From assembly GCF_003987435.1 (NCBI RefSeq), contig NZ_PIQG01000001.1, forward strand, positions 124,001-188,000: DNA of 64,000 nucleotides, written 5' to 3'. The number at the start of each line of letters is the position of its first letter. Position 1 is the stretch's first letter. This DNA is from Pseudidiomarina taiwanensis. GTDB taxonomy: Bacteria > Pseudomonadota > Gammaproteobacteria > Enterobacterales > Alteromonadaceae. The translations under genes and the position numbers were made by a program. The notes beneath the pieces were generated by a model. That model did no database searches and was not told the origin of the DNA. It worked only from the letters and a program-made list of their open reading frames with translations. Of the stretch, positions 1-64,000 are shown piece by piece.

Positions 1-1089
1 AATGATCTCCATTGCCCGAATCTTGGGGGCACCAGTAATTGAGCCGCCAGGGAAACAGGCGCCCAATAATTCGATAGCTTGTTGTGCGCTTTGTAACTCA
101 CCGACCACTGTGCTGACTAAATGGTGCACAGCAGGATAGCTTTCAATAGCAAATAATTTGGGTACATGAACAGTGTGTGGGCGGCACAAACGGCTTAAAT
201 CGTTGCGGAGTAAATCGACGATCATGACGTTTTCGGCGCGGTCTTTACTCGAGTTTTGTAATTGTTCAGCAAGTTGAGCATCGCGCTGTGGGTCAGGGTC
301 GCGGGGTAAAGTACCTTTAATTGGCTTGGTTTCAACCTGACCATTGGCATCAACTTTTAAAAACCGCTCGGGTGATAGCGAGAGCAACGCGCCGTCAGCA
401 AGCTTCATATAAACGGAGAAAGGCGCCTTGTTGCTTGCGCGCAAGTGGCGATAGGCATCCCAAGGATGACCGGTAAATTCTGCACTAAAACGCTGTGCCA
501 AATTAATTTGATAGCAATCACCGGCGTTTAGGTAAGCAATAATTTGCTTAAATCGCTGTTGATATTCATCCGCACTGAGATTGCTCTGCCAACCGCTGGT
601 CAGGCGAAACTGCGGCTGGAGTGCCGGGCCGATATCACAAGCCTGCCAAAATTCTGCTTGCAGCTGCCATTCATCCTCTTGTGCTAACAGCCAATATTGT
701 GCACTTTGCTTATCAAAGATGAGTGCATTGCTGTAATAGCCCACCGCCAGATCAGGTAAATCGATATCTGCCAACGCTTGCTCGGGAAGCTGTTCGAGCA
801 CTCTTCCAGCATCGTAACTGAAAGCACCCGCAAGGCCACCTTGAAAGGGCAAATGGCTCGGACCGGAGTAGTCGCACTGAGTTTGTAATTGCTGCTGTAA
901 GTACTGAGGCCAAGGCTGCTCTTGACGCAGTTCAATAAACTTCTTCAGCGGCTGGCGAAAGAGCATATCGTAACGCCCTTGCGGATGCTCACAGCTGTCT
1001 AAAAATAAAAACCACGGCTCGTCAGCGCAATGCGAAGCAAGCTGCGCTGGGGATGATTTAAGAGCTATTGGTTGAGCAACTAAGCGCAC
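1..1089 (-). CDS. pabB: Aminodeoxychorismate synthase component I, 3' end cut by window edge
   Basis: This enzyme aminates chorismate to 4-amino-4-deoxychorismate, the precursor of p-aminobenzoate for folate synthesis, in the cytoplasm with a PabA glutaminase. The frame is open from a GTG at 1089 to the window edge, so about 363 residues are visible and the C-terminus is missing. The chorismate-binding motifs PIKGT and GGSITGAPK are both present. The lysine in PIKGT is the PabB form; TrpE has PIAGT there. The GTG start is chosen because the upstream GGAA is the only plausible ribosome site and translation upstream of it does not look like PabB. The gene diverges from the fumarase gene. Confidence 0.93.
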   Translation of the reverse strand, partial: MRLVAQPIALKSSPAQLASHCADEPWFLFLDSCEHPQGRYDMLFRQPLKKFIELRQEQPWPQYLQQQLQTQCDYSGPSHLPFQGGLAGAFSYDAGRVLEQLPEQALADIDLPDLAVGYYSNALIFDKQSAQYWLLAQEDEWQLQAEFWQACDIGPALQPQFRLTSGWQSNLSADEYQQRFKQIIAYLNAGDCYQINLAQRFSAEFTGHPWDAYRHLRASNKAPFSVYMKLADGALLSLSPERFLKVDANGQVETKPIKGTLPRDPDPQRDAQLAEQLQNSSKDRAENVMIVDLLRNDLSRLCRPHTVHVPKLFAIESYPAVHHLVSTVVGELQSAQQAIELLGACFPGGSITGAPKIRAMEII

Positions 1090-1217
1090 GTTAATTCCGT
1101 TCAATATTCCGCTAAATAAAGAGCTTGAAGCATACCATAACTGGTCAGGGTATCCGCAAAATAGTATGATAACGAAATCGTGTTTAACTCACTTTATTTC
1201 TGTCAACAGAGGTTCAC

Positions 1218-2729
1218 ATGGCCATTATTCGTCAGGCTGATTTCATCGAAAGCATCGCTGATGCCCTGCAGTACATTTCGTATTATCACCCGTTAGACTT
1301 TGTCCAAGCACTTGAGCAAGCCTATCATCGTGAGCAAAGTGAGGCGGCAAAGAATGCTATCGCGCAAGTTCTCACCAATTCACGCATGTCAGCAACAGGA
1401 AAGCGTCCCATTTGCCAAGATACCGGCATCGTAACCTGTTTTGTTAAAGTTGGTATGGCAGTGCAGTGGGATAAAACGGACCTGACGATTCAGCAAATGG
1501 TCGATGAAGGCACGCGGCGAGCCTACACTAACCCAGATAATCCGTTGCGGGCATCAATTGTTGCTGACCCAGCAGGGGCGCGCAAAAACACAGGTGACAA
1601 CACCCCAGCCGTCGTTCATATCGATATGGTTGCGGGTGATAAAGTCGAGGTTATGATTGCAGCCAAAGGGGGCGGCTCTGAGAACAAATCGAAGATGGTG
1701 ATGTTAAATCCGAGCGATAACATCGCTGACTGGGTGGTTGAGACTATGCCAAAACTTGGTGCTGGCTGGTGTCCGCCGGGAATGATCGGATTGGGTATCG
1801 GCGGTACTGCAGAGAAATCAGCTGTGTTGGCGAAAGAAGCTTTAATGGATCCGGTTGATATCCAAGAGTTGCTCGAGCGCGGACCTGAAACTGCTGAAGA
1901 AGAGTTACGTTTAGAAATCTATCATCGCGTCAATAAGCTGGGTATCGGAGCGCAAGGCCTAGGTGGCGTCACGACCGTAATGGACGTTAAAATTAAGTCG
2001 GCGCCAACTCATGCGGCTTCAAAACCTGTGACATTAATCCCGAACTGTGCGGCGACTCGCCATGCACATTTCACCCTCGATGGTTCAGGCCCTGCAGATT
2101 TGCAGCCACCACGATTAGAAGATTGGCCAGATATCACTTTTGAATTGGGTGATGATGCGCGCCGCGTTAATTTAGATGAAGTCACCCAAGCAGATGTTGA
2201 GAGCTGGAAAACCGGCGAGACAGTGTTGTTGTCTGGGAAAATGTTAACGGGTCGTGACGCTGCGCATAAGCGCATTAAAGACATGCTTGATCGCGGTGAA
2301 CCGCTTCCGGTTGATTTCACCAACAAGTTTATTTACTACGTCGGCCCAGTTGACCCTGTTGGCGATGAGGTGGTCGGTCCGGCAGGACCAACTACAGCAA
2401 CGCGGATGGATAAGTTTACCGACATGATGTTGGATCAAACCGGCATCCTCGGAATGATCGGTAAAGCAGAGCGCGGTCCTGCCACCGTTGAAAGTATCAA
2501 ACAGCACAAAGCGGTGTATTTGATGGCCGTTGGTGGCGCAGCTTATCTCGTCGCCAAGGCAATCAAGAAAGCACGAGTGGTTGCCTTTGAAGACTTAGGA
2601 ATGGAAGCGATTTATGAATTCGAGGTCGAGGACATGCCGGTCACTGTCGCGGTGGATAGCCGTGGTGATAATGCCCATGAAACCGGTCCTGCAATTTGGC
2701 GCCTAAAATTGGAAGCTGAAGATGCTTAG
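1218..2729 (+). CDS. fumA: Class I (iron-sulfur) fumarate hydratase
   Basis: Interconverts fumarate and malate in the TCA cycle using an oxygen-sensitive [4Fe-4S] cluster. It is 503 residues, somewhat shorter than E. coli FumA/FumB. The three cluster cysteines can be assigned by spacing: C66 in ICQDTG, C185 in GWCPPG and C277 in PNCAATRH. The C-terminal part holds the beta-domain signature VGPAGPTTATRMD. The ATG at 1218 follows AGAGG at a good distance. The last 8 bp overlap the start of rmuC, suggesting translational coupling although the functions are unrelated. Substrate could also include tartrate or mesaconate, since class I enzymes are somewhat promiscuous. Confidence 0.93.
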   Translation: MAIIRQADFIESIADALQYISYYHPLDFVQALEQAYHREQSEAAKNAIAQVLTNSRMSATGKRPICQDTGIVTCFVKVGMAVQWDKTDLTIQQMVDEGTRRAYTNPDNPLRASIVADPAGARKNTGDNTPAVVHIDMVAGDKVEVMIAAKGGGSENKSKMVMLNPSDNIADWVVETMPKLGAGWCPPGMIGLGIGGTAEKSAVLAKEALMDPVDIQELLERGPETAEEELRLEIYHRVNKLGIGAQGLGGVTTVMDVKIKSAPTHAASKPVTLIPNCAATRHAHFTLDGSGPADLQPPRLEDWPDITFELGDDARRVNLDEVTQADVESWKTGETVLLSGKMLTGRDAAHKRIKDMLDRGEPLPVDFTNKFIYYVGPVDPVGDEVVGPAGPTTATRMDKFTDMMLDQTGILGMIGKAERGPATVESIKQHKAVYLMAVGGAAYLVAKAIKKARVVAFEDLGMEAIYEFEVEDMPVTVAVDSRGDNAHETGPAIWRLKLEAEDA

Positions 2730-4068
2730 TTTGGTGCTATGGCAATGGCTAGCAGCAGGCATTGGTTTGCTTGCTGTCGGCGGTTTGCTTGGGTTGTGGT
2801 TTGGGCGGATGCAGCAAAATCAGTTACGCCAGCAACTTGAACATCAAGCGCTACTTGCGAGTGAACGCCAGCAAGCATCAGCCCAACAACTGACTCAAGT
2901 TGAACAGCGCTTGTTAAATACTGAGCAGCAACTTCGCGAGACGATGCACGAGCGCAGTCAATTCCAAACTGAAGCAGCGAGCCTGCAATCAAAACTTGAG
3001 AGTGCGCTCAAACATGCAGAAGAAAAGCAGAAGATCCTCGAGGCAAGTGAAGAGCGCTTGAAGCAGGACTTTGAGCGCCTCGCACAGAAAATATTTGAGC
3101 AAAAGTCAGAGCGCTTACAGCAGTCGAGTAAGCAGACCCTAGAAGTCACCTTAGCGCCATTTAAACAACAACTTGAAGCCTTTAAAAAGCAAGTTGAGAC
3201 ACAGTACACCGAAGAGCTGAAGCAGCGCGCCTCGCTCACCACTGAAATCTCCTCGCTGAAAGAGCTGAATAAACAAATGGCGGCTGAGGCAGATGCACTC
3301 ACCAAAGCACTTAAAGGGGATACCAAGGCGCAAGGCAACTGGGGCGAGGTAGTGCTCGACCGAATCTTGCAACAATCGGGGCTGCGCGAAGGGCATGAGT
3401 ATGAGACCCAAAGCCATCATCGAGATGAGGATGGTAAGTCCTTCAAACCCGATGTGGTCGTGCATTTGCCCAACGATAAAGACGTGGTGATTGATTCAAA
3501 AGTTTCGTTGGTGGCATACGAGCGCTATTTTAACAGCGATGACGATGGTCAGCGCGAGGCGGCATTGAATGACCATGTCAACTCATTACGAGCCCATATT
3601 AAGGGGCTCTCGAAGAAGAACTATCAGCAACTCGAAAGCGTTCGCACTTTGGATTACGTGTTGATGTTTATTCCAATCGAACCTGCCTTTTTGCTGGCAG
3701 TTGATCGCGAGCCGGAATTGATTCGCTTGGCGCTAGACCACAACATCATGCTGGTCAGCCCAACCAACCTGCTGGTTGCGTTACGGACGGTGAATAATAT
3801 TTGGCAGTATGAGCACCAAAATCAGAATGCTCAGCGTATCGCCAATGATGCGGCTAAGTTATACGATAAGTTTGTCGGCTTTATTGAAGATATGCAGAAA
3901 ATCGGTAATAGCCTCGAAACAGTTCGTAAGCATTATGACGGTGCCATGAATAAACTTTCTAGCGGCCGTGGGAATCTTGTTGGCCGCGTAGAAAAGTTTA
4001 AAGAAATGGGGGTGCAGACCTCGAAGAAGCTTGATAACAAGCTGCTCGATGAGGGCAGTGACGACTAG
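2722..4068 (+). CDS. rmuC: RmuC family DNA recombination limiting protein
   Basis: RmuC proteins limit inversion at short inverted repeats and are predicted nucleases. The 448-residue protein has an N-terminal membrane segment (about residues 4-26), a long glutamine- and glutamate-rich coiled coil to about residue 190, then the conserved RmuC domain with [12 protein letters not shown] and the [10 protein letters not shown] strand near residue 254, which resembles a restriction-endonuclease fold active site. It starts inside the fumarase stop region (8 bp overlap). Its TAG stop shares a CTAG palindrome with the convergent rimO stop. Cellular role beyond the family description is not visible. 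Confidence 0.92.
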
Positions 4069-5414
4069 TCGACTTTACTGCCCCAGAGATCGTACTCATC
4101 GGCATGCTCAATGCTGACCTTGACCAGATCACCCGGCTGCACGTCTTGTTCGCCGTTTAGATAGACCAAACCATCAATTTCTGGCGCATCGGCATAACTA
4201 CGTCCGATCGCGCCTTCTTCATCGACTTCATCGATAAGCACAGTCAGAGTTTTGCCGACTTTTTGCTGCAAGCGCTGAGCGCTGATTTGCTGTTGCACTT
4301 CCATAAACCGAGCATAGCGTTCTTGTTTGACGTGCTCTGGAACTGGATCAGGAAGCTCATTTGCTTTGGCCCCTTCAACTTCCGAATAGGTAAAGCATCC
4401 CACTCGATCAAGCTGTGCTTGTTTTAAGAACTCGAGCAGTTCCTCAAATTCTTCTTCTGTCTCACCTGGAAAACCAACAATAAAGGTACTGCGAATGGTT
4501 AATTCTGGGCAGATTTTACGCCAGTTCTGAATCCGCTCGAGGGTCCGTTCTGCTGAGCCCGGACGCTTCATGAGTCGCAAGATGCGCTTATTGGCGTGCT
4601 GCAGCGGAATATCCAAATAAGGTAGAATTTTGCCCTCGGCCATCAGCGGAATAACATCATCAACTGATGGGTAGGGGTAGACGTAGTGTAAACGCACCCA
4701 AATACCCAGCTTGCCGAGTGCTTCGCACAGTTCGAGCATGCGCGTTTTCACCGGCTGGCCATCCCAAAATCCGGTTTTGTGTTTTACATCAACCCCGTAG
4801 GCACTGGTATCCTGTGAAATTACCAGCAACTCTTTGACGCCTGCATTTGCCAGCCGTTGCGCTTCAGCAAGAACATCTCCAACGGGGCGGCTGACTAAGT
4901 CACCACGCATAGATGGAATGATACAAAAGGTACAACGATGGTTGCAGCCTTCAGATATTTTCAAATAAGCATAGTGTCGCGGGGTCAACTTGATCCCAGT
5001 TTCTGGTACCAGTGTCTCAAATGGAATTTGCTGCGGCTTAGGCACGTGGTTATGGACGTGGCGCATCACTTCTTCATAGGAGTGTGGTCCAGTGATAGCC
5101 AGAACATTAGGATGCACTTCTCGAATATCATCGTCTTTCGCTCCGAGACAGCCGGTAACGATCACTTTGCCGTTTTCGGCGAGGGCCTCGCCAATTGCAT
5201 CCAATGATTCTTGCACTGCGCTATCGATAAAACCACAGGTATTAACGATCACCATATCAGCATTATCGTAACTGTTGGTGATTTGATAGCCCTCAGTGCG
5301 TAATTGAGTCAAGATCCGTTCAGAATCGACTAAGTTTTTGGGGCAACCGAGACTGACAAAGCCAATATTGTGTCCCGTTACTTCACTATTCGGGGAGAAG
5401 TTTTCTACGCTCAT
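4065..5414 (-). CDS. rimO: Ribosomal protein S12 methylthiotransferase RimO
   Basis: Radical-SAM enzyme that methylthiolates the conserved aspartate of ribosomal protein S12. All six cluster cysteines are present: C24 (SLGCPKN), C60 (VNTCGF) and C89 (VTGCLG) in the N-terminal domain, and C157, C161 and C164 in the radical-SAM motif [10 protein letters not shown]-terminal TRAM domain covers roughly residues 380-449. Length (449) is normal; RimO rather than MiaB is indicated by [15 protein letters not shown] and the long TRAM region. It ends inside the last codons of rmuC (4 bp overlap). It is read alone, and the next gene upstream on the same strand starts at 6309. Confidence 0.95.
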
Positions 5415-5445
5415 CTAAATCGCCTAATGATTATGAATGAGCCTA

Positions 5446-6309
5446 TTATAGCGAGTCCGGCAGTAGCTCGATAGTATTGGCAGGCGAACTCAGCCAAAAT
5501 TGCTGGGTTTGAATTAAATTCGGGTCGTTTCGGATCGCTTCAATGTTGGCATCAACCGCGTCGATCACTTGTTTTCCCCATTCATTATTTGGACAGGCAA
5601 TTGCTCCAAACAATTGTTGGTTATAATTTTCTTGGATCGGAATAAAGGCGAGGTGGCGAGGAGTTTGTTCAAGCCAATACTCCATCACCATTTGATAATC
5701 AATGGTGTAATCCACGCGCTCGCTGCGCAGCATTGCCAGCACATTATCGCTGGCGGTTTCCCCGGCGACCGTAACATAGCGGCGGCTATCGACAAGATAG
5801 TCATCAATAATAGGCTGTAACACGCCGAACCGCCGTCCAAGTGGCTGGGCAAAGGTAAAATCGAGGTCTTGGGCAAGGGCCGTAAGGCTGATAGGTTGCC
5901 CGTGGCGTCTCACCAAACGAGCTGCTAAATCGCTGCGTGTGATGACGCCATGAGGAGCATATTGGTGGGTCGCTTTACTGTAGATAATTTCACTATCGTT
6001 CGCTTGTTGGATTGCACAGGGAAAGCATAACTTAGCCTGTTGTTCCCGCATCATGATCGTCGCGCGCAAACCCGGCAGGGTGGTTTTAGTATGCGTAAAG
6101 TCAGTGAGAGAGGTCATCACTGCGTTAATCACTGCGTCGCACACGCCACGCCCTCGGTAGGGACCAGTGCCGATATGAAAGGGGGGTATTTCATTTATCG
6201 CCCAATGCACTTCTTCGCTGTAGGCAGGCTTGCTGAAGCAATGGAACGTCAGCAATAGCAACCACAGTGTAATAGCGCATTGTTTTATCATTCGAAACAC
6301 AGGATTCAA
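5446..6309 (-). CDS. Periplasmic solute-binding family 3-like protein (TIGR02285 type)
   Basis: A 287-residue exported protein with a signal peptide (hydrophobic stretch about residues 11-30, cleavage probably after KPAYS). The mature part starts with VHWAINEIPPFHIG, typical of family 3 extracytoplasmic solute-binding folds, specifically the uncharacterised subgroup found without a transporter in gammaproteobacteria. No permease or ATPase lies nearby, so a sensory or enzymatic role is as likely as transport. Start could be M1 (6309) or M7 (6291). It lies 31 bp upstream of rimO on the same strand and may be co-transcribed with it. The ligand is unknown. Confidence 0.7.
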   Translation of the reverse strand: MNPVFRMIKQCAITLWLLLLTFHCFSKPAYSEEVHWAINEIPPFHIGTGPYRGRGVCDAVINAVMTSLTDFTHTKTTLPGLRATIMMREQQAKLCFPCAIQQANDSEIIYSKATHQYAPHGVITRSDLAARLVRRHGQPISLTALAQDLDFTFAQPLGRRFGVLQPIIDDYLVDSRRYVTVAGETASDNVLAMLRSERVDYTIDYQMVMEYWLEQTPRHLAFIPIQENYNQQLFGAIACPNNEWGKQVIDAVDANIEAIRNDPNLIQTQQFWLSSPANTIELLPDSL

Positions 6310-6400
6310 CTCGATTAAAAGTGAACCCTGAGTCTAACCCTGAGAAATGTTAATTTCTAGTGCGAAGGTTAAAATTGTTTTGTTAATATTGGAATGAAGG

Positions 6401-7135
6401 TTAACCCAATGTGTTGTTCCGCATATGATCAACCCACATGGCCGTTGCTGCGGCGACCGCAACCGGGATCATGACCAAATTAATCAACGGAATACTGGAT
6501 AAGATGGCGATGCTACAGCCAAAGCTGAGACTCTTGCCTTTATGCCGCCACAATTCACGACGCATCTGTGCAAATGGAACCTTGTGGTTATCAAAAGGAT
6601 AATCAGCATACTGTATTGTCATCATCCAGCCCCCAAAAAGAAACCATAAAACCTGTCCGATAAGGGGCACAAAGAGCAGTAACGCAAAGCCAATTAAGCG
6701 CGGAATAAAGTAGAGGATTTTTTGTAATTCGCGCATCAAAATCCGCGGGATATCACGAATCATCCCCTTCACGCCTCCATCCGCAGCAGCCACACCTGTC
6801 AGTTGCTGTTCAACTTTTTCCGCTAACAAACTATTGAAAGGAGCCGCGATGATGTTGGCGACACTGGTGAATGTCAGGGCAAATACGAGCAATACGGAAA
6901 TCACTAAAAGTGGCCAAATAAGAACTTCTAGCCAGTGTAACCAGCTCGGCAGGTAACTTAATAAAGCGCTGACCCAATCCGGTGCGTATTGAATGATCAG
7001 CCCAATGGCAGCGCCAAATAACAATACATTGATGGTCAGAGGAATCATGACATAGCGCCGCACACCTTTGCGAAAGGCTAAGTCAAAACCTGTTGCAATG
7101 TAGGCGATACCGTTGTGGTGTAAGTCACGTGCCAT
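6401..7135 (-). CDS. cysZ: CysZ sulfate transporter family protein
   Basis: Inner-membrane protein that in enterobacteria brings in sulfate for cysteine synthesis. With the ATG at 7135 it has 244 residues and begins MARDLHHNGIAY. This start is preceded by a strong AGGAGG, whereas a start 34 codons further upstream has no ribosome site and adds non-conserved residues. Four hydrophobic regions are visible, including YVMIPLTINVLLFG near the N-terminus, which is the CysZ signature region. It is divergent from smc, and no other cys gene lies in the window, so sulfate specificity rests on the family alone. Confidence 0.88.
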   Translation of the reverse strand: MARDLHHNGIAYIATGFDLAFRKGVRRYVMIPLTINVLLFGAAIGLIIQYAPDWVSALLSYLPSWLHWLEVLIWPLLVISVLLVFALTFTSVANIIAAPFNSLLAEKVEQQLTGVAAADGGVKGMIRDIPRILMRELQKILYFIPRLIGFALLLFVPLIGQVLWFLFGGWMMTIQYADYPFDNHKVPFAQMRRELWRHKGKSLSFGCSIAILSSIPLINLVMIPVAVAAATAMWVDHMRNNTLG

Positions 7136-7324
7136 TTCTATCCTCCTGCCGACAATAGAGTGACTGAGTATATCGTGTCTGCCGAACTGAATCGGGACCA
7201 ATTTGTAAATTTCCGTTGCAAGCTTGACGAGCTGCACAAAAGGGTTGCGACCACTAGGGCAAATACTGCATCATCAAAGGATAAACTAACACTGCCAAAT
7301 GCGACCATAACAATAGAATAAAGC
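7136..7324. promoter_or_regulatory. Divergent cysZ/smc intergenic region
   Basis: 189 bp between divergent genes, expected to hold both promoters. The AGGAGG ribosome site of cysZ is at its left end. No clear operator palindrome or convincing sigma-70 pair was found by eye. Confidence 0.4.
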
Positions 7325-10300
7325 ATGCGCCTCAAACATATAAAGTTAGTGGGCTTTAAATCGTTCGTCGATGCCACCAAGGTTCCATTTCCGCACCAGA
7401 TGACTTGTGTTGTCGGGCCGAATGGTTGTGGCAAATCGAATGTGATTGACGCAGTGCGCTGGGTGCTCGGCGAGAGTTCAGCTAAGAACCTGCGTGGCGA
7501 TGCCATGACAGATGTCATTTTTAACGGCTCAAATGCGCGTAAACCAGTATCTCAGGCAAGTGTTGAACTGGTGTTTGATAACAGCAGCGGCCGAATCCAA
7601 GGTGAGTTCGCGAGTTTTGCGGAGATTTCAGTCAAACGCTTGGTGACCCGTGATGGCCGCTCTGACTATTTCCTTAATGGCGGTAAATGCCGTCGGCGTG
7701 ACATCACCGACTTATTTTTAGGCACCGGATTAGGTCCGCGTAGCTATGCCATTATCGAGCAGGGAATGATCTCGCGCTTAATCGAATCAAAGCCTCAAGA
7801 ACTGCGCATATTTATCGAAGAAGCAGCTGGCATCTCAAAGTATAAAGAACGGCGCCGAGAAACTGAAAATAGGATGCAGCATACGCGCGATAACCTTGAG
7901 CGTTTGACCGATGTGAGAGAAGAACTTGGTACTCAGTTAAACAAATTGCAGCGCCAGGCAGCCGCCGCGAAACGCTACAAAGAGTTAAAACAGAGTGAAC
8001 GTCGTTATAAGGGTGAATTGCAGGCCTTGCGTTGGTTAAACCTCGAGCAGCAAGCAGAACAACTCAGGCAGCAGCAGCAACAGCAACAAACTGAACTGGA
8101 AAAGTGGATTGCCGAGCAACGTGGAAGTGAGCGCGGTAGTGATGAGCTACGCCAGCAAATTGCCGATGCCAAACAGCAATTAGAGTTGATTCAACAGGCA
8201 TTTTATCAAGCTGGGAATGACATTACTCGACTTGAGGCAGAACTTCAAAATGCGCGCATTCAGACCCAACAACAGCAGCAGCGCCGGACTGAATTGCAGC
8301 ATCAACTTACCGAGCTGAATCGTCGCACTGAGCTCGACTTAGCACAACAACAAGAATACCAAAGCCGCCTCGCCGAACTCGAACCTGAATTGGAATTGAG
8401 CACCGAAGAATTGACCGCAGCGCAGGAACAAGTTGAGTTGCATGAAGCCCAGTGGTTGCAGTTACAAGAGCAGCAACAGCAACAGCTTGAGCAACAACAG
8501 CAACATCGTGAAGAAATTCAGCGAGCGCAACTAAAACTTGAACGCGATCGGGCGCAACTGCAGCGCGCACAAGATGATTTAACGCGAGTAAATGAGCAAC
8601 GCCAACAGCTGGATCAAACGCAATTTGCCGAACAGCTGACTGAGCTTGACGATCAGCTCGAACAGCAAACCACACAACTTGAGCAGCTGTTGGCAAACTT
8701 ACAACAGCTACAACAGGCTCAGCAGGCCTGTGCCGACGAAACCAGTGCAATCACTGAGCAACTAGAGCAGTGGCAAGATCAGTTGCACCAAAAGCAAGGT
8801 CGGCAGAGTTCAATTAAGACCTTGCTCGAGGCAGAGCAAGCTCAAGATTGGCCTGCGGCGACGCGTGCGTGGCTTACTCAACAGCAGCTGCAACCGCTCG
8901 GCCAAGTTCGTGATCTGATTGATCTGCCAAGTCACTGGCAATTGCCGTTCGAGCAACTGGTGGGTGATTGGCTTGATGCTTGGGTCATTACTGAGTTGCC
9001 AAAGGAGTGGCCGAACCTTCAGGGGGCTCGACTCGTGGTGCTCAATGAGAGCGCCGCGGCACCTGAGCACTCCCTCGCGGCCTTAGTATCTGGTCCACTT
9101 AAGCGTTGGCGCTGGTTGCAGCAGATTCAAGTGAAAACTCCGACAGCCAGTGAGTTAGCTGCCGATACGTCGATTGCTTATCTCAACGAACATGGCGAGA
9201 TTTGGTCCTCGTATGGCTATCAAGCGCCACAACTAGAGTTAGCAGAAAGTCAGTTACATCGGCAGCAAGAATTGCAACAGCTCGATCAAGAACTTGCTGA
9301 GTTAGCGACAAAAATTGCGACGGCCAAAGCTTCGTTGGCGGAATATCGGCAACAACAAGTGGCACTGCAAGAACAGCGTGAGCAAGAGCAGCAAAAGGTT
9401 GCGAATCAACGAGCCCAAGTTGATGCGCTGAAAGAGAAGCGCACGTGGTTGCAACAGCAGCAACAACAGCATATCGAGCAGCAGCACCAGCTGGAGTTAC
9501 GCGAAGCAGAGCTAGCCGAATTGATCAATGGTTTTGAACTGAGCCTGGAGGAAGCTGAATTAGAGCTTGTCCATGCTGAAACCGCACTTGAAAGCCTACC
9601 CCTGCATGATTTTCAAATGCAAAAAGAGCAGTTGCAACAGCAGCGCCAGCACTTGCGCGAACAACTGCAAGTTAAACAACAGGCGCAGCAACAAACTCAA
9701 TTACAACAACAGCAGTTACAACATCAAATCGCGCAAGCTGAGGTATTGCTCGAACGTAATCGCAGCCAACAACAGCAGGCAGAGCAGCAGCTTGCCGAGC
9801 TTGCTTTGCCGGATGATACCAGCGCAGAACAAATTGAGATGTTGGCGCTGCAACTTGAAGAGCGTCTCGCGCAGCGTGAGCAGATTGAGTCCGAACGGCG
9901 GGAAGCAAGCAATGTAGTGGCCGCTTTAGAAGAGCAACTGCGCGAGTTGAGCTCGGGATCGCAGGGGGTAGAAGCGCAAATCGAACGGGCCCGCCAAGCC
10001 CTGCAAAGCACTCAACTCGAACTCGCTGCGCTGCAAGAACGAAGTCGTAACGTGCTGAGTGTACTGGCTGATATGAACCAGCAGTTAAAGCCGATTCTTG
10101 AGCAGCTAAGCGATGATGCTGAGGAACAAAAATGGCAAGCGGAAGTCGAACGACTACAGCAAGCAATTAACCGTTTAGGAGCGATCAATTTAGCGGCGAT
10201 CGAAGAGGCTGAAACGCTCGCGGAGCGCAAAACCTACCTTGATCAACAGCATCAGGATTTAAGCGAATCGTTAGAGACGCTCGAAACGGCAATTAAGAAA

Positions 10301-10789
10301 ATAGATCGGGAAACACGGCAACGTTTCAGAACCACATTCGAGGCCGTCAATAGCGGCCTGCAAGAGTTGTTCCCCAAGGTCTTTGGTGGCGGCAGTGCAT
10401 ATCTTGACCTAACCGACGACGATTTGTTGGAGACTGGGGTCACTATTATGGCGCGACCGCCAGGTAAGAAAAATAGTACGATTCATTTGCTTTCGGGTGG
10501 TGAAAAAGCTTTGACCGCATTATCATTGGTGTTTGCGATTTTCCGATTAAATCCGGCGCCATTTTGTTTGTTAGATGAAGTGGATGCACCATTGGATGAT
10601 GCGAACGTTGGACGTTTCTGTCGTTTGGTTTCAGAGATGTCGCAGTCGGTTCAATTTATCTATATTAGCCATAATAAAATTGCGATGGAGATGGCTTCTC
10701 ACCTAGCTGGTGTGACGATGCAAGAGCCGGGTGTTTCCCGCCTTGTTGCGGTCGATATTGAAGAAGCTATTGCGATGTCCGACGCATAA
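7325..10789 (+). CDS. smc: Chromosome segregation ATPase SMC
   Basis: Core subunit of the SMC-ScpAB condensin that compacts and segregates chromosomes. The 1154-residue protein shows Walker A GPNGCGKSN at 31-39, two long glutamine-rich coiled coils (about 170-500 and 640-1000), a hinge near 520-620, the ABC signature LSGGEK near 1057 and Walker B FCLLDEVDAPLDD shortly after. This layout is SMC and not MukB, so this lineage uses the SMC type, unlike enterobacteria and vibrios. CAG/CAA-rich codon runs in the coiled coils generate many spurious frames. It is followed 10 bp later by zipA. Confidence 0.96.
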   Translation: MRLKHIKLVGFKSFVDATKVPFPHQMTCVVGPNGCGKSNVIDAVRWVLGESSAKNLRGDAMTDVIFNGSNARKPVSQASVELVFDNSSGRIQGEFASFAEISVKRLVTRDGRSDYFLNGGKCRRRDITDLFLGTGLGPRSYAIIEQGMISRLIESKPQELRIFIEEAAGISKYKERRRETENRMQHTRDNLERLTDVREELGTQLNKLQRQAAAAKRYKELKQSERRYKGELQALRWLNLEQQAEQLRQQQQQQQTELEKWIAEQRGSERGSDELRQQIADAKQQLELIQQAFYQAGNDITRLEAELQNARIQTQQQQQRRTELQHQLTELNRRTELDLAQQQEYQSRLAELEPELELSTEELTAAQEQVELHEAQWLQLQEQQQQQLEQQQQHREEIQRAQLKLERDRAQLQRAQDDLTRVNEQRQQLDQTQFAEQLTELDDQLEQQTTQLEQLLANLQQLQQAQQACADETSAITEQLEQWQDQLHQKQGRQSSIKTLLEAEQAQDWPAATRAWLTQQQLQPLGQVRDLIDLPSHWQLPFEQLVGDWLDAWVITELPKEWPNLQGARLVVLNESAAAPEHSLAALVSGPLKRWRWLQQIQVKTPTASELAADTSIAYLNEHGEIWSSYGYQAPQLELAESQLHRQQELQQLDQELAELATKIATAKASLAEYRQQQVALQEQREQEQQKVANQRAQVDALKEKRTWLQQQQQQHIEQQHQLELREAELAELINGFELSLEEAELELVHAETALESLPLHDFQMQKEQLQQQRQHLREQLQVKQQAQQQTQLQQQQLQHQIAQAEVLLERNRSQQQQAEQQLAELALPDDTSAEQIEMLALQLEERLAQREQIESERREASNVVAALEEQLRELSSGSQGVEAQIERARQALQSTQLELAALQERSRNVLSVLADMNQQLKPILEQLSDDAEEQKWQAEVERLQQAINRLGAINLAAIEEAETLAERKTYLDQQHQDLSESLETLETAIKKIDRETRQRFRTTFEAVNSGLQELFPKVFGGGSAYLDLTDDDLLETGVTIMARPPGKKNSTIHLLSGGEKALTALSLVFAIFRLNPAPFCLLDEVDAPLDDANVGRFCRLVSEMSQSVQFIYISHNKIAMEMASHLAGVTMQEPGVSRLVAVDIEEAIAMSDA

Positions 10790-10799
10790 TAAGAGCAGC

Positions 10800-11717
10800 A
10801 TGACTATGAGTAATATGCAGATTGTTTTCAGTGTTATTGGGTTGATTTTAATCGTCGCGATTATCGGCCATGGCATGTGGACTATTCGCAAAAATGAACG
10901 TCAGCAGCGCGAGCAAGCTGCGGCAGTTGAACGGAAACGGAGCGATCTTGATCGTGAGGGTTTTGATCAAGATGGCATTGGTTCAGTGAGAGTTGTTCGC
11001 AAGGCTGAAAGCAATGCGCCAGTCGCATCGCCAGCACCAGCTGAGCCTGTCGAAGCAACTTCAGAACCAGTCATCGAGAAGCAAGAAACGAGTGCGGAGA
11101 TTCCTGTAGCAGAAGTTCCAGCCACAGAACCGCAAAGTGAAGCTGAAACCGCGCCTGAGACAGCACCTGAACCGATTCGTGCGTCGCGTGAAGAGCCAGA
11201 ACCCGTCGCTATGCCGACGGTTACGGCAGAGCCTGAGCAAGCGGCGATGGAGCTTACGGTAGCAGCTGAGCCTGACGAACAAGTGCCAACGCAAGAGCCA
11301 GACGAAGTGATCGTGTTGCATGTTATGGGGCAGATCGAGGGCCCTGTATTGTTACAACAAATGACTGAGCTTGGCTTTAAGTTTGGCGAGTTTAGTATTT
11401 TCCATCGCCATGTTGATACCGCTGGAAATGGCCCCGTGCTGTTTAGCCTGGCGAATATGTTCAACCCTGGAACTTTTGACATCGACCAGATCGAAACCTT
11501 TGAAACCCAAGGTGTTGCATTGTTTTTGGCATTACCCATTAAAGGTGACTCGAAGCAAGCCTTTACTATGATGCATAATGCTGCGGTGAAACTTGCTAAA
11601 GCGATTGGTAAAGGGCAGGTGTTAGATGAGCACCGCAATCCACTGACGCGTCAGGCCGTCCAGCATATCCACCAACGGATCCGAGAATACGAACGCCAGC
11701 GTCTGATCCGTCAATAA
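10800..11717 (+). CDS. zipA: Cell division protein ZipA
   Basis: Inner-membrane anchor that binds the FtsZ tail and stabilises the division ring. With the ATG at 10800 it has 305 residues: an N-terminal membrane helix (IVFSVIGLILIVAIIGHGMW), a basic segment with RKNERQQREQ, a proline/glutamate/alanine-rich linker of about 120 residues, and a C-terminal FtsZ-binding domain of about 130 residues starting near VIVLHVMG. A second ATG two codons later (10806) is an alternative start. A longer reading from within smc was rejected because it adds sequence before the membrane anchor. It sits between smc and ligA, the usual order in many gammaproteobacteria. Confidence 0.92.
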   Translation: MTMSNMQIVFSVIGLILIVAIIGHGMWTIRKNERQQREQAAAVERKRSDLDREGFDQDGIGSVRVVRKAESNAPVASPAPAEPVEATSEPVIEKQETSAEIPVAEVPATEPQSEAETAPETAPEPIRASREEPEPVAMPTVTAEPEQAAMELTVAAEPDEQVPTQEPDEVIVLHVMGQIEGPVLLQQMTELGFKFGEFSIFHRHVDTAGNGPVLFSLANMFNPGTFDIDQIETFETQGVALFLALPIKGDSKQAFTMMHNAAVKLAKAIGKGQVLDEHRNPLTRQAVQHIHQRIREYERQRLIRQ

Positions 11718-11731
11718 CCTGATAAAAGTGA

Positions 11732-15354
<3,623 letters not shown>

Positions 15355-15355
<1 letters not shown>

Positions 15356-16068
15356 TAAAAGTTATCTTTTGCTGCTCTTAAGCGGGCGAATTCGGCCACA
15401 TTTTGAGCGCGTAAAAAAGGGTTAATTTGTTTTTCCAAACCAATTGTCGAAGGCAGAGTGCAAGCATCTTCTGCCCGTAACTTTGCGACCTTCGCGGCAT
15501 AATTTACCAATGCCTCGCTGGTGGGCAGGGCGGTGATTGCGAAGTTTAAATTGGCTTGCGTGTATTCATGTGTGCAATAGACGAGGGTTTCGTCAGCAAG
15601 TTCCGCAAGCTGTTGTAAAGATTTATGAAAGACTTCCGGAGTGCCTTCGAACATCCGTCCACAGCCAGCCGAAAATAGGGTGTCACCACAGAATAATTTA
15701 CCGTCACCGTAGTAGCCAATATGATCGAGCGTATGTCCAGGTGTGGCAATCACTTTAAACTCGACATCTAATCCAGGCGGCGATAATACCTCTGAGTCGT
15801 TCAATGGCTGGGTGATTCCTGCAAATGGAGAGTTTGCTGGACCGAAAACCGCTACTTGGTAGGCGGCGACTAATTCGGCAATCCCATTGGTATGGTCCCA
15901 ATGATGATGAGTGACCAAAATGGCACTGAGTTGAGCATTTTTGCGCTGCAAAAAATCTTTTACCGGCTGCGCAGCGCCAGGATCGACAACGACGACTTGG
16001 TCCCTGTCTGGTTCGCTTAACGCCCAAATATAATTGTCGGTAAACGCTCGAATTGCCTCAACCTGCAT
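15355..16068 (-). CDS. gloB: Hydroxyacylglutathione hydrolase (glyoxalase II)
   Basis: Hydrolyses S-lactoylglutathione to lactate and glutathione, the second step of methylglyoxal detoxification. The 237-residue metallo-beta-lactamase-fold protein has the metal motif THHHWDHTNG, then GHTLDHIGY, FCGDTLFSAGCGR and YCTHEYTQANL, all canonical GloB ligands. It is upstream of mltD with a 1-bp overlap and divergent from yafS, which repeats the E. coli gene order. The C-terminal domain is shorter than in E. coli GloB (251). Confidence 0.95.
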
Positions 16069-16134
16069 GCTATAACCCTTAGCTATGAAATGTGGCGAAC
16101 TTAACTTGCTCGAGTATACAGGTGAATCAAGCGA

Positions 16135-16860
16135 ATGTTAAAACCTGCATTAAGTCAACGGCGTTTTGAAGCGCTGCAAGCATGGTCTGAAATCCCTACT
16201 GGCGAGTGGTTACAAGCTGAGGTGGCGGCACAACTCGATGGCTTAAGTGAGCGTATTTTTGGCTATTATTTCGCCCGAGTTGGGGCGCTTTCGGCGAGTA
16301 TTCCACTCCCGCATTTGCGGGTAAGGCGCGATATCTCGATTGCCCCAAGTGGGACCGCTGCAGTGATTGCCCAGCCGACTGCGTGGCCTTTTGGTGAGCA
16401 TAGCTTAGATGGCTTATTGAGTGTCTTGCAGCTGGAATTTCAGCATGATCCGCACTTATACCTGCGCGAGTTGAGTCGCAGTCTCGTCGCTAATGGTTAC
16501 TTTATTCATGTGGGGATGAACCCGTTCGCGCTGGCTCAATTGCGGCGTTTAGCCTGGTGGCAGCAGCAGCCAAGTATTTTTGCTGGGCGTTGGTTTAGTC
16601 AAGCGCGGGTGAAGGACTGGTTACACCTGCTTAATTTTGAGGTGGTCGACTCGGGTTACTTCGCGCCAACCATGCTTATCGAAAGTCTCGATTCCCGCAA
16701 TCGAGTGCAAAAAGGTGTATTTAAGCTTTTACCGAAATTATCAGCCATGTATTATATTGTTGGACGTAAGCGAGAATATCCGCTTACTTGGATTAAGTTG
16801 CGGCCGCAAGTAAAGCAAAGATTGCAAACGATGCCGCTAGCAAACCGACTGGAGCAGTGA
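16135..16860 (+). CDS. yafS: YafS-like SAM-dependent methyltransferase
   Basis: A 241-residue protein matching the class I methyltransferase-like YafS family in length and position. Visible are a central AWPFGEHSLDGLLSVLQLEFQ region, equivalent to the post-motif segment of class I enzymes, and a C-terminal membrane-contact region with MYYIVGRKRE. The N-terminal glycine-rich SAM loop is degenerate, so activity is uncertain. The assignment leans on synteny: gloB-yafS-rnhA-dnaQ is the E. coli order. It ends 1 bp before the downstream permease gene. Confidence 0.72.
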   Translation: MLKPALSQRRFEALQAWSEIPTGEWLQAEVAAQLDGLSERIFGYYFARVGALSASIPLPHLRVRRDISIAPSGTAAVIAQPTAWPFGEHSLDGLLSVLQLEFQHDPHLYLRELSRSLVANGYFIHVGMNPFALAQLRRLAWWQQQPSIFAGRWFSQARVKDWLHLLNFEVVDSGYFAPTMLIESLDSRNRVQKGVFKLLPKLSAMYYIVGRKREYPLTWIKLRPQVKQRLQTMPLANRLEQ

Positions 16861-16861
16861 C

Positions 16862-17611
16862 ATGGCAGCAATTATAGGCGCACTCATTATTGGCATCAGC
16901 TTGGGGCTGTTTGGCTCAGGTGGGTCAATTCTTACTGTTCCGGTGTTGCTCTATTTACTGACCTTCCCGGCCGATGTGGCAATCGCAGCTTCATTATTAA
17001 TCGTTGGCTTTATCGCACTTGGCGCGACCACACCTAAACTTCGCTCAGGTTTGATTAGTTGGAAGCACGTCGCCTTCTTTGGTATCCCAGGCATGGTTGG
17101 TACCTATGCTGGCGCATGGCTTGGTGGGATTCTTGGCGCGACGGTGCAGCTGATTACCTTTGCGGTCCTGATGTTAGTGGCTGCAGTGAGTATGTGGCGC
17201 AAGCGTCCGGTTAGTTCGAGTGGCCCAATCGCTATCCAGCCCTTAAAAATTATTCTCGAAGGAACCGTGGTTGGGGTCATTACCGGCTTTGTTGGGGTCG
17301 GCGGCGGTTTCTTAATTGTACCGGCCTTGGTGTTATTAGGTGGGTTGGCTATCCAGCAAGCGGTCGCCACCTCGCTGGTGATTATTGCCTTAAAATCTTT
17401 TGTCGGCTTCTATAAGTATTATGAGATCCTCGCTGCGCAAGGCGCGGTGTTCGACTGGAATGCCATCTTGATTGTGATTGTTGGCGGCATTGTCGGTAGC
17501 TTTGCGGGGAATTCGATTGGCAAACGGATCGCGACGCAAGGTTTGCAGAAAGGGTTTGCAGTGTTTTTAGTATTAATGGCAGTTTTTGTTCTTTGGCAAC
17601 AACTTAGTTAA
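16862..17611 (+). CDS. TauE/SafE (TSUP) family membrane permease
   Basis: An integral membrane protein of 249 residues with about eight hydrophobic helices in two repeats. Each repeat carries the family's glycine-rich entry motif: FGSGGSILTVPVLLYLL near residue 18 and GVGGGFLIVPALVLL near residue 144. TSUP proteins move sulfite, sulfoacetate or other small organosulfur anions. The immediately following rhodanese gene supports a sulfur role, by inference. It has been inserted, with the rhodanese, between yafS and rnhA relative to the E. coli order. Confidence 0.88.
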   Translation: MAAIIGALIIGISLGLFGSGGSILTVPVLLYLLTFPADVAIAASLLIVGFIALGATTPKLRSGLISWKHVAFFGIPGMVGTYAGAWLGGILGATVQLITFAVLMLVAAVSMWRKRPVSSSGPIAIQPLKIILEGTVVGVITGFVGVGGGFLIVPALVLLGGLAIQQAVATSLVIIALKSFVGFYKYYEILAAQGAVFDWNAILIVIVGGIVGSFAGNSIGKRIATQGLQKGFAVFLVLMAVFVLWQQLS

Positions 17612-17620
17612 GGAGTATCC

Positions 17621-18016
17621 ATGTTAACTTCACAAGAATATTGTGCTCAGGCACGCGCTCAGGTCGAGGAAATCGACGTCCATCAATTACAACAACTTAT
17701 CGCCACTGGCGTGCGGGTGATCGATGTGCGTGAGCCAGGTGAATACGCAGCGGGCCATATTGCGCAAGCGGTGAGCATTCCGCGTGGCGTATTAGAAATG
17801 AAATTAGACCAACACCCAGATGTAGCGGGACAGAGTGATGCGATGCAACAGCTTGCAGCCGAGCCATTGTATTTGATTTGCCGCACCGGCGGTCGCAGTG
17901 CGCTTGCTGCCGAGTCATTGCAACGGATGGGTTTTGATAAAGCGAAAGTTATCTCAGTTGCAGGCGGAATGCAGGCTTGGGAAGAAGCCAAATATCCAAT
18001 GGTTTCAGGCTGCTAA
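17621..18016 (+). CDS. Rhodanese-like sulfurtransferase
   Basis: Single-domain rhodanese of 131 residues. The active-site loop CRTGGRS begins at C87, and the family motifs [15 protein letters not shown] and GGMQAW flank it. Such proteins carry sulfane sulfur as a cysteine persulfide. It is 9 bp downstream of the TSUP permease behind AAGGAG, so the two form a likely operon for reduced sulfur compounds. The stop overlaps the stop of the convergent rnhA in a CTAA tetranucleotide. Confidence 0.92.
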
Positions 18017-18489
18017 ACTGAGCCTTCAAAGCCCGAATCGTCGATTAGATCGTTCCCACTGGCGGCGTTTCGGGCTAATTCATCACAGCGTTCATTTTGC
18101 GGATGGCCAGAGTGTCCTTTGACCCACTCCCAAACGACTTCGTGATGACGCGCTTGGGCTTGATCAAGCCGTTGCCATAAATCGACGTTTTTCACAGGTT
18201 TTCGATTGGCCGTGCGCCAGCCGTTTACTTTCCATTTTTTGATCCAGCTCTGGATACCTTGACGCATGTAGTCGCTATCTGAAGTTAAGATAATTCGGCA
18301 GGGGCGAGTAAGCGTTTCGAGGGCGACAATAGCGGCAAGCATTTCCATCCGATTATTGGTCGTGCAGCGGTAGCCTTGTGCGAGTTCTTTGTGATGCGCA
18401 CCGTACTCAATCACGACACCATAACCGCCTGGCCCTGGATTTCCCAAGCACGAGCCATCGGTGTAGATGTGAACAGTCTTCTGCTGCAT
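18013..18489 (-). CDS. rnhA: Ribonuclease HI
   Basis: Degrades the RNA strand of RNA-DNA hybrids. With the ATG at 18489 (after GAGGGT) it has 158 residues, close to E. coli RNase HI at 155. A start 13 codons upstream adds non-family residues and is rejected. Catalytic acids are visible: D11 in IYTDGSC, E in NRMEML, D in TSDSDYM and the C-terminal aspartate in NERCDELA. The handle region with [10 protein letters not shown] is present. It diverges from dnaQ as in E. coli. Confidence 0.95.
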
Positions 18490-18584
18490 AATACCCTCAA
18501 ATAACAAACCCTGATTAACGCTTCGCAACGATAAACTAATTCGCTTTAGATTGCGACAGTGGCTGGTTTATGAGGAATAAATTT

Positions 18585-19268
18585 ATGCGTCAAATCGTAC
18601 TCGATACAGAAACGACTGGATTAGACCCTGCGCAGGGACATCGCATCATTGAAATTGGTGCGGTCGAGGTGATTGGACGCAAATTAACGGGTAACACCTT
18701 TCACGTATACATCAATCCCTTGCGAGTGGTTGAGCAAGAGGCCATCGATGTACACGGTATCACCAACGAATTTCTGCAAGATAAGCCGGTCTTCGATGCA
18801 ATAGTAGATGATTTTATTGCCTTTATTGAAGGGGCCGAGTTGGTCATTCACAATGCCCCATTCGACGTCGGTTTTATGGACCATGAATTTCAGCGCGCAA
18901 CGCCCAAGCGGGGGCTCACGCGTGATTATTGTACCGTGCTCGACACCTTGCAGTTAGCGCGGGAACAACGCCCCGGGCAGAAGAACAACTTGGATGCCTT
19001 GTGTCGAGCTTTTGGCATCGACAACTCTAATCGTCACTTCCATGGCGCTTTGCTCGATGCGGAGCTGCTTGCCGATGTTTATCTGGCCATGACGGGTGGC
19101 CAAACTAAGCTCGAATTGGCTGGTGAACAAGCCAAAAACAATACCGAGCAGCGCGGTTGGACAGCGCTTAAGAATAAACCTGCATTGCGAGTGATTCGCG
19201 CATCTGCTGAAGAAGAACAAGCTCATGAAGCGCGTTTACAGCAGTTAAAAGAACCGCTTTGGCGCTAA
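18585..19268 (+). CDS. dnaQ: DNA polymerase III epsilon subunit (proofreading exonuclease)
   Basis: The 3'-5' exonuclease of the replicative polymerase. The 227-residue protein has ExoI motif LDTETTG, ExoII NAPFDVGFMD and ExoIII HGALLDAELLADVYLAMTGGQ. The C-terminal tail, which contacts DnaE, is shorter and less conserved. The ATG at 18585 is preceded by GAGGAA about 10 nt upstream. The ATG at 18570 lies before that ribosome site and is less likely. Next downstream come two tRNA-Asp genes, repeating the E. coli dnaQ-aspV arrangement. Confidence 0.95.
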   Translation: MRQIVLDTETTGLDPAQGHRIIEIGAVEVIGRKLTGNTFHVYINPLRVVEQEAIDVHGITNEFLQDKPVFDAIVDDFIAFIEGAELVIHNAPFDVGFMDHEFQRATPKRGLTRDYCTVLDTLQLAREQRPGQKNNLDALCRAFGIDNSNRHFHGALLDAELLADVYLAMTGGQTKLELAGEQAKNNTEQRGWTALKNKPALRVIRASAEEEQAHEARLQQLKEPLWR

Positions 19269-19314
19269 GATTGATTGTTTTTGCGGCAAACGATTCGAAA
19301 TTCAAAAAAAAAGG

Positions 19315-19343
19315 TTGACGACAATCGGCTCCGCTCTTAATAT
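19315..19343 (+). promoter_or_regulatory. Sigma-70 promoter of the tRNA-Asp pair
   Basis: TTGACG at 19315-19320 and TAATAT at 19338-19343 are separated by 17 bp. A GC-rich stretch (GCGCTCCGC) follows, as in stringently controlled stable-RNA promoters. A poly-A tract lies just upstream of the -35, like an UP element. Confidence 0.75.
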
Positions 19344-19384
19344 GCGCTCCGCAATCGCAGGCAGCAGCCTGCATTGAGAAAGCT

Positions 19385-19461
19385 GGAACGGTAGTTCAGT
19401 TGGTTAGAATACCGGCCTGTCACGCCGGGGGTCGCGGGTTCGAGTCCCGTCCGTTCCGCCA
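19385..19461 (+). tRNA. tRNA-Asp (GUC), copy 1
   Basis: 77 nt including the encoded CCA. The acceptor GGAACGG pairs with CCGTTCC, the anticodon GTC sits in the loop CCTGTCACG, and the T-loop reads GGGTTCGAGTCCC. It is nearly identical to E. coli tRNA-Asp and lies in the same dnaQ-downstream position. Confidence 0.98.
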
Positions 19462-19484
19462 CTTTCTCAGCATCGTAAAAATGC

Positions 19485-19561
19485 GGAACGGTAGTTCAGT
19501 TGGTTAGAATACCGGCCTGTCACGCCGGGGGTCGCGGGTTCGAGTCCCGTCCGTTCCGCCA
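19485..19561 (+). tRNA. tRNA-Asp (GUC), copy 2
   Basis: Identical in all 77 positions to the copy 100 bp upstream, with encoded CCA. The two are separated by a 23-nt spacer and are probably processed from one transcript. Confidence 0.98.
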
Positions 19562-19758
19562 TTTCTCTCAAGTTTTAAGCACTCAAGCATACTCCAAACG
19601 ATAACACCCAAGCGACGCACAAATCAGGCAAACTGCTCGCTTTACGCTGTAAGTTACACTTGAGCCGAGTGTTACCTGCGGTTACATTATCCCACGTACA
19701 ATTATTTCCGCTATCTGCTATGGTAGTGGGCCAACTAATAGTCATGGAGAACCATCTC

Positions 19759-21933
19759 ATGCGTAAGAGTCTTATCGCAATTGCGATTGGTGCAGCAGTA
19801 ACAATGACTGCTTGCTCTGATCAACCGGCAACTGAACAAACTCCAGTTGCTGCGCAGCAAGAGGTTGCTGCAACTGAATTTAATCAAAGTAACCCCTTCT
19901 ATGCTGAGAGCAGCTTACCTTTCCATGCTCCTGATTTTAATACGATCAAGTTTGAACACTACGAGCCAGCAATGCTGGCAGGCCTGGAGCAACACAGTGA
20001 AGAAATCGCGGCAATTGCTAACAACCCAGAAGCGCCAACATTAGAGAATACTATTGTTGCAATGGAAAAAAGTGGTGCTTTACTCGGTCGCGTAACCTCA
20101 GTGTTTTACAACGTTGCAGGTTCTGCCGGTAACGACCAGACCCGTGCTTTGCAAGGCAAAATGGCGCCATTGTTAGCGCAGCATCGGGACAACATCATGC
20201 TCAATCCTGACTTGTTTGCACGAGTTAAAGCAGTGTATGAAGCACGCGATGGTTTGACTGGTGAAGATCTCCGCTTAGTTGAAGAGACCTACACTGATTT
20301 CGTTCGCGCTGGTGCTGAACTAGATGAAGCGGCACAAGCTAAAATTCGTGAAGTGAACTCTGAAATTGCCTCACTGACGACTGAATTTCAGCGTAACTTA
20401 ATGGCTTTAGCCGATGAAAACATGATCGTTGTAGATGATGTTGCTGAGTTGGCTGGTCTGAGTGATGCGCAAATCCAATCATTAGCAAAAGCCGCGACCG
20501 CAGCAGGGCACGATGGTAAATATGTGATCAAAATCACCAATACTACGCGTCAACCCATTCTCCAATCACTTGAAAATCGTGAGCTACGTGAAAAAGTTTG
20601 GCGTGCATCTGCGTTCCGTGGCACCGGGAACACGGCAACAGATAACCGTCCACTGGTCGCACGTCTTGCTCAACTTCGTGCACAAAAAGCTGATCTCCTT
20701 GGTTACCGTAACTGGGGTGACTATGTATTAGAAACCAGCATGGCAGGTGAGCCAGAAGCTGCGCAACAAATGCTGCGTGACTTAGTCCCGGCAGTGGTGA
20801 GCAACGTTGAAGCGGAAAAAGCTGCGATTCAAGAGATGATTATCGCTGAAGGCGGTGATTTTGAAGTTCAACCTTGGGACTGGGCTTACTACGCAGAGAA
20901 AGTGCGTGCCGACAAATACGCACTTGATTCAAGTGAAGTGAAACAGTATTTCGAATTTAACCGTGTCGTTGAAGATGGTGTGTTCTACGCAATGAACCAG
21001 CTCTTTGGTATCACCTTCGAGAAGCGTGACGACATTCCGACCTACGGTGACGACATCTTAGTCTATGAAGTGATGGATGTTGACGGCGAAAGCCTTGGTT
21101 TGTTCTACGGTGACTGGTTTAACCGTCCTGGCAAGCGCGGTGGTGCATGGATGAGTTCATTTGTGTCTCAATCACACCTGCTTGGTAATAAGCCGGTTAT
21201 TTTGAACAACATGAACATCACCAAAGCGCCTGAAGGCGAGCCAACCTTATTGAGCTTTGATGAAGTAAGTACTATGTTCCATGAAATTGGTCACGCCTTG
21301 CATGGTCAGTTCTCGGATGTGTACTACCCGTCACTTGCCGGTACTTCGGTATCGCGTGACTACGTGGAGTTCCCATCAACTTTCCAAGAAGATTGGACGT
21401 TGAACCCACAAGTCATCGCCAACATGGCGAAACATTACGAGACCGGCGAGCAAATTCCACAAGAGCTCCTTGATAAAGTAATGGCAGCGAAAAACTTCAA
21501 TATGGGTTACGACACCCTTGAGTATATCGCCTCTGCTTTGTTGGACTTTGAATATCACACGCTGAGCGCTGATGCACCTTTGATCGAAGACGTTGCAGCA
21601 TTCGAGCAGGCAGCACTTGAGCGTAATGGCGTTGCGGTTGATGCCGTGCCACCACGCTACAAGTCAACCTTCTTTGCTCATGTCTTTGCGGGTGGCTACT
21701 CAGCAGGCTATTACGCTTACATGTGGTCTGAAGTATTGGCGGCAGATGCCTTTAAATACGTACAAGATCAAGGTGGCTTAACCCTAGAAAACGGGCAAGC
21801 ATTCCGGGAAGAAATCTTGTCAAAAGGTAACAGCATTGACACCATGCAGCAGTACATCAACTTCCGCGGCCAAAAGCCGACTGTTGATGCATTACTCGAG
21901 CGTCGTGGTTTAACTACGCCAACGATTGACTAA
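19759..21933 (+). CDS. M3 family metallopeptidase, lipoprotein (peptidyl-dipeptidase Dcp type)
   Basis: Zinc metallopeptidase of 724 residues related to Dcp/oligopeptidase A. The zinc motif FHEIGHALHG is intact and the C-terminal Y-rich substrate region is present (AGGYSAGYYAYMWSEV). The ATG at 19759, behind GGAGA, gives a signal peptide with lipobox MTAC, so the enzyme is anchored in the outer membrane or periplasm, unlike cytoplasmic Dcp. A longer upstream reading would bury the signal peptide and is rejected. It likely removes dipeptides from imported peptides. A rho-independent terminator follows. Confidence 0.9.
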   Translation: MRKSLIAIAIGAAVTMTACSDQPATEQTPVAAQQEVAATEFNQSNPFYAESSLPFHAPDFNTIKFEHYEPAMLAGLEQHSEEIAAIANNPEAPTLENTIVAMEKSGALLGRVTSVFYNVAGSAGNDQTRALQGKMAPLLAQHRDNIMLNPDLFARVKAVYEARDGLTGEDLRLVEETYTDFVRAGAELDEAAQAKIREVNSEIASLTTEFQRNLMALADENMIVVDDVAELAGLSDAQIQSLAKAATAAGHDGKYVIKITNTTRQPILQSLENRELREKVWRASAFRGTGNTATDNRPLVARLAQLRAQKADLLGYRNWGDYVLETSMAGEPEAAQQMLRDLVPAVVSNVEAEKAAIQEMIIAEGGDFEVQPWDWAYYAEKVRADKYALDSSEVKQYFEFNRVVEDGVFYAMNQLFGITFEKRDDIPTYGDDILVYEVMDVDGESLGLFYGDWFNRPGKRGGAWMSSFVSQSHLLGNKPVILNNMNITKAPEGEPTLLSFDEVSTMFHEIGHALHGQFSDVYYPSLAGTSVSRDYVEFPSTFQEDWTLNPQVIANMAKHYETGEQIPQELLDKVMAAKNFNMGYDTLEYIASALLDFEYHTLSADAPLIEDVAAFEQAALERNGVAVDAVPPRYKSTFFAHVFAGGYSAGYYAYMWSEVLAADAFKYVQDQGGLTLENGQAFREEILSKGNSIDTMQQYINFRGQKPTVDALLERRGLTTPTID

Positions 21934-21954
21934 GCGTTAGCGCTGAACTGCAAA

Positions 21955-21980
21955 AGCCCACCGCATGGTGGGCTTTTTTA
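21955..21980 (+). terminator. Rho-independent terminator of the M3 peptidase gene
   Basis: Stem AGCCCACC/GGTGGGCT with a short GCAT loop, followed by six T residues. It lies 21 bp after the peptidase stop. Confidence 0.9.
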
Positions 21981-22013
21981 TACCAATGGGTGACTGGTCT
22001 CAGCGCCCCAATC

Positions 22014-22023
22014 TTGCTATAAT
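22014..22023 (+). promoter_or_regulatory. Extended -10 promoter of isocitrate dehydrogenase
   Basis: TTGCTATAAT contains a TG-type extension and a perfect TATAAT (22018-22023), 53 bp before the start codon. No good -35 is seen, as is common for extended -10 promoters. Confidence 0.5.
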
Positions 22024-22039
22024 TTGCGCACTTTTTTAG

Positions 22040-24304
<2,265 letters not shown>

Positions 24305-24324
24305 TAGCCAAACATAGCACGCAC

Positions 24325-24353
24325 AAGGCAGCTCATCTGAGCTGCCTTTTTTA
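24325..24353 (+). terminator. Rho-independent terminator of isocitrate dehydrogenase
   Basis: Stem AAGGCAGCTC/GAGCTGCCTT with loop ATCT, followed by a run of T residues. Confidence 0.92.
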
Positions 24354-24427
24354 TACCTAAACTTCGCATGACATCAGCACTGGCATACGGCACAATAGTT
24401 GCTATCAGGAATTAATAACCAAACTGC

Positions 24428-27400
24428 ATGAGCGACGCGATTAACACCGATAACCCAAGCTTTATTCACCTGCGTGTGCACAGCGATTTTTCAATGATCG
24501 ATGGGCTCGCCAAAGTTGGACCTTTGTGCGAGGCTGCCGCAGCTAAGCAGATGCCAGCGCTAGCATTGACCGATCAAATGAATATGTGTGGTCTGGTCCG
24601 CTTTTATCGCACCGCAGAAAAACTTGGATTAAAGCCGATTATTGGCGCTGACCTTTGGGTTATCGACGCAGAAGAGCCGGATGAGCCGGTGACTCGCCTT
24701 ACTGCTTTGGCGATGGATAATGATGGCTACCAAGAGCTCACGCAATTGATTAGTAAGGGCTATTTAGCCGGTCATCGGCAAGGCCGTCCTTGTATTGATA
24801 AGCAGTGGTTGGCGCAGCATCATCGCGGCTTAATTCTATTAAGTGGCGGGCGCGAGGGTGAGCTTGGGCGTAAATTATTGCAAGGTAAACAAACCGATGC
24901 AGAGCAGGCGTTAGAGTTTTACCAGCAGTACTTTAGCGACCGATTTTATCTAGAACTGGCCCGTACTGGACGCCCGCAAGAGGATGATTATATCCATGCC
25001 GCAGTTGCGTTTGCTGCAGAGCATGACCTGCCAGTCGTGGCAACCAATGAAGTGGTGTTCCTCGAAGAGGATAATTTCTATGCACATGAGGTGCGCGTTG
25101 CGGTTGCTGATGGCTATACCCTTGATGATAAGCGTCGACCCAAAAAATACGCGGCGCAGCAATACCTGAAAAGCCCTACCGAAATGGCGGAGCTCTTTGC
25201 GGATATTCCAGAAGCGCTTGCCAATACCGTCGAAATTGCCAAACGTTGTAACGTAACCGTTCGTCTTGACCACTACGTGTTACCGGAATTCCCCACCGGA
25301 GGGATGACGGCTGAAGAGTTTTTGGTGAAGAAATCAGAAGAGGGGCTCGAGCGTCGCCTCATCGACTTATTCCCAGACCCAGTTGAGCGTGCTGAGCGTC
25401 GTAAAGAGTATGATGAACGGCTCGCAACTGAACTCGAAGTGATCAATCAAATGGGTTTCCCGGGCTATTTCTTGATCGTCATGGAGTTTATTCAGTGGTC
25501 AAAAGACAACGGCATTCCGGTCGGTCCAGGGCGGGGCTCGGGCGCAGGTTCATTGGTGGCCTACGCGCTACAAATCACCGATCTCGATCCACTCGAGTTG
25601 GATTTGCTATTTGAGCGATTCCTCAACCCAGAGCGGGTATCAATGCCCGATTTCGATATCGATTTCTGTATGGATCGGCGCGATGAGGTGATTGACCATG
25701 TTGCCGAACTTTATGGTCGCGAGGCGGTATCGCAGATTATTACCTTCGGTACCATGGCGGCAAAAGCTGCCATTCGTGATGTGGGGCGTGTGCTCGGGCA
25801 CCCCTATGGCTTTGTCGATAAAATCACTAAACTCGTCCCTGGCGATCCGGGAATGACCCTAGAGAAAGCCTTCGAAATTGAACCGCGTCTGGTTGAAATG
25901 TATGAGCAAGATGAGGATGTGCGAGATCTTATTGATATGGCACGTACCTTGGAAGGCGTCACCCGTAATGCCGGTAAGCATGCGGGTGGGGTGGTCATTG
26001 CACCGACGAAAATAACTGATTTCTCGCCCTTGTATTGTGATGATGAAGGCAAACATCCGGTGACCCAATTCGACAAAAATGATGTCGAAGCGGCAGGCTT
26101 AGTGAAGTTTGACTTTCTTGGCTTGAGAACCCTGACCATTATCGAGTGGGCGCTCGAAATGGTGAATCAACGACGTCAACGCAATGGCGAAGAGCCGATT
26201 GATATCAATCGCATTCCACTGGATGACAAAGCCAGTTTTGAACTGCTCAAAAAGGCCCAAACGACCGCAGTATTTCAGCTTGAATCACGCGGTATGAAAG
26301 AGCTGATCAAAAAGCTCTTACCGGATCGTTTTGAAGATATTATTGCACTGGTCGCGCTGTTCCGTCCCGGACCATTGCAGTCGGGGATGGTAGATAACTT
26401 TATCGATCGGAAGCATGGTCGCGAAGAGCTGTCTTATCCCGATAAAGATTATCAACATGAGAGTTTGATTCCGATTCTGCAGCCGACTTATGGGGTGATT
26501 CTTTACCAAGAGCAGGTGATGCAAATTGCCCAGGTGCTCGCTGGCTACTCACTCGGTGGCGCTGACCTATTGCGGCGTGCGATGGGTAAGAAAAAGCCCG
26601 AAGAAATGGCCAAACAACGGGCTGTATTTGAGGCTGGCGCTAAAGAAAATGGAATCGACCCTGAGCTTGCGATTAAAATTTTCGATCTAGTTGAGAAGTT
26701 CGCTGGTTATGGTTTTAACAAATCGCACTCAGCAGCTTACGCTTTAGTTTCGTATCAAACCTTATGGATGAAAACGCACTTCCCGGCCGAGTTTATGGCG
26801 GCAGTGATGAGTGCCGATATGGACAATACCGACAAGATCGTCACCCTTGTTGATGAATGTGAAAATATGGGGCTGACCCTGTTGCCGCCTGATGTGAATA
26901 GTGGCCGCTACAAGTTCACAGTCGATGCGCAAGGCCGGGTGGTTTATGGCATCGGTGCAATCAAGGGTGTGGGTGAGGGTCCGATTGAAGCGATTCTCGC
27001 GGCGCGTGAAGAAGGCGGTCCATTCACTGACTTATTTGATTTCTGTTGTCGTGTGGATTTAAAGAAATTAAACCGTCGGGTGATGGAGCGTTTGATCCGT
27101 GCCGGGGCGATGGATTCGCTTGGACCACATCGAGCGAGCATGATGGCAACGCTAGAAAAGGCCATGAAGCAGGCAGAGCAGCATGCGCGCGCTGAAGAAA
27201 TTGGCCAAAGTGATTTATTTGGCGTGTTGGTGACGCCATCTGCTGAGGCGGAATCGATTGAACATGAATTCGTAAACGTCCCCAAATGGTCAGAAGCACA
27301 CTGGCTTGAAGGTGAACGGGAGACGCTCGGGCTCTATCTGACTGGGCATCCGGTCAATCGTTATCGTAGCGAGCTTAAACATTATGCCGCCGGCACCTTG

Positions 27401-27934
27401 AGTGAAGTCCAGCCAACGGGGCGCGATCAAGTAACAACTGTTGCTGGTTTGGTCATCGATGTGCGCACCTTGGTGAACAAAAAGGGACAACGTTGGGCCA
27501 TCGTGACGCTTGATGACAAGACTGCCCGCTTGGATGTGCGGTTTTTTGCGCAAACCTACGAGAACTTCCAGCATTTACTCGAAAAAGACCAAATTCTTTG
27601 GATTAAAGGAGAGGTCAGCTTTGATGATTACTCGGGGGGCAATACAATGTCCGCTCGCGAGGTGAAAACTATCATTGAAGCGCGTGAACAGTATGCCAAA
27701 GCATTATTACTGAAGGTTCGCCCGGAACAACTTGAGGGAAAGGGTGTTGCGCAGTTACGCAATATCATTGAACCGTACCGTCAGGGGACAACCCCCCTGC
27801 ATTTATGCTATGTTCACAATGATTATCATGGCACCTTTGCCGCGGGTACAGACTGGTATGTGACCCCGTCGGATGAATTAATTCATGAGTTGGAAGTCCA
27901 ACTTGGCAAGAATCACGTTGCATTGGAATTTTAA
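24428..27934 (+). CDS. dnaE: DNA polymerase III alpha subunit
   Basis: Catalytic subunit of the replicative polymerase, 1168 residues. It has an N-terminal PHP domain ([13 protein letters not shown]), the polymerase active site PDFDIDFC, the finger motif [17 protein letters not shown], a helix-hairpin-helix region and an OB fold near residue 1000. Length matches E. coli DnaE (1160). It is followed with no gap by accA, as in E. coli, but lpxB and rnhB, its usual upstream neighbours, are absent here. Confidence 0.97.
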
Positions 27935-28891
27935 ATGAGTCTGCAATTTTTAGATTTTGAACAACCAATCGCTGAACTCCAAGCACAAATTGAAGAGTTA
28001 AAAGCGGTTGGGGCAAAAGGTAACTTTGATATTTCGATCGAAGAAGAAATTGCGCGCTTGCAAGAAAAGCGCGAAGAGCTGGTCGAGAAGATTTTTGGTG
28101 ACCTTGGTGCGTGGCAAGTTGCCCAGTTGGCCCGCCACCCATTGCGCCCGTATACCTTGGATTATATCGAGCATATGTTTACCGATTTTGACGAATTTGC
28201 AGGCGATCGTGCCTTTGCAAACGATCACGCGATTGTCGGTGGAACAGCGCGTCTTGATGGTAAGCCAGTGATGATTATTGGTCATCAAAAAGGGCGTGAA
28301 ACGAAAGAAAAGATCTTACGTAATTTCGGTATGCCAAAACCTGAAGGCTATCGCAAAGCACTGCGCCTGATGGAAATGGCTGAGCGCTTCAAAATGCCAG
28401 TGATTACCTTTATTGATACACCTGGTGCATACCCTGGCATCGGTGCCGAAGAACGGGGCCAATCAGAAGCTATCGCGCGTAACTTGAAAGTGATGTCACG
28501 TTTGAGCGTCCCTGTAATTTGTACCGTGATTGGAGAAGGTGGCTCAGGTGGCGCGTTAGCTATCGGTGTCGGCAACCGGGTTAATATGCTGCAATATTCG
28601 ACTTACTCGGTGATTTCACCAGAGGGCTGTGCTTCAATTCTTTGGAAAAGTGCCGAGAAAGCCCCGCTTGCTGCCGAAGCGATGGGGGTGACGGCCGATA
28701 AATCACTTGAGCTTGGCCTGATTGATAAAATCATCCCAGAACCTATTGGCGGAGCGCATCGTGCCCACGAACAAATGGCCGCGAGTTTGAAACAACAGTT
28801 GCTTGCCGATTTGGCCGAGTTAGAGAGCCTGGACGGCAAAGGTTTAATCGACCAGCGTTATCAAAAACTTATGTCATTTGGGTATTGCTAG
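27935..28891 (+). CDS. accA: Acetyl-CoA carboxylase carboxyltransferase subunit alpha
   Basis: With AccD it transfers the carboxyl group from biotin to acetyl-CoA, giving malonyl-CoA for fatty acid synthesis. The 318-residue protein begins with the typical [19 protein letters not shown] helix and contains [20 protein letters not shown] and [15 protein letters not shown], which form the CoA and carboxybiotin pocket. The ATG directly abuts the dnaE stop, with GGAA inside the dnaE end, so translation is likely coupled. Confidence 0.97.
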
Positions 28892-28901
28892 GGAGCTTGC
28901 G

Positions 28902-29969
28902 GTGGCCACAGCGCTGTCAACGGAAACCTCTGAGTCAGTCGATTTATATGATGTTTTTGAGCAATCGCTGGCGCAGTTTGCGGCCACCCCGAAACAACTC
29001 TTCATTGCCTGTCTAGGTGGCGGGGCTGATTCTCAAACGATTCTTGATTTATTGGATCGCTATCGGCAGGCAAATCCCTGCGCTCGCTTCTTGGCGATTC
29101 ACTTAGACCATCAGTTCCATCCAGATTCAGGCGCATGGGCAGCCAGCCTCGAGGCTGACTGTGCTAGGCGCCAATTTCCATATTATGGTGAAGTGATTGA
29201 GGTTGCTGTGAATGCGCGCGCGAGTAAAGAGGCGCAGGGGCGCGAGCATCGCTATCAACGGCTGCGTGAACTAGCGCTTGAATATAATATGCGTTGGGGC
29301 TGTAGCGAACCCCCAGTTCTTCTGCTCGGTCAGCATCGCAACGACCAAATCGAAACCTTTCTGTTACAGCTAAAACGCGGTGCGGGTCCACGCGGTCTGG
29401 CCGCCATGGCAAGCCGCAGAGAAGACATTCAAGCAACGACTCCAATTCACTTTGTGAGACCCCTGTTGCAGGTCAGCAAAGCGCAAATCTATGCCTATGC
29501 GAAGCAGTTTCAACTGCACTGGGTTGAGGACGAGACCAATTATGATCGCAGTATCGACCGCAACTATTTTCGCCATGAAGTTATTCCTCTGATCGAGCAA
29601 CGCTGGCCGCATTTCGGTGATGCCGTACTCCGCAGTGCGCGGCTGTGTGCTGAGCAGCAACAGTTACTGGATGAATTGCTGGCTCGCGATGTCGCTGAGC
29701 ATATTGATGCAAGTGGCGCACTTGCGATTGGTTGGCTGGAGCAAGCCTCTGCCACGATGCAACGAGCCGTGCTGCGATATTGGTTGCAGCAGCTTGGCAC
29801 AGCAATGCCATCCTATGCGCAACTTGAGCAACTTCGCGAGCAAATGCTCGCCAGCGAAAATGATCGTAAGCCAGTGGTAAGCTGGGGGAACTTTCAAGTG
29901 GAGCGAATTAATCAACCACGGAAAAACCGTCGCCTCGTTGTAACTCAGCTGGAAGCGACTAAAGCATAA
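28902..29969 (+). CDS. tilS: tRNA(Ile)-lysidine synthetase with variant PP-loop
   Basis: Attaches lysine to C34 of the CAU-anticodon tRNA-Ile, changing it to an isoleucine acceptor. The GTG start at 28902 is chosen because AGGGAG lies 6-7 nt upstream; an in-frame TTG at 28878 would overlap accA. That gives 355 residues, shorter than E. coli TilS (432), so the C-terminal domain is reduced. The ATP-pyrophosphatase loop, normally SGGxDS, reads GGGADS here, with glycine for the first serine. Other family motifs are normal: AIHLDHQFHPDS, GQHRNDQIETFLL and EDETNYDRSIDRNYFRH. Confidence 0.9.
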   Translation: MATALSTETSESVDLYDVFEQSLAQFAATPKQLFIACLGGGADSQTILDLLDRYRQANPCARFLAIHLDHQFHPDSGAWAASLEADCARRQFPYYGEVIEVAVNARASKEAQGREHRYQRLRELALEYNMRWGCSEPPVLLLGQHRNDQIETFLLQLKRGAGPRGLAAMASRREDIQATTPIHFVRPLLQVSKAQIYAYAKQFQLHWVEDETNYDRSIDRNYFRHEVIPLIEQRWPHFGDAVLRSARLCAEQQQLLDELLARDVAEHIDASGALAIGWLEQASATMQRAVLRYWLQQLGTAMPSYAQLEQLREQMLASENDRKPVVSWGNFQVERINQPRKNRRLVVTQLEATKA

Positions 29970-29978
29970 GGGAAAATT

Positions 29979-31940
29979 ATGAACAGCACCTTTCTTGATG
30001 TCCTCTTAATGCTCGCGATTGCGGTGGTGCTGGTGTGGCTATTTCGGCGCGCAAAGTTGCCAGCAATTCTTGCTTATTTAACCGCAGGAATCATCGCCGG
30101 TCCGGATGTAACGGGCTGGATAGCTGACCCACAAGAGTATCACTTTATTGCGGAATTAGGGGTGGTACTGCTGCTGTTCGGGCTTGGACTGGAATTCTCT
30201 TTACCCAAAATGATTGCCATGCGGCGCTTGGTATTTGGGCTTGGTCTTGGGCAAGTCGTGTTATGCACCGCATTATTTGCCGGTCTAGCTTGGCTCATTT
30301 TGCCCAATTGGAGCGCTGCCGTGGTTATCGGTGGCATTTTAGCGCTGAGCTCTACGGCTGTGGTGATCAAGCAGTTAGGTGAGTCGTCGCAGTTAACCTC
30401 ACGGCGCGGGCAGATGACAGTTGCAGTGCTGCTATTTCAAGATATCGCGGTTGTCCCTATGCTGATTATCATTCCGCTACTCGCAACCAGCGGAGACGTC
30501 GCAATTTGGCAATCACTTGGCTACGCGTTGCTCAAGGGCGCTGCAGTTGTGGTGGTCTTGATGGCAATTGGGAAGTGGATTCTGCCCCATCTGTTCCGAG
30601 AAATTGCAAAACTACGTACCGACGAGCTGTTTGTCCTCGCAACCTTATTGGTCGCCTTAGTCGCCGGCGGGCTGACGCATGTGTTCGGTTTAAGTATGGC
30701 ACTCGGTGCATTTTTGGCCGGGATGATGTTAGGCGAGAGCAAGTACAAGCACCAATTGGAAGCAGATATCCGACCATTTCGCGATATTCTGATGGGGCTC
30801 TTTTTTATCACGATTGGGATGCAACTCGACCTAACGGTCGTCAGCTCAAACATCCATTGGGTGCTGCTTGGCTTAATCGGTATTGGTTTAATCAAAATGC
30901 TGGTCATTCGAACGCTGGCGGTGAGCATGGGCGAGCGTAATAAAGATTCCTGGGTGGCTGGTTTAAATCTCTTTCAAATGGGAGAGTTTGGCTTCGTTTT
31001 AGTCAGCTTGGCACTAAGTGTACAGCTATTACCTGCTGACATTGCCTCGATTTTAGTGGGCATTGGCGTGATTGGGATGGCGCTTACTCCGCTGGTTATT
31101 CAGCGCAGTGATGAATTAGTGATGCGCTTCATTAAAGCCACCAATGACGCCATACAAGCTCCACAAACAAGTGCCCCAGAGCAGGGTAAACCAATACTAG
31201 TGTTGGGTTTTGGCCGGGTTGGGCAAACCATTAGTCGCTTCTTGCAAAACGAAGAGCTCGCGCATCTTGCTATCGATCATGACCCAAAACGCGTGCAAGA
31301 AGCGCTCGCGGGTGGCGCTCCGGTGTTTTTTGGTGATGCCGGCCGCCGCGATATTTTAAAAGCCGTCCATGCCGAGCAAGCTGAATTGATTATTATTAGC
31401 TTCGCTGATGACCCACGCTCAGTAGAGGTATTACGAGCACTGCGCAGTATCAATGAAAGCGCGACCATTCTGGTGCGGAGTAAAGATGATACTCGACTTG
31501 ATCAGTTGATGGCTGCTGGTGCCACGCAAGTTATTCCCGACACGCTAGAGGCGAGTCTGATGTTGGTGTCACAAGTATTGAGTCGAACCGGCGTGCCAAT
31601 TCGGAAAATTTTGGCCCGAATTGATGCGGCTCGGCGCTCACATTACGGTGAAATGCATGGCTTTTTCCCTGGTGAAAGTACCGATATGGCGCCTGAAAAA
31701 CTGGAACGTTTACAATTCCTCCATGCAGTTGTTATCCACGATAATGCTTTTGCCTGTGGTCAGAAACTCAAAGATATTCGCCTTGATGAACTTGATTGCG
31801 TGATTAAATCTGTGCGCCGTGACGATACTGAATTGAAAGAGGTCAGTGGTGATTTTGAGTTAGCTGCAAACGATGTGGTGTTGCTGAGTGGGGGCCCGCG
31901 AGCTGTTGAAGCGGCTGAAAGCTATCTGTTAAATGGTTAA
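29979..31940 (+). CDS. CPA2 family potassium/proton antiporter (KefB/KefC-like)
   Basis: A 653-residue protein with an N-terminal antiporter domain of about twelve membrane helices (to about residue 380). It includes the discontinuous-helix motifs GLGLEFSLPK and FQDIAVVPML. A cytoplasmic TrkA-N (RCK) domain follows near residue 400 with the nucleotide loop VLGFGRVGQTISRFL, then a TrkA-C domain to the end. The architecture matches KefB/KefC and YbaL relatives that exchange potassium for protons under nucleotide or glutathione-adduct control. It starts 9 bp after tilS behind GGGAAAA. Exact ion and ligand cannot be told from sequence. Confidence 0.9.
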   Translation: MNSTFLDVLLMLAIAVVLVWLFRRAKLPAILAYLTAGIIAGPDVTGWIADPQEYHFIAELGVVLLLFGLGLEFSLPKMIAMRRLVFGLGLGQVVLCTALFAGLAWLILPNWSAAVVIGGILALSSTAVVIKQLGESSQLTSRRGQMTVAVLLFQDIAVVPMLIIIPLLATSGDVAIWQSLGYALLKGAAVVVVLMAIGKWILPHLFREIAKLRTDELFVLATLLVALVAGGLTHVFGLSMALGAFLAGMMLGESKYKHQLEADIRPFRDILMGLFFITIGMQLDLTVVSSNIHWVLLGLIGIGLIKMLVIRTLAVSMGERNKDSWVAGLNLFQMGEFGFVLVSLALSVQLLPADIASILVGIGVIGMALTPLVIQRSDELVMRFIKATNDAIQAPQTSAPEQGKPILVLGFGRVGQTISRFLQNEELAHLAIDHDPKRVQEALAGGAPVFFGDAGRRDILKAVHAEQAELIIISFADDPRSVEVLRALRSINESATILVRSKDDTRLDQLMAAGATQVIPDTLEASLMLVSQVLSRTGVPIRKILARIDAARRSHYGEMHGFFPGESTDMAPEKLERLQFLHAVVIHDNAFACGQKLKDIRLDELDCVIKSVRRDDTELKEVSGDFELAANDVVLLSGGPRAVEAAESYLLNG

Positions 31941-31956
31941 TCTGCATGCTTTTTGC

Positions 31957-31990
31957 ACATGAGTTTGTAACGCTCTGTTACAACTCATGT
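31957..31990. repeat. Inverted repeat between the antiporter and efflux genes
   Basis: Arms ACATGAGTTTGTAAC (31957-31971) and GTTACAACTCATGT (31977-31990) are complementary except for one extra base in the left arm, with a 5-nt loop. There is no T-run, so it is a poor rho-independent terminator. Its right end runs directly into the CRP-type site. Confidence 0.75.
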
Positions 31991-32003
31991 GATCTAACTC
32001 ACA
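31988..32003 (+). promoter_or_regulatory. CRP-type binding site before the RND efflux operon
   Basis: TGTGATCTAACTCACA is an exact match to the TGTGA-N6-TCACA CRP consensus. A CATAAT box at 32046-32051 would place the transcription start about 62 bp downstream of the site centre, the class I activator spacing. That role is inferred. Confidence 0.7.
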
Positions 32004-32086
32004 GACTGCAACATATTGGTGCTAACGTTTCGGCGCAACATCATCCATAATATCGTTAACTTAATTTAATTTTGGATCGCTGACTT

Positions 32087-33286
32087 ATGGCTTTGAAAAA
32101 ACGAGCTCTGCTCCCTCCATTGATTATTCTCTCAGCTATTTTGATTGTCGTAGTGTTGTCGGCATTAAAACCAGAACCACCTAAACGCTCGAATGCGCGA
32201 CCACCGGCCTTGGTTGATGTATTAGAGGTGTATCCTCAAGACCAACAATATGTGGTCGCTGGCCAAGGTAATGTCATGCCTAAGCGGATGACGACGCTGA
32301 ATGCGCAAGTTTCAGGGCAAGTGATTGAAGTCTCGGATAAATATGTAAACGGTGGCTTTTTCAAGCAGGGCGAAACCTTGATTCAGATCGATCCATCGGA
32401 TTATCGGGTTGCCGTGCAAAGTGCCGAGGCATCACTTGCGCAAGCGCGTGCTGCGTTAGCTGAGGAAAGTGCGCGGGCTAAAGTCGCCAAAGAAGAATGG
32501 GAATCGTTGCAGTTGGGCGAAATTCCCGCCCTTGGTATTCGTGAGCCACAAGTCGCCAGCGCTTTAGCTGCGGTGAAGTCAGCTGAAGCAGCGTTAGCAA
32601 AGGCGAAGCGCGATCTCGAACGAACCGCGATTAAGGCACCATTCGCTGGGATTCTACAAAACAAAAATGCCGAGTTAGGGCAGTTCATCACTATGAACAC
32701 TCAAGTTGGCCAACTATTAGGAACCGATGTCGCTGAGGTGCGTGTGCCACTGAGTGATCGCGACCTCGCGTATTTATACTTGCCTGAGCAATTTGATCAA
32801 ATCTCGCAAACTCCAGAGGTCATGCTGTACTCAAATGTGGCAGGTGAAGCGCAGCGTTGGCGCGGTCACTTAACTCGTAGCGAGGGGATTCTCGATAGTA
32901 ACAGTCGCGTGATTTATGGGGTTGTTGAAGTTATCGATCCATACAACCTTGCAAGTGAGCAACATGCCACACCACTGCGCTTTGGCCGCTTTGTGCAATT
33001 AGATATCGAAGGCATTGTTGCGAAGGGTGTTTATGAAGTGCCACGTTATGCGCAATTTTCAAATGGGAACGTTTGGGTGGTCAACGATGCACGTGAACTT
33101 GAAGCTCGTGAAGTCGTGATTGATCGAGCTGAAGAGAATACGCTGTATATTAGTGAAGGCTTGCAACCGGGCGACAAAGTGGTGTTGACGCAGCTTGTCA
33201 ACGCACTTCCAGGTCAAAAAGTTCGACTCGCAACCGACCCGGTCCCAGCACAAGCTGAGCTGCCGAATAACCCGAATGAAGGTTAA
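32087..33286 (+). CDS. RND efflux periplasmic adaptor subunit
   Basis: Membrane-fusion protein that links an inner-membrane RND pump to an outer-membrane channel. The 399-residue protein has one N-terminal anchor helix (PLIILSAILIVVVLSAL) and no lipobox. A lipoyl-like half follows at about 60-110, then a short alpha-hairpin with alanine-rich heptads (SAEASLAQARAALAEE), the second lipoyl half (RTAIKAPFAGIL), and beta-barrel and membrane-proximal domains. It is 11 bp upstream of the pump gene, forming an operon. No outer-membrane factor gene lies in the window, so a TolC-like partner elsewhere is expected. Confidence 0.93.
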   Translation: MALKKRALLPPLIILSAILIVVVLSALKPEPPKRSNARPPALVDVLEVYPQDQQYVVAGQGNVMPKRMTTLNAQVSGQVIEVSDKYVNGGFFKQGETLIQIDPSDYRVAVQSAEASLAQARAALAEESARAKVAKEEWESLQLGEIPALGIREPQVASALAAVKSAEAALAKAKRDLERTAIKAPFAGILQNKNAELGQFITMNTQVGQLLGTDVAEVRVPLSDRDLAYLYLPEQFDQISQTPEVMLYSNVAGEAQRWRGHLTRSEGILDSNSRVIYGVVEVIDPYNLASEQHATPLRFGRFVQLDIEGIVAKGVYEVPRYAQFSNGNVWVVNDARELEAREVVIDRAEENTLYISEGLQPGDKVVLTQLVNALPGQKVRLATDPVPAQAELPNNPNEG

Positions 33287-33297
33287 GGGAAAGCGCT

Positions 33298-36200
33298 ATG
33301 GAACAAGTTCGTGAAAAAGGCTTAATTGCTTGGTGGGCGAATAATCGGGTTGCCGCCAACTTACTTATGCTGATTATTATTGTCAGTGGGATCATGGCGA
33401 TTTCGCAAGTGCGGAAGCAAATGTTCCCGGAAATTGAATTGAATATGATCAGTATTCAAGTGCCCTTCCCAGGAGCCGCCCCACAAGAGGTTGAGCAGGG
33501 CGTTGTTATTCCAATCGAGGATGCCCTCGAAGACGTTGATGGCATAGATAAAATGACCTCGCGGGCAAGCGAGAGTAGTGCTTCGATCACCATCGAGGTC
33601 GACCCAGACTATGACCTGCAAGTGGTGATGGATGAGGTGAAAATGTTGGTGGATGCGATCCCGAACCTGCCAGAGCAGATCGAGAATCCTAATATTTATC
33701 GAACCCGTCCGCAGCGTGAAGTGATTTGGCTAAGTATCTTCGGGGACGTTGATGAGCGTGCCCAAAAAGAACTCGCGAAAGAAATTCGAGATGATCTTAA
33801 AGGGGTCGCTGGAATCACCAAAGTGGAAGTTGTCGGCTCGCGCGACTATGAAATTGCGATCGAAATTTCTGAAGAAGATTTGCAGCGCTATAACCTCACC
33901 TTCCAGCAAATTGTTAACGCGGTGCGCGGCACGTCAATTGACGTCGCTGGCGGATCCATTCGTACGCCAAATGGTGACATTCTGCTGCGTGCCAACAACC
34001 AAGCTTATGTTGGTGAAGAGTTTGAACAAATCGTGCTGGTCAACCGCCCGGATGGGACGCGTTTGACGCTTGGTGATATCGCCACAGTGCAAGATGGCTT
34101 TATCGAGCGTCGTCGCTTCACCCAATTTGATGGCAAGCCGGCAACCTTTGTGCGCGTTAACTCGGTGGGTGATCAGAATGATTTAGCGGTTGCCGCTGCC
34201 GTTAAGAGCTATATTGATCGCAAAAATAAAGAACTCCCTGATGCAGTCAAATTGAACTATTGGGGTGACTCATCCTATTACCTGCAAGGTCGTCTTGATT
34301 TGATGATCGACAACATGATTTTTGGCGGCATCTTAGTCTTCATCATGCTCAGTTTATTCTTGCAGTTACGCCTCGCGTTTTGGGTCATGATTGGTATTCC
34401 GATTTGTTTCCTCGGAACCATCGCGTTGATGCCGCTCCCGATGTTCGACCTATCGATCAATATGATTAGTTTGTTTGGTTTTATATTGGTGCTCGGGATA
34501 GTGGTCGATGATGCCATAGTGATAGGAGAAAGTGCTTATTCCGAAATCGAAAAGCATGGCAAGACCGTTGATAACGTAGTGCGTGGGGCGAAGCGCGTGG
34601 CGATGCCAGCAACCTTTGGGGTATTGACCACTATGGTGGCCTTCATCCCGATGTTAATGGTCGAAGGCGGCATGAGCGGTATCTGGGAATCGATCGCTTG
34701 GGTCGTTATCCTTTGCTTAGCGTTCTCATTGGTTGAGTCGAAATTGATTTTGCCAGCGCACATTGCCGGGATGAAATTCTCCCGTGACGGCGGTGAAAAC
34801 CTTAATAAGTTCCAGCGTGTACGGAATAAGATTTCCGACAGTCTTAAAGTATTTGTTGATAAGTACTATTCGCCTTTCTTGAAAAAGTGTTTGCACTATC
34901 GCTACACCACGTTGGCGAGTTTTATCGCGCTATTCATCTTGATGATTGGTTTGATAACTGGTGGTGTTGTTCGCTCGGTATTCTTCCCGAACATTCCAAG
35001 TGACTTTATTCGTGCCAATATTGAAATGCAACCAGGCTCATCAGAAGAGCAAACGATTCGCGTTTTACAGCAAGTCGAAGAAGCTTTAATGCGTGCCGAT
35101 GCTGAAATTGCTGAGCGCGAAGGTGATGGCGTGGTCCGTCATACTAATGTGTGGATGAGTGGCGCTGCCGGCGGCACCATTTTCTCCGAGCTCAAAAAGG
35201 GCGAAGAGCGCGAAATAGACGGTTTTGAAATCATCAATCTGTGGCGTGAGATGACCCCAGAAATCGCTGGCGTGAAGAACATGAACTTCCAAGGCAGCAT
35301 AGGCCAAGGAGGCGGCTTTGATGTCGAGTTCCAGCTAACCGGTGATAATTTGGATGAATTAGCCGCAGCTGCTCGTGAACTGCGTGGTCGGATGGCTGAA
35401 TTTGCTGGGGTATTCGATGTTGAAGATACCTTCGGTGAGGGTAATGAAGAAATTGTCCTTGAACTGAAGCCGCTGGCAAATGCCATGGGTATTACCTTGG
35501 CGGAACTTGCAACGCAAGTGCGCTATGCGTTTTACGGTGCCGAGGCGCAGCGGATCCAACGCATTGATGAAGAAGTCAAAGTCATGGTGCGCTATCCGTT
35601 GGATGAACGCCGTTCAGTCGGTAATCTCGAGGAAATGAAATTGCGTACTGCTGATGGTGCCATGATTCCGTTCACTGAACTGGCTGAGGTGCGCTTTGCT
35701 GAAGGCTACAATACTATCACCCGGATCAACCGAGACCGTTCGGTGAATGTTCGTGCCCGTGTTGATAAAGATAATGTTGAGCCATTCGCGATTGTGCGCC
35801 AGGTACAGCAAGACATCTTGCCGGATATTCTCAATCAATATCCGTCAGTAGCAGCGCAACTTGAAGGGGCGTCACAAGACCAAGCGGAAGCGGAATCTTC
35901 GTTGGCGATTGGCTTTATGCTCGCGTTGTTCGCGATTTATGCCTTGATGGCGATTCCGCTGAAATCGTACAGTCAACCATTGATCATTATGTCAGTGATT
36001 CCATTTGGAATTATCGGGGCAGTGGTGGGCCATTGGATTTTAGGTATGCCGATTTCGATTCTATCGCTGTTCGGTATCATTGCTTTGGCTGGGGTTGTGG
36101 TGAACGATAGCTTGGTTATGGTTGATTACGTTAACCGGGCGCGAGCTGAAGGAACTGCGCTGCGGGTTGCTGTGGCTGAAGCGGGAGCGCGACGTTTCCG

Positions 36201-36459
36201 GGCGATTATTTTGACCTCGTTGACAACTTTCTTCGGTCTCCTACCGATCGTGCTTGAGAAATCGCTGCAGGCGAAAATTGTGTTGCCAATGGCTATTTCA
36301 CTTGCCTTCGGTATTTTGTTCGCAACCGTGATCACCTTAGTGCTGATCCCGTGTCTATATATCATTTTGAATGATTTGCGTCGCGGCGTTCGCACCATGC
36401 TGTCATGGTATGGGCTGATGGCACCGCCACCGCCGAAAAATGAGTCAAACCTGTCATAA
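33298..36459 (+). CDS. RND family efflux pump, inner-membrane permease
   Basis: Proton-driven exporter of 1053 residues with the typical RND layout: TM1 near residue 20, large periplasmic loops at about 40-335 and 570-870, and twelve membrane helices. The proton-relay helix 4 contains GIVVDDAIVIGE, with the conserved aspartates. The conserved MISLFGFILVLG and SILSLFGIIALAGVVVNDSLVMV helices are present. The N-terminus (RVAANLLMLIIIVSG) resembles the HAE-1-like subgroup common in marine gammaproteobacteria. Substrates cannot be predicted. Confidence 0.94.
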   Translation: MEQVREKGLIAWWANNRVAANLLMLIIIVSGIMAISQVRKQMFPEIELNMISIQVPFPGAAPQEVEQGVVIPIEDALEDVDGIDKMTSRASESSASITIEVDPDYDLQVVMDEVKMLVDAIPNLPEQIENPNIYRTRPQREVIWLSIFGDVDERAQKELAKEIRDDLKGVAGITKVEVVGSRDYEIAIEISEEDLQRYNLTFQQIVNAVRGTSIDVAGGSIRTPNGDILLRANNQAYVGEEFEQIVLVNRPDGTRLTLGDIATVQDGFIERRRFTQFDGKPATFVRVNSVGDQNDLAVAAAVKSYIDRKNKELPDAVKLNYWGDSSYYLQGRLDLMIDNMIFGGILVFIMLSLFLQLRLAFWVMIGIPICFLGTIALMPLPMFDLSINMISLFGFILVLGIVVDDAIVIGESAYSEIEKHGKTVDNVVRGAKRVAMPATFGVLTTMVAFIPMLMVEGGMSGIWESIAWVVILCLAFSLVESKLILPAHIAGMKFSRDGGENLNKFQRVRNKISDSLKVFVDKYYSPFLKKCLHYRYTTLASFIALFILMIGLITGGVVRSVFFPNIPSDFIRANIEMQPGSSEEQTIRVLQQVEEALMRADAEIAEREGDGVVRHTNVWMSGAAGGTIFSELKKGEEREIDGFEIINLWREMTPEIAGVKNMNFQGSIGQGGGFDVEFQLTGDNLDELAAAARELRGRMAEFAGVFDVEDTFGEGNEEIVLELKPLANAMGITLAELATQVRYAFYGAEAQRIQRIDEEVKVMVRYPLDERRSVGNLEEMKLRTADGAMIPFTELAEVRFAEGYNTITRINRDRSVNVRARVDKDNVEPFAIVRQVQQDILPDILNQYPSVAAQLEGASQDQAEAESSLAIGFMLALFAIYALMAIPLKSYSQPLIIMSVIPFGIIGAVVGHWILGMPISILSLFGIIALAGVVVNDSLVMVDYVNRARAEGTALRVAVAEAGARRFRAIILTSLTTFFGLLPIVLEKSLQAKIVLPMAISLAFGILFATVITLVLIPCLYIILNDLRRGVRTMLSWYGLMAPPPPKNESNLS

Positions 36460-36493
36460 TTTGTTAAACTACTGAGAGTAAACTCGACTTACA

Positions 36494-36520
36494 GACGCGA
36501 TCACCTTTGGTCGCGTCTTT
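36494..36520 (+). terminator. Weak terminator after the RND operon
   Basis: Stem GACGCGA/TCGCGTC with a 10-nt loop and only three T residues after it. It lies 34 bp after the pump stop. Confidence 0.5.
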
Positions 36521-36539
36521 GTATCGGCAGGGCTCAGTT

Positions 36540-37322
36540 ATGATGACACTCTCATTGCTCGATATTATTGCGCTGGCATTCTTTGTCATATCATGGTTCA
36601 GCTATGCGCAATTTGCTCGCTTACGGGCGCGTACAACGCATAGTTTGTCGAATATCCTCCGCCAGTTGCGGGTGGACTGGATGATGACCCTGACCCGCAA
36701 AGAACATCAAATTGCCGATGCTGCACTGCTTGGAAACGTGGAGCGCACGGTGACATTTTTTGCGTCGACCACGATTCTGGTATTAGCCGGTGTGCTCACT
36801 TTACTCGCATCGGCTGATAAAGCAGTTGAAGTGCTGCAATCGATTCCATTCACCGCGGATACCGCCACTGAAAAAGTTCAGCTGAAATTGTCGTTGTTGT
36901 CGCTGATTTTTGTCTTCGCTTTCTTTAAGTTCACTTGGGCGATTCGCCAGTTTGGCTTTGTATCTGTGCTAATGGGCGCTGCGCCGCAGTATCGTTCAAC
37001 AGAATACAGTGATGAGGAGCGCGAGCGCTTTGCTCGGCATACTGCAAAAGTTCTTGATCAAGCGGGTCATGAGTACAACAACGGCTTACGCGCATACTAT
37101 TTCGCTCTCGCTTTCTTGCTCTGGTTTATTCATCCGTATGCTTTTATTGCAGCCACGACCATGGTGATTCTGGTGTTATATCGGCGTGAATATCGTGCCC
37201 GAGTATTGCGCGCGTTACTCTCAACTAAGGGCTTGGAGCCGGGACCTATCACCGTTGCTCAGGAGAGCGACGCCGCTGTAGAGAGCGCAGAAGAAGTGAA
37301 GGATAGAAAAGCAAATGATTGA
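36540..37322 (+). CDS. DUF599 family membrane protein
   Basis: A 260-residue inner-membrane protein of unknown function. Membrane helices lie near the N-terminus (LLDIIALAFFVISWFSYAQ), around residues 75-95 (TILVLAGVLTLLAS), 125-145, and 195-225. The charged segment RVDWMMTLTRKEHQIADAALLGN is the family's conserved cytoplasmic part. The ATG at 36540 with AGGG upstream fits better than an earlier TTG that would lie inside the terminator hairpin. Its last 8 bp overlap the astE start, indicating co-translation. Confidence 0.78.
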   Translation: MMTLSLLDIIALAFFVISWFSYAQFARLRARTTHSLSNILRQLRVDWMMTLTRKEHQIADAALLGNVERTVTFFASTTILVLAGVLTLLASADKAVEVLQSIPFTADTATEKVQLKLSLLSLIFVFAFFKFTWAIRQFGFVSVLMGAAPQYRSTEYSDEERERFARHTAKVLDQAGHEYNNGLRAYYFALAFLLWFIHPYAFIAATTMVILVLYRREYRARVLRALLSTKGLEPGPITVAQESDAAVESAEEVKDRKAND

Positions 37323-38337
37323 TTTTGATGTATTGGATTGGACGCTCACCATTGATCAGGAAGATGCTAACCCACAACCCGATATTCAACATCCTTCGTT
37401 GAATATCACTTGTCATGATTTTGGGGTGCTCGAGATCAGCCCTAAAGATAAGGATAGTGAGGGGAATAAAGCCATTGTGCTGAGTTGTGCGGTGCATGGG
37501 AATGAAACCGCTCCGATTGAGCTTTTGAATCGCATGCTAAGCGATATCTTTAACGATCGCTTGCAGGTGCGCCAACCGACCTTATTTTTGTTCGCTAATC
37601 CCTGGTCGATTATGGCTGGCGAGCGCTTTGTCGAAACTAATATGAATCGTTTGTTTAGTGGAGCGCATAAAAAAGGAAGCAGCAAGGAGCATCAGCGCGC
37701 AGCCGAGCTTGAAGGCTATGTACGCAAGTTTTTTGAGCAATATCCGCAAAAAGAGCGCATCCATTACGACTTACATACGGCGATTCGCGATTCGCAACAT
37801 GAAAAATTTGCGGTCTATCCATTTCAACATGGGCGCCCATACAGTAAGGCGCAACTGACGTTTTTGGCGGAATGTGGGATCGAAGCAATTTTGCTTAATC
37901 AAGCGCCCACCACAACCTTTAGCTATTTCAGTGTTTCGCAATTTGCCGCACATGGCTTTACCGTTGAACTCGGTAAGGTGCGTCCGTTTGGGCAAAATGA
38001 TATGAGCCGCTTCAGCGCGGTCGACCGGTGTTTACGCGAGCTGGTCTCGCAAGCGTCACTCGACCTACCTGAATTTAACCCCAAACGGCACAAGGTTTAC
38101 GACGTCTGCAGGGTAATTAACCGCACCCAGCAGCAATTTCGGCTCAATTTTCCCGATGATGTTGCTAATTTTACCGAGTTTAAAGTTGGTGAGTTGTTAG
38201 CCTGTGACGGTGATACTGAGTATCGGGTTGAGCAAGCCGGTGAGCGCATTGTATTCCCTAATGCCAAGGTCGAGATTGGCCAAAGAGCATTACTCATGGT
38301 GGCTCCACTTGAGGTGGAGCAGTTGCCATTAGCGTAA
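37315..38337 (+). CDS. astE: Succinylglutamate desuccinylase / aspartoacylase family
   Basis: AstE hydrolyses N-succinylglutamate to succinate and glutamate, the last step of arginine catabolism by the AST pathway. The 340-residue zinc carboxypeptidase-like protein has the metal motif HGNETAP, the second histidine in HYDLHTAIRDS, and the catalytic glutamate in FTVELGKVRPFG. Length matches AstE. It is not beside astCADB; its only operon partner is the overlapping DUF599 gene. A role in another acyl-amino-acid hydrolysis therefore remains possible. Confidence 0.86.
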   Translation: MIDFDVLDWTLTIDQEDANPQPDIQHPSLNITCHDFGVLEISPKDKDSEGNKAIVLSCAVHGNETAPIELLNRMLSDIFNDRLQVRQPTLFLFANPWSIMAGERFVETNMNRLFSGAHKKGSSKEHQRAAELEGYVRKFFEQYPQKERIHYDLHTAIRDSQHEKFAVYPFQHGRPYSKAQLTFLAECGIEAILLNQAPTTTFSYFSVSQFAAHGFTVELGKVRPFGQNDMSRFSAVDRCLRELVSQASLDLPEFNPKRHKVYDVCRVINRTQQQFRLNFPDDVANFTEFKVGELLACDGDTEYRVEQAGERIVFPNAKVEIGQRALLMVAPLEVEQLPLA

Positions 38338-38403
38338 TTAGAAATGTCCGCAGCACTTTACGTTTATTGAAGGACAATTAAAACTGGTCGGTTTGCATGT
38401 CAG

Positions 38404-38419
38404 TTGACGTAAAGGTAAA
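38404..38419. promoter_or_regulatory. LiuR-like palindrome upstream of the branched-chain dehydrogenase operon
   Basis: TTGACGTAAAGGTAAA is an imperfect 16-bp palindrome (TTkACsTw half-sites) 33 bp before the E1-alpha start. It resembles the MerR-family LiuR operator known to control branched-chain amino acid catabolism in gammaproteobacteria. The regulator itself is not in the window. Confidence 0.4.
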
Positions 38420-38451
38420 GTGTGCCCAATTTTTGTGACAACGAGAAAGTT

Positions 38452-39651
38452 ATGGCAAAAGATAAACAACATCAGCTTGATATTGTGACTGCGCCTGAGT
38501 TTATTGACGGCTCAGCACTCACGATTCCTATGCTGCAAATCTTGGCAGAAGACGGCTCGATTCGTAAAGGCGCGAAGGTGCCAGATATCGACCAGGACCT
38601 GGCGTTGAAAATGTTCGACACCATGCAATTTATTCGCATCCTTGATGAGCGCATGATTGCTGCACAGCGTCAGGGACGGATTAGTTTCTATTTGTCTTCA
38701 CTTGGCGAAGAAGCCGCCAGTATTGGTTCTGCGGCAGCACTCGATGCTGGCGATATGATCATGGGCCAATACCGTGAACAAGGCGCATTAGCTTATCGTG
38801 GCTTTACCGTTGAGCAATTTATGAGCCAGCTGTTCTCGAACCAAGATGACCTAGGTAAGGGTCGCCAAATGCCAGTTCACTACGGCTGTGCCGAGTTGAA
38901 CTTTATGACCATTGCTTCACCGCTAGCCACCCAAATTCCGCAGGCCACCGGTTATGCCTATGGTCAGAAGATGGATAAAACAGGTCACTGTACCTTATGT
39001 TATTTCGGTGAAGGTGCCGCTTCAGAAGGTGACTTCCATGCCGCGTTAAACATGGCCGCAGTTTACAAAGTTCCGGCAATTTTCTTCTGCCGTAACAATG
39101 GCTACGCGATTTCAACGCCTTCACAAGGCGAACAGTACGCGGGTGACGGTATTGCGCCACGTGGTGTCGCTTATGGCATGAAAACCATTCGTATTGATGG
39201 TAATGATATTTTTGCGGTGTACCGAGCAACTCAATTAGCACGCAAACTCGCCGTTGAAGAGAACGAGCCAGTGTTGATTGAAGGAATGAGCTATCGAATG
39301 TCAGGCCACTCAACTTCTGATGATCCAACCGGATATCGTTCACGGGAAGAAGAAGCCGCATGGCGCGCGAAAGACCCGATGGCACGTTTCCAAACTTGGC
39401 TCATTAACAAGGGTTGGTTGACCGAAGCGCAAGCGGAAGAGAATTTCGCCGAGAAGAAAGCTGCCGTACTTGCCGCTTTGAAAGAAGCGGAGAAAGTACC
39501 GGTTCCTCACATCGATGAACTCATCAATGATGTTTACGACACGCCGACTCCACAGTTGCAGAAGCAACTAGAGCAGTTGAAAGAGCATATTCGTAAGTAT
39601 CCAGAGGCTTACCCTAAAACGGCCTCGCGTCTTGATGGAGGGAACGACTAA
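38452..39651 (+). CDS. bkdA1: Branched-chain 2-oxoacid dehydrogenase E1 alpha subunit
   Basis: Thiamine-diphosphate enzyme that decarboxylates the 2-oxoacids of valine, leucine and isoleucine. With the ATG at 38452 (GAGAAAG upstream) it has 399 residues. The ThDP-binding region [27 protein letters not shown] and the phosphorylation-loop-like [13 protein letters not shown] are present, together with the eukaryote-like [17 protein letters not shown] ten codons upstream is an alternative start. The stop overlaps the next start as TAATG. Confidence 0.94.
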
Positions 39652-40628
39652 TGGCCAAAATGAACTTACTTCAAGCCATCAATAATGCCCTCGATATCGC
39701 CATGACTAAGAGTGATAAGGTCTATAGTTTTGGTGAAGACACGGGTGCCTTTGGTGGTGTATTCCGCGCAACGTCGGGGCTTACTGAGAAGTACGGCCGT
39801 GAGCGCAACTTTAATACCCCATTGGTCGAGCAGGGTATCCTAGGTTTTGCCAATGGTTTGGCCTCGCAGGGGAGTTATGCTATCGCTGAAATCCAATTCG
39901 GTGATTACATCTTTCCAGCGTTTGATCAAATCGTGAATGAGTCGGCAAAATTCCGCTATCGCTCAGGTAATGAATTCAATGTCGGTGGCTTAACGATTCG
40001 TACCCCATATGGCGGTGGTATTGCAGGCGGCCACTATCATTCACAATCACCGGAAGCATATTTTGCCCATACGCCGGGCTTGAAGATCGTTATGCCACGC
40101 AACCCATATATGGCGAAGGGCCTATTGCTGAGTGCGATTTTCGACAAGAACCCGGTTCTATTTATGGAGCCGAAGCGTCTCTACCGTGCGTCAGTTGGTG
40201 AAGTACCAGAAGAAGAGTACACCCTTGAACTTGGGAAAGCGGATATCGTTCGGGAAGGGACAGATATCACGGTACTGGCCTGGGGTGCACAAGTGGAGAT
40301 GGCAGAGAAAGCTGCTGATATGGCCGCTGAACAAGGTATTTCATGCGAAGTGATCGACCTTGTCAGCTTGTTGCCGTGGGATATCGATACAGTCGCCGAG
40401 TCGGTTCGCAAAACTGGCCGCTTAGTGGTGACTCAAGAAGCGCCATTGACCAATGGTTTTGCCAGTGAAGTTGCGGCGACGATCCAAGACGAATGTTTCT
40501 TGTATCTCGAATCTCCGATTGCGCGAGTTTGTGGTTTAGATACCCCATATCCGCTCAGTCATGAGAAGGAATACTTTGTCGATCATTTGAAAGTTTTTGA
40601 AGCCATTAAAGCTTCGATGACCTACTAA
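39651..40628 (+). CDS. bkdA2: Branched-chain 2-oxoacid dehydrogenase E1 beta subunit
   Basis: Second half of the E1 heterotetramer, 325 residues. It has the transketolase pyrimidine-binding domain with [18 protein letters not shown] and [16 protein letters not shown], and the C-terminal transketolase domain with [11 protein letters not shown] and [18 protein letters not shown]. It overlaps E1 alpha by 1 bp and is 8 bp before E2, so the three are one operon. Confidence 0.95.
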
Positions 40629-40636
40629 GAGGCAGG

Positions 40637-42193
40637 ATGATGAGTAAAGATTTTATTTTGCCCGATATTGGTGAAGGGATCGTTGAGTGCGAAATCGTCG
40701 AATGGCTCGTTGCTGAAGGCGATAGCATCAAGGAAGACCAACCCGTGGTCGACGTGATGACAGATAAGGCTTTGGTCCAGATCCCAGCGAAAGAAGATGG
40801 GGTGGTGGCCAAGTTGTATTATCAAAAAGGTGATATTGCTAAGGTGCATGAACCTTTGTTTGCCATCAGTACGGATGCAGACGCGGCAGCTCCTGTTCAG
40901 AACGAGGCTCCTGCAGCGCCGGAAACTGCGGGCGAAGATAGCTCAGACACCAGCGTCACCGACTTTATTTTGCCAGATATTGGCGAGGGTATTGTTGAGT
41001 GTGAAATTGTTGAATGGCAGGTCAAAGAAGGCGATCTGATTGAAGAAGATCAGCCTGTTGTCGATGTCATGACCGACAAAGCCTTGGTACAAATCCCAGC
41101 GAAAGAGCAGGGTGTGGTGGAGAAACTCTACTACGGTAAAGGTGATATCGCGAAGGTGCACGAGCCATTATTTGCGATTCGTGTCGCTGGCGCGGCAACA
41201 AGTTCTGCTGCACCAGCAACAGAAGCGCAGCAAGCGACCAAACCGGCGGCGCAGAGTTCGGCAACGGTTACCAGCGCGGCCCGTCCAGGCAAAGCAATTG
41301 CAAGCCCAGCTGTGCGCCGCTTAGCTCGTGAGCACGATGTTGATATTAGCCAAGTACCGGGCTCAGGTGCGAAAGGTCGCGTGTTAAAAGACGACATTCA
41401 TGCATTCGTCAATGGATCACAAGCCAGCACTAGCGCTCCTGCAACTGCTGCGGCAGCAACAACAACTGCAGCACCGGTAAGCACCGGTGGGACTCGGGTG
41501 GAGCCAATTCGTGGCGTAAAAGCTGCGATGGCCAAAGCAATGCAAGAATCGGTGAGCACCATTCCGCATTTTACTTACGCGGATGAGTTCGACTTGACCG
41601 ATGTCATGGCACTGCAGAAGCAACTGAAAGCGCAATATGCCGAGCAAGGCGTACGCATCACTATGATGCCGTTTTTTATTAAGGCAATGTCGCTGGCGCT
41701 GAAAGAATTCCCGATTATGAATGCGCAGGTGAATGCAGACTGTACTGAATTGACCTATTTTGACGACCACAATATTGGTATGGCGGTCGATACTAAAATT
41801 GGTTTGCTGGTGCCAAATATTAAGCAGGTGCAGAACAAGAGCTTGCTTGAGATTGCAGAAGAAGTGACCCGCTTAACCAACGCCGCCCGTGATGGTCGTG
41901 TTGCCCCAGAAGATATGAAAGGTGGAACCATTTCTATCTCTAACATTGGGGTTATAGGGGGTACGGTGGCAACGCCAATTATTAACAAGCCAGAAGCAGC
42001 TATTGTGGCATTGGGTAAGGTGCAACAATTACCTCGCTTTGATGCGAATGGCCAAGTGGTCGCTCGCAGCATCATGAATGTGAGCTGGTCTGGTGACCAC
42101 CGCATTATTGATGGCGGAACAATTGCTCGCTTTAACAAGCGTTGGCAGGAGTTCCTCGAGAACCCAACCGCCATGTTAGTGCATATGGTCTAA
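40637..42193 (+). CDS. bkdB: Branched-chain 2-oxoacid dehydrogenase E2 (dihydrolipoyl acyltransferase), two lipoyl domains
   Basis: Core of the complex, moving the acyl group to CoA. The 518-residue protein has two nearly identical lipoyl domains (about residues 4-78 and 110-184), each with the modified lysine in VMTDKALVQIPAKE. Alanine/proline-rich linkers follow, then a peripheral subunit-binding domain (SPAVRRLAREHDVDISQV) and the catalytic domain with DHRIIDGG. Two adjacent ATGs (40637, 40640) are possible starts. No E3 (lpd) gene follows, so the complex probably shares E3 with pyruvate dehydrogenase. Confidence 0.95.
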   Translation: MMSKDFILPDIGEGIVECEIVEWLVAEGDSIKEDQPVVDVMTDKALVQIPAKEDGVVAKLYYQKGDIAKVHEPLFAISTDADAAAPVQNEAPAAPETAGEDSSDTSVTDFILPDIGEGIVECEIVEWQVKEGDLIEEDQPVVDVMTDKALVQIPAKEQGVVEKLYYGKGDIAKVHEPLFAIRVAGAATSSAAPATEAQQATKPAAQSSATVTSAARPGKAIASPAVRRLAREHDVDISQVPGSGAKGRVLKDDIHAFVNGSQASTSAPATAAAATTTAAPVSTGGTRVEPIRGVKAAMAKAMQESVSTIPHFTYADEFDLTDVMALQKQLKAQYAEQGVRITMMPFFIKAMSLALKEFPIMNAQVNADCTELTYFDDHNIGMAVDTKIGLLVPNIKQVQNKSLLEIAEEVTRLTNAARDGRVAPEDMKGGTISISNIGVIGGTVATPIINKPEAAIVALGKVQQLPRFDANGQVVARSIMNVSWSGDHRIIDGGTIARFNKRWQEFLENPTAMLVHMV

Positions 42194-42209
42194 GTTGGAC
42201 TGAAACAAC

Positions 42210-42238
42210 AAAAAACGGTGCCCAAGGCACCGTTTTTT
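42210..42238. terminator. Bidirectional terminator between E2 and the SDR gene
   Basis: AAAAAACGGTGCC and GGCACCGTTTTTT flank a CAA loop. The A- and T-runs on both sides let it serve the convergent genes in both directions. Confidence 0.93.
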
Positions 42239-42255
42239 ATGGCTCAAATAAAAGT

Positions 42256-43059
42256 TTAGCTTTCGTCGAAGGTTTTGCGGTTGGCGACTAATTTACGCAC
42301 AAGACCTGGGAAAAAGCGCTGCAATCGCGGCGCAAGTTTAGATAAGCCAGAGCCGATTACGACCTCTGCTTTGCCGTTTGCTATGGCTTGCAGAGATTGT
42401 CGAGCACACTCTTCAGCGGAAATCCCACCGGCATTGTCAGGGTCTTCATGTCCCAGAGCGCTGCCGTCCCCGGTAAGAGAATTGTGGGCAACCTGGGTGT
42501 TGATGAAGCCCGGCAGTATCGATGTGACCTGTAAGCCCGCAGCGCGCGTTTCGGCGCGTAAGCTATCCATGAAGCCAATCACCCCAAATTTCGCACCACA
42601 GTAGCCGCTACGAAGCTTAGTGCCGACTTTTCCAGCAACCGATGAGACGGTGACGATATGCCCTGACTTGCGCTCGAGCATTCGCGGCAGAACCAATTTA
42701 CTGAGTGCGACGACTGCAAAGTAATCAATTTCCATCAATTGCCGGTAGACACTCAAATCTGTATCCACAATCCAAGAACGCTGAGAGACGCCGGCATTGT
42801 TGATGAGGATATCGATGACTTGGTGGCCAAGCTGCGCGTGTGCCTGTTCTACCGCTTGTTCAGGTTGACTGAGATCGAGCGCGAGAATTTGATGCGCATC
42901 TGGATTAGCCAAGCTTTGGCGCACTTGCTCAAGGGCTTCGCTGCGCCGCGAGGTGAGAATAAGGTGTGCACCAGCTGCGGCCAATTGCTCCGCCATGGCC
43001 AAACCGATGCCTGAAGAGGCACCGGTTAACCAGATTGTTTTACCAGAAAAGTAGCTCAT
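42256..43059 (-). CDS. Short-chain dehydrogenase/reductase
   Basis: Classical SDR of 267 residues: NAD(P) loop TGASSGIG at about 12-19, NNAG at about 86-89, catalytic serine in VSSVAGK, and YCGAK as the YxxxK pair. It belongs to the DltE-like SDRs, whose substrates are mostly unknown. It lies 28 bp downstream of an AbgT transporter on the same strand and may be co-transcribed with it. Substrate is not predictable. Confidence 0.9.
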   Translation of the reverse strand: MSYFSGKTIWLTGASSGIGLAMAEQLAAAGAHLILTSRRSEALEQVRQSLANPDAHQILALDLSQPEQAVEQAHAQLGHQVIDILINNAGVSQRSWIVDTDLSVYRQLMEIDYFAVVALSKLVLPRMLERKSGHIVTVSSVAGKVGTKLRSGYCGAKFGVIGFMDSLRAETRAAGLQVTSILPGFINTQVAHNSLTGDGSALGHEDPDNAGGISAEECARQSLQAIANGKAEVVIGSGLSKLAPRLQRFFPGLVRKLVANRKTFDES

Positions 43060-43087
43060 AATTCACTCCTATCTACGCTGCGTTTAG

Positions 43088-44635
43088 TTAGCCAGCAGGG
43101 TAGATATAATTCGATTGAATGCCCAATGGAATACCTAAGGTCCAGTAGAGGATTAAGAAGGCAGACCACAGAATGAGCAAGGTCACCGTAAATGGCAACA
43201 TCAGGGCGACCAGCGAGCCAATCCCGGTATTTTTCACATAGCGCTGACAATAAAGCACCACTAATGGGAAGTACGGCAACAATGGCGTAATGATATTACT
43301 CGCTGAATCACCAATTCGGTATGCCGCTTGGGTTAAATCGGGTGAGTAACCGAGTTGCATTAGCATTGGAATGAATATTGGAGAAATCAGCGCCCACTTG
43401 GCAGAAGAAGAACCAATAAAGATATTGATAAAGGCGACCAAGAAGATAATTCCGACCATGGTCACGCCGCCTGATAGGGCCAACGAACTCAGGAATTGCG
43501 CGCCTTTAATCGACAGCAAGGTACCGATATTCGAGTCACCGAACGCTTTGATAAACAGCGCACAGAAGAATGCCATAACCATGTAATAAGCCATGCCTTC
43601 CATGGATTTAGTCATTGCGCCGATAACGTCCTGCGAATTCTTGAAAGTACCGGCAATATAACCATGTACGATACCTGGCAGTGCAAACAGCAAGAAAATA
43701 AGCGGGACAATCATCTGCATCAATGGCGCACTAAATGAGGCGAGTTTGCCCGTCGCAGGATCAGCAAGCGGGGTATTGTCGGCAAGGCTTGCCCAAATCA
43801 GCACGAGCACACCTAAGCCCATGGTTAAGGTGCCAGCATAGAAGGCCTTACGGTCACGCGGTGTGACATCATCAAGCACTGGCATATCGTCTTGGTCACC
43901 ATCAATTTTGGTATTCGCGAGCCGCGGCTCAATCACTTTATCCGTGAGGTACCAACCAATTAACACTACGACAATCGATGATGCTGCCGTGAAGAAGTAA
44001 TTATTCAGTGGGTTGAGCATCACACTTGGGTCATAAATTTGTGCGGCAGATTGGCTAAAACTTTGCAGTAATGGGTCAATCGCTGACGGCACAAAGTTCG
44101 CACTAAAACCACCAGACACCCCGGCAAATGCGGCGGCGATACCGGCTAACGGATGCCGACCTGCGGCATAGAAAATCACCCCGCCCAGCGGAATAACCAG
44201 GACATACCCGGCATCAACTGCGGTATGCGATACAATCGCAACCAGAATAAGCACAGGTGTCAGCAGCATTTTAGGTGTGACGTTAAGCATTAATTTAATG
44301 GCAACGTTAATAAATCCGCTGCGCTCAGCGACACCCACCCCAAGCATGGCTACAAGTACCACACCTAATGGCGCAAAGCCGGTGAAAGTCGTCACCATCT
44401 TCGCTAAAAAGTCGGCCATTTCCGGGCCTGACAAGAGATTTTTTACGGTAACCTGGTCTCCGGTTAGGGGATGAATTGCATCAAAGTTAACTCCGGATAA
44501 AGCCCAAGAGAGCACCCAAACAATAATGAGTAAGCCGAAGAACATGACCGCAGGGTCAGGCAGTTTATTTCCAACGACTTCAACCTTATCAAGCACACGG
44601 TTGAGAAGCGTTGGGGTGGTTGCAGTTTCAGACAT
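43088..44635 (-). CDS. AbgT family transporter, copy 1
   Basis: Inner-membrane transporter of 515 residues. E. coli AbgT imports p-aminobenzoyl-glutamate, while MtrF-type members export sulfonamides. The N-terminus has LDKVEVVGNKLPDPAVMFFGLLIIVW, a family hallmark. The conserved helices HTAVDAGYVLVIPLGGVIFY, FAGVSGGFSAN, SSSAKWALISPIFIPMLM and YRIGDSASNIITPLLPYFP are all present. About a dozen membrane segments are visible. No abgAB hydrolase genes are adjacent. Import or export cannot be decided from sequence. Confidence 0.92.
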   Translation of the reverse strand: MSETATTPTLLNRVLDKVEVVGNKLPDPAVMFFGLLIIVWVLSWALSGVNFDAIHPLTGDQVTVKNLLSGPEMADFLAKMVTTFTGFAPLGVVLVAMLGVGVAERSGFINVAIKLMLNVTPKMLLTPVLILVAIVSHTAVDAGYVLVIPLGGVIFYAAGRHPLAGIAAAFAGVSGGFSANFVPSAIDPLLQSFSQSAAQIYDPSVMLNPLNNYFFTAASSIVVVLIGWYLTDKVIEPRLANTKIDGDQDDMPVLDDVTPRDRKAFYAGTLTMGLGVLVLIWASLADNTPLADPATGKLASFSAPLMQMIVPLIFLLFALPGIVHGYIAGTFKNSQDVIGAMTKSMEGMAYYMVMAFFCALFIKAFGDSNIGTLLSIKGAQFLSSLALSGGVTMVGIIFLVAFINIFIGSSSAKWALISPIFIPMLMQLGYSPDLTQAAYRIGDSASNIITPLLPYFPLVVLYCQRYVKNTGIGSLVALMLPFTVTLLILWSAFLILYWTLGIPLGIQSNYIYPAG

Positions 44636-44729
44636 GAGTCATTCCTTTATGATTCTTATAATTGGCATAGATCAAAAACAACTATGCTCGTATCATACCC
44701 AAGCGTCGTAGCATAACAAGGGAAACCGT

Positions 44730-45314
44730 ATGATCTGTGGGACAGATGAAGCGGGTCGAGGCCCTGTTGCTGGCCCTGTGGTCGCCGCAGCAGTGATTTT
44801 GGACCCGAACCAGCCGATTGCGGGTATCAATGATTCAAAGAAATTATCAGAAAAGAAACGTTTGCAATTGAGTGAAGAAATAAAAGCGAAAGCTCTCTAT
44901 TGGGCGATCGCGCAATGTGACGCAGTCGAAATTGACGAGCTTAATATTTTGCAGGCTTCGTTATTGGCTATGCAGCGCGCAGTTGAAGGGCTTGGTGTTA
45001 CTCCAAGCAAAGTGTTAGTCGATGGCAATAAACTCCCCAAGCTCGCGGTTCCAGCCGAAGCTATCGTCGGGGGTGATGGCATTGAAGCATGTATTGGTGC
45101 GGCATCGATTTTGGCCAAAGTTGAGCGCGATCGACAAATGCTGGAGTGGCACCAACACTACCCGCAATATGATTTCGCCAAGCACAAAGGCTACCCAACC
45201 AAGTTTCATCTCGAAGTGCTGGCGCAGCAAGGCCCGTGTCCGATCCACCGGCGCAGCTTTGGGCCCGTTACACGGGCGCTGGCGCAGCGGTCAACTGATG
45301 AATTAAGCGGCTAA
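44730..45314 (+). CDS. rnhB: Ribonuclease HII
   Basis: Cuts at single ribonucleotides in DNA and at RNA primers. The 194-residue protein starts [18 protein letters not shown], with catalytic D and E in the DEAGRG motif and further acids in VDGNKLP and [11 protein letters not shown]. The family is usually located in lpxB-rnhB-dnaE; here it is alone, divergent from an AbgT gene, about 17 kb from dnaE. Its last 47 bp overlap the 3' end of argE on the opposite strand. Confidence 0.95.
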
Positions 45315-46440
45315 GCTGAGCGAGCGCTGGCGCAATCTCTTTCACCTCAATATATTCATCGGGTTGATGGGCTTGCGCAATCGAGCCTGGCCCTAAAATA
45401 ATGGTTTGTGGTGTCACTGCTTGAATAAATGGCGCTTCGGTACAGTAATTAGCAGGTTCTGCAGCATTACCGGTGATCACAGTCGCGATATCAACCAGCT
45501 CAGCATCTTCAGCGCACCGATAGCCTGGAATTGGCGCATGTAAGTGAGTCAGTGCCACCGCACCTGGGTACTTTTGCTTTACCTCAGCCAAGCGCTCGTC
45601 AATTAACTCATACATCTCATTGAGCTGCATCCCGGGCAGTGGGCGCATATCAATGTGCAACTCACAACATGCACAAATTCGATTAGCCGCATCACCGCCA
45701 TGAATCGAGCCTAAATTTAGGGTTGGATAAGGCACTGCAAAATGATGATCGCAATAACGCTCAGCGAAACGGGTCTGAATCTGACGTAATTCAGTGATCA
45801 CATCATGCATGACCTCAATTGCATTGATGCCAGCTGCAGGGTTAGAGCTGTGCCCGCTTTTACCGGTCACCCGAATGCTTTCCGACATGTGACCTTTGTG
45901 CATGATGACTGGAGTCATCGAGGTTGGCTCGCCGATAATGGCATAGTCAGGTTTAAGCCCATGGAAGCGATCGATTTCGCGCGCGCCGGCCATGCTGGTT
46001 TCTTCGTCGGCGGTAGCTAGAATGTGGAGTGGTTTGCTTAACTTAGTTAAATCTAGGTCTCGCAACACCTCAAGGACAAAGGCAAAAAATCCTTTCATAT
46101 CAGCACTGCCAAGACCATATAGCCGACCATCGCGTTCGGTTAAGGTGAAGGGATCTTGACTCCAGCGACCCTCATCCCAGGGCACGGTATCGGTGTGTCC
46201 ACTCAATAGTAGCCCGCCGGAGCTTACGCCATCAGGATAATAACTCGCTAACATGTTGAATTTACCGCGTTGCGCCTCGAGCTCGTTGACTTGAACGGTA
46301 AAGCCAAGCAGTTCAAACCAACCGGCGAGCTTGCCAATTACGATTTTGTTAGACGTATCCCAATGAGCATCCAAGCAAGACACCGAGGGGCTTGCGATAA
46401 GCTCGCGATAAAGCTCGAGAAATGAGGGAAGTGTTGCCAT
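45268..46440 (-). CDS. argE: Acetylornithine deacetylase
   Basis: Removes the acetyl group from N-acetylornithine in arginine synthesis. The 390-residue M20 metallopeptidase-fold protein has [26 protein letters not shown] and [13 protein letters not shown], giving the di-metal ligands and catalytic glutamate, and is very close to E. coli ArgE. The ATG at 46440 is chosen because AAGGA is properly spaced before it. ATGs at 46464 and 46467 lie upstream of that site. The gene is divergent from an oxygenase gene, across palindromic repeats. Confidence 0.94.
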
Positions 46441-46482
46441 GCGCGAATCCTTAAAGTTAGTCATCACAGCATACCGTATTTC

Positions 46483-46520
46483 AGCGTTAAGACGCTATGC
46501 TTTAACGTTATAAGCGTTAA
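46483..46520. promoter_or_regulatory. Paired palindromes in the argE/oxygenase divergent region
   Basis: Two adjacent inverted repeats: AGCGT-TAAG-ACGCT (46483-46496) and TTAACG-N7-CGTTAA (46502-46520). The right arm of the second overlaps a possible -35 (TTAACG at 46517-46522) that is 18 bp from TAGAAT at 46541-46546. This suggests an operator for the oxygenase promoter. It does not match the ArgR box well. Confidence 0.5.
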
Positions 46521-46589
46521 CGATTGAGTCATAATAATGTTAGAATAACCCCACTAAAGTTATTTCATTTTTAGGAAAGTAGAGCCCTT

Positions 46590-47522
46590 ATGAAGTCTAT
46601 TCCACATATCGATATGAGCCTGTACGGCCAAGATTTTGACGCCTTTGCCCAACATGTCGGCGAAGGCTATGAGCAAAATGGTTTCGTTGCCCTTACCAAC
46701 CATGGTATCGAGCAACAACTTATCGACGATGCGCTAGATATTTGCCGCGATTTGTTTGCACTACCGGAAGACGTGAAGAAGCAATACCACATTCCAGGTG
46801 GCGGTGGTGCGCGGGGCTATACGCCGTTTGGTACGGAAATTGCCAAAGACGCGAAACATGTAGATTTGAAAGAATTCTGGCACGTTGGCCGAGAGATTGA
46901 AGGTGAACCACCTTACCCGCAGCTGACGCCAAACGTATGGCCCCAAGAATTACCAGAGTTTAAACCGAAAATTTTAGCGTTATACCAGGCACTCGATGCC
47001 CTTGGAATGCAAGTTCTTGATGCGCTTGCGGTTTATCTGAAGCAGCCGAAGACTTATTTCCGCGATAAAGTGCAACTAGGGAACTCGATTTTACGGCCAT
47101 TGCATTATCCGCCAATTGTTGATGAAGGGACACCATCAGTCCGCGCCGGTGCCCACGAAGACATTAACGTTCTAACCTTGTTGGTGGGTTCGCGCGAGCC
47201 GGGTCTTGAGGTACTTGCTAAAGACGGTAGCTGGATTCCAGTTACAATTATCGAGGGTGCGATCATTTGTAACGTGGGCGATATGCTGCAACGTCTAACC
47301 AACGGCGTGTTGCCATCAACGACCCACCGTGTGGTAAACCCACCGGCTCCATATAGTTCGAAATCGCGTTATTCGATTCCGTTTTTCTTGCACTTCAATC
47401 CGGACTTTGTGATTGACCCGCTTGAGAGCTGTATTACCGAGAAGAATCCGAAGCGGTTTGAGCCGATCGGCTCACATGACTACCTGTTGGAGCGTCTCCG
47501 TGAGATTGGGTTGGTGAAGTAA
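46590..47522 (+). CDS. 2-oxoglutarate/Fe(II)-dependent oxygenase, isopenicillin N synthase family
   Basis: A 310-residue non-haem iron oxygenase. The N-terminal DIOX_N-like part (GYEQNGFVALTNHGI) is followed by the double-stranded beta-helix with iron ligands in AHEDIN (H-x-D) and the distal histidine in STTHRVVNP. The 2-oxoglutarate-binding R-x-S is in KSRYSIPFFLHFNPD. Bacterial relatives act on varied substrates, so the reaction is unknown. It overlaps the nucleotidase gene as TAATG, implying translational coupling. Confidence 0.9.
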   Translation: MKSIPHIDMSLYGQDFDAFAQHVGEGYEQNGFVALTNHGIEQQLIDDALDICRDLFALPEDVKKQYHIPGGGGARGYTPFGTEIAKDAKHVDLKEFWHVGREIEGEPPYPQLTPNVWPQELPEFKPKILALYQALDALGMQVLDALAVYLKQPKTYFRDKVQLGNSILRPLHYPPIVDEGTPSVRAGAHEDINVLTLLVGSREPGLEVLAKDGSWIPVTIIEGAIICNVGDMLQRLTNGVLPSTTHRVVNPPAPYSSKSRYSIPFFLHFNPDFVIDPLESCITEKNPKRFEPIGSHDYLLERLREIGLVK

Positions 47523-49258
47523 TGAAGTTTTATCAGCCACTTGTCCTAGCCTGTGGGTTAGCTCTTTGGGGCTGCTCGCCATCTCAGCAGGCTGTCGAAC
47601 CCGCTGATGTGTCGACGTTTGAGCTCACTGTTGCTCATATCAACGACCATCATTCGCACCTGCAACCTACGCAAAACATCGAGTTAATGCTTGATGGTGA
47701 AGTGATCACGACTGAAGTAGGGGGCTTTGCGCGAGTGGCTGAAAAAATCGCGGAAATCCGCGCCGCAAATCCAGACACACTGGCATTGCACGCGGGTGAT
47801 GCGGTCACCGGTACCTTGTTTTATACCTTATACGAAGGCGCTGCTGATGCTGCACTGATGAATCATGTGTGCTTTGATGCGTTTGAATTGGGCAACCATG
47901 AGTTCGATAACGGTGATACTGGCTTAGCCAAGTTTCTTGATTACCTAGCAACGGGTCCATGCGAGACCTTGGTGCTCGGCGCGAACGTTGAACCAGAAGT
48001 CACGGTTTCACCGTTAACGCCAAAGACGCGTTGGGATAGTTTTAAGCCGTACAGTATTTTTCAGTTTGGGCAACAGCAAGTGGGCTTGATTGGGCTTGAT
48101 ATTGCGGTGAAGACTAAAAATTCCTCGCAACCTGATGCCACCACCATGTTCGCCGATGAACTCGAGACAGCGGCTTATTATATTGCTGAGTTACAAGCGC
48201 AAGGCATCGAGAAAATTGGTCTGTTGACGCATATTCAATATGCCAACGATATTCGTCTGGCCAAGGCGTTGCCAGCGGTTGATTTTATCATTGGCGGTGA
48301 CTCCCATACCTTACTCGGTGACTTCAGCGAATACGGCCTTCCGAGCGAAGGTCCATATCCGACTGAGGTGACCAACGCCGATGGTGAGCGTGTTTGTATT
48401 GCTCAAGCTTGGGAATATGCTAAAGTTGTGGGTGAGTTGAAGGTGGAATTTGCCGGTGATGCGGTGCAGCGTTGCGGCGGACAGCCACACTTATTATTGA
48501 GTGAAGCCACGCCAGCAGCCTTGTTACAACAAGACGGTTTAGGTGCGGTGGCTGAAGATACCACTGCGAAAAATTTAATTGCTGATTATCAACAACAACT
48601 TGATGTGTTAACTCAGCAAGTGATAGCTGAAGTTCCTGAGCGTTTATGTTTGAAGCGGATGGGGCCATCGACTATTGCTGGGTGTGGGCTTGGCCGCCAA
48701 TCGGATGCTCATAGTGTAGTGGCGCAGGCCTTCTTACAAAGTGCGCCGCAAGCAGACTTTGCCTTGCAAAATGGGGGTGGCGTGCGTGCTGAAATCGCTG
48801 CGGGCCAGTTCACTATTGCCGATGCCTACCGACTGTTGCCTTTTGCCAATACCCTGGTGGAAGTCGAGATCACGGGCGCTGAGCTGCAAACTGTTATTAA
48901 TCAAGCGGTTGATTATGCCCTTTCCGAGAGCGGCTCTGATGGCGCGTTCCCGCATGGCGCCGGGATTCAATTTGATGTGAACCTACAAGCACAGCCAGGT
49001 TCACGCATTAGTAATATCCAAGTCTGGCAACAACAAGCTTGGCAACCACTGCAAGCTGAGCAGCGCTATATCATGGTCACCAATAGCTTTCTTGCCGGCG
49101 GCAACGATGGCTGGCAATTGCTAAAACAACTCAATGAGCAAGGGCGTATTACCGATACTTATGTGAACTATGCTCAATCTTTTGTTGATTGGCTGCGCGC
49201 TCAGGGCGAAATTAGCCGTCCTGAATTCCATAGTACCCGTACCTTTATTGGACAATAG
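47522..49258 (+). CDS. 5'-nucleotidase / UshA family lipoprotein
   Basis: Periplasmic two-domain metallophosphatase of 578 residues that dephosphorylates nucleotides or UDP-sugars. The signal peptide ends in lipobox LWGC. The metal-binding motifs are HINDHHSHLQP, HAGDAVTG, GNHEFDNG, LTHIQ and GGDSHT. The C-terminal substrate domain carries NGGGVRAEI and the aromatic region near AGGNDGWQLL. Coupled behind an oxygenase and 5 bp before a drug exporter. It may supply nucleosides and phosphate from extracellular nucleotides, by family inference. Confidence 0.92.
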   Translation: MKFYQPLVLACGLALWGCSPSQQAVEPADVSTFELTVAHINDHHSHLQPTQNIELMLDGEVITTEVGGFARVAEKIAEIRAANPDTLALHAGDAVTGTLFYTLYEGAADAALMNHVCFDAFELGNHEFDNGDTGLAKFLDYLATGPCETLVLGANVEPEVTVSPLTPKTRWDSFKPYSIFQFGQQQVGLIGLDIAVKTKNSSQPDATTMFADELETAAYYIAELQAQGIEKIGLLTHIQYANDIRLAKALPAVDFIIGGDSHTLLGDFSEYGLPSEGPYPTEVTNADGERVCIAQAWEYAKVVGELKVEFAGDAVQRCGGQPHLLLSEATPAALLQQDGLGAVAEDTTAKNLIADYQQQLDVLTQQVIAEVPERLCLKRMGPSTIAGCGLGRQSDAHSVVAQAFLQSAPQADFALQNGGGVRAEIAAGQFTIADAYRLLPFANTLVEVEITGAELQTVINQAVDYALSESGSDGAFPHGAGIQFDVNLQAQPGSRISNIQVWQQQAWQPLQAEQRYIMVTNSFLAGGNDGWQLLKQLNEQGRITDTYVNYAQSFVDWLRAQGEISRPEFHSTRTFIGQ

Positions 49259-49263
49259 CCCTT

Positions 49264-50469
49264 ATGTCGAATTACCAACCACCGTCAGATCGCGCACGGT
49301 TTGATTTGACTGTGGTCCTGCTGGCCTTACTAACCATGTTTGGGCCGCTCTCTATCGATATGTATCTGCCAGCCTTTGGCGCGATTGCGGAGACTTTCGA
49401 GCGCAGTGCCAACGATGTGGAGTTGAGCCTAACCGCATTTTTCCTTGGTTTATTTATTGGCCAGTTATTGTATGGCACCGTCGCCGATAGGTTTGGGCGT
49501 AAGCCGCCGCTTTATATTGGCTTGTTTCTGTACGTACTCAGTTCACTTGCACTGGCGTTTGCTAGCAGCCTCGAAAGCTTTATCATTTGGCGTTTTGTGC
49601 AAGCGCTTGGGTCATGTGCTGGGCTGGTGATTGCTCGCGCTATGGTGCGCGATTTGTACAGTGCGCAAGCCTCTGCTCAGGTTTTTTCTTGGCTTATCTT
49701 AGTGATGGGCATTGCCCCAATTTTGGCCCCTTTGCTTGGCGCCGCCATCACCGCTCAGTTCGGCTGGCAAATGATCTTTTTATCCGTCGCAGGTCTGGCG
49801 TTATTGTGCTTGGTCATCATGAATTTTCGCCTGCAAGAAACCCGTGGACCTGACCCGAGTGTCCGCATCAGTCGCAGTTTATCAATCTATTTTGCGATTT
49901 TACGGGATGTCAGCTTTTTACGTTACTCTCTGCCCGGTGGCGTGGCGCAATCCGGTTTATTCGCTTATATCACCGCATCACCATTATTGTTTATTGAGTA
50001 TTATCAGCTCAGTCCGAGTATGTATGGGGTGTTATTTGCCAGCAATGCGATCGGAATCATCAGTGTCGCGCAATTCAATGCTTGGTTGTTGCGCCGCTAT
50101 CCAGCCGAGCGTATCCTCAACCGTGCCTTACCCTTTTTGGGGGTAACGGCCTTAGCTGCTGGCGGTGCAGGGCTATTAGAGGTGAGTTTGATTCCTGTCA
50201 TCGCTCTGGTATTTATTTACATCAGTACGCTTGGCATGGTGTTCCCCAATGCCATGGCCGGAGCGCTAGCGGAGCAGCAGCACCGAGCTGGTGCTGCCTC
50301 TGCTTTGACTGGCTCATTGCAATTTCTAATTGCAGGCGGGGTTTCGGCACTTGTCAGTTGGTGGGGCCGATTCGACCCCTATGCCATGACTTATATGCTC
50401 GCTATTTGCGGTAGCTTGGCGGTCGTTTTGTATGGGCTATTGCGGGTTACAAGAAAATCGAAAGATTAG
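49264..50469 (+). CDS. Bcr/CflA family multidrug efflux MFS transporter
   Basis: Twelve-helix exporter of 401 residues. The N-terminus has LLALLTMFGPLSIDMYLPAFG, the Bcr/CflA signature, followed by the MFS loop motif GTVADRFGRKPPLYIGL and motif C-like GIAPILAPLLGA in helix 5. It is placed 5 bp after the nucleotidase, so probably in the same transcript. Relatives export bicyclomycin, chloramphenicol or sulfonamides; the substrate here is unknown. Confidence 0.92.
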   Translation: MSNYQPPSDRARFDLTVVLLALLTMFGPLSIDMYLPAFGAIAETFERSANDVELSLTAFFLGLFIGQLLYGTVADRFGRKPPLYIGLFLYVLSSLALAFASSLESFIIWRFVQALGSCAGLVIARAMVRDLYSAQASAQVFSWLILVMGIAPILAPLLGAAITAQFGWQMIFLSVAGLALLCLVIMNFRLQETRGPDPSVRISRSLSIYFAILRDVSFLRYSLPGGVAQSGLFAYITASPLLFIEYYQLSPSMYGVLFASNAIGIISVAQFNAWLLRRYPAERILNRALPFLGVTALAAGGAGLLEVSLIPVIALVFIYISTLGMVFPNAMAGALAEQQHRAGAASALTGSLQFLIAGGVSALVSWWGRFDPYAMTYMLAICGSLAVVLYGLLRVTRKSKD

Positions 50470-50481
50470 CAAAGGTCAACC

Positions 50482-50745
50482 TTACGATTGTGTCTCACGT
50501 TTTTTAAGCTCCACACAAAGCTTTCTAAAAGCATCGCTGAGGCTGAATATGAATGCTGGAATGACAGAAATAAAAATTATCCTAATATGTTCATCAAGCG
50601 AGAAATCACGTTGATTCTCCCACTCGAATATAAGTGCCATGGTAGTGATAAGGTGTATTGCACCAAGAAATATTAACCACCACATCACTGTCGACTTGAT
50701 GAAATAATATAATTTTTGCCCTAATAAACTCAGCCTCAAATTCAT
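50482..50745 (-). CDS. Small two-helix membrane protein, unrecognised
   Basis: An 87-residue protein with two hydrophobic stretches (VMWWLIFLGAIHLITTMALIF and IRIIFISVIPAFIFSLSDAF) joined by a charged loop, and a lysine-rich C-terminus. The ATG is preceded by GGGGGA at a good distance, supporting a real gene. It starts 17 bp after the AbgT copy 2 stop on the same strand, so it is probably the second gene of that operon. It ends 12 bp from the convergent MFS stop. No family is recognised. Confidence 0.6.
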   Translation of the reverse strand: MNLRLSLLGQKLYYFIKSTVMWWLIFLGAIHLITTMALIFEWENQRDFSLDEHIRIIFISVIPAFIFSLSDAFRKLCVELKKRETQS

Positions 50746-50762
50746 GGTAGTTCCCCCAGCCG

Positions 50763-52328
50763 TTACGTTACCGGATAGTAGGTTGGTGCCATAGGTCCGA
50801 CTGGGAAGTCGAAGCCAAACACCCAGAGCATAAAGAAGGCGGTCCAGCCGATTAAGAAAATCACTGTGTATGGCAGCATCATGGCAATCATGGTGCCGAT
50901 ACCGGTATCCCTCTTATAGCGAGTTGCAACGGCCAAAATCAGGCCAAAATAACTCATCATTGGCGTGATTAAGTTGGTCACTGAATCGCCGATGCGGTAG
51001 GCCGCCTGAATCACCTCAGGTGAGTAGCCAACCAGCATCAACATTGGAATGAAGATGGGCGCGAAAATTGCCCATTGAGCTGACGCTGAACCCAATGACA
51101 AGTTGACGAACGCACACATAAAAATAAACACCACAAACAGCATGGGTCCGGTTAACCCAATGTTTTGCAGGAATTCGGCGCCGTTAATCGCGAAAATGGT
51201 GCCAAGGTTGGTCCAGCCGAAGAAAGCAACGAACTGGGCAGCAAAAAATACCAAGACAATATACATGCCCATGGTGCTCATGCTGTCGGACATGGCATCA
51301 ATGACGTCACGATCTGAACGCATCACCGCTGTAATACGACCATAGACGTAACCCGGGATTGCGAAGGTAATAAAAATAAAGGTGACGATACCTTTTAAGA
51401 AGGGTGAGTTGGCGACTAGACCTGTCTCTGGGTTACGCAAAATACCATCGGCTGGGATTACGGTCCAAGCTAATAAACTAGCAAGCACCAAAAAGGCGAT
51501 GAGCGCACCTTTCAGTCCGCGCTTTTCCAGCGCAGTTAACGGCTCGATTTTTTGCTCACCAAGATTGATGGTTGCTAGTTTAGGGTCGTATTGACCTAGT
51601 TTGGGCTCAACGATTTTTTCGGTAACAAAGGTTCCCATCAAGGCAATCAAGAAGGTTGAAGCAAACATAAAATACCAATTTGCTTCAGCGCCAACGACAT
51701 AATTAGGGTCGAGTAGGTTGGCGGCCTTGGTCGTGATCCCCGCTAATAAGGGGTCAACGGTTCCGATAAAAATATTCGCGCTGTAGCCGGCTGATACTCC
51801 GGCAAAAGCAGCGGCCAAACCGGCTAACGGATGTCGCCCAAGAGAGTGGAAGATCATGGCGGCAAGCGGAATTAAGACCACGTAGCCAAGTTCTGAAGCG
51901 GTATTTGAAACGACTCCAGCAAATACTACAGCAAGTGTAACTAGGCGTGGTGGCGCATTCATCACAAGACCACGCATCATGGCGGACAAAAGCCCCGAGC
52001 GCTCTGCGATGCCAACCCCAAGTAAGGCGACGAGAACCGTGCCGAGTGGGGTAAAGCCGGTGAAGTTTGTCACCAGGCCGGTGACGATCCGCTGTAAACC
52101 TTCCGCGTTAAGTAAGTTAACGACTTCAATGACGCCGCCACCTGGACGCGGGTCCTGGGCACTGACGCCAAAGTAACTGGCAATGCCACTGCCGATGACG
52201 ATGGCAATAGCAAATAGTGCAAATAAGGTGATTGGGTGGGGAAGCATATTGCCGAGGTATTCGACCGTATCTAAAAAGCGACTAAATACACTTCGTTGTT
52301 GATTTGTCTGAGAATTATTTTGCGTCAT
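50763..52328 (-). CDS. AbgT family transporter, copy 2
   Basis: Second AbgT-type transporter, 521 residues from the ATG at 52328, chosen because GGAAAGG precedes it. A start five codons upstream overlaps that site. It shares with copy 1 the LDTVEYLGNMLPHPITLFALFA start and the helices FAGVSAGYSANIF, GSASAQWAIFAPIFIPMLM and YRIGDSVTNLITPMMSYFG, but differs enough to be an old paralogue. It is followed by a small two-TM protein. The substrate is unknown; it may be p-aminobenzoyl-glutamate or a sulfonamide-like drug. Confidence 0.92.
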   Translation of the reverse strand: MTQNNSQTNQQRSVFSRFLDTVEYLGNMLPHPITLFALFAIAIVIGSGIASYFGVSAQDPRPGGGVIEVVNLLNAEGLQRIVTGLVTNFTGFTPLGTVLVALLGVGIAERSGLLSAMMRGLVMNAPPRLVTLAVVFAGVVSNTASELGYVVLIPLAAMIFHSLGRHPLAGLAAAFAGVSAGYSANIFIGTVDPLLAGITTKAANLLDPNYVVGAEANWYFMFASTFLIALMGTFVTEKIVEPKLGQYDPKLATINLGEQKIEPLTALEKRGLKGALIAFLVLASLLAWTVIPADGILRNPETGLVANSPFLKGIVTFIFITFAIPGYVYGRITAVMRSDRDVIDAMSDSMSTMGMYIVLVFFAAQFVAFFGWTNLGTIFAINGAEFLQNIGLTGPMLFVVFIFMCAFVNLSLGSASAQWAIFAPIFIPMLMLVGYSPEVIQAAYRIGDSVTNLITPMMSYFGLILAVATRYKRDTGIGTMIAMMLPYTVIFLIGWTAFFMLWVFGFDFPVGPMAPTYYPVT

Positions 52329-52376
52329 GCAGCGCCTTTCCATCTACTTCTAGCAATCGAATTGCCGATTGTACAC

Positions 52377-52406
52377 GAAAAAAAACGGCGCCACAGGCGC
52401 CGTTTT
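52377..52406 (-). terminator. Rho-independent terminator of fadE
   Basis: On the minus strand AAAACGGCGCC and GGCGCCGTTTT flank a 3-nt loop, followed by a run of eight T residues. It lies 27 bp past the fadE stop and separates it from the AbgT gene. Confidence 0.93.
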
Positions 52407-52432
52407 AATTTATCGCGTGTTTTTAGCCGCAA

Positions 52433-54889
52433 TTAGGCTGCATTAGGCTTTTTTGCTGCTTGCTCCAAAGCGTAATCGCGTGCTGCTTGACCCGCCATTA
52501 AATCCTCATGCGCGAAGTCATCGACGTTAATCACGCGTAAGCGACCTTCTTCAGTGCGCTTAAGTAATTCAACTTCGTCATCAGACAATACCCCGAGCTC
52601 TTTTCCTTGCTCAGCAATCTGGTCAAGGAAGATAAACGGTAAGCGTTTGTTCAATGCTTTGCCCACCTTGGCAACCACAGGCTCGGCTGCAATTACGTCG
52701 CGCAAGGTTTGCTCAACGTAGCCGTATTCACCTTCTGGAGCAAGGAATTGACCTGCACCAAGACGTTCGCGACTAGCATTCGGTTGCAATAAGATCTTCG
52801 CAACTTTGCTATCAAGTTTGTCCGATGGACGTTTCACGAAACGACCAAATGGATACATGATGGCACGCATGAACGAACCCACTCCGCCGAAGTTCTCAAG
52901 CAGCGCTAATTGCGCTTCTTGCAACTTGAACAAGGTGTCTTGCATTGCCCAGTGCACCAGTGGCAAATCGTCTTTTTGACGACCTTCGTCTTCAAAACGC
53001 TTCAAGGTCGCAGCACCGATGTACAGATAGCTCAGCATATCACCTAAGCGTGCAGAGATACGCTGTTTACGCTTCAGGGTTCCGCCAAGCACACCCATTG
53101 CTACATCACTTAACAGGGCTAGATTTGCGCTAAAGCGGTTCATTTGCTTGTAGTAGGTAGCCGTTTCACCACTTACCGGAGCTGAACTGAACTTATAGCC
53201 GCCAAAGCCAAGCGCGAGTGAGCGGACAAAGTTGCTGATACCGAAGCCAATATGACCAAAGATAGCATTATCGAAACGCGCTAACGCTTCTTTGCCTTCC
53301 TCAGCTGAGGCGAGCATCTCTTCAAGCACGTAAGGATGGCAGCGAATCGCGCCTTGACCGTAGATCATAAGATTACGGGTTAGGATATTTGCACCTTCAA
53401 CTGTGATGGCGACCGGTACACCCTGGTAACCGCGACCAAGATAGTTGCTTGGTCCTAAGCAAATTCCTTTACCGCCATGCACGTCCATTGCGTCGTCCAT
53501 ACAAGTACGCAATTTTTCCGTCATGTGGTACTTAGCGATAGCTGAAATCACTGATGGCTTCTCGCCGAGGTCGATACCTTTGGTTGAGAAACTTGTGACC
53601 GCATCCATTAAATAGGCGTTACCCGCAAGACGCGCCATTGGCTCTTGCACACCTTCCATCTTACCAATCGGTAATTTGAATTGACGACGAATGTAAGAGT
53701 AGGCACCGGTTGCAAGAGCAAGCGATTTCACCCCACCAGCACTGTTCGAAGGTAGCGTAATCGCACGACCGACTGACAAACATTCAACCAGCATACGCCA
53801 GCCTTTACCTGCCATCTCTTGACCACCGATAATAAAGTCGAGTGGAACAAAGACGTCTTTCCCTTTAATTGGACCATTCATAAACGGAACGTTCAGTGGG
53901 AAGTGGCGACGACCAATCTCAACATTTTTGGTATCACGTGGGATCAGTGCAGCAGTGATGCCCAGTTCTTCTTTATCACCCAAAAGTTTGTCAGGGTCAT
54001 AAAGCTTGAAGGCCAAACCGATGACAGTAGCAACTGGAGCAAGGGTGATATAGCGCTTGTTGAAGTTCAAGCGGATACCCACGACTTCTTTGCCTTCCCA
54101 CTCGCCTTTACAGACCACGCCAGTATCTGGGATTGAGCCAGCATCTGAACCGGCTTCAGGGCTGGTCAGGGCAAAACATGGAATTTCATCACCGTTAGCA
54201 AGACGCGGCAAGTAATGGTCTTTCTGCGCTTTAGTACCATAGTGTTGGAGCAATTCACCCGGACCGAGTGAGTTAGGCACACCTACGGTTGAAGCAAGAA
54301 TCGTACTTACCCCAGCAAGTTTCTGCAGAACACGCGATTGCGCATACGCAGAAAATTCCAGACCACCGTATTCTTTCTTGATGATCATCGCGAAGAATTT
54401 GTGGTCTTTGAGGTACTGCCATACTTCTGGCGACATATCAGCCAATTCATGCGTGGCTGTCCAGTCGTCCATCATCTTGCAGACTTCTTCAACTGGTCCG
54501 TCGAGGAACGCTTGCTCTTCAGCAGTTAACTCAGGTTTTTGAATGCTGTGGAGCTTGCGCCAATCCGGTGCACCGCGGAACAGTTCACCTTCAAACCAGG
54601 TTGTACCTGCGTCAATGGCGTCTTTCTCAGTTTCTGAGATTTCCGGCATGACTTTGCGGTACATTCCCAATAGCGACTTCGCAATAATGCCGCGTCGAAT
54701 TGCAGTGACATTCAATGGAACGAGCACTAAGGCCAGTAGAATCCAAAGAATCGGACCCACCACACCAACAGCGCTGCCGATCGCAAACATGACGACCATA
54801 CCCGCGCTTGTCGCGATGCGTGAGGTTCGATAGTACATTAGGCCACCAAATACGATTAAGGTGGCGATTACCCATAAGGCGACACTCAT
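52433..54889 (-). CDS. fadE: Acyl-CoA dehydrogenase FadE
   Basis: FAD enzyme that performs the first step of fatty acid beta-oxidation, making trans-2-enoyl-CoA. The 818-residue length matches E. coli FadE (814). Membrane helices lie at the N-terminus ([16 protein letters not shown] and a second near 30-60). The acyl-CoA dehydrogenase core includes [18 protein letters not shown] and [14 protein letters not shown]-terminal domain of about 300 residues specific to FadE follows. It is read alone from a promoter with a FadR-like operator and is closed by a terminator. Confidence 0.96.
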
Positions 54890-54910
54890 AAAAACACTCC
54901 ATTCAATCGG

Positions 54911-54929
54911 TTAGAGGTCTGACCAGTAA
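54911..54929 (-). promoter_or_regulatory. FadR-like operator upstream of fadE
   Basis: Read on the minus strand the site contains ACTGGTCAGACC, matching the E. coli FadR consensus ACTGGTCNGACC over its central core; the distal half (TCT) is weaker. It lies 22-40 bp upstream of the fadE start codon, a position that suits repression. Confidence 0.55.
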
Positions 54930-55112
54930 TTTATAGTACGTTGAGCGTAGTCGTTTTGATCAGATTTTTCAAGGTGAATTTGAACGCCCGTTTGAAATTT
55001 TTTGTGGTGTTTAACTTGGCTTAAACCTATTGTTTCTTGTACGGTCTATACAGCAACATAGATTACAACTTATGAACTCGCGAGTTGAGTTTATCAAGAT
55101 AGGGATAACACC

Positions 55113-55835
55113 ATGGGATTTAAAAGTGGCGCGACGATAACAGCCCTTATGAGTGCTGCTGCGCTTTTTGCTCTGAGTGCAAATGAGTTGGCCGCAGCTG
55201 AACTCGCGCCTTACCAGGCACGCTATATCGTTGAGCGAGGTGGTTCGGATTACGGAGAGGCAAGCCGCGAGTTAAGTCGTGACGCTGAGGGCGTCTATCA
55301 GCTTTATACCGAAACTGAGATTTCTTGGTTGTTTATCTCGGACCGGCGTCGGTTATGGTCTGAATTTAGCTTGGCAGACGCACGAGTGAGTTCGCATAGT
55401 TTTCGCTATAAACGTTCAGGGACAGGCAAAGATCGAAGCTTTGCGGTCGAAATAGACCATGACAACGCACAACTACTAGATCCACAGACGCACGAACCAA
55501 TGAACGTCAGCTACGAAGTCGGAGCCATTGATGAAGCTAGTCTGTTAGAACAGCTACGCTATGATGTCAGTCAGAATGATGCGACAGAGTTGAGCTATCG
55601 GGTACTGGATGAAAAAGGCCGTATTGAAACGCAGAAATTTGCCATTCAGGGGCAAGAACAGTTGGCCTTGCCGTATGCAGAAATTGAGGCGATTAAAGTA
55701 GCGCGAGTGCGCGAGAACTCAAGTCGGGAAACTTATTTTTGGTTCGCTCCGAGTTTGAATTATGTGATGGTGCAAATGCATCAGCGTAAAGATGGGGATG
55801 AAGTCGCAACGCTGCGGCTGCAGCAGATGAATTAA
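55113..55835 (+). CDS. DUF3108 periplasmic protein
   Basis: A 240-residue exported protein of unknown function. It has a signal peptide (TALMSAAALFALSANELAAA, cleavage after the alanines), then a beta-rich domain with the family features APYQARYIVERGGSDYGEA, FRYKRSGTGKDRSF and FWFAPSLNYVMVQMHQRKDGDE. DUF3108 genes are commonly found beside purN in gammaproteobacteria, as here. A perfect 12-bp palindrome lies 27 bp upstream of the start codon. The stop shares a TTAA with the convergent purN stop. Confidence 0.85.
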   Translation: MGFKSGATITALMSAAALFALSANELAAAELAPYQARYIVERGGSDYGEASRELSRDAEGVYQLYTETEISWLFISDRRRLWSEFSLADARVSSHSFRYKRSGTGKDRSFAVEIDHDNAQLLDPQTHEPMNVSYEVGAIDEASLLEQLRYDVSQNDATELSYRVLDEKGRIETQKFAIQGQEQLALPYAEIEAIKVARVRENSSRETYFWFAPSLNYVMVQMHQRKDGDEVATLRLQQMN

Positions 55836-56470
55836 TCTGCTGCGTAGCCGTATGGCCCGAGGATCTCGTTATCCAACATTGCCCCGCGCTCGGTTAACTG
55901 TAACCGCCCAGTACAGAGCCACTGCACCACCAATGGGTAAATGCGATATTCCTGCTCATGCACGCGCTCTTGCAGATCTTCGACCTCATCACCGGGAAAA
56001 ATTGGAATTCTGGCTTGCAGAATGACCGGTCCGCCATCGAGCTCCGCAGTAACAAAATGGACACTGACACCATGTTCTTTGTCACCTGCATCTAAGGCAC
56101 GTTGATGGGTATTAACGCCTTTATATTTGGGTAATAAAGATGGGTGAATATTTACCATCTTACCGGCAAAATGGGACACTAAAGTAGGCGTTAAAATCCG
56201 CATAAACCCGGCGAGGACAATAAAGTCGGGGTAAAACGAATCAATCACCAGTTTTAATTCAGCATCATATTCTTCGCGGCTCGCAAAATCTGTGTGCGGC
56301 AGCACCGCAGTTGGGATACCCATCGCCTCGGCTCGAGCTAAGCCGAGTACGCCTGGTTTATTGCTGATCACCCCAACGACTTCGCCATCAATGCGACCTT
56401 GCTGACAGGCGTCAGCAATGGCCTGCATATTGGTGCCAGAGCCGCTAATAAGAATGAGAATTCGGCGCAT
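55832..56470 (-). CDS. purN: Phosphoribosylglycinamide formyltransferase
   Basis: Transfers formyl from 10-formyltetrahydrofolate to GAR in purine synthesis. The 212-residue protein has the phosphate loop SGSGTNMQAI, the catalytic region NIHPSLLPKYKG with the conserved N and H, and VHFVTAELDGGPVI with the catalytic aspartate. It overlaps purM by 1 bp, the usual purMN operon. Confidence 0.96.
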   Translation of the reverse strand: MRRILILISGSGTNMQAIADACQQGRIDGEVVGVISNKPGVLGLARAEAMGIPTAVLPHTDFASREEYDAELKLVIDSFYPDFIVLAGFMRILTPTLVSHFAGKMVNIHPSLLPKYKGVNTHQRALDAGDKEHGVSVHFVTAELDGGPVILQARIPIFPGDEVEDLQERVHEQEYRIYPLVVQWLCTGRLQLTERGAMLDNEILGPYGYAAD

Positions 56471-57513
56471 TAATTGATCTCGACTTGGGCTTCGTCGGCG
56501 CTACGCATGACCACATCGCCAATAATCCAAGCATCTTCGCCATGCTCGCGCAGGATTTCGACTGCTTGTTCGGCTTTATCCGCAGCAACTGCGAGGACTA
56601 AACCGACACCACAATTGAACGTGCGGTACATTTCTTTGGTGGTGACATTGCCATGCTCTTGTAACCAGTTAAATACCGCCGGCCATTCCCAACTGCTGTC
56701 ATCGATGACCACTTTGGCAGATGCCGGCAGCACCCGTGGAATATTTTCCCAGAAACCGCCACCGGTAATGTGCGAAATCGCATGCACATCAACCTGCTCG
56801 AGCAGGGCAAGAACCGATTTGACATAAATTTTGGTGGGTTCGATTAAGTGCTGGGCCAATGGTTTGCCGTCAAGCAAGGTGGTTTGTGGATCAGTTTCAC
56901 TGACTTCAAGAATTTTGCGAATTAACGAATAGCCGTTTGAATGAGGCCCAGATGATGCAAGTGCAATCAGTTTGTCGCCCGCAGCAACAGCCTGTCCATC
57001 AATGAGTTTTGCTTTCTCAGCAACGCCAACACAGAAGCCAGCGATATCATAATCACCTTGCTCGTACATGCCGGGCATCTCAGCGGTCTCACCACCAATC
57101 AGGGCACAGCCAGCCTGCACACAGCCTTCACCGATGCCTTCAACCACTGCAGCCGCAACATCCACATCAAGTTTCGCAGTAGCGTAATAATCGAGGAAGA
57201 AGAGGGGCTCTGCACCTTGTACAATTAGGTCGTTAACGCACATTGCGACCAAATCAATCCCAACGGTATCGTGTTGGTTAAAATCAATTGCTAAGCGGAG
57301 TTTGGTCCCCACACCGTCGGTGCCAGAGACGAGTACCGGCTGCTTGTATTTAGTCGGGATCTCACAGAGTGCGCCGAATCCACCAATTGACCCCATAACT
57401 TCAGGGCGTTTTGTGCGCTTGGTTGCGCCTTTGATACGTTCAACTAAGGCATTGCCAGCGTCGATGTCGACACCTGCATCTTTATAACTCAATGATGGTT
57501 TTTGCTCACTCAC
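56470..57513 (-). CDS. purM: Phosphoribosylformylglycinamidine cyclo-ligase (AIR synthase)
   Basis: ATP-dependent ring closure of FGAM to AIR in purine synthesis. A GTG start at 57513, behind GAGG, gives 347 residues, like E. coli PurM (345). A longer reading from an ATG 20 codons upstream adds non-family sequence. The family motifs [38 protein letters not shown] and [13 protein letters not shown] are intact. It is first in the purMN operon. No convincing PurR box was seen upstream. Confidence 0.95.
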
Positions 57514-57694
57514 GAAGGGGTCCTCAAGCGGTGCGAAAATTTTCGCCGAATAGTTTATCACTTTCGTTGTCATACTGCGATAGAATAAGCGAGATATCGG
57601 GCCGCAACCGCTGTTTAAAAAATCTTCAAACAGCAGGGAACTTCTCGCTATAGAATGCGGTCTGAGTTATAGTACGCATAGTAAGTAAAAACCT

Positions 57695-58054
57695 GGGGCT
57701 GATTCGGATTCGACGGGATACGCGAAACCCAAGGTGCATGCCGAGGTGAGGCAGGCCTCGTAAAAAGCCTCAAACTAATAGTTGCAAACGAAGACAACTA
57801 CGCTTTAGCGGCTTAATAACCCGCTATGCCCGAGCCCTAGCGCTTAGTCTGTGAGACTAGGATCACTCGGTTCACCCCATAGCAGACTCGCGTGGAGGCT
57901 TCGCCCGTAGCCAAGACGTTAAAACCAATCGGGATCGTCACCTTAAGTAGCCTGTTTGTCGGCGACTTGGTGATTAACTAAAAGACAAACTAAGCATGTA
58001 GTACCGAGGATGTAGGTATTGCGGACGCGGGTTCAACTCCCGCCAGCTCCACCA
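57695..58054 (+). ncRNA. ssrA: Transfer-messenger RNA
   Basis: 360 nt from GGGGCTGATTCGGATTCGAC to the 3' CCA. The tRNA-like halves pair at the ends, and the 3' T-arm reads GGGTTCAACTCCC. The resume codon GCA at 57784 opens a tag frame encoding ANEDNYALAA, ended by tandem TAA/TAA (57814-57819); it differs from E. coli (ANDENYALAA) by swapped D and E. The coding and pseudoknot regions are in the normal order. The 3' end is a frequent integrase target, and a tyrosine integrase gene follows directly. Confidence 0.97.
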
Positions 58055-58065
58055 AATCCAAAAAT

Positions 58066-58092
58066 AAAGACGTCTTCGGGCGTCTTTTTTTG
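58066..58092 (+). terminator. Rho-independent terminator after ssrA
   Basis: Stem AAAGACG/CGTCTTT with an 8-nt loop including TTCG and a T-run, 12 bp after the tmRNA CCA. Confidence 0.88.
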
Positions 58093-58153
58093 TTCATTTT
58101 TTCAATAATTACTGGGCTTTAGCCGTTTTATTGTGTATTAAAGTCCAAACTTG

Positions 58154-58224
58154 TCCAGTGACATCCAGTGAATCTAGTAGTACATTTAGTAGTACCTAAT
58201 AAGGTATGGTTCTAGAGGTACTAC
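58154..58224. repeat. Short direct and inverted repeats before the integrase gene
   Basis: TCCAGTGA occurs twice (58154, 58164), TAGTAGTAC twice (58175, 58187), and the inverse GGTACTAC once (58217), all within 70 bp. Such arrays are typical of integrase arm or Xis sites, or an autoregulatory operator next to attL. The role is inferred. Confidence 0.6.
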
Positions 58225-58227
58225 ATA

Positions 58228-59427
58228 ATGGCTCGGGTGAAGCCGCTAACAAATACTGAAGTCAAGCAAGCCAAACCGCGTCAGATGGTCTACAAGCTAT
58301 CAGATGGCGGTGGTCTTCAATTGAGAATCCGGCCCAACGGAAACAAATCCTGGTTGCTCGACTATATAAAGCCGAACACTAAAAAGCGCTCGGCTATAGG
58401 TCTCGGTGGATATCCAGCTTTATCGCTGGCGGATGCACGCAAGCAAAGAGAAATTTATCGAGAACTACTCGTTAGAGGTATCGACCCTAAAGATCATAAA
58501 GACAAGCAGCAAGTCGAGCGCTTACATAGTGCATCAAACACTTTTATGGTTGTGTCTCAAAGATGGTTTGAGGTTAAGCAAACTCAGGTGAGTAGAGATT
58601 ACGCTGATGACATTTGGCGATCGTTGGAAAAATACATCCTCCCCAAATTAGCAAATCATGCGATCGACAAGATCAGAGCACCTGAGGTGATTGATATTCT
58701 CAGACCGGTTTCCAGCAAAGGTAATCACGAGACAGTTAAGCGGTTATGTCAGCGCCTAAATGAAGTGATGGTTTTTGCTGTTAACACTGGACTTGTGCAT
58801 TCGAATCCACTGAGCGGATTAAAAGCTGCGTTTCCGAGTCCAGTGAAGTCCAATATGCCTGCACTTTTACCGAAAGAACTTCCGATGTTTTTGGAGGACC
58901 TAAGTTATGCCAGTGTCAAAATCGTCACAAGGCTTCTGATAGAGTGGCAACTGCACACTATGGTAAGACCAAATGAAGCTGCAGGCACTCGATGGAGCGA
59001 GTTAGACCTTGAACAGAAAGTCTGGGTTATTCCTGCTTCCAGAATGAAAAGGAAGCAGGAGCATATAGTCCCCTTGACTGACCGAGCACTGGAAATCATC
59101 CAGCGGCTGCGTCCAATTAGTGGCGAGAGTAAATTTCTGTTCCCCTCGGACCGTCATCCTAGTCAACATACAAATTCTCAGACTGCAAATATGGCAATTA
59201 AACGCATGGGATATGCTGGTCGCCTCGTCGCCCATGGAATGAGGTCTATCGCAAGTACCACATTAAATGAACAAGGTTTTGCCCCTGATATTATCGAGGC
59301 TGCTCTCGCTCACACGGATCAAAATCAGGTTAGAAGAGCCTACAATCGCTCAAATTACCTCGATCAAAGACGTGCGATGATGCAATGGTGGAGTGACCAT
59401 ATAGAGCAATCAAAATCGATGTCTTAA
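58228..59427 (+). CDS. Tyrosine recombinase, P4-type integrase
   Basis: Site-specific recombinase of 399 residues. The N-terminal DUF4102-type arm domain (KLSDGGGLQLRIRPNGNKSWLL) and a SAM-like core-binding domain (about 100-190) precede the catalytic domain. All catalytic residues are visible: R247 (MVRPNEA), H336-x-x-R339 (HGMRS), H362 (AHTD) and nucleophile Y372 (RRAYNRS). It lies 173 bp downstream of ssrA in the same direction, the usual layout of an element inserted in tmRNA. It appears intact and so the element may still be mobile. Confidence 0.96.
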   Translation: MARVKPLTNTEVKQAKPRQMVYKLSDGGGLQLRIRPNGNKSWLLDYIKPNTKKRSAIGLGGYPALSLADARKQREIYRELLVRGIDPKDHKDKQQVERLHSASNTFMVVSQRWFEVKQTQVSRDYADDIWRSLEKYILPKLANHAIDKIRAPEVIDILRPVSSKGNHETVKRLCQRLNEVMVFAVNTGLVHSNPLSGLKAAFPSPVKSNMPALLPKELPMFLEDLSYASVKIVTRLLIEWQLHTMVRPNEAAGTRWSELDLEQKVWVIPASRMKRKQEHIVPLTDRALEIIQRLRPISGESKFLFPSDRHPSQHTNSQTANMAIKRMGYAGRLVAHGMRSIASTTLNEQGFAPDIIEAALAHTDQNQVRRAYNRSNYLDQRRAMMQWWSDHIEQSKSMS

Positions 59428-59472
59428 CTGGTGTTCATGTATTGAAATCTGGATATAAGAGAGAGTTTGACG

Positions 59473-60159
59473 ATGGAATCATCAAAAAATTTATTTGAAA
59501 ATCATCACGGTAATGGTTTTTTCACGGTCGATGAAATAGTCCAGTTCAATATACTATCAGTACCGTTTGATAAAGTTAGCACCAAATTAAAGCAATATAT
59601 TTATGTCTCAGATATTACTTATGCGCCAGATAATAGACTAATAAAAATAAATGGATACTTCGTCATTGGGGGGACTGAATCTTACAAACTGACTGAAATC
59701 GATGATGAATTTAAAGCTTCCCCTGTTGTTATAACAAAGATAACTAGTGTTATCCTCGGTGAAGATAGTTTGACTGAACGCCCTATCCCTTATTTACCCA
59801 GCAGCGAATATAAATTGATTACAAAGCTTTCTTTGACAGAGCCATTATATTCATTTGCGGAGTTGATTAGAGTCTGTGATGCGCTCGATTTAGGAATGCC
59901 GGAATTACCGAATATTGACGCTAGATCAAAGAAAATCCATGATGGGATTTACTTTCCAATCTCCACACGTAAGCTAAGAGCAGCGCTAGAAGCACAAGAG
60001 ATTTATTGGGTACCATACCTTGATTCAGGACAACCCCCGCAGCAAAAAATGGTCATATTTGACATCGATAAAGCTCTTGGAAAAACGTCATCAGCCCCCT
60101 CTCGGACGGCCAATGAACTTGCTCTAGCTATTATGCCAGATGGTTTTAAATATAAGTGA
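59473..60159 (+). CDS. Unrecognised 228-residue island protein
   Basis: No family is recognised. The protein is soluble, with no signal peptide or membrane helix. The N-terminal half is rich in beta-type residues (KQYIYVSDITYAPDNRLIKI, YFVIGGTESYKL). The C-terminal half has a proline-rich stretch (ELPNIDAR) and a helical segment (STRKLRAALEAQEIYWVPYL), ending ANELALAIMPDGF. The ATG follows GAGAG. Codon use is AT-richer than the core genome. It sits between the integrase and AlpA genes, where satellites and integrative elements often carry cargo or regulators. Confidence 0.7.
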   Translation: MESSKNLFENHHGNGFFTVDEIVQFNILSVPFDKVSTKLKQYIYVSDITYAPDNRLIKINGYFVIGGTESYKLTEIDDEFKASPVVITKITSVILGEDSLTERPIPYLPSSEYKLITKLSLTEPLYSFAELIRVCDALDLGMPELPNIDARSKKIHDGIYFPISTRKLRAALEAQEIYWVPYLDSGQPPQQKMVIFDIDKALGKTSSAPSRTANELALAIMPDGFKYK

Positions 60160-60309
60160 TGTCATATCTATAACCCTTTAAAATCGGGGTGTCTGTTAGC
60201 GATATGGTATCTATTCAAAGTCACCATGACATTATGACACCATCGCAAATCCAACATGACGCAATTAAGCTCATAACCGTTTAGAGAAGCTCAAAAGGAG
60301 AGCACGGTT

Positions 60310-60579
60310 ATGAGTAAAGTGAATTTTCCAAGAATAGTCCGATTTCCAGAAGTCATCAAAATAACCGGATGGTCGAAATCTACCATATACAATCGTTTAA
60401 AAGTTGGCTTATTTCCAAAGCCAGTCAGTCTCGGTGCTCGATCAGTCGGGTTCGTAGAGAGTGAATTGCAAGAATATATGCATGCAGTCATTGCTGGACT
60501 TTCCGACGATGAATTACGACAAGTAGCTCGTAGCCTTTCGGCCCAACGTTTCAAATTGTACCAGACTAAAATACGATAA
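60310..60579 (+). CDS. alpA: AlpA family phage-type transcriptional regulator
   Basis: An 89-residue MerR-like winged helix protein. The helix-turn-helix reads RFPEVIKITGWSKSTIYNRLK, then GLFPKPVSLGARSVGFVESELQEYM, the standard AlpA layout. AlpA in CP4-57 controls excision through the integrase/excisionase system, so it probably switches the element between integrated and excised states. AAAAGGAGA is a strong ribosome site. Confidence 0.92.
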   Translation: MSKVNFPRIVRFPEVIKITGWSKSTIYNRLKVGLFPKPVSLGARSVGFVESELQEYMHAVIAGLSDDELRQVARSLSAQRFKLYQTKIR

Positions 60580-60687
60580 GTAGTAACGCAAAAGCATCAA
60601 TATCTAAAGGCAAGCATTTGAATTATAAATTATTAGTCTTTATTGGACATTAATCATAGGTTTTTTGCCCCGCATTTTTTTAGGTTT

Positions 60688-60707
60688 TCCTCGGAAGAGT
60701 CCGAGGA
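60688..60707. other. Perfect hairpin upstream of the Gp2-like gene
   Basis: TCCTCGGA and TCCGAGGA form a perfect 8-bp stem with loop AGAG, 77 bp before the next start codon. The downstream sequence has a smaller repeat (AGGA/TCCT around GATGGC). A T-run lies before, not after, the stem, so it is not a plus-strand terminator. It may be a Rep target or an RNA leader structure; this is inference. Confidence 0.6.
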
Positions 60708-60783
60708 GTAGGACGATGGCACATCCTGTGTTGATATTGATGATAGGTTTTTAATAATATCTCCTAAGGTTATTAGGTCTTTT

Positions 60784-61410
60784 ATGTCACACATCACTAG
60801 AAGTAGAATTGTTCGATATGATGGTCAGGATTGGTTTATTAATCATCGCTATGGTGGTGTATACCTGGGCGCTATGACATCAATTATGCGACAACTGCAT
60901 TGCATATTGGACTATCACAGTAAGATATTGGTCATTCGATTCGATTTGCGTCTTTATGTATACACTGCTGATAATGAAGTGATATCTCGATTTAATGAAT
61001 TGTTGCACCGCTGGCTTAGGAGAAACTATGGAATGAAACGTTTGGGGTTCTGCTGGGCTAGAGAGATGGAAAACAGTGATAAGCAACATTATCACTATGC
61101 ACTTATGCTAAACGGTCACAAAGTTAGGCATCCATCGAAAATTCTAGAACAAGCAAAATTGTATTGGGATGAATACATACAAGGCAGTTTTTTCGTACCT
61201 GAAAATTGCTATTACTTCATACAGAGACATGATAAGGAGGCCATGCAGAATGTGATTTTTCGTCTTTCATATCTCGCTAAAGTCAACGGAAAGGAAAGTA
61301 GGCCGGATCAGACTAAAAGATTTGGGTCGAGTCGGTTGGAGAATACTGGTTCACAGAGACTATCAAATAGAGTTAGTTCGAAAATGGTCGAAAGCTCACC
61401 CCACGTTTAA
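60784..61410 (+). CDS. YagK/YfjJ domain (inovirus Gp2-like) protein, possible replication initiator
   Basis: A 208-residue protein of the YagK_YfjJ_C / inovirus Gp2-like family, found in phage satellites and inovirus-related integrated elements. The core contains a histidine pair H102-x-H104 in HYHYALMLNG, reminiscent of HUH nucleases, and a Y163-x-x-K166 pair in LSYLAK, near the usual position of a Rep tyrosine. The C-terminus carries KRFGSSRL. Codon use is AT-rich. It follows AlpA by about 200 bp that include a hairpin. Rep activity is inferred from the motifs and family. Confidence 0.8.
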   Translation: MSHITRSRIVRYDGQDWFINHRYGGVYLGAMTSIMRQLHCILDYHSKILVIRFDLRLYVYTADNEVISRFNELLHRWLRRNYGMKRLGFCWAREMENSDKQHYHYALMLNGHKVRHPSKILEQAKLYWDEYIQGSFFVPENCYYFIQRHDKEAMQNVIFRLSYLAKVNGKESRPDQTKRFGSSRLENTGSQRLSNRVSSKMVESSPHV

Positions 61411-61652
61411 TCATGTTGAAGTTAGGTTTAAAAACCAATCGCAGAGTTTGATTTCGAATAAGATAATGTTAACAACATATCAAATGACGATAAAAATTAC
61501 AGAAGTAAAGTCAATAATTTCAGTGGTATTGTTGATAAATGTTCAAAATTTATCTCAGTTTACTAGAATGGGTAACGATAATTACTTTATTTGACACATT
61601 GCGCATTTCGTAAAGTTATCCACGCTCAATACATGAAATTCCTTCTCTACAA
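61411..61652. other. AT-rich gene-free stretch
   Basis: About 240 bp of AT-rich DNA with no convincing gene. It contains TTATCCACG (61616-61624), one base off the DnaA box consensus, and no clear att repeat. Confidence 0.4.
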
Positions 61653-61928
61653 CTAAATGAATCGGCAATACTTGGCAGCCGTTAAGGACAACGTTTCATC
61701 CTTGACTACTGTTTTCACTTCTTCTTTTCCAACTTTTTGAGCTAGGTCCTTTGTTGCGGAATCATAAGCGCTGCGGAGTTGCTCACTAAGTTTATCGCTC
61801 CCTATTTGTAAATAGCAGTATTGAGATGCAGGAAAATCGAAATCTAGAGGGTCATATACGCGGCCCGTTTTGAGCATCAATCTGATTAGCTTTGACCAGT
61901 ACTCGTCTGTTAACATTGTTCTTGGCAT
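61653..61928 (-). pseudogene. IS5-type transposase N-terminus fused to unrelated codons
   Basis: The first 26 residues, MPRTMLTDEYWSKLIRLMLK plus TGRVYD, match the N-terminus of IS5-family (IS1031/IS427-like) transposases. After that the family sequence stops abruptly, and 65 codons of unrelated sequence follow to the stop. The DDE catalytic domain is absent, so it cannot transpose. The IS promoter, with an extended TGGTATAAT box, lies just upstream on the same strand and could express the chimera. Confidence 0.75.
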
Positions 61929-62017
61929 GATGGGTTGTCATGGTTAGTTTTTGGCGAAAGTAATTATACCAGCCCATCATGCTGTCTAATAATCCATCGC
62001 GAAAGATCAACAAGCCC
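61851..62017 (-). mobile_element. Truncated IS5-family element, one end only
   Basis: On the minus strand the element seems to begin at GGGCTTGTTGATCTTTCGCG, which looks like an IS5-family terminal repeat, next to a TTA that may be half of a target duplication. It then runs through the promoter into the transposase start. The other end is missing; the break is at about 61851. Confidence 0.6.
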
Positions 62018-62116
62018 TAATAAGTTTATGGTATCATGATTCATGTAATCTCCTCCTTTAAGAAGCCGCAAAAAACGCGGCGCAAACTGCCTGCTTATTT
62101 GGAAAGGTGCTTATCC

Positions 62117-64000
62117 ATGGTTCACGATAATTCTGAGTCTCATTGTCATCACCATACACCCTCCCACACGGGCTCAGGGCTTACAGACCCGGTCTGCGGC
62201 ATGGGTGTAACGGCAGACTCTGCCCAGTATGTTGAGCATGCGGGTAAAACTTACTACTTCTGCAGCACCAAATGCATGAATAGATTCCAGCATGACCCTG
62301 AGAAGTTTCTTTCACCAACCCCGCCACCTCCCTCGGAAGCGGTCAAAGGCACAATTTATACGTGCCCGATGCATCCGGAAATACGTCAGGACAACCCCGG
62401 AACCTGCCCTAAATGCGGCATGGCACTTGAACCCCTGATGCCCAGTCTGGAAGATGACAATCCCGAGCTGGACGATTTTTCCAGGCGATTCTGGTGGACA
62501 TTGCCTTTTACCGTCATTGTCACGGTGCTTGCCATGTTTGGGCCACAGCTTGGCTGGTTCGAGATGGCGACGCAAACGTGGATAGAGCTTGTACTGTCGC
62601 TTCCCGTGGTGCTGTGGGCCGGACAGCCGTTCTTCGTACGGGGTTGGCAATCAGTGGTCAACCGCAGTCCCAACATGTGGACGCTCATCGGCTTGGGTAC
62701 CGGTGCCGCCTTCGTCTACAGCACGCTGGCAACCGTAGCTCCCGGTATATTTCCGGAAACATTCATGTCCATGGGGCGTGTGGCGGTTTATTTCGAAGCC
62801 GCAGTGGTGATCATTTCCCTTACGCTGTTTGGTCAGGTGCTGGAGCTTCGCGCGCGTTCCCAGACATCCGCTGCCGTCCGGTCATTGCTCGGTCTGGCGC
62901 CCAAGACGGCCCGCCGTATCAATGCAGACGGAACAGAAGAAGAAGTACCGCTGACGCATGTGCATGAAGGTGATCGTTTACGCGTACGTCCCGGTGAGAA
63001 AGTTCCTGTCGATGGCATTGTTGAAGAGGGTGCAAGTTCTCTCGATGAATCCATGTTGACTGGTGAATCGTTACCCATCAGCAAGCGCCCGGGTGACAAG
63101 GTCATAGGGGCAACGATGAACACCTCTGGTGCACTTGTGATCCGGGCGGAGAAAGTCGGCTCGGCCACTGTGTTGTCACAAATTGTCCAGTTGGTGGCTC
63201 AGGCCCAACGCTCTCGGGCGCCGATGCAACGGATGGCTGATTTGGTGGCGGGTTACTTTGTCATGGCGGTGGTAGCCATCGCCATCCTCACCTTGGTCGT
63301 GTGGGGCATGTTCGGCCCGCAGCCAAGCTGGGTCTATGGCCTGATCAATGCGGTCGCTGTTCTGATCATCGCTTGCCCTTGTGCGCTGGGGCTCGCAACG
63401 CCCATGTCAGTCATGGTTGCTACCGGACGAGGCGCAACCCAGGGTGTTCTGTTTCGTGATGCAGCAGCAATAGAAAATCTGCGCAAAGTCGATACGCTCA
63501 TCGTAGACAAGACCGGCACCTTGACAGAAGGCCGACCCGCATTCGATCAGGCTGTTTCCGCTGGCGAGTTGGACGCCGATGAAATCTTGCGCCTGGCTGC
63601 CAGCCTCGATCAAGGCAGCGAGCATCCTTTGGCTGACGCTATTGTCAGCGCTGCGCGCGAACGTAATTTGGTGCTCAGCCCAGTGGACGACTTTGACTCG
63701 GGTAGCGGCATAGGCGTACGGGGCAAGGTTGAAGGCAAAATACTGCTGTTGGGCAACACTGCGTTCATGCAGCAGGATAACGTCAATGTTGATGGCCTGG
63801 CTGCCACCGCTGAGGGATGGAGGATAAAGGGTGCGAGTGTGATGTACCTGGCGGTTGACGGCACACTGGTCGGCCTACTCGCCGTTTCCGACCCCATCAA
63901 ACAGAGCACCCCTGAAGCGGTACAGGCGCTCAAGGCCGCGGGAATCAGGGTCATCATGGCTACTGGTGACGGTATTTCAACGGCAAAAGCGGTCGCCGAA
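62117..64000 (+). CDS. Copper/silver-type P1B ATPase with YHS and MHPE-type metal domains, 3' end cut by window edge
   Basis: Metal-exporting P-type ATPase; 628 residues are visible and the frame stays open at the window edge. In place of an HMA domain it has a histidine-rich start (SHCHHH), a YHS domain (about 22-65, DPVCGMGV and YFCSTKC), and a heavy-metal-binding domain (about 80-107, CPMHPEI and CPKCGM). The catalytic TGES (315-318), the ion-site CPC (420-422) and the phosphorylated D464 in DKTGTLT are present. CPC indicates Cu(I) or Ag(I). The ATG follows GGAAAGG. The region is GC-richer than the neighbouring island, suggesting separate origin. Confidence 0.95.

Follow-up and report, generated by a model that had tools for sequence, protein, structure and literature searches.

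Gene content and limits of the ssrA locus

The region under study lies in a 64,000-nt stretch of DNA (the window, to which all positions refer) and comprises the tmRNA gene ssrA, an adjoining integrase gene and low-GC DNA that ends at an insertion sequence remnant. Its features are as follows.

57695–58054, plus strand: ssrA (tmRNA), the integration target (ARAGORN; Rfam RF00023, 240.9 bits)
about 58039–58054: putative attL core, the ssrA 3′ end (on the basis of bounding repeats in relatives)
58175–58224, no strand: arm-type sites for the integrase, with TAGTAGTAC twice in direct orientation and GTACTAC once inverted
58228–59427, plus strand: tyrosine integrase of the IntA (CP4-57) type, 399 aa, uninterrupted
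59473–60159, plus strand: integrase-contiguous ORF, 228 aa, orphan family
60310–60579, plus strand: AlpA regulator/excisionase (PF05930, 2.8e-18)
60657–60670, plus strand: box1 (TAGGTTTTTTGCCC) of a conserved cis module
60688–60707, no strand: perfect hairpin TCCTCGGAAGAGTCCGAGGA
60745–60761, plus strand: box2 (AGGTTTTTAATAATATC), 88 bp from box1, overlapping a promoter-like site
60784–61410, plus strand: YagK/YfjJ protein (inovirus-type Gp2; YagK_YfjJ_C, 3.7e-16), a probable replication initiator of the HUH class
61411–61850: end of the low-GC DNA; a minus-strand ORF with its stop at 61653 has its 3′ part here
61851–62019, minus strand: ISSpu10 remnant (IS5 family) that retains 169 nt of an IS about 885 nt long

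The initial annotation had proposed an integrative element in ssrA with a complete integrase directly after the tmRNA, followed by an unrecognized ORF, AlpA and a YagK/YfjJ protein, and had likened this set to phage satellites. Pfam, Rfam and ARAGORN matches confirm these genes, the integrase reading frame is intact, and the gene order is that of PICMI satellites; the gene set is indeed satellite-like. The proposed right limit at 61652, in contrast, is not a boundary: GC content is 40.1% in 58055–61850, against 49.4% in window positions 1–57694 and 55.9% in 62020–64000, and the low-GC DNA continues to the ISSpu10 remnant. This remnant is the sole copy found in the genome, and metal-resistance genes lie beyond it. 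A 91-aa minus-strand ORF (61653–61928) spans the junction, and its start is that of the IS transposase. The remnant marks the junction at 61850/61851, at which the right end of the element was presumably lost by deletion.

Integrase and attachment sites

The integrase matches PF00589 (1.6e-28) and Arm-DNA-bind_3 (4.9e-24) in Pfam, scores above the cut-off of NCBIfam NF007246 and shares 51% identity with E. coli IntA (CP4-57) over 400 aligned positions. Integrase-site-like repeats also precede int in several relatives, two of which (L113 and L123) have them again close to the right end. At the window locus, no further copy of TAGTAGTAC occurs on that strand within 66 kb from 57695, and over the same distance the shorter GTAGTAC and GTACTAC recur at about chance frequency only.

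Elements in relatives are bounded by repeats of 14–76 nt derived from tmRNA or tRNA 3′ parts. A second ssrA 3′ end was not found in the genome with a 32-mer allowing 3 mismatches or by tmRNA blastn, and a 16-mer search of the genome with up to 2 mismatches returned only its exact match to itself. Likewise, no 12-mer from 57901–58228 is shared with the next 46 kb on either strand, apart from one low-complexity match. An 11-nt ssrA match on C1 at about 191970 (E 0.12) is at chance level. Comparison with empty sites within the genus was uninformative: the DNA to the right of ssrA was too divergent among the compared stretches, and no shared flanking gene was found.

The initial annotation had held that absence of a downstream ssrA 3′ copy would speak against an integrative element. 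The k-mer searches of the genome found no such copy, but since relatives with the same backbone carry the duplication (12 of 22 tested), the more plausible cause is that the right end was lost where the IS remnant now lies. The k-mer searches, the IS remnant and the GC step together show that the right end is absent at the window locus. Of the two options first proposed, a minimal or a decayed satellite, the evidence favours decay: the locus is the decayed left half of an element, with no ssrA 3′ copy and with an IS remnant at the island end. Beyond the junction this copy lacks attR, the right arm sites and any cargo, and it should therefore be unable to excise.

The integrase-contiguous ORF and AlpA

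The open frame of the second gene runs from a TTG at 59467 to 60159, the ATG at 59473 being the likelier start. The protein has no match in Pfam or PHROG (E ≤ 1), NCBIfam (E ≤ 0.001) or PADLOC (E ≤ 0.01). A single homologue (G037) was found in 59 genomes and again in 394, with the int-ORF-alpA order kept there; no relative was detected among the phages, plasmids and genome contigs searched. A fold model of this lone sequence was useless (pLDDT 37.6). Across relatives, the integrase-adjacent slot (ORF2) holds unrelated proteins, and in six loci int and ORF2 overlap by 4 nt (ATGA), as in iolg of PICMI. We propose the orphan protein as a candidate excision accessory. The following AlpA aligns with K-12 AlpA at 41% over 56 positions.

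YagK as a putative replication initiator

Residues H102, H104 and Y163 of YagK are invariant in 22/22 aligned sequences, and the HUH and tyrosine residues are also invariant in all 14 sequences of a set that includes YfjJ. In the 2,626-bp plasmid pA41H1, Gp2 is the only ORF longer than 64 aa, read round the circle. The structural model of YagK (pLDDT 84) has as its best VIA match 2x3g, which we take to be a Rep, with Z 9.2 over 114 residues; below it, parvoviral Reps tie with unrelated proteins at Z of about 7. Foldseek with the same model returned nothing at E ≤ 0.001, and a sequence profile gave no relevant match among solved structures. One Psychrobacter plasmid with Gp2 also encodes RepM. 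Plasmids of Psychrobacter ANT_H3 use other Rep types, and the term Gp2 is absent from the available portion of the main text describing them (PMC10457243). Given the invariant HUH and tyrosine residues and the case of pA41H1, YagK is predicted to be an HUH rolling-circle initiator; this role is probable and indirectly supported.

A conserved two-box module upstream of yagK

Upstream of yagK, two boxes about 91 bp apart form a module that is kept at the window locus. Both boxes occur in 27/33 loci scanned, with a spacing of 88–94 bp in 25 of the 27, counts made in the same loci from which the box consensus was derived. Among 5991 random stretches, 39 hold both boxes and none has them spaced 85–95 bp apart. 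Searched across 394 genomes, the box2 18-mer shows no enrichment (10 matches, 3 of them before yagK, against 14 control matches). The module is treated as DNA, because an RNA fold test gave 3 pairs and no covariation. The hairpin TCCTCGGAAGAGTCCGAGGA is absent from the other upstream regions that were compared. Box2 without a clear box1 is present in the same-genus island L154 (L153, with its match on the opposite strand of the locus, being left aside), no boxes were found before CP4-57 yfjJ, and a box2-like sequence (2 mismatches) lies upstream of gp2 in 2/5 small plasmids, box2 being not found in the other 3. The module may be the origin at which YagK acts.

Relatives of the element

Besides the window locus, 33 distinct YagK-bearing loci were collected. 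Upstream of the gene, int is present in 29 and an alpA match in 32; in 20 loci int has a tRNA or, in 9 of these, a tmRNA within 700 nt. The relatives, often small, comprise chromosomal islands and plasmids from mostly marine bacteria, and their gene order is int, a variable ORF, alpA, the replication gene and cargo. A direct repeat of the RNA 3′ part lies beyond yagK in 12/22 relatives tested (E ≤ 1e-3; best reversed-query control 0.006); the remaining 10 gave no repeat at this threshold, one of them with just 44 nt searchable. Three further elements have the tRNA at the other end (repeats of 51, 54 and 47 nt), and the 15 repeat-bounded elements measure 3.8–8.5 kb. Pfam confirmed the integrase and AlpA of L117; family matches were poor in L102, where the alpA match contains a stop, and in L090, with an alpA match below the Pfam cut-off and an int match to a 72-residue piece.

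Among 77 non-core ORFs (≥60 aa) of 15 elements, Pfam detected no primase (E ≤ 0.001) and one packaging family, a weak Terminase_2. One relative (L111) carries a terminase small subunit (PHROG 51, 6.2e-13; Pfam 0.0008, below its cut-off), and one a candidate defence pair. The ORFs scanned in IMG/VR contigs L104, L106 and L107 include integrases, a phage-type repressor and cargo, with one terminase match that is weak and partial (35 residues, 4.3e-5). As a group, the more complete relatives of the window element point to a kind of minimal island that has so far drawn little notice.

Proposed life cycle and alternative readings

We consider it likely that what survives here is the left part of a CP4-57 IntA-type integrative element, small in size and inserted in ssrA, whose intact form was probably minimal-satellite-like with an HUH-type YagK, on a backbone of int, the contiguous orphan ORF, alpA, the conserved origin-like module and the YagK/Gp2 initiator. 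Around the directly observed parts (the genes and their integration site, the architecture of the family, the terminal repeats of relatives, the conserved module and the missing right end), a life cycle can be sketched for the intact form: helper infection would raise AlpA, which may act as the switch; AlpA, Int and possibly the contiguous protein would excise a circle at the ssrA repeats; YagK would nick the box1/box2 module and drive rolling-circle replication into concatemers; and these would presumably be packaged by the helper phage, on which the element would depend.

A less probable reading is an integrative small plasmid, in which Int serves integration and excision, replication is ordinary rolling-circle replication, and spread occurs by transformation or mobilization on other elements. 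Gp2/YagK relatives on circular plasmids (five of 2.6–5.5 kb examined) and the single weak packaging match among the non-core ORFs agree with it. However, the gene order, the ORF2 slot with its ATGA overlaps and AlpA match PICMI, itself phage-packaged, apparently without its own terS as far as the available text goes, and the terminase small subunit and defence pair of individual relatives also argue for a satellite. It is unlikely that the metal-resistance block is cargo of the same island, with an attR beyond it that was lost: the block does directly follow the IS remnant, and Pseudomonas tmRNA islands are described as larger, with varied cargo, in the available part of PMC12595487, but the GC step falls within about 500 nt, the remnant sits at the junction, the block holds an ISL3 transposase along with the metal genes, and complete relatives measure at most 8.5 kb. 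Still less credible is a complete, minimal element with a short or diverged attR near 61.6 kb; the left-end genes are uninterrupted and the bounding repeats of relatives can be as little as 14 nt long, yet the 12-mer and 16-mer searches, the lack of right-hand TAGTAGTAC sites and the IS remnant oppose it. An inovirus remnant is highly improbable, the link to inoviruses that was mentioned initially going no further than the name "inovirus-type Gp2" in plasmid records: the integrase and AlpA both belong to the CP4-57 type, relatives are chromosomal islands and plasmids, no filamentous capsid or assembly gene lies in the surviving part, and no filamentous-phage family or protein was matched among the surviving genes, the 77 non-core ORFs (Pfam) or the scanned ORFs of L104, L106 and L107.

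Returning to the satellite-like element, we tentatively suggest a broader picture: widespread minimal satellites (about 4–8 kb) of marine gammaproteobacteria may have a plasmid-type HUH initiator in place of the primase and a rigid two-box origin (about 91 bp), making concatemers with their own Rep for headful packaging; the window locus would be a decayed member with its replication module intact. According to the available part of PMC10803314, PICMI replicates by rolling circle into concatemers, although its known replication gene is a putative primase. Islands of PICMI layout with a probable HUH Rep offer a direct route to testing how packageable concatemers arise in minimal satellites, and both the two-box module and the unrelated slot proteins are tangible parts to test, although the copy in the window is no more than a remnant.

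Comparison with known systems

CP4-57 of E. coli K-12, whose integration site we take to be ssrA, carries intA, an ORF, alpA and yfjJ in the same relative order. It differs in its size of about 22 kb, in yfjI (DUF3987) between alpA and yfjJ, and in yfjH on the other strand; its YfjJ is weakly similar to the window YagK (27% over 81 positions). As in a CP4-57/IntA-type ssrA island, the window locus has an IntA-type integrase at ssrA, alpA and a YfjJ-family gene, while the ssrA 3′ direct repeat at the far border was not found, the right end being missing at the IS remnant. Small Gp2 plasmids such as pA41H1 share the Rep-like family but are autonomous circles, with no AlpA or tyrosine integrase among the genes listed for five of them.

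According to the available part of PMC12595487, Pseudomonas tmRNA islands I23, I44 and I55 have a tmRNA-adjoining integrase, AlpA and an inovirus Gp2-like protein, and I55 is transduced by a jumbo phage; unlike the present element, they are larger, often carry YqaJ and RadC genes, and have alpA and gp2 at a distance from int, nearer the 3′ end. As far as the accessible text goes, Charybdis (PMC12324425) and the subjects of a Vibrio population paper (PMC13230959) are different elements.

PICMI satellites of Vibrionaceae are described, in the available part of PMC10803314, as int, an ORF that overlaps or adjoins it and belongs to one of many unrelated families, alpA, in many cases a short ORF, and a replication gene, with accessory genes including a defence gene and a prototype of 6.1 kb. 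Their defining features there are a DUF3987/DUF5906 primase, which the published model makes mandatory, and insertion at fis, a site treated as optional in one published search. No such primase is among the genes left at the window locus; YagK/Gp2 takes its place, and ssrA or tRNA sites replace fis. The window locus shares with PICMI the co-localized integrase and AlpA and the same gene order.

Gene content, insertion site and relatives of the island

The initial annotation described a small integrative element in ssrA with an integrase, an unrecognised ORF, AlpA and a YagK-like gene; the tmRNA, the integrase, the orphan ORF, AlpA and YagK_YfjJ_C were all found as claimed in this 2.2 Mb genome, where the window spans positions 124001-188000 of contig C1. 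The integrase shares 51% identity over 400 aligned positions with IntA of CP4-57, the E. coli K-12 cryptic prophage whose opening genes are intA, yfjH, alpA, yfjI and yfjJ, and the GC content of the island DNA is 40.1%, vs 49.4% for window positions 1-57694. The orphan ORF has a single homologue, in genome G037, likewise placed between int and alpA.

Within the genus, tmRNA was matched in 26/26 genomes, and ssrA 3′ repeats are common, since seven of them hold further short matches to the tmRNA 3′ end. An integrase match directly follows ssrA in three of 25 relatives (G006 and G012, 46-48% identity; G019, 32%), with weaker matches (20-25%) about 1 kb or more farther from ssrA in G002, G005 and G007. 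Because related integrases adjoin ssrA in the genus stretches L045, L050 (which also has an AlpA-like match) and L051, the same site is used by other islands. YagK relatives occur in 4/26 genus genomes, its own included, the other three at 31-40% identity (the 40% value spanning only 77 residues), and the orphan ORF in 0/25 genus relatives; the element is thus sporadic, as mobile DNA should be.

A YagK protein search matched 70 of 394 genomes of the order (own included). Surroundings were taken from the best 19 matching genomes (own excluded) and from G037, chosen for its orphan ORF, while a genome_contigs scan gave 20 named loci from Colwellia, Thalassotalea, Pseudoalteromonas, Shewanella, Psychromonas, Glaciecola, Vibrio and others; as six of the 19 were apparently identical records to genome_contigs loci, 33 distinct loci resulted. 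Upstream of yagK, 32 of these have a same-strand alpA match (E ≤ 1e-3), which contains a stop in L102 and falls below the Pfam cut-off in L090, and 29 have an integrase match within 9 kb, that of L090 being a 72-residue piece. Among the four loci without one, one starts just 1.5 kb upstream of yagK, and the L101 integrase is slightly past 9 kb.

In 20 loci a tmRNA (9) or tRNA (11) lies within 700 nt of int. The RNA 3′ part (14-38 nt) is duplicated beyond yagK in 12 of 22 relatives tested (E ≤ 1e-3; best reversed-query control, 0.006), counting for L121 a 14-nt match at 5.2 kb, with a longer tmRNA piece recurring at 10.2 kb; the other ten gave no repeat at this threshold, one having 44 nt searchable. 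Repeats of 51, 54 and 47 nt bound three further elements, in which the tRNA is at the opposite end. These 15 repeat-bounded elements span 3.8 to 8.5 kb, the largest being L125, whose yagK is interrupted by another gene.

The missing right end

The second ssrA 3′ end that the initial annotation suggested seeking was not found by mismatch-tolerant searches of the genome: a 32-mer (≤3 mismatches) matched only itself, and a 16-mer (≤2 mismatches) gave one exact match, itself, and three with two mismatches, the control giving three matches. No further copy of the arm-type repeats preceding int, TAGTAGTAC, turned up on their own strand within the 66 kb searched. Two features lie at and beyond the junction:

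61851-62019: ISSpu10 (IS5 family) remnant, 169 nt, 98.8% identity to one IS end
62036 to L004:6764, L004 being a stretch of C1, the window's contig (C1 ~186036-194764): block of metal-resistance genes beyond the junction

The remnant is the sole trace found in the genome of ISSpu10, whose full size is about 885 nt, and beyond it GC rises to 55.9%, followed by metal-resistance genes. The simplest reading is that the right end was lost via a deletion with one endpoint within an ISSpu10 copy.

The metal block includes a heavy-metal P-type ATPase (by eye), a CadR/PbrR regulator, a cation transporter (below the NCBIfam cut-off), an LspA-like protein (by eye) and an ISL3 transposase, which resembles ISPpu12, then CueR and, again by eye, a CopA-like ATPase; those not marked as by eye were named by family match. 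An apparently broken integron integrase fragment lies at L004:7509-8006 (TIGR02249, 6.7e-28, below cut-off).

YagK and the two-box module

H102, H104, Y163 and K166 are invariant in 22/22 YagK proteins and in a 14/14 set including K-12 YfjJ. Against Pfam REP_ORF2-G2P, the window YagK falls below the cut-off and its plasmid relative from pA41H1 above it. For the YagK model (mean pLDDT 84), Foldseek gave no match at E ≤ 0.001; the top VIA match was 2x3g, SIRV1 ORF119 (Z 9.2, 114 residues, 4.1 Å), an HUH Rep, which exceeds the remaining VIA matches by two Z units. Among 46 plasmid records matching the YagK protein, pA41H1 is a circular plasmid of 2,626 bp; read across its ends, it has a single ORF longer than 64 aa, Gp2, the plasmid name of the same family. 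With no other such ORF, it is hard to avoid the reading that Gp2 initiates its replication, although pA46P3 carries RepM too.

Two boxes lie upstream of yagK:

60657-60670: box1, NRGGTTTTTWACCC
60745-60761: box2, GGDWAWTTNWTAATATC

Both (≤3 mismatches) occur in 27 of 33 scanned loci (window included, L129 excluded), 88-94 bp apart in 25 of the 27; across all 27, box2 lies 30 to 101 nt from the start codon. Of 5991 random 300-nt stretches drawn from these loci, 39 held both, none of them with a spacing of 85-95 bp; as the boxes were derived from these loci, their presence is partly circular, their constant spacing not. Genome-wide, an 18-mer version showed no enrichment: 394 genomes gave 10 matches, of which three precede yagK, vs 14 control matches. 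A box2-like sequence precedes gp2 in two of five small plasmids, and L154, a same-genus island, has an exact box2 without a clear box1. We prefer to read the module as an origin; a regulated promoter is possible, and no RNA covariation supporting a transcript structure was found there. In several relatives, inspection by eye shows dyad sites resembling GTTAGTnnTTxCTTAC on either side of box1 (e.g. L110:7800-7945, L117:7744-7950); these are possible AlpA or Rep binding sites.

Proposed cycle and comparison with known satellites

In the most likely cycle, helper infection would raise AlpA, which together with Int and the contiguous protein would excise a circle; YagK would nick it at the module and roll out concatemers, which the helper would package. 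Of these steps, the AlpA rise, excision and helper packaging are proposed by analogy. I55, a Pseudomonas tmRNA island with an integrase, AlpA and a Gp2-like protein, is transduced by a jumbo phage (PMC12595487), a parallel that makes phage transfer plausible. The main rival account is that the element is an integrative small plasmid. The top-ranked hits from the open-licence literature, whose coverage is limited, included no description of minimal islands of this layout with YagK/Gp2 as replication gene, or of the two-box module.

A Pfam scan (E ≤ 0.001) covered 77 ORFs (≥60 aa, excluding int, alpA and yagK) of 15 elements (L092, L093, L111, L113-L115, L117, L118, L120-L123 and L125-L127, the L113 repeat being weak). 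None of them matched a family of primases, capsids, portals or large terminases; the ten Pfam families matched include Terminase_2, HipA_2 and a transposase, once each. The Terminase_2 match is the L111 small terminase (PHROG 51, 6.2e-13; below the Pfam cut-off), and L113 carries the candidate defence pair PDC-M66. Two genes, encoding proteins of 75-80 aa ('YMSGDIRHLIN') and 205 aa ('MPKGxHYGR'), recur close to the right end in several of the relatives:

L112:9675-10539: right-end gene pair
L113:10553-11434: right-end gene pair
L123:10182-11059: right-end gene pair
L125:8951-9827: right-end gene pair

Pfam gave nothing for the L113 pair, and none of its PHROG hits was better than 0.09; packaging or transfer functions are possible. 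Separately, L107, an IMG/VR contig with YagK, carries thymidylate-synthase-like and thymine-modification-type genes (9689-11583) as apparent cargo.

The PICMI, minimal phage satellites of Vibrionaceae, are defined in part by a DUF3987/DUF5906 primase, and their replication is reported as rolling circle, yielding concatemers; as described there, they apparently have no identified terS-type gene (PMC10803314). Their excision is triggered by alpA expression and requires iolg (PMC10803314). The slot between int and alpA holds iolg or icg, of 13 families, in PICMI (PMC10803314); in YagK islands this same slot holds variable ORFs: 22 proteins selected from the loci form 12 groups (BLASTP, E ≤ 0.05, one weak between-group link at E 0.008 set aside), and int and the slot ORF overlap by 4 nt in six loci.
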